A stretch of DNA of 64,000 nt, taken from positions 1 to 64,000 of the forward strand of contig JAJUGV010000006.1 in the NCBI GenBank assembly GCA_029265795.1, in the 5' to 3' direction. This DNA is from Alcaligenaceae bacterium. GTDB taxonomy: Bacteria; Pseudomonadota; Gammaproteobacteria; Burkholderiales; Burkholderiaceae_B. A program made the position numbers and the translations under genes. The notes under the pieces were generated by a model that had not been told where the DNA came from, searched no databases, and was given only the letters and a program-made list of their open reading frames with translations. Shown piece by piece: positions 1 to 64,000 of the stretch. Position 1 is the stretch's first letter, and each line of letters starts with the position of its first letter.

Positions 1-24
1 ACTCACACTCCAAGGAGCACTACC

Positions 25-636
25 ATGGCTAAAGCCAAAACGGCCGCCAAAGTAGCAAAAAAATCCAAGAGCACCAAATCAGCAGGCGCAGAGGATGCTG
101 TAGTGAAGAGTCCGGCGAGCGCCAAGAAAGCGCCTTCCAAGACCTCCGCCAAATCGGCAGCCCCAAAGAAAGCCGCGGCTAAGAAAGTAGCTGCCAAGAA
201 AACGGCTGCTAAAAAGGTTGCTGCTAAAAAGGTTGCTGCTAAGAAAGCCGTTGCGAAGAAAGTGGCTCCAAAAAAAGCAGCCAAGAAAGTGTCTTCCAAG
301 ACAAGTGTCAAGACAGCGGTAAAATCCACGGCCAAGAAGGCCGCGAGCAAAACTGCCGCAGCCAAGACAACATCCACTTCAGCCGTGAAGAAAGCCGCTG
401 CCAAGAAAGCCGCAAAGACCGCGGCCAAGGCCGGCAAGACCGCGACGAAGTCATCCAAGAAGGAAGCATCGATGACTGATACAGCAACCACCAGTAAGTC
501 AGCCAAGGCGAAAGAAACAAAAATCAGCAGTAAATCTGCCGCCAAGGCCGCGAAAAAATCAATGCCCGCTACTGCGGCCAAGAAAACTCGCAATCCTGCC
601 GCTTCCTGGCCGTTCCCGACGGGCAACCGCCCCTGA
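25..636 (+). CDS. Histone H1-like AlaLys-rich DNA-binding protein
   Basis: 203 aa, dominated by (A/V)AKK pentapeptide repeats; AAGGAG RBS just upstream; ends WPFPTGNRP. Confidence 0.9.
   Translation: MAKAKTAAKVAKKSKSTKSAGAEDAVVKSPASAKKAPSKTSAKSAAPKKAAAKKVAAKKTAAKKVAAKKVAAKKAVAKKVAPKKAAKKVSSKTSVKTAVKSTAKKAASKTAAAKTTSTSAVKKAAAKKAAKTAAKAGKTATKSSKKEASMTDTATTSKSAKAKETKISSKSAAKAAKKSMPATAAKKTRNPAASWPFPTGNRP
205..249 (+). repeat. 15-bp tandem repeat GCTGCTAAAAAGGTT (two perfect copies 205-219 and 220-234, third degenerate) in the H1-like gene
   Basis: Direct reading; the period matches five codons (AAKKV). Confidence 0.9.
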
Positions 637-660
637 ACTGCAGCAAGTCCGCAGCCGCCT

Positions 661-697
661 GGCGAGCCTGACCGGCCCCCCGCCGGTCAGGCTCGCC
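661..697. terminator. Strong hairpin, 16-bp perfect stem, downstream of the H1-like gene
   Basis: GGCGAGCCTGACCGGC-CCCCC-GCCGGTCAGGCTCGCC. Confidence 0.8.
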
Positions 698-759
698 TGT
701 TTGGAAGGCCTACGGTCTCGTGCGACAATGTCGCGTCTAGTTTTTTTCAGTAGGCAACT

Positions 760-1323
760 ATGTTCAGCGATGTCTTGTATTTCGTGCTCAACATCCTGTT
801 TTCACTTTTTGGCATCGCACTGATAATTCGGGCGTGGGCATACGCTATCCGCCTGCATCCCTTCAACCCTTTTTCTCAAGCAGTGCTGCGTGCCACCAAC
901 TGGGCGGTCACCCCAATACGGGCTGTCATTAAACCGTCCAACCGCGTGGACTATCCCAGCCTGGTTGCTTGCTGGCTCACGGCACTGATCTATTTGTGGT
1001 TGACGTGGGTGCTGCTGACCGGCCAGATTCCCGCAAGCGAAAGTATTGTCAGGTCGCTGGTGGCCGCACTTATCACGATGGCCAAATGGGCCTTCAATGT
1101 TGTGCTATGGGTAACCCTGATTCAGGCGGTCCTGTCTTGGGTCAATCCTATGGCCCCAATAATGCCCTTGTTGCATACGCTGACCGCACCCCTACTGAAC
1201 CCCATTCGCCGCGTGCTGCCCGACCTCGGGGGGCTGGACCTATCGCCACTCGTGCTGCTCGTGCTGGCACAAGTGGCGATTATGGTACTGCAGCGTTTCG
1301 CTTTTTCGTTATTCGGGGTCTGA
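760..1323 (+). CDS. YggT family integral membrane protein
   Basis: 187 aa, repeated hydrophobic segments, WVNPMAPIMPLLHTLTAPLLNPIRRVLPDLGGLDLSPLV motif typical of YggT. Confidence 0.9.
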   Translation: MFSDVLYFVLNILFSLFGIALIIRAWAYAIRLHPFNPFSQAVLRATNWAVTPIRAVIKPSNRVDYPSLVACWLTALIYLWLTWVLLTGQIPASESIVRSLVAALITMAKWAFNVVLWVTLIQAVLSWVNPMAPIMPLLHTLTAPLLNPIRRVLPDLGGLDLSPLVLLVLAQVAIMVLQRFAFSLFGV

Positions 1324-1341
1324 CCCCAGTTGTTACAATTT

Positions 1342-1845
1342 TTACATTGGGGTGACGCGGGTTGGGCCGCCGCCACTGATGACTCGGACTCGCTGGCCCA
1401 CGCTGATGGGTACGTCGGCTTCCTGGGCGATAACTCTTGTTTCGCCGTTATCTAGGCGAACGGTGATTTCCAGGCCGTCTTTGCGGCTCATGCGATGTTC
1501 GATGGAATCGCCGGCCATGGCACCCAATACGCCACCGCCGATGGCTGCCAGAACACGGCCGCTACCGCCGCCAATGGTGCTGCCGGCTACACCGCCCAGT
1601 GCGCCACCGGCCAGTGTGCCGGCACCCGTTGTGCGATCTTGCTGGATCACCACGTTGCGGACACCCTCGACGGTGCCCAGGCGCACGATCTGCTCGCGCT
1701 GCGCCTGACCATAGGTATAGACCGAGCTGGACGCGCTTTGATGCGCACACCCAGCAAGCACTGCCAGCGATCCTGCTACTGCCAGCACGGCCAACCAGCG
1801 CCGCGTATCGCCGTGCGCACCTTGCTGCATGTTGGACTTCTTCAT
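1342..1845 (-). CDS. Outer-membrane lipoprotein with glycine-zipper 2TM domain (SlyB/PcP-like)
   Basis: Lipobox LAGC, GALGGVAGSTIGGGSGR glycine zipper, C-terminal VRLDNGET domain. Confidence 0.85.
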   Translation of the reverse strand: MKKSNMQQGAHGDTRRWLAVLAVAGSLAVLAGCAHQSASSSVYTYGQAQREQIVRLGTVEGVRNVVIQQDRTTGAGTLAGGALGGVAGSTIGGGSGRVLAAIGGGVLGAMAGDSIEHRMSRKDGLEITVRLDNGETRVIAQEADVPISVGQRVRVISGGGPTRVTPM

Positions 1846-1875
1846 TTATCGCTCCTGAACATTCACTGCTCGCGC

Positions 1876-2823
1876 CTACAGGCTCAACCCATAGCGGTGC
1901 TGCAGTATCGCTTCGATATCCTGACGCGTGGGCCGGTGATTCTGCGGCCCACGGGATGCCACTTTGAGGCTTCCCATGACATTCCCGAGTTTACATGCGT
2001 CGCGCAAGTTCCAACCACGCGTCAGACCATACAACAGACCAGCTCGATGCGCATCGCCGCACCCTGTGGGGTCCACCACTTGCTCTGCGGGCAAAGCAGG
2101 CACACGTGTGCTCTGGCCACCTTCGTAAACCACGGCGTCTTCCCCGCCGTGCGTCACAATGACCCCCTGCAACGTGGCGGCAATTGCACCCATGTCCATC
2201 CCGGTTCGCTGAGTCACGACACTGGCCTCGTATTCGTTGACGCACAGAATGGAAGCCATTTCCAGCATACGAAGGATATCGTCGCCATCGAACAAGGGCA
2301 TTGCCTGCCCCAGATCGAACACAAACGGAATGCCTGCTGCATGCATGCGACCGGCATGTGCAAACATGCCCTCTTTCGCGTCCGGCGCGACGATGCCCCA
2401 TGCAGCATCAAAGCCGCTGATGTCATTGTCAGCCGACTTTTCCATGGCGCCGGGGTGGAAGGATGCAATCTGATTGTTGTCGAGATCGGTGGTGATGAAG
2501 CATTGCGGCGTGTACATATCGGGCAGCACGCGCACGAGGCTGGTGTCAATACCCAACTGCTGCATATAGACAAGATAATCGGCTGCGTCGCCGCCAACCG
2601 TGCCCACGGGCACCGGTTTGCCACCCAATAGACTCAAGTTATAAGCAATGTTGCCGGCACAGCCACCGTATTCCTTCCGAAGGCTGGGCACAAAGAACGA
2701 TACGCTTAATGATTGGATACTGTCGGCCAAAATGTGATCCTTGAAATGGCCCTCAAACACCGCAATGGTGTCAAAGGCGATAGAACCACAAATCAACACT
2801 TTCTCAGACATAGCCGCACTCAT
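1876..2823 (-). CDS. PfkB-family carbohydrate/nucleoside kinase (adenosine kinase-like)
   Basis: GGCAGNIAYNLSLLGG and DPTGCGDAHRAG motifs. Confidence 0.85.
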   Translation of the reverse strand: MSAAMSEKVLICGSIAFDTIAVFEGHFKDHILADSIQSLSVSFFVPSLRKEYGGCAGNIAYNLSLLGGKPVPVGTVGGDAADYLVYMQQLGIDTSLVRVLPDMYTPQCFITTDLDNNQIASFHPGAMEKSADNDISGFDAAWGIVAPDAKEGMFAHAGRMHAAGIPFVFDLGQAMPLFDGDDILRMLEMASILCVNEYEASVVTQRTGMDMGAIAATLQGVIVTHGGEDAVVYEGGQSTRVPALPAEQVVDPTGCGDAHRAGLLYGLTRGWNLRDACKLGNVMGSLKVASRGPQNHRPTRQDIEAILQHRYGLSL

Positions 2824-2826
2824 AAT

Positions 2827-3951
2827 TCAGGGGAAGAATTTGTCGAGCTGGTAGCCGTTTGCTCGTACGCCACGAACCGCCACCGGGAGTTCAATTCGCA
2901 TTTCTGCACCCGCGGCGAACGGCCCTTGCCGCATTGCAGCCGGCACCCAGACGTCCGGTGTGAGATTACGACGCACCACCACCACCCCGGCCGCATCCTT
3001 GAGATCCAATACTAGAGTGGGCCACTCCTGCGGGCGGTCATGTACGTTTCTCAGGGTCACTTCGAGTGTGAGGTTGGAAACTTCATCCTCCGGCGGCCCG
3101 CCGGCACGCAGCGCAGAGGCGGCTATGAGTATTGAGTCAATACGCCGTTCATATGGCACTGTACAGCCTAGACGATCACATGCTGCTTCGAGAGCCGGTC
3201 GCAGCGCAGGCATATTGTTGGCAAGTTGCGCACGAAAGACGTATACACCTTGGATAGCCAACAACACCAACCCACACAATATCAAGATTGCCCATAACGG
3301 CGTCACCCAGGCGCGCGGGCGGTGGGTGTCCGCCAAGAACTCAGGTTGGTAGCGGTCGGAGCGCCGCTCTACACGTGGCTCGACGAAAAGGAAGTCGTCA
3401 GTGGGCGTATCTTCGGCTGCCACCCGAGTGTCCGGTTCTGCAATGGAGAACGACACCGCTGCGCGAGAAGATCGCCCCTGCATGTCTGCACGCTGCCTTA
3501 CGACAGAAGGCAGACGCGGCTCATTATCCTCAGGCTCAGGCGCCATGGGCGGCGTCGCGGGAATGGAATGTTCACCGATAGCCTGAGCCTGAGAGGCTTC
3601 CGCGTGACGTGTTGGCCTGCTGTCAACTCCGATGGTGAACGGACGCGCCGGCTGGGGGCCCACGTCATGGGAGGGATCGACGGGAGGAATGTAGAACCCC
3701 TGGTGAGCCGGACGATCGTCATCATTCGGCGCAGCACTGGACTCAAACCGTTGTGCCGACAGCGTTGGCTCGGCCCCGCTTTGAGGCTGCGTCGCGGAGC
3801 CGCGCGCAGTCTCGGCCGGCACCACGGCCTCGAAACCATCGAAAATATGAGCACATTGAATACAGCGGATATACCCCTTACGAAGCTGCAGCTGCTCCAG
3901 GGAAACCGGGAAGATGGTTCCGCAATCTGGACAACGTGTAGTCAGCTCCAT
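2827..3951 (-). CDS. Zinc-ribbon (MJ0042-type) plus DUF3426 membrane protein
   Basis: N-terminal CPDCGTIFPV...CIQCAHIF zinc ribbon, long polar linker, one TM segment, C-terminal DUF3426-like domain. Confidence 0.8.
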   Translation of the reverse strand: MELTTRCPDCGTIFPVSLEQLQLRKGYIRCIQCAHIFDGFEAVVPAETARGSATQPQSGAEPTLSAQRFESSAAPNDDDRPAHQGFYIPPVDPSHDVGPQPARPFTIGVDSRPTRHAEASQAQAIGEHSIPATPPMAPEPEDNEPRLPSVVRQRADMQGRSSRAAVSFSIAEPDTRVAAEDTPTDDFLFVEPRVERRSDRYQPEFLADTHRPRAWVTPLWAILILCGLVLLAIQGVYVFRAQLANNMPALRPALEAACDRLGCTVPYERRIDSILIAASALRAGGPPEDEVSNLTLEVTLRNVHDRPQEWPTLVLDLKDAAGVVVVRRNLTPDVWVPAAMRQGPFAAGAEMRIELPVAVRGVRANGYQLDKFFP

Positions 3952-3969
3952 ATTCGTCTCACCCGCACA

Positions 3970-4893
3970 TTACACGGCGTCTCGTTGGCCATGCAGACAG
4001 ACCCAACCGTCGCGTGCCTGCCATACCTGCATTTTTAGCCAGGGTGCATAGGCCTGCGCCACTTCGTCCGCCTGTCGCTCCAATATGCCGGAGAGCACCA
4101 GGCTGCCGCCGGGCGCCACACGGTTGGACAGCATGGGGGCAAGCACCATTAGGGGATTGGAAAGAATATTGGCGACCACCACATCGAACTGCCCCGGCCC
4201 GAAGTCATCCGGCAGACACGCATGAACGCGCACCTGATTTTTCTGCGCATTGTGCTGGGTGGATAATACCGCCTGCTCGTCGATATCGACGGCATCAACC
4301 CGAGCCGCACCCAGCATCGCAGCGGCGATAGCCAAAATTCCGGAGCCACACCCATAGTCAAGCACGGTGGCATCAGCCGGCAAGCTCTGCGCAAGCCATT
4401 CCAGGCAAAGATGGGTGGTGGGGTGGCTACCCGTGCCAAAAGCGAGGCCCGGATCGAGCTCAATTCGGATAATGCTCCCGTCTGCAGTATCGGCGGCGGG
4501 AAGAGAAGGGTCGGCGGCATGCCAGCTGGGAACGATCCAGATTCGTTCCCCGACTCGTATGGGGCCGAATTGCGACTGTGTCAGGCGTACCCAGTCCTCG
4601 TCGGGCACGTCGCGCACATGCCATTCACCCTCGCCGATCAATCCACCCTCATGTGCTGATACCTGTTCCAGCACTTGCGCGGGATCCAGCCCGTCAGGCA
4701 GCAAGGCCACGACGCGATTATTGCGCCAGGCCTGTACGGCAGGCTCCAGCCCCGGCTCACCGTACAGCGGAGACTCGCTCTGCGTCTCGCTATCGGCATC
4801 TTCAACGGAGACGGCTAGGACGCCGGCCTCCAAAAGCAGATCCGACAAGGTTTCTGCTTGCGCTTCGGAACAGTTCAGGACCAGTTCACGCAT
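3970..4893 (-). CDS. prmA: Ribosomal protein L11 methyltransferase
   Basis: ELDPGLAFGTGSHPTTHLCLEWL...LDYGCGSGILAIAA...VVANILSNPL. Confidence 0.95.
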   Translation of the reverse strand: MRELVLNCSEAQAETLSDLLLEAGVLAVSVEDADSETQSESPLYGEPGLEPAVQAWRNNRVVALLPDGLDPAQVLEQVSAHEGGLIGEGEWHVRDVPDEDWVRLTQSQFGPIRVGERIWIVPSWHAADPSLPAADTADGSIIRIELDPGLAFGTGSHPTTHLCLEWLAQSLPADATVLDYGCGSGILAIAAAMLGAARVDAVDIDEQAVLSTQHNAQKNQVRVHACLPDDFGPGQFDVVVANILSNPLMVLAPMLSNRVAPGGSLVLSGILERQADEVAQAYAPWLKMQVWQARDGWVCLHGQRDAV

Positions 4894-4908
4894 GTTCTCT
4901 TCCGTGAC

Positions 4909-4933
4909 AAAGCCCGGGTGTTGCCCGGGCTTT
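4909..4933 (-). terminator. Hairpin between accC and prmA
   Basis: AAAGCCCGGG-TGTTG-CCCGGGCTTT. Confidence 0.7.
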
Positions 4934-4954
4934 CGCTATCCGGCCAGTCGTGCT

Positions 4955-6301
4955 TCAGGGCCGCTGGGCCAGTTTCTGCTCAAGGTAATGGATGGAAGTG
5001 CCGCCCTCGACGAAACGAGCGTCTGCCATCAGTTCCCTGTGCAGGTCAATATTGGTCTTCACCCCTTCGACCACCATTTCAGACAAGGCAATGCGCATAC
5101 GTGCAATAGCCTGTTCGCGCGTGTCACCGTAGGTGATGAGCTTACCAATCATCGAGTCGTAATTGGGAGGCACTGTATACCCTGCAAATACGTGGGAATC
5201 CATGCGCACACCAGGGCCGCCCGGCACATGCCAGTTCGTAATTTTGCCTGGGCTGGGCATGAACTTGAATGGGTCCTCTGCATTAATACGGCATTCGATG
5301 GCATGGCCCCGAAACTCGACGTCACGCTGGCGTAGGGTGAATTTCTCGCCCGAAGCGATGCGTATCTGTTCTTGCACCAAGTCGATGCCGGTGATCATCT
5401 CAGTGACCGTGTGCTCGACCTGGATGCGGGTGTTCATTTCAATGAAATAGAACTCACCGTTTTCGTACAGAAATTCGAACGTGCCGGCCCCACGGTATTT
5501 CATTCCACGGCACGCATCGGCACAGCGCTCGCCTATACGCTCGATAAGCCGACGTGGAATGCCGGGCGCGGGCGCCTCTTCAATGACCTTCTGGTGGCGC
5601 CGCTGCATGGAACAATCGCGCTCACCCAGCCACAACGCGTTGCGGCCGCCATCGGCTAGCACCTGCACTTCGATATGGCGCGGGTTCTCGAGAAATTTCT
5701 CCATGTAGACTTCGGCATTATCGAAGGCTGCCTCAGCCTCGGTACGGGTCATCGCTACTGCATTGAGCAGCGCCGCCTCGGTGTAGACCACCCGCATGCC
5801 ACGCCCGCCGCCACCGCCGGCCGCTTTGATGATGACCGGGTAGCCGATCTCACGGGCGATACGCTGGATTTCAGCCGGGTCGTCAGGCAAGCCACCTTCT
5901 GAGCCGGGCACCACGGGTACCCCAGCCTCGATCATGGCTTGCTTGGCCTTAACTTTGTCGCCCATGACCCGGATGGTTTCAGGGCGAGGGCCGATAAACA
6001 CAAAGCCGCTTTTCTCGACGCGCTCAGCAAAGTCTGGATTTTCAGCCAAAAATCCGTAGCCGGGATGGATCGCCTCGGCATCAGTCACCTCTGCCGCCGC
6101 AATAATGGCAGGCATATTGAGGTAACTTTCGCGTGGCGATGCCGGACCGATACAGACGGATTCGTCAGCTAAGCGTACGTACTTAGCATCGCGATCGGCT
6201 TCAGAATGCACGACGACCGTCTTGATGCCGAGTTCGCGGCACGCCCGCTGAATACGCAATGCAATCTCGCCGCGATTGGCAATGAGAATTTTCTCGAACA
6301 T
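4955..6301 (-). CDS. accC: Acetyl-CoA carboxylase biotin carboxylase subunit
   Basis: [21 protein letters not shown]...[10 protein letters not shown]...[24 protein letters not shown]. Confidence 0.97.
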
Positions 6302-6304
6302 GGG

Positions 6305-6778
6305 TCAGCCGATAACGAACAGGGGTTGACCGTACTCAACCGGCTCGCCGTTCTCGACGAGGATTTCTTTGATCACCCCGGCCTTGTCGGCTTCGATCTC
6401 GTTGAGCAATTTCATGGCTTCGATGATGCACAGCGCATCACCTTCCTTAACACTCTGACCCACCTCCACGAACGGAGCCGCACCCGGATTGGGGGCACGG
6501 TAGAAGGTGCCGACCATGGGGGCTTTCACTACGTGACCGGCAGGTTCCGCCGGAGCTGCGGGAGCAGCAGGTGCCGCCGCGGGAGCCGCCGCAGCCGCAA
6601 CCGGGACCACCTGTTCCTGCATAGCCACCTGAGCAACAGGCTGGGTGCGTTCAGAGAACTTGACGATCCTGACCTTGCCATCTCCCTCGGTAATTTCGAG
6701 CTCCGCAATGCCGGAGTCGGCAACCAGGTCAATGAGGGTCTTGAGTTTTCTTAGGTCCATACGAACTTTCCGTGACAT
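6305..6778 (-). CDS. accB: Acetyl-CoA carboxylase biotin carboxyl carrier protein
   Basis: [26 protein letters not shown], Ala/Pro linker, biotinylation motif [12 protein letters not shown]. Confidence 0.97.
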
Positions 6779-6840
6779 GGCCCCGACTATGCTTCTACAG
6801 AGCCCATGCGTAATGTTTTAAAAAAAGGAGACGCCTGCGC

Positions 6841-7275
6841 CTATGCGGCCAGGGCGTACTGCAAAGCCGCTTCGTAACCGAATGCTCCCAGCCCCGCGAT
6901 GACTCCCTGTGCCGTATCCGACAGGTATGAGTAATGACGGAACTCCTCTCGCTTGTACACATTGGATAAATGTACTTCGACGAAGGGAATGGCAACCGCT
7001 GCCAGAGCATCCCGGATTGCAACGCTGGTATGCGTATAAGCAGCAGCGTTGATGATGATGTATTCGGTACCGTCGCGCCCCGCCTCCTGGATACGATCCA
7101 CCAGAGCCCCTTCGTGGTTACTCTGGAAGACAGCCAGTACAGCCCCTTGTTCGGCCGCCAGGCTTTCGAGACGTTGATTGATATCGGCCAGGGCAAGCCT
7201 GCCATAGACCTCGGGCTCGCGCGTACCGAGCAGGTTTAGATTAGGGCCGTGCAGAACCAGAATGCGCTGCGCCAT
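6841..7275 (-). CDS. aroQ: Type II 3-dehydroquinate dehydratase
   Basis: [21 protein letters not shown]...[17 protein letters not shown]...[18 protein letters not shown]. Confidence 0.96.
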
Positions 7276-7391
7276 TATGAAAATCTTGTGAAGACAGACC
7301 GCCTTTTTACGCCAAAAAGCCCTGTTTGTCCATTAAGTTCGCCGTAAGAGGCCTCTGTGACGCAAGCATTTCGGCCCTTGTATGACGGGTC

Positions 7392-7943
7392 TTAGGCCGC
7401 CTGCAAACGTGCCAGATAAGCATCCAAGTCGGCTGGGTCAACCTGCCCCAGAATATCGCGGGCCACTTTGGACTGGCCATCGAAAATGACGGTGTAAGGC
7501 AGCCCACCCTTGCGATTGCCCAACGCTTTCATAGTTTCGATACCCCCATGCCCCGCGACCAGTAGCGGATACGACACCTGCACCTTCTTCAGGAAGCGTT
7601 CGACGTTTGCCTGCGTGTCGATCGCGATTCCGACAAAGTGCATATCGGGATATTTCCGAGACAGTTCGTCCAGGTCGGGCATCTCTTTTACGCATGGCGC
7701 ACACCAGGTAGCCCAGAAGTTGACGATTAATGGACGACCGGCATAACTGGACAGGGGCACAGATGCCCCTTCTAAGTCGGGAAATGATTTTGCAAGAAAC
7801 GCGCTTGCCGCGTCGTTCTGCGAGGCAGCCAGCAGCGGCACCGGCGACAAGGCAGCTGCAGACGCCACCAGCCCTTGGCGCAGAAAGTCTCGCCGATTCA
7901 TGATGCAATGCCTTCTTAAATTAAGAGGATCAGAACCGATCAT
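7392..7943 (-). CDS. TlpA-family thiol:disulfide interchange protein
   Basis: Signal peptide and FWATWCAPCVKEMPDL redox motif. Confidence 0.9.
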   Translation of the reverse strand: MIGSDPLNLRRHCIMNRRDFLRQGLVASAAALSPVPLLAASQNDAASAFLAKSFPDLEGASVPLSSYAGRPLIVNFWATWCAPCVKEMPDLDELSRKYPDMHFVGIAIDTQANVERFLKKVQVSYPLLVAGHGGIETMKALGNRKGGLPYTVIFDGQSKVARDILGQVDPADLDAYLARLQAA

Positions 7944-8000
7944 AGCATCCGCCCCCTACGGCGAAGGCCCACCCACTACAATAGGCGCCGGAGGAAAATC

Positions 8001-9380
8001 ATGCACTTGCACATCATCGGTATCTGCGGCACTTTCATGGGAGGCCTGGCCCTCATTGCACGGGCCGCAGGGCACACCGTCACAGGATGCGACGCGGGCG
8101 TCTACCCCCCCATGAGCACGCAGCTCGCTCAACATGGAATTGATCTCATCGAGGGTTTCGATGCCGATCAGCTGTCTTTGCGGCCCGATCTGTTCGTCGT
8201 CGGTAATGTGGTGACTCGCGGCAATCCTTTGATGGAAGCCATACTCAATGCCGGCCTGCCGTATGTATCCGGCCCTCAGTGGCTGGGCGAGGAAATCCTG
8301 CGCGGCCAACACGTATTAGCAGTGGCAGGCACTCACGGTAAGACCACGACCTCTGCGATGCTCGCTCATGTGCTGGATCGCTGTGGCCTAAAGCCTAACT
8401 TCCTGATTGGTGGTGTCGCCCAGGATTTCGGCATTTCCGCCCGTTATGACCCCCGGCACACGCACTTTGTCATTGAGGCTGACGAATATGACACGGCGTT
8501 TTTCGATAAACGGTCGAAATTCCTCCATTACCGTCCGCGCACGGCCATATTGAATAATTTGGAATTCGACCACGCGGATATTTTCCCCGACCTGGGCGCA
8601 ATCGAAACCCAGTTTCACCACCTAGTGCGCACCATCCCCTCCGAAGGTCGCCTTATTTTTCCCGCCGACGATGAAGCTTTGAAGCGGGTCATCACGCGTG
8701 GCTGCTGGACGCCTGTCGAAACCTTGGGGGACGGTGGGCAATGGCAGGCTCGCGGCGAACCGGCATCAGGGTGCTTTGACGTCCTGTTGCATGGCGAGGC
8801 GGTGGGAACGGTCGACTGGCAGCATGCCGGAGGCCACAACCAGCGCAACGCCTTGGCGGCCATTGCCGCAGCCGGCCATATCGGCATAGAGCCGGTCCAA
8901 GCCATCACGGCGTTGAACAGCTTTCAGGGCGTGAAGCGACGGATGGAAGTGCGTGGCACGGTCAATGGCATTACTGTCTACGATGATTTCGCGCACCACC
9001 CCACGGCAATCGCCACAACACTGGCCGGCTTGCGGCACCAGCAGCCGGAAGGCCGCATTCTCGCGGTCATCGAACCTCGCTCAAACACGATGAAGTTGGG
9101 CGCAATGGCTGCGCGATTGCCGGGCGCATTGGAACAAGCCGATCTCGTTTTCTGCTATGGGGAACAGCAGGGCAAACATGCGCTTGGCTGGGACCCGGCC
9201 GCCGTGCTGGCCCCTCTGGGGTCACGAGCCTCCACTTGGCACAACATCGATAAAATGGTGGCTGCAATTCACGAGGCCGCTGGGCCGGGCGACCATGTAT
9301 TGGTCATGAGTAACGGAGGATTTGCCGGCATACACGAGCGTCTGCTCAAGCGCCTGGCTGAGGCAAGGAGTCAAACATGA
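8001..9380 (+). CDS. mpl: UDP-N-acetylmuramate:L-alanyl-gamma-D-glutamyl-meso-diaminopimelate ligase
   Basis: MHLHIIGICGTFMGGLA...AGTHGKTTTSAMLAHVLD...VYDDFAHHPTAIATTLAGL. Confidence 0.95.
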   Translation: MHLHIIGICGTFMGGLALIARAAGHTVTGCDAGVYPPMSTQLAQHGIDLIEGFDADQLSLRPDLFVVGNVVTRGNPLMEAILNAGLPYVSGPQWLGEEILRGQHVLAVAGTHGKTTTSAMLAHVLDRCGLKPNFLIGGVAQDFGISARYDPRHTHFVIEADEYDTAFFDKRSKFLHYRPRTAILNNLEFDHADIFPDLGAIETQFHHLVRTIPSEGRLIFPADDEALKRVITRGCWTPVETLGDGGQWQARGEPASGCFDVLLHGEAVGTVDWQHAGGHNQRNALAAIAAAGHIGIEPVQAITALNSFQGVKRRMEVRGTVNGITVYDDFAHHPTAIATTLAGLRHQQPEGRILAVIEPRSNTMKLGAMAARLPGALEQADLVFCYGEQQGKHALGWDPAAVLAPLGSRASTWHNIDKMVAAIHEAAGPGDHVLVMSNGGFAGIHERLLKRLAEARSQT

Positions 9381-9967
9381 TTCTCTATCTGCACGGTTTT
9401 CGTTCGTCGCCGCAATCTGCCAAGGCAAGCCTGGTCGCTCGCGCCATTCATGCAGCAGGGCGAGGCGACGACTGGCGCTGCCCGCAACTGCCTCCCAGCC
9501 CACGCCGTGCATACGAACTGGCCAATTATCTGATCGAGCAGCAAGTGGCGAAGGGCATGGACCCTCAGAACGATCTCGTCATACTGGGCTCGTCACTTGG
9601 CGGCTACTATGCCACCTGCCTGACCGAAGCGTGGCAATGCCGCGCAGTGCTCTTCAACCCCGTGGTATATGCCGCCCGAGATCTTGCGACACAAGTAGGC
9701 GAGCACACCATGTGGAATTCCGATGAACGCTTTCACTTCCTGCCCGAATACGTTGACGAACTTGCCGAAATGGCAGCGGGTAAGCCTGCTCAGCCGCAGC
9801 GCTACTGCCTGCTGGCTGCCAAGGGCGACGAAGTTCTGGACTGGCGTGAGATGGTGGATTGGTACCAGGGCTGCGAATTGCGGCTGCTGGAAGGCAGCGA
9901 CCACGGCATTTCCGATTTTGAGCAATGGCTGCCTGAAGTACTCGAACGCGTGCTGCAGCCACGCTAA
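9377..9967 (+). CDS. YqiA/YcfP-type alpha/beta-fold hydrolase
   Basis: MILYLHGFRSSPQSAKA...LGSSLGGYYATCLTE...GSDHGISDFEQWLPEV; ATGA overlap with mpl. Confidence 0.88.
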   Translation: MILYLHGFRSSPQSAKASLVARAIHAAGRGDDWRCPQLPPSPRRAYELANYLIEQQVAKGMDPQNDLVILGSSLGGYYATCLTEAWQCRAVLFNPVVYAARDLATQVGEHTMWNSDERFHFLPEYVDELAEMAAGKPAQPQRYCLLAAKGDEVLDWREMVDWYQGCELRLLEGSDHGISDFEQWLPEVLERVLQPR

Positions 9968-10002
9968 AACCCGCCGCTCCTGCGGCATCAAGCAAAGACA
10001 TC

Positions 10003-11889
10003 ATGTACGTTCTTTATGAAGAAAGCGGCGTTTTCAAGGCCGCAAGGGTTTTCTCCCGAGCAGACTCCACCATGCAAGTAGAGTCCGAATCGGGTAAACG
10101 CAGCAAGATCAAGAACGCCAACGTGCTGTTCGAGTTCGAGACGCCTGAGCCGGCGAAACTGCTCAGTCAGGCCCAGGCCGCAGCCGAAGAAATAGAAATC
10201 GATTTTCTGTGGGAATGCGCCCCACAAGAAGAACTGGAAGCCATCAGCTTCGCCGAAGAATATTACGGGCACACACCAAACGCCGTAGAAAAAGCGGCAC
10301 TGATTTTTGCCTTGAGCAGCGCTCCCGCGTACTTCCATCGGCGCGGCAAGGGTCGCTACCGACCAGCACCACCAGACATCCTGGAAGCAGCTCTGGCGGC
10401 AATCGAAAAGAAACGACTACAGGCGGAACAGCAACAGCGCTGGACCGATCAATTGTTGGCTGGTGAGCTACCCGACGAAATCCGCCAGGTCGCCACCTCG
10501 CTGCTGACCCGGCCGGACAAGAACTCAAACGAGTGGAAGGCCTTTGCCGCGGCCGTAGAGCAGAAGAAGACGACGCCCGAACGTTTGCTGCTGTCGGTAG
10601 GCGCGTGGCCACATCCGCTTGCGTTGCATCAGGCTCGATTTATGGCTACCCACTTTCCCAAGGGCAGCACCTTCCCGGCTGTGGCGGTACACACCGCCTT
10701 CGACGACCTTCCTGTAGCCGATGTGGTCGCCTATTCGATGGACGACAGCTTCACTACAGAAGTCGACGACGCGATTTCCGTCACGGTCCTGGGCGAAGAC
10801 GTGATCCGTCTTGGCATTCATATTGCGGCACCGGGCCTGGCGATCGAACGCGATGGCGAGCTGGACCGTCTGGCACGCTCACGGATGTCTACAGTGTATA
10901 CACCGGGAAACAAGATCCCGATGCTACCTGGCGAAGTCATATCCGCGTTTTCATTGGATGCGGGCAAACTACGGCCCGCCCTTTCCCTCTATATCGATGC
11001 CAACCTGGCGACCGGCGAGATGCTGAATCAAGAGACGCGTCTGGAACGCATCACTGTCGCCGAGAACCTGCGTCACGACATGCTCGATGATGAGGTCACT
11101 GCCGAGGCATTGGCCGATGCGTCCGCCGTTCTGCCTTACGATGAGTGGCTGCGCCCATTGTGGCGTTACGCGCAGCATCTATACGCACAGCGGGAAACCG
11201 TTCGTGGCAAGGCTGAAAGCAATGGCCGTGTGGAATACAGCTTCGTCCTCGAAGGCCCGCACGACGACCCAAACACCCGGGTTAGATTGGTTCCCCGTCG
11301 CCGCGATGCGCCTTTGGACCGAATCATCTCTGAATACATGATATTGGCCAACAATCTGTGGGGAGGCCTGTTGGCCCAACACGGAGTTCCCGGCATCTAC
11401 CGTTCACAGCAGGCCGGCAGAGTGCGCATGTCAACGCACGCCTTGCCACATGAGGCGATTGGCGTGCCTTACTATGCCTGGTCGACTTCACCGTTGCGCC
11501 GCTATGTCGATCTCGTGAATCAGTGGCAGGTCATCGCCACCGCCCGTCATGGCGTGTCGGCGAGGCTGGCGGCCCCGTTCAAACCCAAAGATGCCGATCT
11601 GTTCGCCATTATTGGCGCTTTCGATGCGCAGTATTCGGCATGGGGCGATTACCAGAGCACCATGGAACGCTATTGGGCGCTGCGCTGGCTGCAGCAACAA
11701 GGGGTGCAGACCATCGAAGCCGCGGTGTTACGCGACGACCTTGTGCGTCTCGAAGGTGTCCCCCTGGTTGTCAGGGTCCCCGGCCTTCCGCCCCTTGAGC
11801 GTGGGCACAAAGTAGTCATCGACATTCTCGGCTACGACGAGCTCTCGCTTGAAGTGGAATGCCGCCTGCGCGACACTGCCCCTGTCTGA
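10003..11889 (+). CDS. RNB-domain (RNase II family) exoribonuclease
   Basis: 628 aa, SMDDSFTTEVDDAISV and YAWSTSPLRRYVDLVNQ motifs. Confidence 0.88.
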   Translation: MYVLYEESGVFKAARVFSRADSTMQVESESGKRSKIKNANVLFEFETPEPAKLLSQAQAAAEEIEIDFLWECAPQEELEAISFAEEYYGHTPNAVEKAALIFALSSAPAYFHRRGKGRYRPAPPDILEAALAAIEKKRLQAEQQQRWTDQLLAGELPDEIRQVATSLLTRPDKNSNEWKAFAAAVEQKKTTPERLLLSVGAWPHPLALHQARFMATHFPKGSTFPAVAVHTAFDDLPVADVVAYSMDDSFTTEVDDAISVTVLGEDVIRLGIHIAAPGLAIERDGELDRLARSRMSTVYTPGNKIPMLPGEVISAFSLDAGKLRPALSLYIDANLATGEMLNQETRLERITVAENLRHDMLDDEVTAEALADASAVLPYDEWLRPLWRYAQHLYAQRETVRGKAESNGRVEYSFVLEGPHDDPNTRVRLVPRRRDAPLDRIISEYMILANNLWGGLLAQHGVPGIYRSQQAGRVRMSTHALPHEAIGVPYYAWSTSPLRRYVDLVNQWQVIATARHGVSARLAAPFKPKDADLFAIIGAFDAQYSAWGDYQSTMERYWALRWLQQQGVQTIEAAVLRDDLVRLEGVPLVVRVPGLPPLERGHKVVIDILGYDELSLEVECRLRDTAPV

Positions 11890-11907
11890 GGTACCGCAGC
11901 ATCCGTC

Positions 11908-12792
11908 ATGTCCGTGCTAGCCGCCCGCCTTCTGCAGATACGTGGTCGTCGCGACGACCACCTTGGTATCGCCCTGCTGATCTCACTGGTGATCCATGGC
12001 GGGTTGCTGGCCGTGCACTTCGCACAACCGGCTTCTCCTCCTTCCCCGCGCGAGCCTACGCTGGAAGTCGTGCTACTGAATGTGCGCGGCGACACTGAAG
12101 CGCAGCAACCCCAGGTGCTGGCACAGCATGATTTCGAAGGAGGCGGGTCAGCCGACGAAGCAACGATTGCGTCCAGCCCTTTGCCGCTTACGGCGGAAGA
12201 CGCACCCTACGAAGTGGTGCTGGCAGCCTTGCTTCAACGGCAGAAAGAGTTGGAGGCCGAGCAGGAGCGACTATTGACGCTGCTTGAGACACGTGCTGAA
12301 GCGGCTGTCTCCGACACAGCGCAGTCCGGCGACGTACCCGCCGAGCCGGGTGAAGATGAGCTGTACCAGGAAAGCCTGATTGTCAACGCACAGATCGCCG
12401 CTCTCAAGGAAAAGATCGAACGCTACAACGCGCGGCCCCGCTACCAGTTCGTGGGCCCATCTGCGCAGTCGGTTGCGCAGGCTCGCTATGTCGAAGCCTG
12501 GCGGCAAAAGATTGAGCTGCTCGGTACCGAACATTACCCAGATGAAGCGCGCGGCAAGATTTACGGCAGTCTGCAGCTCACGGTCTATATCCGACGAGAC
12601 GGCTCGCTGGAGCGCGTAGAAATTGACGAGCCCGCCACACAGGCGGTCTTGAACCAAGCGGCGCTGCGCATCGTACAGCTCGCCGCGCCCTTCCCGCCCC
12701 TTCCTCCGGAGCTTGCCAGGGACACTGACATTCTGGCCATTACCCGGACATGGCATTTCACACACGAACAACTGGAGACCAGGCAGCCTTGA
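11908..12792 (+). CDS. TonB-family energy transducer protein
   Basis: N-terminal TM anchor LLISLVIHGGLLAVHF, coiled-coil linker, C-terminal TonB-like domain (YGSLQLTVYIRRDGSLERVEI). Confidence 0.8.
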   Translation: MSVLAARLLQIRGRRDDHLGIALLISLVIHGGLLAVHFAQPASPPSPREPTLEVVLLNVRGDTEAQQPQVLAQHDFEGGGSADEATIASSPLPLTAEDAPYEVVLAALLQRQKELEAEQERLLTLLETRAEAAVSDTAQSGDVPAEPGEDELYQESLIVNAQIAALKEKIERYNARPRYQFVGPSAQSVAQARYVEAWRQKIELLGTEHYPDEARGKIYGSLQLTVYIRRDGSLERVEIDEPATQAVLNQAALRIVQLAAPFPPLPPELARDTDILAITRTWHFTHEQLETRQP

Positions 12793-13649
12793 AGCCGCAC
12801 ACCCCCACCACGACTCTGCGCTACGCCGTCATTGGCAACCCCGTCGAACACAGCCGCTCACCGGCCATTCATCAGGCGTTCGCACGCCAATGCGGCATCG
12901 CGCTGGAATACGACAAGCTGCTCGCGCCCCTGGACGGGTTTTCCGCGACGGTCGATGAGTTCTTCTCGCAAGGGGGTAAGGGGCTGAACGTCACGGTGCC
13001 CTTCAAAGAAGAAGCCTACAACTTGACGCGCGGTGCGCAAAGCCGCCGTGCGGAGCTGGCCGGTGCGGTCAATACTCTGTGGAAAGAGAACGGCCGCCTG
13101 CATGGCTGCAACACTGATGGGGTGGGGCTGCTCTCCGACCTGCGTCGCCTCGGGCATGATCCACAAAGTCGACGTGTACTGCTGGTGGGAGCCGGGGGCG
13201 CCGCTCGTGGCGTGCTGCTGCCCTTGCTGGAAGCCGGCTGTGCACAACTGCATATTGTGAATCGCAGTGTAGAACGCGCACACCGACTGCTCGCCGAAGT
13301 CCAGGCGCAGCTACCGCAATACGCCGCCAGGATGTCATCGGGGTCTCTGCCGGATGCAGGGCGGGCCTGGGATATTGTCATCAACGCCACCTCGGGCAGT
13401 CTGTCCGGTCAGGCTCCCGCGCTACCGGAAGGGCTCTACGCCAACAACGCGTTAGCCTACGACATGGTCTACGCCAGCGAGCCGACGGCATTCATGCTGC
13501 AGGCACGCGCCGCGGGCGCCGGCCAATGCGCCGATGGCCTGGGTATGCTGGTGGGGCAAGCTGCGGTCAGTTTTGAGATCTGGCACGGCGTCATGCCACA
13601 GACAGAAGCTGTTCTCGCGCAATTGCGTGAAGCGTTGCACGCTGCCTGA
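12789..13649 (+). CDS. aroE: Shikimate dehydrogenase
   Basis: YAVIGNPVEHSRSPAIHQAFARQ...KGLNVTVPFKEEA...NTDGVGLLSDL. Start taken as TTG 12789 (TTGA overlap with the TonB stop, GGAG upstream) instead of ATG 12750. Confidence 0.92.
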   Translation: MKPHTPTTTLRYAVIGNPVEHSRSPAIHQAFARQCGIALEYDKLLAPLDGFSATVDEFFSQGGKGLNVTVPFKEEAYNLTRGAQSRRAELAGAVNTLWKENGRLHGCNTDGVGLLSDLRRLGHDPQSRRVLLVGAGGAARGVLLPLLEAGCAQLHIVNRSVERAHRLLAEVQAQLPQYAARMSSGSLPDAGRAWDIVINATSGSLSGQAPALPEGLYANNALAYDMVYASEPTAFMLQARAAGAGQCADGLGMLVGQAAVSFEIWHGVMPQTEAVLAQLREALHAA

Positions 13650-13654
13650 TTACT

Positions 13655-14353
13655 ATGCTGCGTTTGTTTAGGACACTGCTGCTTGCCGCAACAATTCTTG
13701 TGGTGCTCTACCAGGTTGGCCTGTTCATTCTGGTGCTTTGGTATGGCTTCTACAACCCGTCCAGCACAGCCATCATGCAGCAGACTCTACGCGAACTGCG
13801 CCGTGATGATCCAGAGGCAGAACTGGCGCATCAATGGGTGCCATACGAACAGATCAGCGTGCATGTGAAGCGTGCTGTCGTCGCTTCGGAAGATTCCAAC
13901 TTCGTAAACCATACAGGGGTCGAATGGCAGGACATCAAGCGGGCGTGGCAGTACAACCGCCAGCAGGCCGCCCAGGGCAGCAATGCCATGCGTGGAGGTT
14001 CCACCATTTCGCAGCAGCTGGCCAAGAACCTATTTCTGTCGAACTCCCGTAGTTATGTGCGTAAGGGGCAGGAGCTCATCATCACCTATATGATCGAGCT
14101 TACTATGAGTAAGGAGCGTATTCTCGAGCTCTATCTGAACGTGGCCCAGTGGGGTGTGAATGTATTTGGTATTCAGGCCGCCGCCCGGCATTATTACAAG
14201 AGCCAGGCCTCGGAACTGGGCCCGCGCCAAGCAGCGCGGCTGGCTTCCATGTTGCCACGACCTGCCTATTATGACCGCAGGGGTGATACCAACTATCTGC
14301 GTTCGCGTACCGCCACCATACAAAAACGTATGCGACTGGTGGAGGTCCCCTGA
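13655..14353 (+). CDS. mtgA: Monofunctional biosynthetic peptidoglycan transglycosylase
   Basis: VASEDSNFVNHTGVEWQDIKRAW...RGGSTISQQLAKNLFLSNSRSYVRKGQE. Confidence 0.95.
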   Translation: MLRLFRTLLLAATILVVLYQVGLFILVLWYGFYNPSSTAIMQQTLRELRRDDPEAELAHQWVPYEQISVHVKRAVVASEDSNFVNHTGVEWQDIKRAWQYNRQQAAQGSNAMRGGSTISQQLAKNLFLSNSRSYVRKGQELIITYMIELTMSKERILELYLNVAQWGVNVFGIQAAARHYYKSQASELGPRQAARLASMLPRPAYYDRRGDTNYLRSRTATIQKRMRLVEVP

Positions 14354-14479
14354 TCGACTTCATACGCTGAATGGCCTGGGTGGCGGCCATGGCCTGGCGG
14401 TTGGGGAATATGACGATGCCCCGACAAGCCAGTAATGTTAACCTTGCATATTTAGCACTTCCAGCATCAACCCTTCTCC

Positions 14480-15658
14480 ATGCGCACGACCCGCCGCTAT
14501 CTTGCGAAAGAGATCTACCGATCCAGCTCCGTCGTGCTCATCGCTCTTCTGGGGCTGTTCACATTCTTTGCGCTGATAGAAGAGCTCGACAAGGTCGGCC
14601 GTGGCTTTACCTTGATCAATCTGTTCTACATGCAGGCGCTCGCCCTGCCGACTTACCTCTACGACTTGCTGCCGATTGGTGTGCTGATCGGTTCGGTGCT
14701 TGCTCTGGCCAGCCTCGCCCAACGTAACGAATTGGTCATTTTGCGGGTTTCCGGCATCAGCGGCTTCAAGCTTCTGGGCATGCTGTGGATGGTGACCATT
14801 CCGTGGGTGGTGGGCGCGTTTCTGCTTTCTGAAGTCATCACACCTGCAGCCGAGCTTAAGGCCAGCGACGTCAGTTTGCGCTTGTTGGGCCGCGCTGAAG
14901 GCGGCCGCATGGTCAGTGGCTATTGGTTCAAGGAAACCGACGCCCAGGGCGGCACTCGCATTATCAATATTTCGCAACTGAGCGCGGACGGCACGGTCAG
15001 CGACATCACTCTTTATGAATTCCGTGCAGGGCAGGAACTGGCCTCGATGTCACAGGCGCCGAAAGGGCGCTTCAGCGGCGGGTCGCTATACCTGAATGAA
15101 GTGACACAGACGGTAATCGACGAATCGTCCATCAATGCGCTCGGCGATGCACGTACACCAGAGAAACCTGTTACCCGCATCGAACACGTTCCTGAACGCA
15201 TGCTGGAAACGAGTTTGACTCCCGAGCGCTTAATCGCCCGGGTGCTGACGCCGGAACGGATGTCCATACTGAATCTGGCTGACTACATCCGTTACCTGGC
15301 CGATAACAACCTGCAGACAGAAAGGCAGGTTGTGGCGCTTTGGCGAAAAATCGCCTATCCGTTCACCCTTTTTGTGATGATGACCATCGCGGCCCCCGTC
15401 GCCTTCATGCAGACGCGCAGAGGCGGCGTAGGCAGCAAAGTATTCATTGGCATTCTGCTGGGTGTAGGCTTTTTCATGGCCAACCAGCTGGCCCTGAACG
15501 TCGGCATGCTTAGCCGCTGGGCGCCGTGGGTAACTGCATTAGTGCCCAATCTGGGCGCACTGGCGATGGCACTCAGTGCCCTGCTGCTGATGGAAAACCA
15601 ACATCGGGTGCGTCGTTTTATCCAGACACGCGTACCCTGGAGCAAAACCCTGGCATGA
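14480..15658 (+). CDS. lptG: LPS export ABC transporter permease
   Basis: YjgP/YjgQ-family sequence, [12 protein letters not shown]...[33 protein letters not shown]. Confidence 0.92.
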
Positions 15659-16494
15659 CCTCCCCAGCTTCCATCTGGATGATTGGAGACGTGCAGGGCT
15701 GTAACAATGCCCTGTTGCGCCTGCTCGATCATCCCGACATTGCTTCCGACCAACAAGCCCGATTCTGGTTTGCGGGCGATCTGGTCAATCGCGGCCCTAA
15801 CTCGCTACAGACACTGCGCACCATTATGTCGCTTGGCGACCGAGCCACCTGTGTTCTGGGCAATCACGACTTTCATTTGCTCGCCATTGCCGCTGGAATT
15901 AAGAAGCCCGGCAAGTCAGACACCTTTCATGACATTCTGGCAGCGCCGGATGCTGCGGGAATCATTGACTGGGTGCGCCACCGACCCCTGATGCATCGCG
16001 AACACGGGCACATTATGGTGCATGCCGGCATTCTCGCTCCGTGGAGCGCGCAGCAGGCCATGGAGCTGGCCGGCGAAGTTGAAGCGGCTTTACGTGGCCC
16101 GCAGTGGAAATCGGCACTCAAAGAAATTTATGGAAACGAGCCCACTTTCTGGGAAAGCGGCCTGGACAAGGGTAAGCGGCTGCGTGTGATTGTGAACGCC
16201 ATGACGCGCATGCGCATGTGTACGCCCCAGGGAAGAATGAACTTCTCGTACAAACAGGCGCCGGGGGTCGATAGTGGCCTGGTGCCTTGGTTTGATGTTC
16301 CGGGAAGAGTCATCGAGAACGAAACCATCGTCTTTGGCCACTGGTCTACGCTGGGTCTGATGATAAGGCCTGATGCGATTTGTCTGGACACCGGATGCGT
16401 ATGGGGCCGACAGCTCACGGCACTGCGCATGCACGACCACAAACTGGTACAGGTTAACTGCCCGGCGGAACGGACGCCCGCCGCAGCAGAGTGA
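15655..16494 (+). CDS. apaH: Symmetrical bis(5'-nucleosyl)-tetraphosphatase
   Basis: [17 protein letters not shown]...[18 protein letters not shown]...[14 protein letters not shown] overlap with lptG. Confidence 0.93.
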
Positions 16495-16498
16495 CCCC

Positions 16499-17242
16499 CT
16501 ACTCTACGTTCACAATGTCGCGAATCATACGCTCCGCGCGTTCTGCCATCGCGACACGGCCCAGTTGAGCCGCCTCTGCCGCACTGGTCACGGGGCAAAA
16601 AACCACCTCAACGACTTTACCGGTCGAAGTCAGCAAATACCAGAGGTTATGCGCCAGCGACTGGTCGCCTACAAACGCATACCGGGTCGTACGCCGCCCA
16701 CGATGCAGAAATAACAAAGCCACCGGCTGGATGTCGACACCGGCGCGTAGCGCCGGCTCAAACAGACTGCTGTGAAAAGGCAATACGGTGAGCCCCAGGC
16801 TTGTCGTGCTCTCGGGAAACAGCCCAACGGCCTCGCCCCGTGCAAAACGTTCACTCATCTGATGCCCCACCGCCCGCACCGCATGGCGACGACCGCGCTC
16901 AATGAATAGTGTTCCAGCCCCTGCCACCAGCCACCCCAGCAAGGGCCATTTACGGATATCGCTCTTAGCGATGAAGGAGACGGCCCGTACGCTATCCAGC
17001 ACGAAGATATCCACCCAAGACACATGGTTGGATACCCACAAGACCGCACCCTCGGTCTTGGGCTGACCTCTGACGCGTATTTTCACGCCGCAACAGGCCA
17101 TCAAAACGCGCGACCAATTGCGAATCAGCCACTGCCGCTGACGCAGGCGCACGGCCGGGAACACGAGAACAACCGTTGCAAGCCCCCCCAGCACCCAGCT
17201 GATGAGCAAGACCAGACGAAACGGGAAAAGCAGAAAACCCAC
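16499..17242 (-). CDS. 1-acyl-sn-glycerol-3-phosphate acyltransferase (PlsC-like)
   Basis: VSNHVSWVDIFVLD and FPESTTSLGLTVLPF motifs (NHxxxxD, FPEGT-like). Confidence 0.9.
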   Translation of the reverse strand: MGFLLFPFRLVLLISWVLGGLATVVLVFPAVRLRQRQWLIRNWSRVLMACCGVKIRVRGQPKTEGAVLWVSNHVSWVDIFVLDSVRAVSFIAKSDIRKWPLLGWLVAGAGTLFIERGRRHAVRAVGHQMSERFARGEAVGLFPESTTSLGLTVLPFHSSLFEPALRAGVDIQPVALLFLHRGRRTTRYAFVGDQSLAHNLWYLLTSTGKVVEVVFCPVTSAAEAAQLGRVAMAERAERMIRDIVNVE

Positions 17243-17248
17243 CCCGCG

Positions 17249-17662
17249 TTATCCTTCCCTGCTGTTTTCAGGAAGGGCGTCAAGGTAGCGCTGAAGTATC
17301 AGTGCCGCCGCCACGGCGTCATCATCGGCGTTGTTGCCGAGGATAGCCTGTGCCTCAACACTGGTACCCCGCTCATCAACCAGTTCCACGGCAACGCCAT
17401 AACGCCCATGAAGCTGATTGGCAAAACGTCTGCAACGTAGCGAGGCATACTGTTCGCCGCCCTCAGTGGTAAGCGGCAAGCCGACCACCACCCGATTTGG
17501 CTCCCACTGCTCAAGTAGTGCTTCTATCGCCTTGAAGCGTTGCTCGCGTGTGACGGGGCGCAATACTTCGAGCGGCCTGGCGTGGCGGGTCAGCGTATTG
17601 CCTATTGCAACGCCGATCTTCTTGAGACCGAAGTCGAAGGCTAGCAAGGTTTCATCCGCCAC
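17249..17662 (-). CDS. ruvX: Holliday junction resolvase-like YqgF/RuvX
   Basis: LLAFDFGLKKIGVAIGN...VVGLPL...VDERGTSVEAQ. Confidence 0.93.
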   Translation of the reverse strand: MADETLLAFDFGLKKIGVAIGNTLTRHARPLEVLRPVTREQRFKAIEALLEQWEPNRVVVGLPLTTEGGEQYASLRCRRFANQLHGRYGVAVELVDERGTSVEAQAILGNNADDDAVAAALILQRYLDALPENSREG

Positions 17663-17673
17663 ACCGCCCTTCC

Positions 17674-18261
17674 CTATGCATGCCCCGATTCGCCGCTTAG
17701 CATGATGGCACTCTTGATGCCCAGTTGTGCGAGTGCGGCCTCGTAGCGCTCTTCGGGGGGCATGTCGAAGATGATTTGATTGGTGGCACCAACATGTAGC
17801 CAGGCGTTTTGAGCGATCTCGTCTTCAAGTTGCCCTGCACCCCAACCGGCATAGCCCAGGGTAATGAGCATGTGTTCAGGGCCCTTCCCCACTGCAACAT
17901 CCTGCAGGACATCGCGCGAAGTGGTAAGCGCAATATCACCCAGCTGAATGCTGGAGCCGTAGCCGTGGGCCGGCATATGCAACACGAAGCCTCGGTCGGT
18001 TTGCACGGGGCCGCCGAAGAACACCGGAGCTTGTTCGCGCGCACCGATCTCCAGGGAAAGCGGCAGATCGAGCCGTTTGAGAAGATCTCCCACCGTGATA
18101 TCAGTGGGGCGGTTGATGACCAGCCCCAGGGCACCCTGCTCTGTGTGCTCGCACACATAGATCACAGTATTGGCGAGACTACCCATGACCTTCCCCGGCA
18201 TGGCAAGAAGCAGCTGCCGGGACAGGCTGATGAAATTGTCGGACTGCTTGCTGTCAATCAT
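17674..18261 (-). CDS. YqgE/AlgH family protein
   Basis: LLLAMPGKVMGSLANTVIYVCEHTEQGALGLVINRPTD...FFGGPVQTDRGFVLH...LGYAGWGAGQLEDEI. Confidence 0.95.
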   Translation of the reverse strand: MIDSKQSDNFISLSRQLLLAMPGKVMGSLANTVIYVCEHTEQGALGLVINRPTDITVGDLLKRLDLPLSLEIGAREQAPVFFGGPVQTDRGFVLHMPAHGYGSSIQLGDIALTTSRDVLQDVAVGKGPEHMLITLGYAGWGAGQLEDEIAQNAWLHVGATNQIIFDMPPEERYEAALAQLGIKSAIMLSGESGHA

Positions 18262-18320
18262 GGCTCACCCCCTGGCTTGGCTGTATACATCGACACCGCA
18301 TACAGCAACGTTGGCAAGTT

Positions 18321-18485
18321 TCAGACCTCGATCATTTCAAAGTCTTCTTTGCGGGCGCCGCACTCCGGGCAGACCCAGTTGGGTGGGACATCCTCCCAGC
18401 GCGTGCCAGGAGGGATACCCTCTTCCGGCAGACCGGCTTCCTCATCATAAATCCATCCACAGATCAAACACATCCAGGTTCGCAT
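18321..18485 (-). CDS. Rubredoxin (54 aa, below the ORF-track cutoff)
   Basis: Translated by hand: MRTWMCLICGWIYDEEAGLPEEGIPPGTRWEDVPPNWVCPECGARKEDFEMIEV, with both CxxCG motifs. Confidence 0.96.
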   Translation of the reverse strand: MRTWMCLICGWIYDEEAGLPEEGIPPGTRWEDVPPNWVCPECGARKEDFEMIEV

Positions 18486-18610
18486 GATTTTGTTGCTCGC
18501 TCAAATGGGGAAGCCATGCTGGTATGCGGCGGCTTCCTATAGAATGGGGCCAATGTTACTAAACCCAAGGGGTCTGTCCGCATGCATCAACCCCTTCTGC
18601 CCTCTTTACC

Positions 18611-19408
18611 GTGTCTGACGCACTTCTTCCCATCGTATTGATTTTCGGGCCTCTTGACCCCAGCGGGGCGTCTGCACTGCCTGCCGACGCTATTACTTGC
18701 GCTGAACAGGGCTGCCATCCCCTTTCGGTTCTGACTGCCGTGCTGGTACAGGATACCGCCGTCACCGAAACTGTAGAGCCAATAACCCCTGAGTTAATGG
18801 ATGATCAGGCCAGATGTCTGCTGGAAGATATGCCAGTACACGCCATGAAAGCTGGTCCGCTTTATACAACGGAATCGGTGAGTGTGCTTGCCCAGCTCGT
18901 CGCCGACTACAGCAATGTCCCCTTGGTGGTCCACCTGCAACGCCTGCCGCATGTGTCCGTCGAAGACGAATTCGATACGGAAGAAACGCAGGCTGCGCTA
19001 CTCGAACTGGTGTTACCGCAGACTGACTTGGTGGTTGTCGATCACACGCTTCTGCAGCAATGGCAGTCACACGGTCTGCTGCCTGGGCAGTCGCTGGAGA
19101 CCGCCATCGAAGCCCTGCTCGAATATGGTGCCAGTGCACTTTTGATTTCCGGCGTACCACGCGTGGGCAATGAGCGTGATTACTTGCTGTGTGACGAACA
19201 CGGGCAGAAAGCCCGGTGGGGCGGCCAGACGACCGATCCCATCCTCGACAGCGATGGCTTGCTCGCCACAGTGGCGGCCACCCAACTCGCACGCGGTGTC
19301 GAGATACCGGCTGCGGCCGAGCGTGCGGTGGCCATAGTCAATGCCATGTCAGGCCGTCAATTTCAGCCCGGCATGGGCGGGCGCATCTTCAACAGGAGCC
19401 GTTCATGA
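18611..19408 (+). CDS. ThiD-like (hydroxymethylpyrimidine/phosphomethylpyrimidine kinase-fold) protein, apparently degenerate
   Basis: N-terminal DPSG remnant, ThiD-like overall organisation and position next to thiE; usual C-terminal catalytic GTGCT motif not recognisable. Confidence 0.72.
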   Translation: MSDALLPIVLIFGPLDPSGASALPADAITCAEQGCHPLSVLTAVLVQDTAVTETVEPITPELMDDQARCLLEDMPVHAMKAGPLYTTESVSVLAQLVADYSNVPLVVHLQRLPHVSVEDEFDTEETQAALLELVLPQTDLVVVDHTLLQQWQSHGLLPGQSLETAIEALLEYGASALLISGVPRVGNERDYLLCDEHGQKARWGGQTTDPILDSDGLLATVAATQLARGVEIPAAAERAVAIVNAMSGRQFQPGMGGRIFNRSRS

Positions 19409-20052
19409 CTGATCAACTGCGTTTTCCTCGTGGTCTGTACGGCGTCTCCCCAGAATGGGATGACACCGCACAAATGCTGGCTGCATTGAGCGCGGCTGCC
19501 GCAGGTGGAATGCGTGCCTTTCAGTGGCGTCGCAAAAACGTGGCGCCCGACGCAGCCATCGAACAGGCGCGCCAGGTTGTGCAACGCTGCCGTGAACTTG
19601 GGGTCCTCAGCATCATTAACGATGACTGGCGGCTTGCGGCACTGGTGGATGCCGACGGCGTGCATTTGGGGCGTGATGACGGCAGCCTCGCCGACGCCCG
19701 GGTCGCGCTGGGGCCGGGGCGCATCATCGGCTGCTCCTGCTATAACGACCCCAGCCTGGCCGAACGTGCACTGCTAGCCGACGTCGACTATGTCGCCTTC
19801 GGTGCCATGTATCCGTCCACCGTCAAACCAGAAGCCGTACGTGCCCTGCCGGAACATCTGCAACAGGCACGCCGGATCGTCCAGGCCACGGAATATCCCC
19901 GGCCTGCCGTGGTCGCCATCGGCGGCATCACGCCCGATAATGCCGATGCGGTGGTTCAAGCCGGTGCAGACAGCGTCGCCATCATCAGCGGCATCTTCCT
20001 CGCGCCCGACATCGAAGCGGCGGCCCGCCGCTGCTCGGCTTTATTCGACTGA
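19405..20052 (+). CDS. thiE: Thiamine-phosphate synthase
   Basis: SIINDDWRLAALVDADGVHLGRDDG...YVAFGAMYPSTVKPEA...VAIGGITPDNADAVVQAGADSVAIISGIF; ATGA overlap with the upstream ThiD-like gene. Confidence 0.92.
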   Translation: MTDQLRFPRGLYGVSPEWDDTAQMLAALSAAAAGGMRAFQWRRKNVAPDAAIEQARQVVQRCRELGVLSIINDDWRLAALVDADGVHLGRDDGSLADARVALGPGRIIGCSCYNDPSLAERALLADVDYVAFGAMYPSTVKPEAVRALPEHLQQARRIVQATEYPRPAVVAIGGITPDNADAVVQAGADSVAIISGIFLAPDIEAAARRCSALFD

Positions 20053-20121
20053 TCAACCCTACCGTCAGCCGGCCGTCACGGAAATGCCCGCCGGCTTCGT
20101 TCAATTCCTATCGAGCAAGTC

Positions 20122-21408
20122 ATGTCCCGAAATTCTGAACTCTTCGATCGAGCCTGCAAAACCATCCCAGGCGGCGTCAATTCGCCGGTCCGAGCCTTCC
20201 GCTCCGTCGGTGGTACGCCCCGATTCATCCAGCGCGCACAGGGCGCTTATGTGTGGGACGCCGACGGCACGCGCTACATCGATTACGTCGGCTCGTGGGG
20301 CCCTGCCATCCTGGGCCACGCTCACCCCGAAGTTATCCGCGCCGTGCAGCAGGCTGCGGAGAACGGCCTGTCATTCGGCGCTCCCACCGAAGCGGAAATT
20401 GAGATTGCCGAGGCCATTGTCGCCCGCATGCCATCCATGGAGCAGGTGCGCCTGGTAAGCTCCGGCACAGAAGCCACCATGTCGGCAATCCGCTTAGCCC
20501 GTGGCTATACAGGCCGCTCGCGTATTATCAAGTTTGAGGGCTGCTACCACGGCCATGCCGACAGTCTGCTGGTGAAAGCCGGTTCCGGCATGCTGACTTT
20601 CGGTAACCCCACCTCATCGGGTGTGCCGGCTGAATTCATTCAACATACGCTGGTACTGGATTTCAACGATCTTGACACCGTCGCGGCAGCGTTCTCCAAA
20701 TACCCGGATGAAATCGCGTGTGTGATCGTAGAACCCATTGCGGGCAATATGAATCTCGTGAAACCCCGTGAGGGATTTCTCGAGGGCCTGCGCGAGCTAT
20801 GTAACCGCCACGGCGCTGTGCTGATTTTCGACGAAGTCATGACCGGGTTCCGCGCAGGCCCTCGCGGCGTTCAGGGACTGACCGGCGTCCAGCCTGATCT
20901 CACCACGCTTGCGAAAGTCATTGGCGGAGGCATGCCTGTGGGTGCTTTCGGCGGGCGCAAAGAGATCATGGCGCACATTGCCCCGCTGGGCGGCGTCTAT
21001 CAGGCCGGCACGCTGTCAGGCAATCCAGTGGCAGTCGCCGCCGGGCTGACCACACTGCGCCTACTGGATGAGCCGGGCTTCTACGACGCATTGGAAGAGC
21101 GCTCGGCGCAGCTGGCCAGGGGTCTGGAAGAACGTGCCCGTGCGGCGGGGATTTCTTTTTGCGCGGATTACGTGGGCGGTATGTTCGGCCTGTACTTCCG
21201 CGACAGCATTCCCACATCCTTTGCCGAAGTCTCGGAATCCGACGTAGAGATGTTCAAGCGTTTCTTCCACGGCATGCTTGAGCGCGGCGTTCACTTTGCA
21301 CCATCCGCGTTCGAAGCCGGTTTTGTCTCCGGTGCCCACGATATCGGGGTGATCGACGAAACACTGGAAATCGCTGAAATCGTGTTCGCGTCCTTAAAAT
21401 CTGCCTGA
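20122..21408 (+). CDS. hemL: Glutamate-1-semialdehyde 2,1-aminomutase
   Basis: [11 protein letters not shown]...[42 protein letters not shown]. Confidence 0.97.
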
Positions 21409-21546
21409 TTTCATAAAAAAGCGCTCCGGTTCCGTAATAAATCGATATTTTCCTGCCTAACATCAAGGCATAGTGAATTATCGATACCTAAACTGTGCAG
21501 ACCTTGCCGGTTCCCCCGAGCCGGCTCTTGGAGACAGGGTCTGCAC

Positions 21547-22071
21547 ATGAAAGATTCCAATAGCATCAGCGTGGCCGGCTACACCCACCCAGATCGCGAG
21601 AGTTGGGCGCGTCCCGGCGACGCTATTGGTTTAAGGCTGTGGTTGCGTATGCTCACATGCAGCACATTGGTGGAAAACCGTGTGCGTAGTCTCATGCGTA
21701 CCACTTTCGATACCACTTTGCCGCGGTTCGATCTCATGGCTCAGCTGGCGGATGCGCCACGCGGCATGAAAATGAGCGATCTCTCGCGCCGCATGATGGT
21801 CACCAACGGCAACATCACGGGCATTACAGATCAACTGGAGCGAGACGGCCTGGTAGAACGGGTAAAGGTAGATACCGACCGTCGCAGTTGCCTGATTCGT
21901 CTTACTGCCAAAGGCCGGCAGAGCTTCCGCCGGATGTCGGCCGCCTATCAACGCTGGGTATGCGACATGTTCCAGGACATGCCGCCTGAGCGCCTCGAGC
22001 AACTCTACGAACTGCTAGGCGAGCTCAAACAGACCCGGCTATCAGACCCTCCGAGCGCTGAAACCAGATAG
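21547..22071 (+). CDS. MarR-family transcriptional regulator
   Basis: MSDLSRRMMVTNGNITGITDQLERDGLVERVKVDTDRRSCLIRLTAKG winged helix. Confidence 0.93.
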   Translation: MKDSNSISVAGYTHPDRESWARPGDAIGLRLWLRMLTCSTLVENRVRSLMRTTFDTTLPRFDLMAQLADAPRGMKMSDLSRRMMVTNGNITGITDQLERDGLVERVKVDTDRRSCLIRLTAKGRQSFRRMSAAYQRWVCDMFQDMPPERLEQLYELLGELKQTRLSDPPSAETR

Positions 22072-22131
22072 AATTGACGGTTCATTTCCCCAAAGCTTGA
22101 ATACAGGCTTTAAACCGCCTGCAGGAAGAAA

Positions 22132-23358
22132 ATGGCCGTCAACCTACATATCCCTCAGCAATCAGAGATCCATCCCGTCCCCGGTGTCGAAGTGGGCACG
22201 GCAGAGGCCGGTATCCGCAAGGCCGGCCGTAAGGATCTCACCGTCTTTCGCCTGGCCGAAGGCACGAGCGTCGCAGGGGTGTTCACCACCAACCGCTTTC
22301 GTGCGGCGCCGGTTCAGGTCAGCGAACGACATCTCGCTGCGGCTCAGGGGATACGGGCCCTAGTCATCAACACAGGGAATGCCAACGCCGGCACCGGCGC
22401 CTCCGGCTTGCAGGCTGCCGAGCAAACGTGTCGGGTCTTGGCCGCGCAGCTGGGCATCGCAGCCGAGCAAGTATTGCCGTTCTCAACCGGTGTGATTCTG
22501 GAGCCGCTGCCGGTAGATCGCCTAACGGCCGCACTGCCCGCAGCCGTTCAAAATCTCGCGCCAAATAATTGGTTCGATGCCGCTTGCGGCATCATGACCA
22601 CCGACACGCAACCCAAAATTTCATCGCAGCGCCTGGTCTTGGACGATGCCACGGTCACCATCACAGGTATCAGTAAAGGCGCAGGCATGATACGCCCCAA
22701 TATGGCCACGATGCTGGGCTTTCTGGCGACAGATGCGGGCATTGCGCCAGACCTCTTGCATGACATGACCCGCCAGATCGCAGAACGTTCCTTCAACCGC
22801 ATCACGGTCGATGGCGACACGTCAACGAACGATTCCTTCATTATTATGGCCACCGGCCAATCGGGTGTTCAGGTACAAAGTACCAACGACCCGCTTTATA
22901 AGCGGCTTTTCGAAGCCCTGGCCGCAGTCGCGCTTGAGCTCGCCCAAAAGATTGTTCGTGACGCAGAAGGCGCCACCAAATTCATCACCGTCAGGGTCGA
23001 GGAAGCCGCCAGCAGCCAAGAGGCATTGCAAGTCGCCTACGCCGTCGCACAGTCGCCGCTCGTCAAAACCGCATTCTACGCATCCGACCCAAACCTGGGC
23101 CGCATTTTGTGCGCGATAGGCTATGCCGGAATCAACGACCTCGACGTCTCTGCCACGCGACTCTGGCTGGGAGACACACTGGTTGCCAGCGAAGGCGGCC
23201 GTCATCCCCACTATGTCGAAGAAGACGGCCAACGCGTCATGCAAGATGCCGAAATTCTAGTGCGCATCGCGCTCGGCCGTGGCAACCATCAGGAAACCGT
23301 CTACACCTGCGACTTTTCGCACGAATATGTCAGCATCAACGCCGACTATCGCTCCTAA
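22132..23358 (+). CDS. argJ: Bifunctional glutamate N-acetyltransferase/amino-acid acetyltransferase
   Basis: [22 protein letters not shown] (SKGAGMI...MATML) cleavage-site region, [15 protein letters not shown]. Confidence 0.96.
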
Positions 23359-24593
23359 AGCTCACGGTCAAGCCGCATCACTGTCTCGGCAAGCACCTTC
23401 GCGCCGTCATGCAGTTGTTCCGGCTCCACCCACTCTTCTGGGCAGTGGCTGCGCCCGCCTTTGCACGGAATAAACACCATTCCCATGGGGCCGATTCGCG
23501 CCATGTAGGCGGCATCGTGGCCGGCTCCGCTGGGAAGAACCAGACTGGCATACCCTTTATTCGCCGCCGCCGCTTCGATTGCCTTCATGACCCGTGCATC
23601 GCAGGGAGTAGGGGCGGAACGACTCAACTCCCGCATTTGGGAAGTCGTGCGTAACCGGCGCAGATCATCGGCCGTTTCAGCCATAATGGCTTCCGGGAAG
23701 GTATCGAGCACCTCAACGTTGTCACTGCGCACTTCCAGCACCATCTCCACTAGACCAGGAACGGCATTGGGAACGTTGGGCGCCATATCGATACGGCCTA
23801 CCGTGGCAACGACATAGTCGGCTCCTGCCGACAACTGTGACGCTCGCCGATGCGCGGCATCGATCATTCGGGATGCGGCTACTAACGCGTCCTGACGCAG
23901 CTCCATAGGCGTCGTCCCGGCATGGTCCGGCCGCCCCTGAACCGTCAATGCGACACGACGAATGCCGACGATATGGCTCACCACACCAATCGGCACACTT
24001 CGAGATTCCAGAACCGGACCTTGTTCGATATGCAGTTCCACAAAGGCTGCAATGCTACCCGGTGTGCGAAGCGGCGCGTGCAGCTGATCGGGCCGGGCGC
24101 CTACCCTGCGCATACCCTGGGCCAACGTCTCGCCTTCAGGATTGGGCGACCTCAGCATCGATGGTTCCAGCAGGCCAACCATACCGCGGCTGCCGACACA
24201 GGAAATCCCATAATCGCTGGGCTCTTCTGAAAGAAAGTCGACGACCTCAAAGGGATGGCTTAGCAGGATGCCGGCCTCATCCATCGCCTGCGCCAGCTCG
24301 ATGCCCGCCAGCACGCCGATAATGCCGTCAAACCGCCCGCCGTCCACAACGGTGTCGCAATGCGAACCCGTCACGAGCGGTGGCCGGTCGTCACGACCCG
24401 GGCGGCGACCGATCATGTTGCCGGCCGCATCCAGGCTCACCTGCAGGCCGGCTTCACGCATACACTCCGCCAGCCACTCTCGCGACTGCTGGTGTAACGC
24501 CGTGAAGGCTCGCCGGGTCCATGGGCGCTGCGGGTCGGTGAAGCGCGATAGCGCCTCCACCCGCTGCCACAGACGCTCACCGTTGATTTGCAT
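23355..24593 (-). CDS. M20-type amidase/hydantoinase-carbamoylase family hydrolase
   Basis: [27 protein letters not shown]...[12 protein letters not shown]...[11 protein letters not shown]...[30 protein letters not shown]. Start MQINGERL (24593) sharing TAATG with the upstream stop. Confidence 0.9.
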
Positions 24594-25468
24594 TACTTGC
24601 CCAACTGGGAGCGCATCCATCCCAGCATTGCAACGGTCAGATCGGTGAGATCGCCACGCACTTTGTCAAATCCGGCATGCGGTCGCAAGGTGGTCTCGTC
24701 CATATAGAGTTTGCGATTGATCTCGATCTGCAGGCTGTGGCGGCCATTTGCGGGATCTCCACAACTGCGTACGATTTCAACGCCCTTATAGGGGTCGTTC
24801 ATCGTTACGCTGTATCCGCGGCCGGAAAGGAATTCAGCAACGAACTCCCGAAAAGCCGGCGCAGCAGTTGCGCCGTCCCGATCACCCAATACGAAGTCCG
24901 GATGCACGAGGCCGGGTTTATCCGTAGCAAACTCTGCCGCGACACTGGGCATGGAATGACAATTGATATGCCATACCTGACCGTAGGCTGCGTGCAGGGC
25001 ATCCACACTCGCCAACAGTTGCTCGTGGTAGGGCTTCCAACACGCCTCAATACGATGCCGAACCTCTTCAAGTGTGAGCTTGCGGTCATAAAGCGGCGTG
25101 CCGTCATCCATCATGCGCCAGATCAAGCCTTTGCCGAGCCTGACTTTGGGGGAGTCCGGCAGCGGTTCGGGCCAGGGCTCATCCAGCAGCAGCGGGTCAA
25201 TTTCTTCCAGACCACGATTGGCATCGATGTAGCTGCGGGGAAACCGGGCGGATAGCATCGGCACGCCATGATCTAACGCCCCGGCCCACAGGTCGGCGAC
25301 CCAAGTATCCTCGGCCGTGCGCAACTGACCAAGCGGCACAGCCGAGTTGAAGTCCGGGGGATACTCAGTACCGCTATGGGGAGAATCAAGGACCAGTGGC
25401 ACCGGCCCATTTGCCGCTTGTGCAGGTTGAAGATAACGATACGACAGGGGCAGGGTATGTATCTGCAT
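24593..25468 (-). CDS. N-formylglutamate amidohydrolase family protein
   Basis: LVLDSPHSGTEYPPDF...LSARFPRSYIDANR...INCHSMPS. Confidence 0.88.
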   Translation of the reverse strand: MQIHTLPLSYRYLQPAQAANGPVPLVLDSPHSGTEYPPDFNSAVPLGQLRTAEDTWVADLWAGALDHGVPMLSARFPRSYIDANRGLEEIDPLLLDEPWPEPLPDSPKVRLGKGLIWRMMDDGTPLYDRKLTLEEVRHRIEACWKPYHEQLLASVDALHAAYGQVWHINCHSMPSVAAEFATDKPGLVHPDFVLGDRDGATAAPAFREFVAEFLSGRGYSVTMNDPYKGVEIVRSCGDPANGRHSLQIEINRKLYMDETTLRPHAGFDKVRGDLTDLTVAMLGWMRSQLGK

Positions 25469-25487
25469 GATTTACAAACTTGAAAGT

Positions 25488-25513
25488 CAGAGGCCGGCAA
25501 ATGCCGGCCTCTG
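25488..25513 (-). terminator. 12-bp perfect hairpin in the gap between the Bug-type gene and the N-formylglutamate amidohydrolase gene
   Basis: CAGAGGCCGGCA-AA-TGCCGGCCTCTG; no strong T-tract, may be an attenuator or mRNA-stability element. Confidence 0.5.
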
Positions 25514-25518
25514 GTGGA

Positions 25519-26583
25519 TCAATCCAACGTGATGTTTGCCGTTTCCGCAATTCGGGCATTGCGATCCAGCGTTTCGTTTATGGTCTTCTGAAACTCTTCG
25601 GGCGTGTCAGCTATGGGCGTCGCACCCAACTGTGCCAGGCGATCCTTTATTTCTTCGCCTGACAGTGCCTTGACAGCCGCCTTGTTCAGCGTTTCCAAAA
25701 CATCTGCAGGAAGACCAGCGGGACCGATCAGCCCGAACCAGGATGGATCATTGACTTCGGGGAGCCCGACTTCTGCGAAAGTGGGGACGTCTGGTACTGC
25801 CGCACTGCGCTCCGGAGATGCAACCGCCAGCGCAACGAGAGACCCCTCGTTGATATGCGGGATGGAGGACGGCAGGTTATCGAACAGTACATCCACCTGG
25901 CCGGCCAGTGTGTCGGTCATCGCAGGCCCCACACCGCGGTACGGTACATGCAACAGATCGGTGCCCGAAGCCATCTTGAACAGCTCACCCATCATGTGCG
26001 AAACAGAGCCGTTGCCCGCCGATGCGTAGGCGAACTTACCGGGATCTGCCTTGGCTTCTTCAATAAAACCGGCCATATCGCGCGCTGCCACTTTCTTCGG
26101 GTTCAACACCATGACGTTAGGCACAGCAGCGATATTCGTGATGGGGGTGAAATCCTTGCGGGCGTCGTATGGCAGCGTCTTGTACACCACCGGATTGATA
26201 CCGTGGGTGCTGACAGTCGCGATGCCCAATGTGTAGCCGTCGGGCTTCGCCTGTACTAAATTGCCGGTGCCGATGGAGCCGCCTGCTCCAGCGCGGTTCT
26301 CTACGACAATCACTTGATCGAGTTCGTCTCCCAGCTTTTCCGCCAGCAGTCGCGCAACAATGTCAGTCGTACCGCCCGGTGCAAAAGGAACAATAAGACG
26401 GATAGGCTTATCCGGGTAGGCAGCCACAGCAGTGCCGGCAAAAGTGGTCGTGAGTGCGGCTGCGCCAGCCACACACATGCCGAGTATGAAGTTACGCCGT
26501 TGCATAAGGTCTCCTTTGCGATATCTGGTTAACTTTGCCATTCTTGCGGCATCCTTCCGGTTGTGCAATCGAAAGAATTTCAC
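25519..26583 (-). CDS. Bug/TctC-type tripartite tricarboxylate transporter substrate-binding protein
   Basis: YPDKPIRLIVPFAPGGTTDIVARLLAEKL...VVENRAGAGGSIGTGNLVQAKPDGYTLGI. Confidence 0.94.
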   Translation of the reverse strand: MKFFRLHNRKDAARMAKLTRYRKGDLMQRRNFILGMCVAGAAALTTTFAGTAVAAYPDKPIRLIVPFAPGGTTDIVARLLAEKLGDELDQVIVVENRAGAGGSIGTGNLVQAKPDGYTLGIATVSTHGINPVVYKTLPYDARKDFTPITNIAAVPNVMVLNPKKVAARDMAGFIEEAKADPGKFAYASAGNGSVSHMMGELFKMASGTDLLHVPYRGVGPAMTDTLAGQVDVLFDNLPSSIPHINEGSLVALAVASPERSAAVPDVPTFAEVGLPEVNDPSWFGLIGPAGLPADVLETLNKAAVKALSGEEIKDRLAQLGATPIADTPEEFQKTINETLDRNARIAETANITLD

Positions 26584-26643
26584 TAAGCTATTCCATTCAG
26601 TAATACATGGTTGCGCCGCTGACTCTCCGGCACAGCAATTTTC

Positions 26644-27537
26644 ATGCGTCGATTCTGCCCCTCAATCGCCGAGCTGCAAGCATTCGAAGTCGCCGCCCGC
26701 CAAGGAAGCTTTACACGTGCTGCACAAGAGCTGTGCATCACTCAAGGGGCTGTTAGTAAACAGATAAAAAGCTTAGAGACATTCCTGGGTGTCAACCTCT
26801 TTCTACGCACTCGAGCCGGCTTGGTGCTCACCCAAGCCGGCCATGCCTATTTGAACGACATCCGCGCCAGCCTCAATCGCATCGAAGCCGCTTCACTTGC
26901 CATCATGTCCCACCGGGGTCGCGGCGGCACGCTGAACATCACTACCATGCCGACCTTCGGTGCCAAATGGCTCATTCCCCGCCTGCCAGAATTACGCAGG
27001 CATTACCCAGAGCTGCAATTGATATTCCTGCCCTATCTCATGGGCTACGACTTCGACTCCCCAGAGGTGGATGCCGCCATCCGCTTCGGCACCGGCTCCT
27101 GGCCGGGCAGTCACGCCGACTACATCACGGGGCGCGAGGTCGTGCCAGCCTGCGCTCCAGGCCTGTTCACCTCCCCTGTACGCGACGCACGTGACTTACT
27201 CGGGAAACCATTGCTGCATCACACCAGCGCTCAGCATCAGTGGCCGGCATGGTTCAGGGCGGCAGGCTATGAAACGCCGCACAGCCAAGACGGCGCCCGC
27301 TACGATCAATACACACTATTGTCACAGGCCGCTATCGCCGGCATGGGGGTCGCCCTTATTCCTCGTTGCGTAATTGAAGAGGAACTGGCAGAAGGCAAAT
27401 TAGTAACGCCCCTGAATATTCCGTTCACCGCTCGGGACGGCTATCATTTGTGTTACCCGGAACACAAGGCGAATCTCCCGGCCTTACAGATATTCAGGCA
27501 ATGGCTTCTTGAAGCTGCCGGCCACCCTGCATCCTGA
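26644..27537 (+). CDS. LysR-family transcriptional regulator (GcvA-like)
   Basis: LQAFEVAARQGSFTRAAQELCITQGAVSKQIKSLETFLGVNLFLRTRAGLVLTQAG. Confidence 0.94.
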   Translation: MRRFCPSIAELQAFEVAARQGSFTRAAQELCITQGAVSKQIKSLETFLGVNLFLRTRAGLVLTQAGHAYLNDIRASLNRIEAASLAIMSHRGRGGTLNITTMPTFGAKWLIPRLPELRRHYPELQLIFLPYLMGYDFDSPEVDAAIRFGTGSWPGSHADYITGREVVPACAPGLFTSPVRDARDLLGKPLLHHTSAQHQWPAWFRAAGYETPHSQDGARYDQYTLLSQAAIAGMGVALIPRCVIEEELAEGKLVTPLNIPFTARDGYHLCYPEHKANLPALQIFRQWLLEAAGHPAS

Positions 27538-27555
27538 GAACGCCGCGGCTCACCA

Positions 27556-27583
27556 TTGACCATGCCAGGCGTTTCGGTATAGA
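27556..27583 (+). promoter_or_regulatory. Candidate sigma-70 promoter of rplU-rpmA
   Basis: TTGACC (27556-27561), 16-bp spacer, TATAGA (27578-27583). Confidence 0.65.
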
Positions 27584-27665
27584 ATCAGGAGCTTGGCATT
27601 TTTTGCCAGGCTTTTAAATTTCAGGATTCAGTCCTGTATACGCATCCCTAAAAAGGAAATTCCCC

Positions 27666-27977
27666 ATGTACGCGGTCATAAAAACTGGTGGCAAGCAGTA
27701 TCGTGTTGCCGCCGGCCAGAAACTCAAGATCGAACAGATACCGGCAGACATTGGGCAAGAAATTTCGCTCGACCAGGTGTTGTCAGTCGGCGAAGGCGAG
27801 CAGCTTAAGATCGGCGCGCCTTTCGTTGAAGGCGCAGTGGTCAAGGCTACCGTTCTTGCACAAGGCCGTCACCCCAAGATCACTGTCTTCAAGATGCGCC
27901 GTCGCAAGCATTATCGCAAGACCCAAGGCCATCGTCAGAACTACACCGAAGTGCGTATCGAGGCCATCTCGGCTTGA
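27666..27977 (+). CDS. rplU: 50S ribosomal protein L21
   Basis: [28 protein letters not shown]. Confidence 0.98.
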
Positions 27978-28004
27978 TAGAGCACAGGTAAACAGGAGCT
28001 AAAC

Positions 28005-28265
28005 ATGGCACAGAAAAAAGGCGGCGGCTCAACGCGAAACGGCCGCGACTCACAGGCTAAACGCTTGGGCGTCAAGGTCTTCGGCGGTCAACTGATCCCC
28101 GCAGGTTCCATCATCGTGCGTCAGCGTGGTACCAAGTTCCATCCGGGCAGCAATGTCGGTATCGGCAAGGATCACACGCTCTACTCCCTGGTCGATGGCA
28201 ACGTCAAGTTCCACACCAGTGGTGCCCTGAATAAGCGCACGGTGTCCGTGGTACCTGCCGAGTAA
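28005..28265 (+). CDS. rpmA: 50S ribosomal protein L27
   Basis: [29 protein letters not shown]. Confidence 0.98.
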
Positions 28266-28332
28266 GGCAGCCACTGGCACTTGAACAGGCAAGGCCGGAA
28301 CGGTTGATCCCTCACCTTTCCGGCACCCTGGC

Positions 28333-28366
28333 AAAAGCCTCGCCGGCTGCGGCGAGGCTTTTTTCT
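28333..28366 (+). terminator. Rho-independent terminator after rpmA
   Basis: AAAAGCCTCGCCG-GCTG-CGGCGAGGCTTTTTT. Confidence 0.85.
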
Positions 28367-28407
28367 TTTTGAACTAGAATTGGTTCTCCATTCAAGGTAC
28401 GCAAACC

Positions 28408-29538
28408 ATGAAATTCGTCGACGAAGCAACCATAGAAGTCATTGCCGGTAAAGGCGGCAATGGTGTGGCGAGCTTTCGCCGCGAAAAATTCATTCCCAAG
28501 GGGGGTCCGGACGGCGGTGACGGAGGGCGCGGCGGAAGCATATTCGCTATTGCCGACCGCAACATCAATACGCTTGTCGATTTCCGGTATGCACGCCTGC
28601 AACGTGCTAAGAACGGGGAACATGGCCGAGGCTCCGATCAATACGGTGCGTCGGGTGCAGACATCACGCTGAAAATGCCGGTCGGCACAATCATTTATGA
28701 CGCCGACACCGGAGAACAGATCGCCGACCTGGAACACCATGGCCAAAAGGTTATTTTGGCGGCCGGCGGAAAAGGCGGCAAAGGCAACCTGCATTTCAAA
28801 TCCAGCACGAACCGAGCCCCTCGGCAATTTACCTACGGCGAAGAAGGCGAACAGCGCCGCCTGCGCCTCGAGCTTAAAGTACTGGCCGATGTCGGTTTGC
28901 TGGGCCTGCCCAACGCAGGCAAGTCCACATTGATCAGCAAGGTTTCCAATGCCCGGCCGAAGATTGCCGACTATCCTTTCACTACCCTGCACCCTAATCT
29001 GGGCGTCGTCCGCACCTCTCCCAGCCGCAGCTTCGTGATTGCCGACATTCCCGGGCTCATCGAAGGCGCCTCCGAAGGCGCGGGGCTAGGCCATCTCTTT
29101 TTGCGGCACCTTTCCCGTACGCGAGTGCTTCTGCATATTATCGACGTCTCTTCCCCCGACCCGGAATTCGACGCAATCGAGCAAGCGGCGTTTGACGCCC
29201 GCGCCATCGTGGAAGAGCTACGCCGCTACGACACCACCTTGTATGAAAAACCGCGCTGGCTGGTGCTGAACAAGCTCGACATGGTGCCGGACCCGCAAGC
29301 CGCCACAGAAAGGCTGTGCAAGCTGCTGGATTGGCAGGGCCCTGTCTTTGGCATTTCCGCCATGACCGGCGACGGCACACAGGAACTAATTTGGGCATTG
29401 CAGGATTGGCTGGACGCAGATAAGCAACAAGAGCAAATCGCCCAAGACAAGCTGGAAGGCATCTATGTCGAGGACGACCCGCGCTTTGACCCGGCCCGCA
29501 GCAACACCGACTCCACCGGCTCTGTGTCCGAAGCGTAA
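28408..29538 (+). CDS. obgE: Obg-family GTPase
   Basis: [44 protein letters not shown]...[12 protein letters not shown]. Confidence 0.97.
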
Positions 29539-29594
29539 TCCCTGCGCCTGCCAGTGAGCAGGCATCAACACCCACTCACCACGCCCGTTGTCCC

Positions 29595-30776
29595 ATGCAA
29601 GACCTCCAGAACACGCCCCCAGTTGCAAGCAGTGCCCGCCGCCTGGTTATTAAGGTTGGTTCTTCCCTAGTAACTAACGAAGGACGCGGCCTGGACCAGG
29701 AGGCGGTCGAACAATGGGCGCAGCAGGTCGCTACGCTACATGCACAAGGTCGGCAAATCGTACTGGTTTCCAGTGGCGCCATTGCTGAAGGTATGGCGAG
29801 GCTGGGGTGGCCGCGTCGCCCCAGCGCGATGCATGAGCTGCAAGCGGCTGCCGCCGTAGGGCAAATGGGCCTGGTACAGGGGTATGAAACCGCCTTCGCC
29901 CATCATGGCATCCGCACGGCGCAAATCCTTCTCACCCACGAAGACCTGGCAGACCGCCGCCGCTACCTGAATGCGCGTAGCACTCTGTATACGCTGCTTG
30001 GTTTGGGGGTGGTTCCCATCGTCAACGAGAACGATACCGTCGTTACGGACGAAATTCGCCTGGGTGACAATGACACCCTGGGCGCCTTGGTCACCAATCT
30101 GATCGAAGCGGAAACGCTGATCATCCTCACCGACCAATCGGGTTTGTACACGGCGGACCCGCGTGGCAACCCTGATGCAAAACTGATACAGGTGGCTCGG
30201 GCGGGGGATCCATCCCTCGAGAAAATGGCGGGTGGTTCCGGAAGTGCCATCGGTACGGGGGGCATGCTGACTAAAGTGCTGGCAGCCAAGCGGGCTGCCA
30301 ACAGTGGCGGCCACACCATCATCGCCAGCGGGCGTGAGCCCGATGTCCTGGTTCGCCTGGCCGGCGGCGAACGCATTGGTACAGAGCTACAGGCGGTATT
30401 GCCCATTCGCTCGGCGCGTCAGCGCTGGCTGGTGAATCACTTGCGGTTGCGAGGCAGGCTCACACTCGATTCCGGGGCCGCCAGGGCGATTACCCAGGGC
30501 CACAAGAGCCTCCTTGCCATCGGCGTGCTCACCGTACACGGGGAATTCGAACGCGGAGATGTCGTGGCCTGCATGGATGAGCAAGGTCGGGAGCTGGCCC
30601 GCGGCCTTATCAACTATTCGTCGGGCGATACCCGGCGCATTCTTCGCCAGCCCAGCCACCGTATTGCTGAGATTCTCGGCCACATGACTGATGCCGAGCT
30701 GATGCACCGCGACAACATGGTCGTGTCTCGATCAGCCGTCTTGAGCGCTCCGGCCGACGACCACGCCACCAACTGA
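29595..30776 (+). CDS. proB: Glutamate 5-kinase (with PUA domain)
   Basis: [17 protein letters not shown]...[28 protein letters not shown]...C-terminal PUA. Confidence 0.96.
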
Positions 30777-30792
30777 CCGTCACCCCCCGGCG

Positions 30793-31281
30793 TCAGATTC
30801 CGGTCGGGATATGCGTGATTTCCTTGACTTCTTCCATCACGATACAGCTCTTAGTCTGTGTCACGCCGGGTAAACCCAGCAAGATATCGCCCAACAGCCT
30901 GCGATACTGCCCGATTTCCCCGATACGGGCCTTAACCATGTAATCGAAGTCGCCGGACACCAAATGACATTCCTGTACTTGGGGAATGCTGAGTATTTCC
31001 TTGCGGAACTCTTCGAAACTACGGCTGGACTTATGGGAAAGTGATATTTCGACGAATACGAGCAGACCGGCACCCAGCGCCGTCGGCGAAACCTTGGCGT
31101 AGTACCCGGTGATCACGCCCTCTCGCTCCAGCCTTCGTACACGCTCAATACATGGCGTGACCGTCAGCCCCACCTTGTCTGCCAGCTCCGTCATGGACAT
31201 CCGCCCATCATGCTGCAACAGCTCCAGAATATGACGATCCACTCTGTCGAGCATGACCTCGCCGTGTTGCCCGGTTCTCAT
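30793..31281 (-). CDS. Lrp/AsnC-family transcriptional regulator
   Basis: LDRVDRHILELLQHDGRMSMTELADKVGLTVTPCIERVRRLEREGVITGYYAKV. Confidence 0.95.
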   Translation of the reverse strand: MRTGQHGEVMLDRVDRHILELLQHDGRMSMTELADKVGLTVTPCIERVRRLEREGVITGYYAKVSPTALGAGLLVFVEISLSHKSSRSFEEFRKEILSIPQVQECHLVSGDFDYMVKARIGEIGQYRRLLGDILLGLPGVTQTKSCIVMEEVKEITHIPTGI

Positions 31282-31440
31282 TTTTTTGCCCCTAATGCTT
31301 TAAGCTTGGACGACCGGCAGGAAGAAATCCTATGGCGCCCTGAAAAACAGCCCTTAAACAGGATTTTTTGCTGATTTGAAGAAAAATAAGCAAAAAAATT
31401 CTATGCGATTTTGCGTAATATAGAAGATCCTTTGGAGGCT

Positions 31441-32742
31441 ATGCAAATGAAGATCGCTGTGTTGGGCGCCGGCGTCGTCGGCATTACGACTGCATATTAT
31501 TTGGCGCGAGCCGGGCATGAGGTCGACGTCTACGATCGCCAAGACGGCCCCGCCCTGGAAACGAGCTTCGCCAACGCCGGCCAAATCTCTTTTGGATACT
31601 CCTCACCTTGGGCTGCACCCGGCATTCCACTGAAAGCGCTTAAGTGGATGTTCGCAGAACACCCTCCCCTTACTATCCGCCCGGATGGCAGTCTGACCCA
31701 GTTGAAATGGATGCTGCAAATGTGGCGCAATTGCACTAGCGGCCGCTACGCAGTCAATAAAGAAAGGCTGTTACGGATTTCCGACTACAGCCGACATTGC
31801 CTGCAGGAATTGCGCGACGAAACCGGCATCGCTTATGAAGGCCGTCGTCGCGGCACGCTGCAACTGTTCCGCACGCAACAGCAGTTGGACGCCGCTGCGC
31901 GCGATATGCAAGCGCTGTCAGAAGCCGGTATCCGCCATGAACTACTCGACGCGGGCCGTCTTGTAACGGCCGAACCGGGTTTGTCGGCCAGCGCCCATAA
32001 GTTCGTAGGTGGTCTACGTACGCCGGACGATGAAACCGGCGATTGTCATCTTTTCACGACTCAGCTTGAAGCGCTTGCCCGTGAACTGGGCGTCCGATTC
32101 CACTACGGCACACCACTAGACGCCCTGCACACCGAAGGTGGTGCCGTCTCCGGCGTGCAGTCCGGAGCGCGCCGTCTGCAGGCCGACGCCTACGTACTCG
32201 CGCTCGGCTCGTGGTCGAGCCGCTTCCTGAAAGGCCTGCTGCGTGTACCCGTCTATCCACTCAAAGGCTACTCCATAACAGTGCCCATCGCAGACGAGTC
32301 TCGGGCCCCTGTATCGACCCTGCTGGATGAAAGCTATAAAGTCGCGGTCACACGTTTCGACGAACGCATTCGTGTGGGCGGCATGGCGGAAATCGTCGGC
32401 TATGACATGCGCCTGAATCCGCGTCGCCAGGCGACCCTGGAAATGGTGGTCGATGACCTCTTCCCTGGTGGCCGCAAGCCTGGCCAAGTGGAATTCTGGA
32501 CGGGTTTACGCCCCAAGACGCCGGACAGCACCCCTATCATTGGCGATACCCCCATCAAAGGGCTCTACTTGAACACCGGACACGGCACTCTGGGGTGGAC
32601 AATGGCGTGTGGCAGCGGCCGCCTTCTGGCAGACATCATCTCTGGAAGAGCGCCCGATATCCGCTGTAAAGACCTTTCGGTTTACCGATACTACGGTTCA
32701 CGTGCGAAAGAAGCGCTGACAGGCTCGGCTGCCACCGCGTGA
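31441..32742 (+). CDS. dadA: D-amino acid dehydrogenase small subunit
   Basis: [32 protein letters not shown]...[26 protein letters not shown]. Start 31441 or 31447. Confidence 0.92.
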
Positions 32743-33539
32743 TGCGCCAACGCTGCGCGGGCGGCCGGCGGCACGGTATTCTGCTTAAGTGTGATGCTTA
32801 ACTGGTATCCTCGCCCCCTGACAGACCGGATCGGCATGTGAATGCCGGCGGCCGCTAACTTGTGACGCAAACGGCTGACAAGCACACTCATCCGTCGCGC
32901 AGCGGGCCTGGCACGGGTGGCGAGACTTGAGTCCGCAAACGAAGATTCCGGCTGCAGTTCATATTCCACAGCACGCAAAAGCGCATCATGGCTGAGTTGC
33001 TGGTGTGGCGCATTGCATAACGCCCCGACGATAGCTTTTTCTGCAGCGGTGAGCGTAACGCTGCGACCGTCTGGCGCCTGCACCATCCAACCTTGCGAAA
33101 CAAGCCGCCATTGCGGTTGATCTAGGGCCACCGCGGACCCACCGCAATGGCCGACGAGCCTCAACACGCCCGACACCACAAGCGCTACCGGCGCGGCTGC
33201 CGGCCAGCAAACGTCGATGCCATTTTGCAGAGCGCATATCAAAGAGTTGGGATGCACGTCCGACTGCAGCGCCATCAGTGTTACCCGAGGAGCGTAGCGA
33301 CGTATTTCGCGTGCCGCCTGAATGTTTCTTTGCGCCGAGTCCGCTAAGAGCACCAACTGAACTTCATCCGCCGCACTTCGTTCCAGGGTGCTGCACAATT
33401 CCGCGGTATCGGCAACCCGCCGCAGACCAAGACCACTATCAAGCAGGCCTGCTTCCAATCGAGAGATAACACCTGTCTGCTGGGTGTGGAACAGGTAGAT
33501 AAAGCCCGCCGACATATCAGCCCCCGTGACCGATGCCAT
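32691..33539 (-). CDS. OmpR/PhoB-type winged-helix regulator with degenerate receiver-like N-terminus
   Basis: [34 protein letters not shown]...[33 protein letters not shown]. Confidence 0.75.
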
Positions 33540-33562
33540 GATATTGGACTCTACCGCAAAAT

Positions 33563-33629
33563 AATCACATTTGTGATTACTGTTATCACCAATGTGATTG
33601 CGTTTGACCGTTCAATCACGTTTGTGAAC
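33563..33629. promoter_or_regulatory. Three ATCAC-N4-GTGA(T/A) palindromic sites in the divergent promoter region of the XRE and winged-helix genes
   Basis: AATCACATTTGTGATT (33563-33578), TATCACCAATGTGATT (33584-33599), AATCACGTTTGTGAAC (33614-33629). Confidence 0.75.
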
Positions 33630-33992
33630 ACATTTGCCACACGTCTCCGGTATGCACGTAATCTGCGTGGGCTTACGCAGAAGGAGTTAGCGCGCGCCAG
33701 CGGGTTATCACAAGGAGCAATCGGCAACTACGAAACCGACAGCCGCCGCAGTCCGAAGGACGTATTCCGTCTTGCAGAGGCTTTGGACGTCGCGCCCGCT
33801 TGGTTGGCCATGGGCACCGGCCCCATGGAAGTGCAGCCGGCGCACCACGTCGCCGACCTCCCCCATTCGAAGGCTGCATGGCCCTTACCGGGGATCGACC
33901 CGGAACGTCTCTGGGCACTAACGGCCCAGCAGCGAGAGTTTCTCGCCAAATCACTTGCCGGCATGATCGCCGCCATGGAAAGCGAAAAGTAA
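33624..33992 (+). CDS. XRE-family (Cro/CI-like) HTH regulator
   Basis: RLRYARNLRGLTQKELARASGLSQGAIGNYETDSRRSPKDVFRLAEALDVAPAWLAMG. Likely GTG start at 33624 (VNTFATRLRYAR). Confidence 0.88.
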   Translation: MNTFATRLRYARNLRGLTQKELARASGLSQGAIGNYETDSRRSPKDVFRLAEALDVAPAWLAMGTGPMEVQPAHHVADLPHSKAAWPLPGIDPERLWALTAQQREFLAKSLAGMIAAMESEK

Positions 33993-34036
33993 GAATCACC
34001 GCTTACGACTGTAGCGACGTGGGCTATACTGCGGAG

Positions 34037-34118
34037 CACGCAGGGGTACTCGCCTTGAACCGGCGGGTTGAGAGACACCCTTCGTACCAGTACGGATAAT
34101 GCCGATGCTGGGAGCGCA
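34037..34118 (+). ncRNA. TPP riboswitch (THI element) aptamer upstream of thiC
   Basis: GGGGTACTCGCC...GGGTTGAGAGACACCCTTCGTACCAGTACGGATAATGCCGATGCTGGGAG matches the TPP aptamer core (UGAGA, ACCCUU, GGAUAAU, CUGGGAG). Confidence 0.9.
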
Positions 34119-34230
34119 CCCCGTCGCGGAGCGTCGTCCTCGTTCCGTGGCGACCTCTGCACAGGACCATCCGAATCGCGTCCGCGTTCAACGTGTTCCT
34201 GCCGGGAAACAATCCCGATCGGCTCCATGA

Positions 34231-36078
<1,848 letters not shown>

Positions 36079-36101
36079 AAGTAATTGCACCGGCGTGTCA
36101 G

Positions 36102-36134
36102 CACAGAACAGTCCTGAAGGAGGACTGTTCTGTG
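36102..36134. terminator. 14-bp perfect hairpin between convergent thiC and the OmpA-like gene
   Basis: CACAGAACAGTCCT-GAAGG-AGGACTGTTCTGTG. Confidence 0.65.
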
Positions 36135-36143
36135 TCAGGGATA

Positions 36144-36803
36144 CTACTGCTGCACTGCGTAGAGATAGAGTTCTACGCGGCGGTTCATCGCCCGGCCCTG
36201 GGCGGTGGAGTTATCTGCCACCGGATTATTGGGGCCGCGGCCTTCTGACATCATTCTGGAACCTGGCACACCACGCGAGCTCAGGTAGTTAATGACCGAA
36301 TTGGCGCGATTTACGGAAAGGGTTTGATTTACCTGCATAGACCCCGTGCTGTCTGTATGCCCAATGGCTTTGGCGCGTAACTCGGGGTGCTGCACCAGCG
36401 CGCGAGCGACGCTATCGAGCACCGGCAGCAATTCAGGCTTCAGGTCATATTTGCCCGTATCGAACGAAACGTGGCTGGGGATATTCACCCGAAGTGTGCC
36501 GTCCGGCATTTCCGTGACATCCACACCCAGCCCAGTGGCACCGGATTGCTCAACGTCGTTCTTCACGCCCGCCCAGTTGTAGCCCACAATACCGCCGGCC
36601 ACGGCGCCTATGCCCGCGCCGATGGCTGCGGCACGGCTGCTATCACCAATCAGGGCACCCAACCCGGCGCCTACGGCCGCCCCGGTACCCGCCCCTACGG
36701 CGGTACGGCCGCCCTGGCCCATTTCGCCCGTGGCGCAACCGGCAACCAGGGCGACAGCGCCCACGTAACATGCCACGCGGGTAAAGCGCGTCGTCACTCT
36801 CAT
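36144..36803 (-). CDS. OmpA-family lipoprotein with glycine zipper (YiaD-like)
   Basis: Lipobox VAGC, glycine-rich hydrophobic region, C-terminal HTDSTGSMQVNQTLSVNRANSVINYL OmpA domain. Confidence 0.92.
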   Translation of the reverse strand: MRVTTRFTRVACYVGAVALVAGCATGEMGQGGRTAVGAGTGAAVGAGLGALIGDSSRAAAIGAGIGAVAGGIVGYNWAGVKNDVEQSGATGLGVDVTEMPDGTLRVNIPSHVSFDTGKYDLKPELLPVLDSVARALVQHPELRAKAIGHTDSTGSMQVNQTLSVNRANSVINYLSSRGVPGSRMMSEGRGPNNPVADNSTAQGRAMNRRVELYLYAVQQ

Positions 36804-36885
36804 ATGATTCTCCTTTCTTATGCAGACTCAATCTCTGCCGGAGCCATCGTAACAAGAGCCCGACTTGCACATTGTTAAATTTCGT

Positions 36886-37626
36886 TCAATGCAGAATTTG
36901 CTTGAGGAAGAGCTGCGTCCGTTCATGCTGAGGGTTGTCGAAGAACACGTCCGGCGTGTTTTCTTCGATGATTTCGCCCTGGTCCATGAAAATAACGCGG
37001 TCGGCCACCTTGCGTGCGAACCCCATTTCGTGGGTGACACACAGCATGGTCATGCCGCTTTCCTGGGCCAAGCTCACCATGACGTCGAGCACTTCCTTTA
37101 CCATTTCGGGATCTAGCGCGGACGTGGGCTCATCGAACAGCATGATCTTTGGATTCATGCACAGGGAACGCGCAATCGCCACACGTTGCTGTTGGCCGCC
37201 CGACAGCTGCCCTGGATATTTATTCGCCTGCTCTGGAATGCGCACCCGCTCCAGATATTTCATTGCCGTGGCTTCGGCTTCGGCCTTGCTCTTCTTGAGC
37301 ACCCAGACGGGGCCAAGCGTGAGGTTTTCCAGAACCGTCAAATGGGGAAACAGATTGAAGTGTTGAAACACCATGCCGACATCACGGCGAATGATCTCAA
37401 TATGCTTGAGGTCGCTAGTGAGCTCGGTACCATCGACCAATATTCGCCCTTGCTGGTGCTCTTCCAGCCGGTTGATGCAGCGGATCATGGTGGATTTTCC
37501 CGATCCCGATGGGCCACAGATGACAATGCGCTCACCCGATGCCACTGACAGGTTCAGATTACGCAAGACATGAAATTGTCCGTACCACTTGTTGACGTTT
37601 TCAAGGCGGATGATGGCCTCGGACAT
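36886..37626 (-). CDS. aapP: Amino-acid ABC transporter ATP-binding protein
   Basis: [23 protein letters not shown]...[36 protein letters not shown]. Confidence 0.9.
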
Positions 37627-37649
37627 GCTCGACTCCTTGTTCCGCTTGA

Positions 37650-38744
37650 TCAGCGTTGATATCCCGTGTCCAGGCGGCGCTCCAGCCCCTGGCTATAACG
37701 GGAGATCGCAAAACAGAAAATGAAATAGATCACGGCGATGAAGACATAGGCCTCGACACTGAAACCCCGCCACGCAGCGTCGGCAATCGCAGCCTTGGCC
37801 GCCTGGGTGAGATCGAAGATGCCTATGATGACCACCAGCGACGTGTCCTTGAAAAGAGCGATGAATATCCCCACCAGAGGGGGAATGACGACCTTAAGGG
37901 CCTGCGGCAGGATGATCAACCGAGTTTGCTGCCAATAGCTAAGCCCCAGTGAGTCGGCCCCTTCGTACTGCCCTTTGGGGATCGCCTGCAAACCGCCTCT
38001 GACAGTCTCCGCGATATACGCGGCTGCGAACAGAATGATTGCGATCTGAGCACGCAGCAACTTGTCGATGGTGAAGCCTTCCGGCAAAAACAGCGGCAGC
38101 ATCACGGACGACATAAAGAGCAGACTAATGAGGGGTACACCACGAATCAACTCGATATAGATGATGCATAACGACTTGATGGCCGGCATATTCGAACGGC
38201 GCCCGAGTGCCAGCAACACTCCCATGGGAAACGCAAAGGCGATTCCAAAGGTAGAGAGAATCAAGGTGAGTGGCAGACCGCCCCAGCGGTCATTTTCGAC
38301 ATAGGATAACCCAAACACCCCACCCCACATCAGCACCGCGACACTGACCAATGCGACAGTCCACAAGACCACCAACCATGGCTTCCAAAACCAGCGGATG
38401 GCACTGCAGATGAGGGCGGCGATGAGAATCACAGTCGCCAGCAGCGGCCGCCACTGTTCGTCGTAAGGGTAGAGGCCGAATAAAATCAGCCTGTGTTTTT
38501 CAGCGATAAAGGCCCAGCAGGCACCTTGTGCCTGGCGACATTCCTGTGCTGTTTCGGATGTAAAGTCGGCATCCAGGAACAGCCAATCGACCATAGCCGG
38601 TATTGCCAGAACCAGCAGCCAGCTTACCAGCACCGTTAGCAGCACATTGAGCGGCGAGGAGAACAGATTTTCTTTCAGCCAGGTAAGCCAGTTGCCGGAC
38701 GGACGGGGTGCGAGCATCTGCGGGGCGGTTGGGTTTGCACTCAT
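37650..38744 (-). CDS. aapM: General L-amino-acid ABC transporter permease AapM-like
   Basis: Multispanning protein with [26 protein letters not shown] and EAA loop; syntenic with aapQ/aapJ. Confidence 0.88.
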
Positions 38745-38745
38745 G

Positions 38746-39933
38746 TCAACGCTCCACCAGCGCGATGCGCTTGTTGTACCAGTTCATGAAGATAGAGATC
38801 GACAGGCTCACCGTAAGATAGGCCGCCATGATTATGAGGATGCCTTCTATGGCCTGACCGGTCTGATTCAGGGTGGTGTTTACCACGGACACAATATCTG
38901 GATACCCAATGGCCACGGCCAGTGAACTGTTCTTTGTGAGGTTGAGATACTGGCTGGTCATGGGCGGGATAATGACGCGCAATGCCTGGGGCAATATCAC
39001 TAATCGCAAGATGCGCGCACGGGGTAGACCCAGCGCATACGCAGCTTCCCATTGACCACTGCCAACCGCCTGGATACCGGAGCGCACCACTTCGGCAACA
39101 AAGGCAGATGTATAGATGACCAAACCGAGCAGCAGCGCCGAAAATTCCGGGGACAAAGTAATACCGCCCACGAAGTTGAACCCCTTGAGCACGGGTATAT
39201 CCAGCGCGAGTTCAGCACCCCCGGCAACCCACCCGGCCAACGGCAAGGCAAGCAGCAAAGCGAGGGAAACACTGGCTAGCGGAAATATCTGCCCCGTGGC
39301 GGCCTGACGCTTTCGAGCCCAGTGAGCCACAAGCAATATCAAGACGATAGCGACACCCAGGCCGCCAAGAATCCAATCAAGGGCATCGCCCTGCAACGAG
39401 GGTAATTTGAGACCCCGGTTAGAAAGGAAAACCCCCGGCAGCGGCTGCAGAGCCTGCCGCGGCCCGGGCATGTTTTCAGTGATGATGGCATACCAGAAGA
39501 AAAGCTGGAGCAACAGTGGAATGTTGCGCATCACTTCCACATATACGCTTGCAACACCCGACACAAGCCAGTTCTTTGAAAGTCGGGCGATACCAATTAG
39601 CGTGCCAAGCAACGTGGCCAGCACAATGCCCACCACTGACACGCGCAGCGTATTGAGTAGACCCACCCAGATCGCGCGCCCATAGGTGTCGGCGGGGCTG
39701 TAGGCGACCGGTGATTCGCCGATTGCGAAGCCGGCCTCACGGCTGAGAAAGCCGAAGCCCGTCGAGATATTGCGTACAGAGAGGTTATGTAGCGTGTTGG
39801 AAACGAGGTACCAAATGACAAAACCAACGAGTCCCACCACGATTACCTGATACAGCAAGGCGCGCGTAGTAGGATCGTTCCAAGATAAGCGCCGACGGGC
39901 CGGCGCTGGTGTGGATGCGTTCTGTTTCGTCAT
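38746..39933 (-). CDS. aapQ: General L-amino-acid ABC transporter permease AapQ-like
   Basis: EVMRNIPLLLQLFFWYAI...EVVRSGIQAVGSGQWEAAYALGLPRARILRLVILPQALRVIIPP; start taken at MTKQNAST. Confidence 0.88.
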   Translation of the reverse strand: MTKQNASTPAPARRRLSWNDPTTRALLYQVIVVGLVGFVIWYLVSNTLHNLSVRNISTGFGFLSREAGFAIGESPVAYSPADTYGRAIWVGLLNTLRVSVVGIVLATLLGTLIGIARLSKNWLVSGVASVYVEVMRNIPLLLQLFFWYAIITENMPGPRQALQPLPGVFLSNRGLKLPSLQGDALDWILGGLGVAIVLILLVAHWARKRQAATGQIFPLASVSLALLLALPLAGWVAGGAELALDIPVLKGFNFVGGITLSPEFSALLLGLVIYTSAFVAEVVRSGIQAVGSGQWEAAYALGLPRARILRLVILPQALRVIIPPMTSQYLNLTKNSSLAVAIGYPDIVSVVNTTLNQTGQAIEGILIIMAAYLTVSLSISIFMNWYNKRIALVER

Positions 39934-40037
39934 GGAATTCTGGGTGGCAGAAGCACAAACCGAAGTTCGGATTGCATGGGCGGGAGCCGGGTCGGCCACC
40001 CGCCCTGGTGTGATTCAAGCTGCCGAGAGACGGCTAT

Positions 40038-41054
40038 TTAGCGGATGGGCCAACCGTACATCAGGCCGCCATCCTTCCATTGCGCGTTGAGGCCGCGCTC
40101 AAGCTTCATGGGCGACGACGCGCCAATGTTGCGATCGAAGGATTCACCGTAATTACCGACTTGCTTGATGATGTTGTAGGCCCACTTGTTGTCCAGACCC
40201 AAACCCTTACCCATTTCCCCGGTCACCCCGAGAATGCGCTGGATGTTGGGATTATCGCTCTTGAGCATTTCGTCGATGTTCTGAGACGTGATGCCGTACT
40301 CTTCCGCTTCCAGCATGGCGTTAAGCGCCCAGCGAACCACCATGAACCATTCATCGTCACCCTGACGAACCATGGGGCCGAGAGGCTCCTTGGAGAAGTC
40401 TTCAGGCAGTATGACGTGGTCATCGGGGTTGGGCAGCGTCGTACGTACCGTAGCCAGGCCGGATTTGTCAGTGGTGAAGGCATCGCAGCGCCCACCTTCG
40501 TAGGAACGCATGGCCTCGTCCGGGCTGTTGATTACGACGGGCGTGAACGACAGGCCGTTGGCACGGAACCAGTCTGCCAGGTTAAGTTCGGTGGTGGTAC
40601 CCGGCTGCACACAAACTGTGGCGTTGTCGAGCTCTTTGGCACTGGTGACACCCAGTTCCTTCTTCACCATGATGCCCTGGCTGTCGTAATAGTTAATGCC
40701 GGTGCTCATCAAGCCGAGTGTCGTGTCACGGGTGAGTGTGGCAGTGGTATTGCGGGTCAGGACGTCGACTTCGCCGGACTGAAGCGCGGTGAAACGCTGC
40801 TGAGTAGTGACCGAACTGACTTTGAACTTAGAGGCATCACCAAAGACCATGGCTGCAACGGCTCGGCAGATATCGACGTCGACACCATTCCACTCGCCCT
40901 TGCTGTCGGCAATGGAAAAGCCCGGCAAGCCTGTGTGCACGCCGCACTGGACAAAACCTTTCTTCTTGACGGCATCGAAGGTCTCGCCTGCGTGGGCGGC
41001 CGTGCCGATGCAGAACAAGGACGCGCCAATAGCCAACGCTGTTTTCAATTTCAT
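40038..41054 (-). CDS. aapJ: General L-amino-acid ABC transporter substrate-binding protein AapJ-like
   Basis: Signal peptide MKLKTALAIGASLFCIGTAAHA; KKGFVQCGVHTGLPGFSIADSKGEWNGVDVDICRAVAAMVFGD. Confidence 0.9.
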   Translation of the reverse strand: MKLKTALAIGASLFCIGTAAHAGETFDAVKKKGFVQCGVHTGLPGFSIADSKGEWNGVDVDICRAVAAMVFGDASKFKVSSVTTQQRFTALQSGEVDVLTRNTTATLTRDTTLGLMSTGINYYDSQGIMVKKELGVTSAKELDNATVCVQPGTTTELNLADWFRANGLSFTPVVINSPDEAMRSYEGGRCDAFTTDKSGLATVRTTLPNPDDHVILPEDFSKEPLGPMVRQGDDEWFMVVRWALNAMLEAEEYGITSQNIDEMLKSDNPNIQRILGVTGEMGKGLGLDNKWAYNIIKQVGNYGESFDRNIGASSPMKLERGLNAQWKDGGLMYGWPIR

Positions 41055-41213
41055 GGAGTCTCCTCGTGTTCTCGTTATGACTGCTTGTTCGTGGCATACA
41101 ATGAGCAGCCACGGCTTCAAGAATGTAGCCGCTCGAATACCGCCCGTAACATGGGGGATATCCCTTGAGACTTCGTGTAACAAAGCGCGCGTAACCACGG
41201 CCCAAGCGATCCG

Positions 41214-41879
41214 ATGATCGAATTCCAGCATGTGTTCAAGTCCTACGGACGCGGTCGCAATATTCTTGCGGACGTCAATTTCCGTATTCAACCCGGCGAA
41301 TTTATTTTCGTTTCGGGTCCTTCAGGGGCGGGCAAGTCCACCTTGCTTAAGCTGATCGGTGGTCTTGAGCCTCCCAGCCGGGGTGCAACCCTGATCAACG
41401 GCCACCGCAGCGACCGCATGCCTGCGCGGGCCCGGCCTTATCTGCGTCGCGCAGTCGGTGTCATATTGCAGGACACACACCTGCTGTACGACCGCAGCGC
41501 CATTCAGAACGTACTGCTACCTTTGGCTGTGGCCGGCCACTCTCCCGCGACAGCGATTTCGCGGGCCCGGGCAGCGATGGAAAAAGTAGGCTTATCCGGC
41601 AAGGAAGACCTCAACCCCATTGAAATGTCAGGCGGCGAACAGCAACGCCTTGCCATTGCGCGAGCCATTGTCAACCGGCCTTCCATTCTGATTGCCGATG
41701 AACCCACCGCCAACCTTGACGAAGACAGCGCGCGCCGCATTATGGACGTCTTCCGTGATTTCAACCGGGTGGGGGTCACCACCTTGATTGCATCGCACGA
41801 CCGTAGACTGATGGCCACCTATGCCAACCGCACGATGCGGATAGAAGGCGGGCGCTTCACGGATATACCGGGGGTATGA
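41214..41879 (+). CDS. ftsE: Cell division ATP-binding protein FtsE
   Basis: MIEFQHVFKSYGRGRNILADVNFRIQPGEFIFVSGPSGAGKSTLLKLIGG; followed by FtsX. Confidence 0.94.
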   Translation: MIEFQHVFKSYGRGRNILADVNFRIQPGEFIFVSGPSGAGKSTLLKLIGGLEPPSRGATLINGHRSDRMPARARPYLRRAVGVILQDTHLLYDRSAIQNVLLPLAVAGHSPATAISRARAAMEKVGLSGKEDLNPIEMSGGEQQRLAIARAIVNRPSILIADEPTANLDEDSARRIMDVFRDFNRVGVTTLIASHDRRLMATYANRTMRIEGGRFTDIPGV

Positions 41880-42787
41880 TGAAGCGCTGGCTGAATCAAC
41901 ACCGTTACGCGTTCCGCGTTGCCTTGCGCAGGCTCTATAACCAGCCGTTTTCCTCGCTATGCAATATCCTGGTTATCAGTCTGAGCCTTGCCGTGCCTAT
42001 TGTGGTATCGGCAGTGCTGGATACCGCCAAGCCGGTCGTCCGCCAGATACCGGTGTCTGCCGAAGTCACGCTTTATCTGGTACGTGACGCGGCCCCGGGC
42101 ACCGCCTCCAGGCTCGCCTCAGAGCTGCAAGAGCGTCATACCGACGACATTGCAGCCATCGAAGTCATCGACCGTGATCGGGCGCTGGCAGAGCTTCGTG
42201 ATCGCCCCGCCTGGTCTGATGCGTTGGCAGTGCTGCCCGACAACCCTTTGCCTGATGCCGTAGTCGTCACATTGCGTCAGCATCCGGACATCGGAGCAAC
42301 GAGCAAACGTCTGGGTGCAGAATGGGCGCAGCTTGAGCCGGTGGACACCGTACAGATGGACAGCGTATGGGTGCAGCGGCTGCAGGCAATGCTGGATTTC
42401 CTGAGCATCGGTTTGTGGATATTGGCACTCAGTGTCGCGATTGTGGTGCTCGCTACGGTATTCAACACCGTGCGACTGCAGGCTCTTACCCAGCGAGAAG
42501 AAATCGCCATTGCGCGCCTCGTAGGCGCGACCGAATCCTTCGTTCGTCGGCCCTTTCTTTACCTTGGTGCATTGACCGGTCTGTTTTCCTCCGGACTGGC
42601 CATCGCTGCTGCGTGGGCAGCCCTGCAACCGCTGAATACGGCAATTAATCGGCTGGCCAGCAGCTACGGCACGGAGCTGGCACTGCGTCTGCCCGATCAA
42701 GTCAGCCTGCTACTGGCCAGCTTGGTGGTAGCCATACTTGGCGCTTTCGCGGCGCGCTGGTCAGTGACACGCAACACCCGATTCTGA
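41876..42787 (+). CDS. ftsX: Cell division permease-like protein FtsX
   Basis: Membrane protein, NTVRLQALTQREEIAIARLVGATESFVRRPFLYLG; ATGA overlap with ftsE. Confidence 0.93.
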   Translation: MMKRWLNQHRYAFRVALRRLYNQPFSSLCNILVISLSLAVPIVVSAVLDTAKPVVRQIPVSAEVTLYLVRDAAPGTASRLASELQERHTDDIAAIEVIDRDRALAELRDRPAWSDALAVLPDNPLPDAVVVTLRQHPDIGATSKRLGAEWAQLEPVDTVQMDSVWVQRLQAMLDFLSIGLWILALSVAIVVLATVFNTVRLQALTQREEIAIARLVGATESFVRRPFLYLGALTGLFSSGLAIAAAWAALQPLNTAINRLASSYGTELALRLPDQVSLLLASLVVAILGAFAARWSVTRNTRF

Positions 42788-42789
42788 AA

Positions 42790-43875
42790 ATGTCTTCTAT
42801 ACCCAAGTTGCACGACTTTGCCATGCGCATCTGTGCGTGGCACGGTGAGCACGGACGCCATGAACTGCCTTGGCAAGGTGGTACCGACCCTTACCGCATC
42901 TGGCTGTCTGAAATCATGCTTCAGCAAACTCAGGTGGCGACCGTCATTCCGTACTATCACCGGTTTCTGGAGCGCTTTCCCGATATCGAGACGCTTGCAC
43001 ATGCCACCCAGGAAGAGGTGATGCCCTACTGGGCAGGTCTGGGTTATTACGCCCGTGCCCGCAACCTGCATCGCTGTGCTCAGGTGCTGATGTCGGAACA
43101 CGGGGGCCGCTTCCCACTTAGCTCGGAAGAAATTGCACAGCTGCCCGGCATCGGGCGTTCGACTGCCGCTGCTATCGCCGCTTTTTCCTATGGAGAGCGC
43201 TCGCCCATCATGGATGGCAACGTCAAACGGGTGTTCACGCGGTTTTTTGGCGTCCACGGCTATCCGGGAATACGGTCCGTCGAGCAACGTCTCTGGGCTT
43301 TGGCCGAACAGGCGCTGGAGCAAGCTCCGCCCGAGCTGGATATGACTGCCTATACCCAAGGCCTCATGGATCTCGGGTCTCAAACCTGCCGCCGCGGCAC
43401 GCCCCGTTGCGACGTATGTCCGCTGGCCTCAGACTGTGAAGCGAAGCGACTCGGCCTACAACAGGCACTTCCCGAGCCACGCCCGCGGCGCCCTATTCCT
43501 GAACGGCAGTGCGCAATGCTCCTGCTTCACGGTGACGGTCACGTACTGCTGGAGATGCAGCCTCAAACCGGTGTGTGGGGCGGGTTATGGAGCCTGCCGC
43601 GCTTCGATAGTTCGCAAGAACTTGTAGAGGCCTGCCTAGCGAAAGGCATTGTGGTGCCCGACGCGGCGCGCATGGCCGGCTTCGTTCATGTGTTCACCCA
43701 TTTCCGTTTGCACATCGAGCCTTGGCTGGTGGAGGCGTCACCGACAATCGCTGAACCGCTTGCCGAGCAACGATGGGTCGCCTTCGATGAGCTGGATCAG
43801 ACTGCGGTGCCTGCTCCGGTGCGCACCTTACTAGACGCTTTACCACTGGGTCAGGCTGAATTACGCGGGGGATGA
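42790..43875 (+). CDS. mutY: A/G-specific adenine glycosylase
   Basis: LPWQGGTDPYRIWLSEIMLQQTQVATVIPYY...Fe-S CRRGTPRCDVCPLASDCEA. Confidence 0.96.
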   Translation: MSSIPKLHDFAMRICAWHGEHGRHELPWQGGTDPYRIWLSEIMLQQTQVATVIPYYHRFLERFPDIETLAHATQEEVMPYWAGLGYYARARNLHRCAQVLMSEHGGRFPLSSEEIAQLPGIGRSTAAAIAAFSYGERSPIMDGNVKRVFTRFFGVHGYPGIRSVEQRLWALAEQALEQAPPELDMTAYTQGLMDLGSQTCRRGTPRCDVCPLASDCEAKRLGLQQALPEPRPRRPIPERQCAMLLLHGDGHVLLEMQPQTGVWGGLWSLPRFDSSQELVEACLAKGIVVPDAARMAGFVHVFTHFRLHIEPWLVEASPTIAEPLAEQRWVAFDELDQTAVPAPVRTLLDALPLGQAELRGG

Positions 43876-44993
43876 TAGCGGCTGATGCTCATCAAGATGC
43901 CCCCCGCCACACCAAGGGTCAGCAATGCGGTACCGCCGTAGCTCATGAAAGGTAAGGGCACCCCCACCACCGGCAAAATACCGGTGACCATTCCAATGTT
44001 CACGAACACGTACACAAAGAACGTCATAGCCATGCCACCGGCAAGAAGTCGCCCATATTGAGTTCGCGCTTGCATCGCAATATGTAGCCCGCGCAGCACC
44101 AGCAACCCATAAAGAACGAGCAGCATGATGCCGCCATAGAGGCCGAATTCTTCCGCGAAAACGGCGAAGATGAAGTCGGTGGAGCGCTCGGGGATGAAGT
44201 CCAGGTGGGCCTGTGTGCCTTTCAGATATCCTTTGCCATAAATACCGCCTGACCCAATAGCGATCATTGATTGGATGGTGTGAAACCCGCGGCCCAACGG
44301 ATCTGCGCTGGGATCCAACAGCGTGCACACCCGGTGCTTCTGATATTCGTGCAGCACCACCCAATCCACATCCGGCCGGCAGATCGTGTCTTCGTAATAG
44401 ATCACGCCACCTATCAGCATGGTCCCGGCCAGGAACAGCGGCACTAATAAGCGGAACGACAAGCCGCCAAAATAAATGACGAAGAAACCACTGGCAAATA
44501 CCAGCAACGCGGTGCCTAGATCGGGCTGACGCACAATCAGGATGAAAGGAATCGCCAGCAACAGCGCCGCCACCAAATGATCACGTAGGCGCAGGCCCCC
44601 CTGATGTTTATGGAAATACCAGGCCAGCATCATGGGCACAGAGATTTTCAGCATCTCGGAAGGCTGCAAACGCACCACTCCCAGATCCAGCCAGCGTGTG
44701 GCGCCCTTGCTGGTCTCTCCAAAAAACTCAACCCCCAACAGCAGCAATACACCCACTGCATAAACATAGGGCGACAGCCGCATCAACAGCGGCGGCGGCA
44801 TGGCCGCTGCAATCCATAGCGCGACGAACGCGACCCCAAAGTTGCGTGCCTGATCGGAAAATCGCCAGTCAGTACCACCGACTGCCGAATGCATGATGGT
44901 CAACCCAAGCAGGGACATGATGACCAGCAAAGCCAGCAACGGCCAGTCGAAGGCGGTAAGGATGCGCAGGCCCTGCTGTGCAACTCTTCTCAT
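43851..44993 (-). CDS. mrdB: Rod shape-determining protein RodA (SEDS family)
   Basis: SEDS protein, IMLLVLYGLLVLRGLHIAMQ...GVPLPFMSYGGTALLTLGVAGGILMSI. Confidence 0.95.
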   Translation of the reverse strand: MRRVAQQGLRILTAFDWPLLALLVIMSLLGLTIMHSAVGGTDWRFSDQARNFGVAFVALWIAAAMPPPLLMRLSPYVYAVGVLLLLGVEFFGETSKGATRWLDLGVVRLQPSEMLKISVPMMLAWYFHKHQGGLRLRDHLVAALLLAIPFILIVRQPDLGTALLVFASGFFVIYFGGLSFRLLVPLFLAGTMLIGGVIYYEDTICRPDVDWVVLHEYQKHRVCTLLDPSADPLGRGFHTIQSMIAIGSGGIYGKGYLKGTQAHLDFIPERSTDFIFAVFAEEFGLYGGIMLLVLYGLLVLRGLHIAMQARTQYGRLLAGGMAMTFFVYVFVNIGMVTGILPVVGVPLPFMSYGGTALLTLGVAGGILMSISRYHPPRNSA

Positions 44994-47056
44994 TCCACGC
45001 TCCTGAGCTGTAAACGCAGGGGCGGCTGTGTCGGTGTGGGCACTACCGGTCTGGGGCCGTCTTCATCTTCTAAAGGTTCAGGCGGGAGGTCTTCCAACGC
45101 AATCATCGCATCCGGCGACTCGCCTTCCATGCCTTCCTCACCCGGCTCGATCGTCACACCGCGCTGATAGGCCAGCTTGGCTGCATGTGCCGCTTGTCGA
45201 GCCGCCACCCGTTCAGGCTCCAACCAATAATCAAAGACCTTGCGCGCAATGGGTGCCGCTGCGGTGGTGCCCCAGCCACCGTTTTCTACGATGACGCCCA
45301 AAGCAATCTGCGGGTCTTCTACCGGCGCGTACGCCATAAAGAGGGAGTGGTCGCGCAAGCGTTCATCGACGGCATCCGCGTCATAACGTGTGCCTCGCAG
45401 ACTGAAAACCTGGGCCGTACCGGTTTTGCCCGCAGCCTGGTATTCGGCCCCCTGAAACACTCGACGAGCGGTTCCCTTACGCACCACATCAGCCATCGCA
45501 TCCCGTATCACCGCCAGGTTCTCAGGTTTCAGTGGGATGATATGCGATGGACCGGTAACGGTTTTCTCGGGCGCCTCGGCTCGGGGCCAGTGGATTTCGT
45601 CAACCAGATGCGGACGCATGTAAACACCATTATTGGCCAGGACCGCTGTGGCCTGTGCCAGTTGCAGCAAGGTGAAGGAGTTGTAGCCCTGACCCACCGC
45701 CACTGAGACGGTTTCACCGGCGTACCACCGTTGCTGTGACGGTTTCTTGTAGGCTTTGCGCTTCCATTCCGTAGAAGGCAGGATGCCACGGCGCTCACCG
45801 TTCAAATCTATCCCTGTACGTTGGCCAAACCCAAACTGCTTGGCGAAATCGTGCAAGGCATTAACACCGATTTCGGGACCCAAGGAATAGAAGTACGTGT
45901 CGGATGACACCACGATTGCCCTGTGCATATCCGTAGCGCCATAGGCCGCACCGCCCGCATTTCGAAAGCGCTGTCCGCCGAACTCGTAATAGCCAGGGTC
46001 ATGAATCCGTTCTTTAGGGTCACGTTTGCCCAGCTCGAGCGCGGCCAGCGCAACGAAGGGCTTATACGTCGAACCGATAGGATAGGTTCCCGTTAACGGC
46101 CGGTTGACCAAAGGATGGTCGGGCGACTCGTTCAGACGCTTCCAGTTTTCCACGTCTATGCCGTCCACGAACAGATTCGGGTCGAAGGAAGGCGCCGATA
46201 CAAAGGCCAGCACCTCGCCGGTGGGTGGATGAATGGCAACCAGCGCACCGCGCCGCCCTTCAAACTCTTTCTCCACCACTTTCTGCAGGTTAATGTCCAA
46301 CGACAAGCGCAAGTTCGCACCCGGAACAGGGTCGATCCGGCTTAGTGTACGTACCGGCCGACCCGAAGCAGTCACTTCAACTTCTTCTACGCCCGTACGC
46401 CCGTGCAGTACCTCTTCCCAAGTATGCTCAATGCCCTGCTTACCGATCACCTGCGTGCCTCGGTAATTACCGATATTGCCTTCCTCTTCGAGTCGTTGCA
46501 GATCAGCTTCGGAAATACGGCCCACATACCCTAATACATGTGCGGCAGTTTCCCCATGTGGATATTCACGCACCCATCGGGCCTGCAGCTCCACGCCGGG
46601 AAAGCGCCAGGCATGCGCAGCGAACCATGACGCGTCTTCGTCGCTAAGGTTGTTACGCAGAAGTATTGGGCTATAGCGCCCGTTCTGCGCGACATTTTTC
46701 AGGAAGCGTCTCCGATCGCGAGGAGAGATCTCAACTACTGCTGAGATCTCGTCCAACATAGATTCCATATCACGCTGCACCTGCGCAGGGATGACAGTCA
46801 AAATGTAATCGCGGTGATTGCTGGCCAGCACAATACCATTGCGGTCCACGATCTCGCCCCGTCGGGGCGGAATCGGTACGACCGTGATGCGGTTCTGCTC
46901 GGCCCTGGCGGACAAGCCATCGTGACGCACAACCTGCAGATGCCAAAGGCGTGCACCCAGCAGGCAAAAGCAGATGAGCGCGAAGATACCCGCAACCCAC
47001 ACGCGTATGGCTATACGTTTGCGCTGTATCTGGGTGGTCTTCTTGAACTCAAACAT
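44990..47056 (-). CDS. mrdA: Penicillin-binding protein 2
   Basis: GRTGVEEVEVTASGRPVRTL...LTGTYPIGSTYKPFVALAALE...SSDTYFYSLG...AAGKTGTAQVF. Confidence 0.96.
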   Translation of the reverse strand: MFEFKKTTQIQRKRIAIRVWVAGIFALICFCLLGARLWHLQVVRHDGLSARAEQNRITVVPIPPRRGEIVDRNGIVLASNHRDYILTVIPAQVQRDMESMLDEISAVVEISPRDRRRFLKNVAQNGRYSPILLRNNLSDEDASWFAAHAWRFPGVELQARWVREYPHGETAAHVLGYVGRISEADLQRLEEEGNIGNYRGTQVIGKQGIEHTWEEVLHGRTGVEEVEVTASGRPVRTLSRIDPVPGANLRLSLDINLQKVVEKEFEGRRGALVAIHPPTGEVLAFVSAPSFDPNLFVDGIDVENWKRLNESPDHPLVNRPLTGTYPIGSTYKPFVALAALELGKRDPKERIHDPGYYEFGGQRFRNAGGAAYGATDMHRAIVVSSDTYFYSLGPEIGVNALHDFAKQFGFGQRTGIDLNGERRGILPSTEWKRKAYKKPSQQRWYAGETVSVAVGQGYNSFTLLQLAQATAVLANNGVYMRPHLVDEIHWPRAEAPEKTVTGPSHIIPLKPENLAVIRDAMADVVRKGTARRVFQGAEYQAAGKTGTAQVFSLRGTRYDADAVDERLRDHSLFMAYAPVEDPQIALGVIVENGGWGTTAAAPIARKVFDYWLEPERVAARQAAHAAKLAYQRGVTIEPGEEGMEGESPDAMIALEDLPPEPLEDEDGPRPVVPTPTQPPLRLQLRSVE

Positions 47057-47071
47057 GTGTGCCCGCCACCG

Positions 47072-47641
47072 TTACACCGCGCCGCCGTCCCCTTCCTCAT
47101 GTCGACGCTGGGGCATCTGCAGCAATACATCGAGCAGCGGCCACAATAGCGCCATGAGGAAGGCAGACCACAGCCAGCTCCAGCCCAGCCACTCGCCCGC
47201 CAGCCAGCCTTCTATGAGCCGGCTGGCCGAATTAGCAATCACAAAAACCGGCAGCACATGCAGACACTGCACCACGGAATTGAAACGCTGCAGACGACGC
47301 GCCAGCGCCAACGTACCGTAGGCCGCCAGCGTGTAGGTCAGCGCGTGCACCCCAAGCAAGCTGCCATCGTGCACATCCATGAGCAGGCCGAAACAGAATG
47401 CGGTGCCCATGCCAACGCGCCTGGGTTCGTTCAGGCACCAATAGGCAATGACCAGGAGCAGCAGGTCCGGAGCGGGCTGCCACACCCTCCAGGGCAGCAA
47501 AGAAAATAGCCATACCAGCGCGACGGACAGCCAAATAAAACCAGGGCTCGCCGCCAGGCGAAACGGTTCCGCATCGACCGGTTCCAGCGAGGACAGCCCC
47601 GGCCCTTTCCGAGTCACCTCAACCTTTACTCGGCGTGCCAT
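47072..47641 (-). CDS. mreD: Rod shape-determining protein MreD
   Basis: Small multispanning protein, FCFGLLMDVHDGSLLGVHALTYTLAAYGTLALARRLQRF; TAATG junction with mreC. Confidence 0.92.
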   Translation of the reverse strand: MARRVKVEVTRKGPGLSSLEPVDAEPFRLAASPGFIWLSVALVWLFSLLPWRVWQPAPDLLLLVIAYWCLNEPRRVGMGTAFCFGLLMDVHDGSLLGVHALTYTLAAYGTLALARRLQRFNSVVQCLHVLPVFVIANSASRLIEGWLAGEWLGWSWLWSAFLMALLWPLLDVLLQMPQRRHEEGDGGAV

Positions 47642-48531
47642 CAGTCTAGCTCCCCGGATTCGGCATCAAGCGCCTCCCGGTGACGGCGTGCAGCGTCGAC
47701 ATCGACTTGCAGCACCAGGAAATGCCGATGACGCTCAGGGTGAGCAAGAGGTGTGGCCAAAGCCATGGCGAAGCCGGTGGCGGAATCGCGATGCACGCTA
47801 TCTACGCGCGCTACGGAAAGGCCTGCGGGAAACAGGCCGCCGATCCCGCTGGTGACAAGCTCATCACCGGGTTCGATGTCGGCGCCGGCAGTCAGGTAAC
47901 GAACCTCCATCTTGCCATCGGCGCCCCCGCCGAAAGCGATCAGCCGGAGCCCGTTGCGCAGAATCTGCACCGGAATGGAGAGTTTGTCGTCGTTGATGAG
48001 TGCGGCTTCCGAGGTGAAAGGTGTCACCCTAACAATTTGCCCCACTACACCGCCTTCGTCGATCACCGGCATGCCCGGTTGAATCCCGCTCGAGGACCCT
48101 TTATTGAAAACCAAGTGGTGATTGAAAGCGCTGGTGGGCTCATACAGCACCTCGACGGCGATGGCCGGCTGCGTGACGACATCAGGCACGTTCAGCAAAC
48201 GACGCAACTGTTCGTTCTCGGCTGCCAGCTGGGCTGCATGGGTGGCCATCTGAGCCAACTCAATACGCTGGCGTTGAATGGCTTCCTTTTCAATATCCAT
48301 TTGATTGGCGGCGTCGACCCAGCCCTTGAAACGCTCGATACCGTCGCGCGGGGCCAGCATGATGCGCTGGAACGGGTACAGAACAACCGAAATACCCTGA
48401 CGTACGGGTTCAAGCGTGGACCAGCGTGCGTCCACAAGCAACAGGGCAAGTGCAAGAAAGGCCAGGACGAACAGCCGCAACTCGGCTGTCGGACCGTGCT
48501 TGAACAACTTCAGCGAGCCGTTTTCCTGCAT
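47641..48531 (-). CDS. mreC: Rod shape-determining protein MreC
   Basis: VSVVLYPFQRIMLAPRDGIERFKGW...NKGSSSGIQPGMPVIDEGGVVGQI. Confidence 0.95.
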   Translation of the reverse strand: MQENGSLKLFKHGPTAELRLFVLAFLALALLLVDARWSTLEPVRQGISVVLYPFQRIMLAPRDGIERFKGWVDAANQMDIEKEAIQRQRIELAQMATHAAQLAAENEQLRRLLNVPDVVTQPAIAVEVLYEPTSAFNHHLVFNKGSSSGIQPGMPVIDEGGVVGQIVRVTPFTSEAALINDDKLSIPVQILRNGLRLIAFGGGADGKMEVRYLTAGADIEPGDELVTSGIGGLFPAGLSVARVDSVHRDSATGFAMALATPLAHPERHRHFLVLQVDVDAARRHREALDAESGELD

Positions 48532-48587
48532 GAGCCTTTAGAACCGTCGCAGCGCGACACCGCACGCCGCGACAGTACAAACCGAAA

Positions 48588-49685
<1,098 letters not shown>

Positions 49686-49847
49686 TTACAGGCCGCAACC
49701 AGATGGCAGCCGGACTATCCGATCAAACAAAGAATCATAACTTATAATTGGCGACTGTTAGCATCGAATAACGGCCTTGAAGTACCCTCTTACATACGCC
49801 GTATCGATTCCCATCATTTCCGCAGGCAACTTCAGTCAAGACACCCC

Positions 49848-50156
49848 ATGGCAATTTCTGAGCAAGACGTCATGCGCATCGCCCAGTTGGCGCGCATACA
49901 GCTTTCGCCGGACGAAACTGCGCAGACGCAGAAAGAACTCAACGACATTCTCGGGCTGATGGCCCGCCTCCGCGCGGTGGACACTGAAGGGGTCGAGCCC
50001 ATGGCGCATCCCCTGTCGGCACACCAAGACATCGAGCTGCGTCTACGCGAAGACGTCGCCGCTGCCACTCTCACTGAAAGCGAGCGGGCCGAACTCATGG
50101 CGAACGCTCCGGCACAGGCCGACGGCCTGTTCCTCGTGCCCACGGTCATCGAGTAA
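49848..50156 (+). CDS. gatC: Asp-tRNA(Asn)/Glu-tRNA(Gln) amidotransferase subunit C
   Basis: [23 protein letters not shown]; start refined from the longer ORF. Confidence 0.95.
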
Positions 50157-50160
50157 ACGA

Positions 50161-51690
50161 ATGTCAAAACTCCCCCTGCATACACAGTTCTCCAGCATTA
50201 CCGAGCTGCGTGACGCCCTGCGCTCCGGCGCTCTGAGCGCCACTGAAGTGGCCCGCAGCGCGCTGGACGCGGCCCAGGAACACGAAAACCTGAACGCATT
50301 CGTACATATTGACCCCGAACTTACGCTGGCACAGGCCGGTCAGGTCGATGCCGCGCTCAAGGCGGGCAACGCCGGCCCGCTGGCGGGCATCCCCCTGGGA
50401 CATAAAGACGTCTTCGTCACACGCGGCTGGCGCACCACTGCGGGTAGCCGCATGCTCGAAAATTACGTCAGCCCCTACGATGCAACGGTGGTCAGTCGGC
50501 TTACCAACGCCGGCGCCGTCTCACTGGGCAAGCTCAACTGCGACGAATTCGCGATGGGCTCCGGCAGCGAAACATCGTACTTCGGGCCGGTACGTAACCC
50601 CTGGGATCACGACGCCGTACCCGGCGGCTCCTCCGGCGGTTCCGCCGCAGCAGTGGCGGCTCGCGTACTGATGGCGGCCACGGGCACCGACACAGGCGGC
50701 TCTATCCGCCAGCCGGCGGCACTATGCGGAATCTCCGGTATCAAACCCACATACGGCACCGTTTCGCGCTTGGGCATGGTGGCGTACGGATCCAGCCTCG
50801 ATCAGGCAGGCCCCATCGCCCGTCATGCAAGAGATCTGCTCGAATTGCTGGAAGCAATGGTCGGGTTCGATCCGCTTGATTCAACCAGCCTCGAATACTG
50901 CGACAACGAAGCGAATGCACCGGGGCGTATCCGCGCTCGTTTCGACGCGGCGATAGCCGGGCAGCAAAAGAACGGCAGCCGTCCGCTTGAAGGCTTGCGT
51001 ATCGGCGTACCCAAAGAGTTCTTCGACGAAGGGCTGGCCCCCGACGTCGCTCAGGCGGTCGAGAATGCCTTGCGCACCTTTGAAGATCTGGGTGCGGTTC
51101 GCGTGGAAATCAGCCTCCCTCGCACCGAATTGTCCATTCCGGCCTATTACGTCATCGCACCGGCCGAAGCCTCGACCAACCTGTCGCGCTACGACGGCGT
51201 CCGTTATGGCCATCGCACCGATCAATACGAAGACATCGAAGAAATGATGAGCCGTACGCGCTTCGAAGGGTTCGGCCCTGAAGTGCGGCGTCGGGTCCTC
51301 GTGGGTACCTATGTGCTGTGCCACGGCTACTACGACGCCTATTACGTGCAGGCCCAGCGGGTGCGTCGCATGATTACCAACGACTTCCAGCAAGCGTTCG
51401 CGCAACAGTGCGATGTCATCATGGGCCCGGTCGCACCTTCTGTCGCCAAACGCATTGGCGACAACCGCGAAGATCCCATTGCCGACTGGCTGTCCGATAT
51501 TTATACGCTAGGTGTCAGCCTGGCCGGTCTACCGGCCATGTCGATTCCTTGCGGCTTCGGAACTGAGCGGCCTTTGCCCATTGGGCTGCAGATCATCGGC
51601 AACTACTTCGCCGAAGGCGAATTGCTCGCCGTGGCCGACTGCTTCCAGCAGGCCACTGACTGGCATCAACGTACTCCAGGACAGCAATAA
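50161..51690 (+). CDS. gatA: Asp-tRNA(Asn)/Glu-tRNA(Gln) amidotransferase subunit A
   Basis: [45 protein letters not shown] amidase signature. Confidence 0.97.
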
Positions 51691-53144
51691 TGGATTGGGA
51701 AATCGTCATCGGCCTGGAAACGCACGTCCAGCTTTCCACCGAATCCAAGATTTTTTCTGACAGCAGCACACGCTTTGGTGCCGCACCCAACACGCAGGCC
51801 AATATCATGGATATGGCTTTGCCCGGCAGCCTGCCCGTCATGAATCGCGGCGCGGTCGAGCGCGCCATCATGTTTGGGCTGGCCGTGGGCGCCCACATTG
51901 CGCCCCGTTCGCAATTCGAGCGCAAGAATTACTTCTATCCTGATCTGCCCAAAAACTACCAGATCAGCCAGCTCGAAATTCCGATCGTGCAAGGTGGCTC
52001 GCTGCGCTTTTTCGTTGGCGACGAAGAAAAGGTCATTAACCTCACACGCGCTCACCTCGAAGAGGATGCCGGAAAATCCCTACACGAAAATTTTGTCGGG
52101 CCGCATGGTGAATCCTCAACCGGTATCGACCTGAACCGGGCCGGTACCCCGCTGCTTGAGATCGTCACCGAACCTGAAATGCGTTCAGCTGCAGAAGCCG
52201 CTGCCTACGCGCGCGCATTGCACGGGTTGGTTGTCTGGCTGGGCATTTGCGACGGCAATATGCAGGAAGGCTCATTCCGTGTCGACGCCAACGTTTCAGT
52301 GCGCCCCCGCGGCCGGCAGGAATTCGGCACCCGTACGGAAATCAAGAACGTCAACTCCTTCCGCTTTCTTGAGCGCGCCATCCAATACGAAGCCCGCCGC
52401 CAGATTGAGCTCATCGAAGACGGTGGCAAGGTTGTTCAGGAAACGCGCCTGTACGACGCCGATGCTGACGAAACTCGCAGCATGCGCAGTAAGGAAGACG
52501 CGCACGACTATCGCTACTTCCCCGACCCCGACCTTCCACCGCTGATCGTGGCGCCGCAATGGATAGATCGCGTACGCGACAACATGCCTGAGTTGCCGTC
52601 GCAGAAACGTGAGCGGTTTGAACAGGACTTGGGCTTGACCGCCTACGATGCTGCGCAACTCACCATGAACCGCGCCACAGCCGACTACTTCGAGCAGGTG
52701 GTAACCGGTCTGCCGCAGGATCAAGCCAAACTTGGCGCAAACTGGATACTCGGTGAACTGGCCGCCGCATTGAACCGCGCGGAACTGGAAATCTCAGCAA
52801 GCCCGATCAGCCCGCAGCGCCTGGCCGAACTCATTCAGCGCATCATAGACGGCACCATTTCCAACAAAATGGCGCGTGAGGTATTCACCGCTATGTGGGA
52901 AGGCGAGCATGACGGCAGCCCCGACGCCATCATCGAAGCCCGCGGGCTCAAGCAAATCAGCGATAGCGGCGCCATCAGCACCATGATCGACGAAGTACTA
53001 GCCGCTCACCCGGCTATTGTCGAAGAGTATCGTGCAGGCCGCCAGAAGGCCTTTAACTCTTTGGTGGGCCAGGTAATGAAGGCCGCAAGGGGCAAGGCCA
53101 ACCCGCAGCAAGTTAATCAGCTGCTCAAGGAAAAACTCGGCTGA
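51690..53144 (+). CDS. gatB: Asp-tRNA(Asn)/Glu-tRNA(Gln) amidotransferase subunit B
   Basis: [28 protein letters not shown]...[20 protein letters not shown]. Confidence 0.97.
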
Positions 53145-53176
53145 CCCTTACAAAACTGGGCAGACCCTTACAAGCA

Positions 53177-53206
53177 AGCGACCTTACGCAGGTCGCTCGC
53201 TTTTTT
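53177..53206. terminator. Terminator between convergent gatB and pyrE
   Basis: AGCGACCT-TACGC-AGGTCGCT followed by CGCTTTTTTG. Confidence 0.75.
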
Positions 53207-53208
53207 GT

Positions 53209-53880
53209 CTACACGCCGTATCGCGTTCTGTATGCCCGTACCGCATCGCGGTGCGCCGCAAGGGTGGCATCGCTTTCCAGTACAGACATAATATCTTCGA
53301 GTGAAGCGATGCTGACCACCGGAATGCCGTAAGTATTCTGCACGTGCTGGACAGCCGAATGTTCCGACAGATCGGAGTCGGAGCCGGCGCGCTCCATGCG
53401 ATCGAGTGCAATCAATACTGCGACCGGCTCGGCACCGGCCTGCTTGATGATCTGCACGGACTCACGTACAGAGGTGCCCGCCGTAATTACGTCGTCGATA
53501 ATGACGACCTTCCCCTGCAAAGGCGCCCCCACCAGAATGCCGCCTTCGCCGTGATCTTTGACCTCTTTGCGGTTAAATGCAAACGGCACATCGCGGCCGC
53601 CGAGCGCCGGATGCCGTGCTAATGCGGTCGCTGTCGTTGTAGACAGTGGAATGCCCTTGTAAGCCGGTCCGAACAGCATGTCGAATTGCACGCCGGAATC
53701 AACCAGAGCTTGCGCGTAGAACTCGCCAAGTCGCCCTACCGACAAGCCGGTATTAAAGAGCCCCGCGTTGAAGAAATATGGGCTGACCCGCCCCGACTTG
53801 ACCTTGAACTCGCCAAACCGGAGCACCCCTTGCTCCAGCGAGAAGCGCACGAATTCCCCGCGGTTTCCTGACGTTGCCAT
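53209..53880 (-). CDS. pyrE: Orotate phosphoribosyltransferase
   Basis: [42 protein letters not shown]; start taken at [10 protein letters not shown] (53880). Confidence 0.95.
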
Positions 53881-54039
53881 GTTGTGTGCCTGATATACAA
53901 AAGCTGTCATTATCGGCCATAAACGACCTCTGGATGAAGGCAAAGCGCGTCTATTTAGCAGCGCTCGATCGCCTCAAATTTGGCAAGTACGTCGCTCCTA
54001 ACGGCACATGCTGTTAAAGTTCGGCTGTCTAAGTAAGTA

Positions 54040-54828
54040 ATGGATCAAATGCGCATTATCACTGCCAATCTCAATGGCATCCGTTCAGCCGTCAACAAAG
54101 GCTTTCTCGATTGGCTGCCTGAACAGGACGCCGATTTCATCTGTCTGCAAGAACTCAAGGCGCAGGCTCCCAATATGACGGAAGCTATGCTCGAGCCGCC
54201 GGGCTACAAGGGCTGGTTTCACTACGCAGAACGCAAAGGCTATAGTGGGGTAGGCATCTACGCCCGTCGCGAGCCTAAACAAGTCATAGAAGGCCTGGGT
54301 GTACCTGAAATTGACGCAGAAGGTCGCTATATCGAACTCGTTTACGACGACCTGGCCGTGATTTCGGTCTACCTTCCGTCGGGTTCCAGCGGCGATCACC
54401 GGCAAGCCGCCAAGTTCGTATTCATGGAGCGTTTTTTCAGCCATCTTGCCGAGCTGGCTTGTTGCGGGCGCGAAGTCGTTATTTGTGGCGACTGGAATAT
54501 CGCGCACCAGGAAATTGATCTGAAAAACTGGAAGGGCAACATGAAGAACAGCGGCTTCCTCCCCGAGGAACGCAGCTGGCTGACCCGAGTATTTGAAGAA
54601 CAGCGCTGGGTGGATGTCTATCGTCGTCTGTACCCCGACGCCACGGGAGAAGGCTACACATGGTGGAGCAACCGTGGCCAAGCGTGGGCAAAGAACGTTG
54701 GCTGGCGAATCGATTACCAGATCGCCACCCCTAAAATTGCGGCAACCGCCACTCAGGCGTCGATCTACAAAGAACAGCGCTTCAGCGATCACGCTCCCCT
54801 GACAATCGATTACGACTACGAGTTCTGA
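54040..54828 (+). CDS. xth: Exodeoxyribonuclease III
   Basis: IITANLNGIRSAVNKGFLDWLPEQDADFICLQELKAQ...GDWNIAHQEIDLKNWKGN...SDHAPLTIDY. Confidence 0.95.
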   Translation: MDQMRIITANLNGIRSAVNKGFLDWLPEQDADFICLQELKAQAPNMTEAMLEPPGYKGWFHYAERKGYSGVGIYARREPKQVIEGLGVPEIDAEGRYIELVYDDLAVISVYLPSGSSGDHRQAAKFVFMERFFSHLAELACCGREVVICGDWNIAHQEIDLKNWKGNMKNSGFLPEERSWLTRVFEEQRWVDVYRRLYPDATGEGYTWWSNRGQAWAKNVGWRIDYQIATPKIAATATQASIYKEQRFSDHAPLTIDYDYEF

Positions 54829-54831
54829 GCC

Positions 54832-55293
54832 ATGAAACCGCAGCTCTCTATCATCACGCTGGGCGTCGACAACCTCGAGAAATCGGTACGCTTCTACCGT
54901 GACGGGTTGGGCTGGAAAACACGCGGCATTGTCGGCGCCGACTACGATTACGGTGCCGCCGCCTTCTTTGACTTGCAACCGGGTCTATCACTAGCACTCT
55001 GGCCCCGCGAGAGTCTGGCTCACGAAGCGGGTGTCGAACAGCAGCCCCCAGCAATGACGGAGCTCATGCTGAGCCATTGCGTCAGCGAGCGGGCGCAGGT
55101 CGACGAAGTCATGCTCCAGGCGGAGCAGGCCGGCGGGCAGGTCGTAAAAGCGGCTCACGACACCCTACTGGGCGGTTACGCAGGCATCTTCAAGGATCCG
55201 GATGGCCATCTTTGGGAGGTGGCCTGGAATCCCGAGTCAGCCATCCCCCCTGCAGACGCGCCTACGGCTGGGGAGCCGAATCCAGCGCCCTGA
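54832..55293 (+). CDS. VOC/glyoxalase-fold protein
   Basis: SIITLGVDNLEKSVRFYRDGLGWKTRG...GGYAGIFKDPDGHLWEVAWNP. Confidence 0.92.
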   Translation: MKPQLSIITLGVDNLEKSVRFYRDGLGWKTRGIVGADYDYGAAAFFDLQPGLSLALWPRESLAHEAGVEQQPPAMTELMLSHCVSERAQVDEVMLQAEQAGGQVVKAAHDTLLGGYAGIFKDPDGHLWEVAWNPESAIPPADAPTAGEPNPAP

Positions 55294-56518
55294 TCTCGTT
55301 ACGCCGCAAATAAAGCAGCACTAGGCCAGGCAGCGCAATAAACACAGTAATAACGAAGAAGCCTGGCCAGCCCAGCCACTCCACCAACGGCGGTGTCAGC
55401 GGGCCCGCTAGGTACGTGCGCCCCACCGCCGACAGGGCGGATAGCAGCGCGAACTGTGTAGCGGAGAACTCCTGCCGGCACAGCGCCATCAGCAACGCCA
55501 CAAATGCAGCGGTTCCGAGCCCGCCACACAGATTCTCCAGCATGACGACACCGGCCATCGAATAGATATGGGGAGGGGTAACCGCCAGCAGCCAGTAGCC
55601 GAAGTTGGACACCGCTTGCAGCAGACCAAACCACATCAGCGAGCGATAGAGGCCCAGCCGCGCCATGATGCTTCCACCGGCCAACGCGCCGACAATGGTG
55701 GCTGCAAGGCCAAAGACTTTGTTCACCGCACCGACTTCGGTACCGGTGAAGCCGGCACCCCGCAAGAGAAACGTAGTCGATAACGCGCCGGCAAACGCAT
55801 CGCCTAACTTGTAGAGCACGATGAGCAGCAAAATAGTGACGGCGCCGCGGCGGCGAAAGAACTCGGAAAGCGGAGCCACCACCGCTTCGGTCAATGAGCG
55901 CGGAGCCGTCGCGACAACTTCCGGTTCCGGTGCCAACACCGTAGCGATTGCACACACCGCCATAAACCCACCCATCAAAAAGTAGGTGTTATGCCAGCCT
56001 AGCCACTGATCGGCCAGGATAAGCGCCAATCCTCCAGACACGATCATTGCCAGCCGATAACCCAGCACTTTAATGGCCGCCCCGGCTGCACGTTCTTCAC
56101 TACGCAGTACGTCAGTACTGTATGCATCAAAGGCGATGTCCTGAGTCGCGGAGAGAAAAGCGACCAGCACTGCCAACAGCGCGAGGGGTAATAAATGGGT
56201 ACCGGGCGAATAGATGCCCATAGCGGCTATACACGCAGCAAGCAGCAATTGCGTGAGAAAAATCCAGCTGCGGCGCCGACCGAGGAAGGGAAAAGAATAA
56301 CGGTCGACTAGCGGCGCCCACAAAAATTTTAGTGTGTAGGCGGACCCGATCAGTGTCAGAAACCCGATGCTCTGAAGCGACACGCCGTCAAGGGTCGCCC
56401 ATGCCTGCAACGTTCCGCCGGTCAGGGCCAGCGGCAGACCGCTGGCAAAGCCCAACACCAGCAGGGGCATGACTCTGGGACTTAGGTAGATTCGTGTAGA
56501 AGCAGTGATTGGAAGCAC
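55262..56518 (-). CDS. ampG: AmpG-type muropeptide MFS transporter
   Basis: MLLVLGFASGLPLALTGGTLQAW...LKFLWAPLVDRYSFPFLGRRRSWIF...ATQDIAFDAYSTDVLR. Confidence 0.92.
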   Translation of the reverse strand: MLPITASTRIYLSPRVMPLLVLGFASGLPLALTGGTLQAWATLDGVSLQSIGFLTLIGSAYTLKFLWAPLVDRYSFPFLGRRRSWIFLTQLLLAACIAAMGIYSPGTHLLPLALLAVLVAFLSATQDIAFDAYSTDVLRSEERAAGAAIKVLGYRLAMIVSGGLALILADQWLGWHNTYFLMGGFMAVCAIATVLAPEPEVVATAPRSLTEAVVAPLSEFFRRRGAVTILLLIVLYKLGDAFAGALSTTFLLRGAGFTGTEVGAVNKVFGLAATIVGALAGGSIMARLGLYRSLMWFGLLQAVSNFGYWLLAVTPPHIYSMAGVVMLENLCGGLGTAAFVALLMALCRQEFSATQFALLSALSAVGRTYLAGPLTPPLVEWLGWPGFFVITVFIALPGLVLLYLRRNEIRALDSAPQP

Positions 56519-56533
56519 TCCATCCTCGTGTCG

Positions 56534-57175
56534 TCACTCACCGCTGCGTACGGGTGAGCCTTCGGCGCTGGATTCAAATCGATAAACCGCCAACGTGCTG
56601 CGCCAGCCAGGCAGGAGTTTAACTTCTTTGTCTTCCTTGAAGGTCGCGACATCTGTGATGCGCAGGCCCAACTTCTTGGCGAGATCTTCGAAATCACGCA
56701 GAGTGCATAGGTGAATGTTGGGAGTGTTGTACCACTCGTAGGGCATCTCGCCGGTCACCGGCATGCGTCCTCGCAATATCGACCACCCGTGCGGCCAGTA
56801 GCCGAAGTTCGGAAAGGAAACAATGCCGAAGTGTGCGACACGGGACATTTCCTTCAATATGCGTTCCGTGTTGTGCATCGATTGCAGAGTACGCGACAGG
56901 ACAACCGTATCGAACTGATGATCGTCAAACAATGCCAGCCCCTCTTCGAGGTTCTGCTGTATGACGCGCACGCCCCTTCGTACGCAGGCGATGACCTGCT
57001 TATCGCTGAGCTCGACGCCTGCACCCACACATTGCTTGTTATTTTGCAGATGCGCCAGCAAAGTACCATCGCCGCAACCCAGGTCGAGCACGCGGCTGCC
57101 TGGCGCTATCCAGCTGGCGATGCGTTTGAGGTCGGCCCGAACATGAGCGGGCGCGGTTGCGGCAAGTTGATTCAC
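56534..57175 (-). CDS. metW: Methionine biosynthesis protein MetW
   Basis: [25 protein letters not shown]...[17 protein letters not shown]...[27 protein letters not shown] start at 57175 (GTGA overlap with metX stop). Confidence 0.92.
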
Positions 57176-58419
57176 GCTAGCACCCCCGTGGTGAGCCGAC
57201 GCTTCGGCAATTCGAGGCTGGCCGCGATCCGATCGAAATAACCCTGCACCACTGCGTGGTAGCGCGCATCGTCGAGCAGGAACGCGTCGTGACCGTGCGG
57301 CGCATCGATTTCGGCGTATGTGACTGCGGTTTTGTTCTTCAATAGCGCTTTCACGATCTCTCGTGAACGCTCGGGCGAAAAACGCCAATCCGTTGTAAAC
57401 GACACGAGCAGGAAGTCCGCTTTGGCCGGCTCAAGCGCCTTGGCCAGATCACCGCCATAGTTGCGCGACGGGTCAAAGTAGTCGAGCGCGCGCGTGATAA
57501 GAAGGTAAGTGTTCGCATCGAAGTAACGGGAGAATTTTTCCCCCTGGTACCGCAAATAAGACTCCACCTCGAATTCCACGTCGTAGCCGTAGTGGAATGC
57601 GCCATTCGTTCCGGGCTCTCGCTGCTGTCGGCCGAAACGCTCGGCCATGGTTTCGTCGGACAGATATGTAATATGGCCGATCATGCGGGCAACCGAGAGC
57701 CCATGAGCCGGCACAACACCATGCTCGTAATAATCGCCCCCATGAAAGTCGGGGTCATTGATGATGGCCCGACGCGCCACCTCGTTGAAACCGATATTCT
57801 GCGCGGAGAGCCGAGGCGTACTGGCAATGACAATGCAATGGCGCAGGCGTTCCGGGCATGTGATGGCCCAGCTGAGCGCCTGCATGCCCCCCAGAGACCC
57901 ACCCATGACGGCGGCGAAACAATCAATGCCGAAGTAATCCGCCAACCGAGCTTGTGCGCGGACCCAGTCCTCGACCGTCAGCACCGGAAAGGCCGCGCCC
58001 CACGGTTTACCCGTGGCAGGGTTCACGCTGGCAGGCCCGGTGGAACCGAAACAGGAACCGATGTTGTTAACGCCAATGACAAAATAGCGGTCGGTATCGA
58101 CAGGTTTACCCGGCCCCACCATGTTGTCCCACCAGCCGACGTCACGCGGGTTGTCAACCGACATCCCTGCAACATGGTGAGACGCATTCAGTGCGTGGCA
58201 AATAAGCACTGCGTTGCTGCGGTCTGCATTCAGCTCACCATACGTCTCTACCGCCAACTCGTACTGTGGCAGCACTTGCCCGCTGGTCAGGTGCAGTGGT
58301 TCGTCAAAGCCGATGATCTGGGGCGTGACGAACCCCACCGAGCCGGGCGGAATGGGAATAGGGGTGGAAGGGGAAGATTGGGTGGCCTTATCGGCCCGGG
58401 GTGCGGAAGTATTGGCCAT
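57172..58419 (-). CDS. metX: Homoserine O-acyltransferase
   Basis: [14 protein letters not shown]...[37 protein letters not shown]...[16 protein letters not shown]. Confidence 0.95.
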
Positions 58420-58632
58420 TCTTGTGGACCTCTTTAGCGGTATTTATGAGGCGCCCGCAAGCGGATCGAGCAAATCGGCGCCAAAGAAAGAGAGTTGGCG
58501 GCATTGTAGCACCGGCTGTGATTCCGTCCGGGATAACCCCGGGCCCCATCCCCACCCCTTTAGATACAATTAGAATCATTTTAAAGGCGCTTGTCCGTGG
58601 CATCTCATAGAACAGCAGGAGGAATCCCGCCC

Positions 58633-58887
58633 ATGAAGCCCCTGACCGAACGTGAACTCACCTGCCTGCAATGGGTGGCAATCGGAAAAACCAGTTGGGA
58701 AACCGGCCGCATTCTGGGTCTGGCAGAACGCACCATCAATTTTCACATTCAAAATGCCTGTCGAAAATTAGGTGTACACAGCAGGCAGGCCGCGGTCACT
58801 ACCGCCATGCGAACGGGCCTGCTCAGCTTCGACGAAACCCAGCCCGATACCACTGCGCACACGCTTCCTCGTGTCAGCACACAGTGA
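58633..58887 (+). CDS. Solo LuxR-type HTH DNA-binding protein (84 aa)
   Basis: LTERELTCLQWVAIGKTSWETGRILGLAERTINFHIQNACRKLGVHSRQAAVTTAMRTGLL; AGGAGG RBS upstream of ATG 58633. Confidence 0.87.
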   Translation: MKPLTERELTCLQWVAIGKTSWETGRILGLAERTINFHIQNACRKLGVHSRQAAVTTAMRTGLLSFDETQPDTTAHTLPRVSTQ

Positions 58888-58986
58888 GTGGCGCGCGGTA
58901 ACGCTTCCTAAATTCGCACCCCGCGGCCTTGCGCGACACCGGTCAGGTAAAATCCCGGCTATTTGATACCCAATCTGAAGTCGCGC

Positions 58987-60549
58987 ATGAGCTCATCCCC
59001 CCCCCGTTCCGGACGGCTCCGTCAGGATCTACATCTTCTAGCCAGCATAAAGCGCGGCATCGAGAAGGAAGGCTTACGCGTCGACGCCGCTGGCAGACTG
59101 GCGCTCACGCCTCACCCTCAGTCGCTGGGTTCAGCGCTTACAAATTCTCGCATCACCACCGATTATTCTGAAGCGCTGCTGGAGCTCATTACCGGTACGC
59201 ACTCCAGCGTAGAATCGCTGCTGCAGGAACTCGAAGAAACGCACCGTTTTGTGGCACGTCAGCTTAAAGATGAGCTGATCTGGAATCAGTCTATGCCTCC
59301 AGAGCTGCCCGCCGAGGAAGACATACCCATCGGCTGGTACGGCACATCGAATTCGGGCATGCTTAAGCACGTATACCGGCGCGGTTTGGCGTACCGCTAC
59401 GGTAAGGCAATGCAATGCATAGCCGGCGTGCATTACAACGTATCGTTCCCCGACCGCCTGTGGGATCTCGTCGGCATTGAGGGCATTTCGCTGGAACACC
59501 AGCGCAGCAAAGGTTATCTCGCCCTCATTCGGAATTTCACGCGTTATTCCTGGCTATTAATGTACCTGTTCGGCGCTTCACCGGCCGTTTCGCGTTCGTT
59601 TTTGGCCGACAGGCCTCACAGCCTGCAGGAGTTCGACGCACACACACTGTATTTGCCCTGGGCCACCAGCCTGCGCATGAGCGACCTTGGCTATCAGAAC
59701 AAGGCTCAGTCCGACCTCCAGCTGTGCTACAACGACCTGGAAACGTTTCTGCAGCGCATGTATACCGCCGTCACGACGCCCTGGGAGGCCTACGAGCGTT
59801 TAGGCACCAAGCGTAATGGCGAGTGGATACAGCTCAACACTAACGTCTTGCAGATCGAGAACGAGTACTACTCCAGCATTCGTCCCAAGCGCACTACCCT
59901 GCGGGGCGAGCGGCCCGCCACCGCACTGGCCGAGCGCGGAGTGGAATACATCGAAGTCCGCTGCCTCGACATCGACCCATGGTCGCCGGTGGGCATACGT
60001 GCGGAAACCTGCCGCTTTCTGGACGCCTTTTTGCTGTTCTGTGCGGCGGAAGAAAGCCCCTTCTTCCCGGGTAACGGCCACTGCTCAGTCAGCCAGGATA
60101 ACTTCGCCACCGTGGTTCGAGAGGGTCGCAAGCCCGGCCTTGCACTCAAACGCGGCGATACGACTATTTCACTACGCGATTGGGGCGAAGAGCTCATCGC
60201 CGGTATTCGGCCTTACGCGGAAATGCTTGACGAAGCCTATGGCCACAAGCGCCATGTCATGGCGCTGGAACATCAGCTGCAAAAGGTCCACAACACAGAG
60301 CTGACACCGTCCGCCCGCGTGCTGCATACCCTGCGCGAAGGGAATACCGATCTGCATGCCTGTATGCTGCAGATAAGCAAGACACACCACGAAACGCTGC
60401 TGAGCGGGCCTCTCGACCCGGAACTACTGGAACGCTATATCCAGGAAGCTGCAGCGTCCATCGAAGAGCAGCGAGCACTGGAAGCCGCCGACACTGAAAG
60501 CTTTGATGAGTACGTAGCTCGTTTTCATGCAGCTCTCAGGGCTCCATGA
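58987..60549 (+). CDS. gshA: Glutamate-cysteine ligase
   Basis: IKRGIEKEGLRVDAAGRLALTPHPQSLGSALTNSRITTDYSEALLELITG...GKAMQCIAGVHYNVSFPD. Start 58963 or 58987. Confidence 0.94.
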   Translation: MSSSPPRSGRLRQDLHLLASIKRGIEKEGLRVDAAGRLALTPHPQSLGSALTNSRITTDYSEALLELITGTHSSVESLLQELEETHRFVARQLKDELIWNQSMPPELPAEEDIPIGWYGTSNSGMLKHVYRRGLAYRYGKAMQCIAGVHYNVSFPDRLWDLVGIEGISLEHQRSKGYLALIRNFTRYSWLLMYLFGASPAVSRSFLADRPHSLQEFDAHTLYLPWATSLRMSDLGYQNKAQSDLQLCYNDLETFLQRMYTAVTTPWEAYERLGTKRNGEWIQLNTNVLQIENEYYSSIRPKRTTLRGERPATALAERGVEYIEVRCLDIDPWSPVGIRAETCRFLDAFLLFCAAEESPFFPGNGHCSVSQDNFATVVREGRKPGLALKRGDTTISLRDWGEELIAGIRPYAEMLDEAYGHKRHVMALEHQLQKVHNTELTPSARVLHTLREGNTDLHACMLQISKTHHETLLSGPLDPELLERYIQEAAASIEEQRALEAADTESFDEYVARFHAALRAP

Positions 60550-60570
60550 GGGAAACTGCAGAGACACAGA

Positions 60571-60749
60571 ATGACAGACAACACCGCGAAAATGATGATT
60601 TACGATGCCAAGAAAGAAGCACCGGAATCGGCGTATTTGCTTTCGTGGTGATTGTTATCTGGTGGGTGATCGACGCGTTTCTGATCCCGGGCATGATACG
60701 CAATAAGAATCTATTGCTTGCTGCCGAACTTATAGCGGGCGGACACTAA
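60571..60749 (+). pseudogene. Probable TM2-domain protein remnant with internal frame-breaking deletion
   Basis: Frame 1 from ATG 60571 encodes MTDNTAKMMIYDAKKEAPESAYLLSW then stop (60649); the adjacent frame encodes a typical TM2-like C-terminus FVVIVIWWVIDAFLIPGMIRNKN. Confidence 0.6.
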
Positions 60750-60778
60750 AAAAACGCGGTAATGTATCAAGAGGTGAC

Positions 60779-60853
60779 TGGCGCGCCCGACAGGAATCGA
60801 ACCTGTATCGAGAGCTTCGGAGACTCTTATTCTATCCATTGAACTACGGGCGC
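60779..60853 (-). tRNA. tRNA-Arg (anticodon CCG), CCA encoded
   Basis: Reverse complement GCGCCCGTAGTTCAATGGATAGAATAAGAGTCTCCGAAGCTCTCGATACAGGTTCGATTCCTGTCGGGCGCGCCA folds as a cloverleaf. Confidence 0.95.
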
Positions 60854-61010
60854 TCAGAAGCCCGTAATTGTAGCGTGTTTAACGAAAAAGGTATAATCGC
60901 CGCTTCGAGCGCCGCCCACGTGTACCGGTTATTATCACGAAGCAGCCGTGTGCAGCCCGCACATCATGAAGAACAGGCCAATGGCCCTCAGACAGGAACT
61001 CGTATTCGAT

Positions 61011-61994
61011 ATGAACACTCCGGAACAAAACGTCGAAAAGACGGCTGAGCACGAAGGCTTTATCAAGACCCCTAAGCAGCTCATCACCATCATCATATTG
61101 GCCTTCGTCGTGCCAATTGTGGTCATATCCCTCCTTATTAGGCTTGTCATAGCCAGTTCACCTCTCGGTGTCGGTTCCGACGCGCAATCGCAGGAAGCTG
61201 TAGCCAAACGCATTCAGCCCGTCGCGGGTTTTGCATTGGTGTCGGCCGAAGCCTCCAGCGAAGAACGCACCGGTGAGCAGGTCTATGCCGCCACCTGTTC
61301 CGCCTGTCACACGGCCGGCGTTGCGGGCGCCCACGTGATGGGCGATAACGCCGCCTGGCAACCGCTCATTGCCAAAGGTTTCGATACCCTGTTGCATAAC
61401 GCCATCAACGGCATCAACGCCATGCCTCCTCGCGGTGGGAATCCCGCGTTGAGCGATCTCGAAGTTGCGCGCGCCGTGGTCTACATCGCTAACGCCTCTG
61501 GTGCAGACTTCCCCGAGCCGCAAGCAGGTGACGCGGCCGGCGACGGCGATACCGCAGCCGAGGAACAGCCCACTGAAGAAGCGGCGGAAGCCCCTGCCGC
61601 AGCCGCAGAGGCCGCGCCCGCCGAGCAGCCTGCTGCAGAGCAAGCGGCTGACACGCAAGAGGCTCCAGCAGCACAAGAGTCCGCTCCAGCACAAGAGTCC
61701 GCCGCAGCTGAAGGTAATGCCGCTGATAGCAGCGCCTCTGCCAGTGACATCGACCTCGCCGCGGGCGAAAAACTTTACAAGTCTGTGTGCTTTGCTTGTC
61801 ACGACCTGGGTGTCGCAGGCGCACCGAAATTCGGCGACAAAGCAGTATGGGCGCCCCTCATCGCGGGTGGCATGGACCAAATGATAAAGATATCGATTGA
61901 AGGCAAAGGGGCCATGCCTCCGCGCGGCGGCTCCACCGCCAGCGACGAAGACGTGATCGCAGCCGTTCATTACATGGTTCAGAACGCTCAATAA
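61011..61994 (+). CDS. Membrane-anchored di-domain cytochrome c (cytochrome c5-like)
   Basis: N-terminal TM anchor, two haem motifs CSACH and CFACH, each with downstream AMPPRGG, joined by an Ala/Glu/Pro/Gln-rich linker. Confidence 0.92.
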   Translation: MNTPEQNVEKTAEHEGFIKTPKQLITIIILAFVVPIVVISLLIRLVIASSPLGVGSDAQSQEAVAKRIQPVAGFALVSAEASSEERTGEQVYAATCSACHTAGVAGAHVMGDNAAWQPLIAKGFDTLLHNAINGINAMPPRGGNPALSDLEVARAVVYIANASGADFPEPQAGDAAGDGDTAAEEQPTEEAAEAPAAAAEAAPAEQPAAEQAADTQEAPAAQESAPAQESAAAEGNAADSSASASDIDLAAGEKLYKSVCFACHDLGVAGAPKFGDKAVWAPLIAGGMDQMIKISIEGKGAMPPRGGSTASDEDVIAAVHYMVQNAQ

Positions 61995-62051
61995 TCAAGC
62001 AACTGCTGCCGGCGGCATTCCAGACCGCCCGTTAAAGCAACTGACCTATCG

Positions 62052-62084
62052 AAAAAGGGCCACTGCATTTGCAGTGGCCCTTTT
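62052..62084. terminator. Bidirectional terminator between the cytochrome c gene and the 3-hydroxyacyl-CoA dehydrogenase gene
   Basis: AAAAAGGGCCACTGC-ATTT-GCAGTGGCCCTTTT. Confidence 0.85.
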
Positions 62085-62105
62085 CTTTACGCGTGCACTT
62101 TCTGC

Positions 62106-63632
62106 TTAAGCGGCGGCCTGGGCACGCAAAGACATACCCAGCTGCACCCGCCTTTGCAGCCACAGGCTGCTGCGATAGCGCATGTCGCCGGTACAGCGAT
62201 GCATCCCGCGCAGGATCTCCAGTACATGAGCGGCCCCAAGCGAATCGCCAAGGGATAGAGGACCACCACCGGGGTATCCCAGCCCCAGCGAAATTGCCAA
62301 ATCGATGTCTTCCGGTGTGGCGATGCCCTGCTGAGCAATATCGCAGGCAACATTGATGATGGTCGCCACAATACGCTGGCCGACAAAGCCTGCTGAGTCG
62401 GCAATGACACTTACCGGCGAGCCGTCACGCGCGAAAAGCGCATGTGCTGCGTCACGCCATTGAGGCTCAGTGGCCGCCGAGCACATCACCACCCTTCGTT
62501 TACCGGCCGCCAGACCAAAGAAAGTATCCAACGCGACGGTGCGCTTGCCGTCGAGCTGATACTCAGCCACCACAGTCGCAGTGTCCTCACCGTAAGGCGT
62601 CACGACGATCAATGCATCTTCAGGCGGCAGCTCTGAGGTGACCAGCTCGACACCCAACTCGCGTAGCAGTGCAGCAGCACGACGGTGACCACTAGAATGG
62701 TAAGGAGCGACCCATACCCGAAGCTTTTCCGGCAGTGCGGGCGCAGCCGCCTCGGGCTCCATGACCTTCTGCCCATCCGGATAGCTGTAAAAACCCTCGC
62801 CGGTCTTCCGCCCCAGCAGGCCGCCCGCCATGCGTAGCGCCGTGATAGGCGAAGGACGGAAGCGCGGTTCATGATAGAACTGCTGATAGATGGACTCCAT
62901 TACCGGATGGGAAACGTCCAGGCCGGTAAGGTCCATCAGCTCAAAAGGCCCCATGCGGAAGCCCGCCTGTTCCCGCATGATGGCATCGATGACCTGAAAA
63001 GGAGCGACGCATTCCTGGGCTGTCTTGAGCCCTTCGATGTTCATGCCGCGACCGCCGTGGTTCACAATGAAGCCAGGCATATCCTTGGCGCGCACGGGCG
63101 TATGCCCCATACGCTTTGCTAACGCCATGAGGGCGTCTCCATAACGTGGGTCACTACGCGCGCCGTCAATCACTTCCACAACCTTCATGAGCGGCACGGG
63201 ATTAAAGAAGTGGTACCCCACCACCCGATCCGGACTCTTGCATGCAGCTGCGATTGCCGTGATGGATAACGAAGACGTATTCGAAGCCAGAATGCAATCC
63301 GGACGCACAATGGATTCCAGCTTGGTGAACAGTTCGCTCTTGACGTCCAAGCGCTCGACAATCGCTTCAACCACTAGGTCGGCGTCTGACATTTCCTGCA
63401 AGTCGCTGCAAGGCACGATGCGCTCCAGAGCCTCGGCCGCCGCTTCCGCTGTCATCCGTTGCTTCTCGACAAGTCGCTTCCATACGGCCTGCAGTGCAGC
63501 CCGCGCATCGTTCACTGCCTGTGACTGCACGTCGTACAGCCGCACGGTGATGCCCGCCTGGGCGGCAATCTGGGCGATGCCCCGCCCCATGGCGCCTGCG
63601 CCCGCCACACCCACGATGTCAATATCCCGCAT
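62106..63632 (-). CDS. 3-hydroxyacyl-CoA dehydrogenase (PaaH-like, two C-terminal domains)
   Basis: VGVAGAGAMGRGIAQIAAQAGITVRLYD...SNTSSLSITAIA...GYHFFNPVPLMKVVEVI; second dehydrogenase C-terminal domain. Confidence 0.93.
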   Translation of the reverse strand: MRDIDIVGVAGAGAMGRGIAQIAAQAGITVRLYDVQSQAVNDARAALQAVWKRLVEKQRMTAEAAAEALERIVPCSDLQEMSDADLVVEAIVERLDVKSELFTKLESIVRPDCILASNTSSLSITAIAAACKSPDRVVGYHFFNPVPLMKVVEVIDGARSDPRYGDALMALAKRMGHTPVRAKDMPGFIVNHGGRGMNIEGLKTAQECVAPFQVIDAIMREQAGFRMGPFELMDLTGLDVSHPVMESIYQQFYHEPRFRPSPITALRMAGGLLGRKTGEGFYSYPDGQKVMEPEAAAPALPEKLRVWVAPYHSSGHRRAAALLRELGVELVTSELPPEDALIVVTPYGEDTATVVAEYQLDGKRTVALDTFFGLAAGKRRVVMCSAATEPQWRDAAHALFARDGSPVSVIADSAGFVGQRIVATIINVACDIAQQGIATPEDIDLAISLGLGYPGGGPLSLGDSLGAAHVLEILRGMHRCTGDMRYRSSLWLQRRVQLGMSLRAQAAA

Positions 63633-63888
63633 GGTTCAACTCCTAGATCTGCGTAGTGCCGGTCAAGCCGGCTTACTGTTGTCATTTCCAACCGGCCCTA
63701 CAAGTACCGGCGAAACGCTATACGAAAAGCTCAATATTTTGCCTGAAATGCGATGCACACTGCACGGCGGCAGATTGATAGAGGATCGGGAAAGCGTTGC
63801 TTAGGGCGTTACCGAAGCTGGTTATTCCATATTGCGGCCGCATTTTTCACATTATGCGTGTGTTTTATGCCACGCCCCCTAGAAATAT

Positions 63889-63929
63889 TAGGGTTTACCC
63901 TAGACTTATCCTAGGGTTTTCCCTATAAT
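63889..63929 (+). promoter_or_regulatory. Two TAGGG-N4-CCCTA inverted-repeat boxes over a candidate promoter
   Basis: TAGGGTTTACCCTA (63889-63902) and TAGGGTTTTCCCTA (63912-63925); TATAAT at 63924-63929 overlaps the second box. Confidence 0.7.
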
Positions 63930-63970
63930 AAAAATCGTCGATCAACGCAAGTCAAACAGGGGTCAGTTAC

Positions 63971-64000
63971 ATGTCAGCAAACTACAATTACGTTAATCCT
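63971..64000 (+). CDS. Start of a CDS truncated by the window end (MSANYNYVNP...)
   Basis: ATG preceded by a promoter-like region; only 10 codons visible. Confidence 0.5.
   Translation, partial: MSANYNYVNP

Follow-up and report, generated by a model that had tools for sequence, protein, structure and literature searches.

The window, that is, the whole stretch of DNA analyzed here, comprises 64,000 nucleotides from an Alcaligenaceae bacterium. In it the intact gene for glutamate-cysteine ligase, gshA, is followed by a short region in which a 67-aa open reading frame has been called, and then by an intact tRNA-Arg gene on the opposite strand (Table 1). Just upstream of gshA (58591-58887, plus strand), a 98-aa open reading frame has a LuxR-type (GerE) DNA-binding domain as its sole domain; it may represent either a stand-alone regulator or the remnant of a longer one.

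Two overlapping frames are present between gshA and the tRNA gene. Translation from the ATG at 60571 gives MTDNTAKMMIYDAKKEAPESAYLLSW and ends after 26 residues at a TGA (60649-60651), and the frame of the called open reading frame contains FVVIVIWWVIDAFLIPGMIRNKN and ends at a TAA (60747-60749). An earlier sequence-only reading of this DNA had reported the same two frames, with coordinates and translations that proved exact, and had interpreted them as the two ends of a TM2-domain gene, fused out of frame by an internal deletion near 60640-60650 that had removed a segment of the type G.HRFYLG.

Table 1. Features of the gshA to tRNA-Arg region, with positions given in the window.
Feature	Position	Strand	Basis or remark
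gshA, glutamate-cysteine ligase, intact upstream neighbour	58963..60549	+	Pfam Glu_cys_ligase, E 1.4e-158
67-aa ORF call	60546..60749	+	ATG overlaps gshA stop; absent from relatives
Putative TM2 pseudogene, 5' half	60571..60642	+	MTDNTAKMMIYDAKKEAPESAYLL; short TM2 profile positions 3-26; 16.7 bits, E 5.9e-4
Putative TM2 pseudogene, 3' half	60642..60746	+	FVVIVIWWVIDAFLIPGMIRNKNLLLAAELIAGGH; short TM2 profile positions 62-101, match ends at 101; 46.1 bits, E 4.3e-13
Inferred deletion junction	60640..60645	+	47 residues in 11 intact genes vs 17 nt in window; alignment to relatives
tRNA-Arg (anticodon CCG), intact	60779..60853	-	

The family membership of the two halves was assessed with a hidden Markov model (HMM) of short TM2 proteins, built from nine intact proteins, of which one is alphaproteobacterial and eight belong to other genera within the same bacterial family. 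The model was run against the six-frame translation of the whole window, 1,747 pieces in all. The 3' and 5' halves ranked first and second, respectively, and the next-best piece of the window scored 10.8 bits. When the sequences were shuffled, none of 2,000 shuffles reached the real score for either half. The remnant retains the N-terminal YDANKKSxGVAYLL segment and the C-terminal IW..DAFLIPGxIRNxNxLLA segment, and the GGHRFYxGK core is absent from it. The two halves lie on the same strand, collinear and adjoining, with the 3' half shifted by one frame relative to the 5' half, so that no single open frame runs across the whole gene; past the junction the 5' half continues out of frame as S-W-stop.

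A search of 269 genomes of the family with a query made of both halves showed both ends joined in one frame in intact genes of about 100-107 codons. The intact relatives carry YDANKKSVGVAYLLWFFLG.LGGHRFYxGKTGSAIA... and ...IWVIVDAFLIPGWIRNxNxLLAxxLS, and the pattern in the intact proteins to which the halves align reads YDANKKSxGVAYLLWFFLG.LGGHRFYxGKTGSA...IWVxIDAFLIPGWIRNxNxLLAxxLS. Short TM2 proteins (PF05154) of about 100-107 aa from other genera of the family (for example L083, L081, L080) and from Alphaproteobacteria (L074, L075) share with the remnant YDAxKK...AYLL at the N-terminus and IWWVIDAFLIPGxIRNxNxLLA at the C-terminus, whereas the copy in the window is frameshifted and lacks the middle including GGHRFYxGK.

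The size of the missing part could be estimated from the spacing of conserved positions. In all 11 intact genes, YLLW and the conserved tryptophan that follows it are separated by 47 residues, so that the distance from the YLL codons to the TGG is 144 nt in the intact genes as compared to 17 nt in the window. The difference of about 127 nt corresponds to 3n+1; since 127 is not divisible by three, the TM2 ends were fused out of frame, in line with the observed offset. The lost segment carries W-FFLG.GGHRFYxGK together with the greater part of the second hydrophobic stretch, and the junction falls at about 60642, within the predicted interval. The main proposal of the sequence-only reading was thereby borne out: the remnant combines an inactivating lesion with homology to intact genes, as expected of a pseudogene and as judged from alignment, HMM and gap-length count. 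Taken together, the feature is very probably a TM2 pseudogene with an out-of-frame internal deletion of about 127 nt.

The history of the locus would have started with a gene of about 105 codons for a two-helix TM2 membrane protein, beginning at the ATG at 60571. Deletion of about 127 nt from its middle would have joined the ends out of frame, and the 3' half would then have been reachable only via an unrelated upstream ATG in the other frame. We infer one deletion event as the simplest account. Note that the ancestral sequence and the breakpoints are estimates, as none of the close relatives compared was found to carry the intact gene at this position.

Three other explanations were weighed against a decayed TM2 gene. 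That the halves merely resemble TM2 ends by chance in intergenic DNA might seem to be favored by Pfam, which gave no TM2 match above cut-off for either half, for the 67-aa frame or for the joined reading, only sub-threshold noise. However, an intact 106-aa relative is matched by the Pfam TM2 model (50.5 bits) over residues 16-58 only, almost exactly the deleted part, and Pfam is therefore blind to the remnant. Given also the E-values of the two halves (4e-13 and 6e-4), the outcome of the shuffling and the collinear, adjacent arrangement on one strand, the probability of chance resemblance is negligible. It is highly improbable, too, that the deletion is an artefact of assembly or sequencing and that the TM2 gene of the organism is in fact intact at this position. 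The assembly is indeed fragmented (185 contigs, contamination 6.48), but short-read assembly errors do not typically remove about 127 nt so cleanly, the junction is far from the end of its contig (C34, 74,209 bases), and the assembly holds no other copy of this kind with which it could have collapsed. Apart from the remnant, the genome has a single TM2 gene (G000:C106), which is intact and encodes a long protein of about 155 aa; this protein matches Pfam TM2 and is common to all seven congeners examined. This long protein differs from the remnant in belonging to another subfamily (MLQR...LGAHRFYLGQ...LIDAIRYFFM), and it is not the source of the remnant.

The 67-aa frame could instead be a real and recent gene for a small one-helix membrane protein, with its translation coupled at the gshA stop. 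The frame is open throughout, its ATG overlaps the TGA of gshA as ATGA, and its hydrophobic stretch FAFVVIVIWWVIDAFLIPGMI could be membrane-spanning. On the other hand, its first 31 residues or so are merely the N-terminal TM2 codons read out of frame, joined to the TM2 C-terminal half, just as the sequence-only reading had it. Moreover, the fused frame was found in none of about 1,000 genomes (the 269 of the family plus samples of the order and the class), and the congeners are devoid of the remnant DNA altogether. We therefore regard a genuine gene as very unlikely; a translated one-helix peptide is possible, with no support for a function. Intact 67-aa frames in relatives and a lack of TM2 similarity in the halves had been named beforehand as findings that would speak against the deletion, and neither was seen.

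The surroundings of the remnant were compared among congeners. The order gshA, spacer, tRNA-Arg, cytochrome c is kept in four of them, with gshA to tRNA-Arg spacers of 79 (G003), 142 (G004), 72 (G005) and 278 nt (G007), none of which contains a TM2 gene. A fifth congener (G002) has a spacer of 985 nt that is filled by a PhzF-like gene, again without TM2. This PhzC/PhzF-family gene (L037, 2058-2960) indicates that the content of the spacer varies across the genus. No tRNA-Arg was present in the examined stretch downstream of gshA in G001, and the contig of G006 ends about 200 nt past gshA. The sequence-only reading had expected an intact TM2 gene between gshA and tRNA-Arg in relatives, and this expectation failed: it was found in no congener, and an intact orthologue at the same place was rejected, given the short or non-coding spacers in four congeners and the PhzF-like gene in G002. 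When the remnant DNA was searched for in 60 relatives, the only match was to the genome itself.

Matches to the short TM2 profile occurred in 15 of the 269 genomes and in 9 of the 43 genera of the family, and a phylum-wide search returned only three distant members. The G+C content of the remnant is 47%, as compared to 58% for the window. This low G+C, together with the patchy distribution in the family and the absence from congeners, argues for an earlier acquisition. From comparison of the sequences, the TM2 gene probably arrived at this place as a sporadic acquisition specific to the lineage, rather than being ancestral there, and decayed later; loss from all congeners would be less economical than gain by this lineage. 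A few phages and plasmids also encode short TM2 relatives, but none of these reaches 60% identity, and accordingly no donor was identified; a tblastn search of the joined halves against plasmids gave no match.

A second decayed copy of the same subfamily is found in the same bacterial family, in a genome of another genus (G228; L110, 1440-1700, minus strand, and L125; contig C96, 13501-13698). It is broken like the remnant, but its lesions differ: a TAG stands where YLLW would have its tryptophan codon, and the C-terminal end has been lost. As far as the two sequences tell, this copy was broken independently of that in the window.

The location next to tRNA-Arg, also pointed out in the sequence-only reading, is real. 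Intact short TM2 genes have a tRNA within a few kb at loci L114, L117, L118, L120, L121, L122 and L123, the tRNAs near such genes including Val in g4, Thr in g59 and Leu in one g2 genome. A tRNA was present in 7 of 15 short TM2 loci (about 6-10 kb), as compared to 4 of 20 control stretches (20 kb), a pattern that was noticed before being tested and is thus post hoc. With the orthologous-looking sites (g4 Val and g59 Thr) counted once, about 4 of 11 independent sites are tRNA-linked, the window included. The association between TM2 and tRNA genes is at most suggestive. It seems unlikely that short TM2 genes of this bacterial family behave like small mobile or insertion-hotspot cargo, with gain next to tRNA genes (for Val, Leu and Thr, and for Arg in the window) and subsequent decay both recurring. 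In the present case the tRNA is a neighbour only, and no finding here points to a causal role.

The decay of the TM2 gene in this lineage is ordinary gene decay of a patchily distributed gene for a small membrane protein. A literature search found nothing on TM2 pseudogenes in bacteria. For annotation, the 67-aa product should be replaced by a frameshifted TM2 pseudogene, and the case illustrates how a deletion that takes exactly the modelled domain hides a pseudogene from a profile library.
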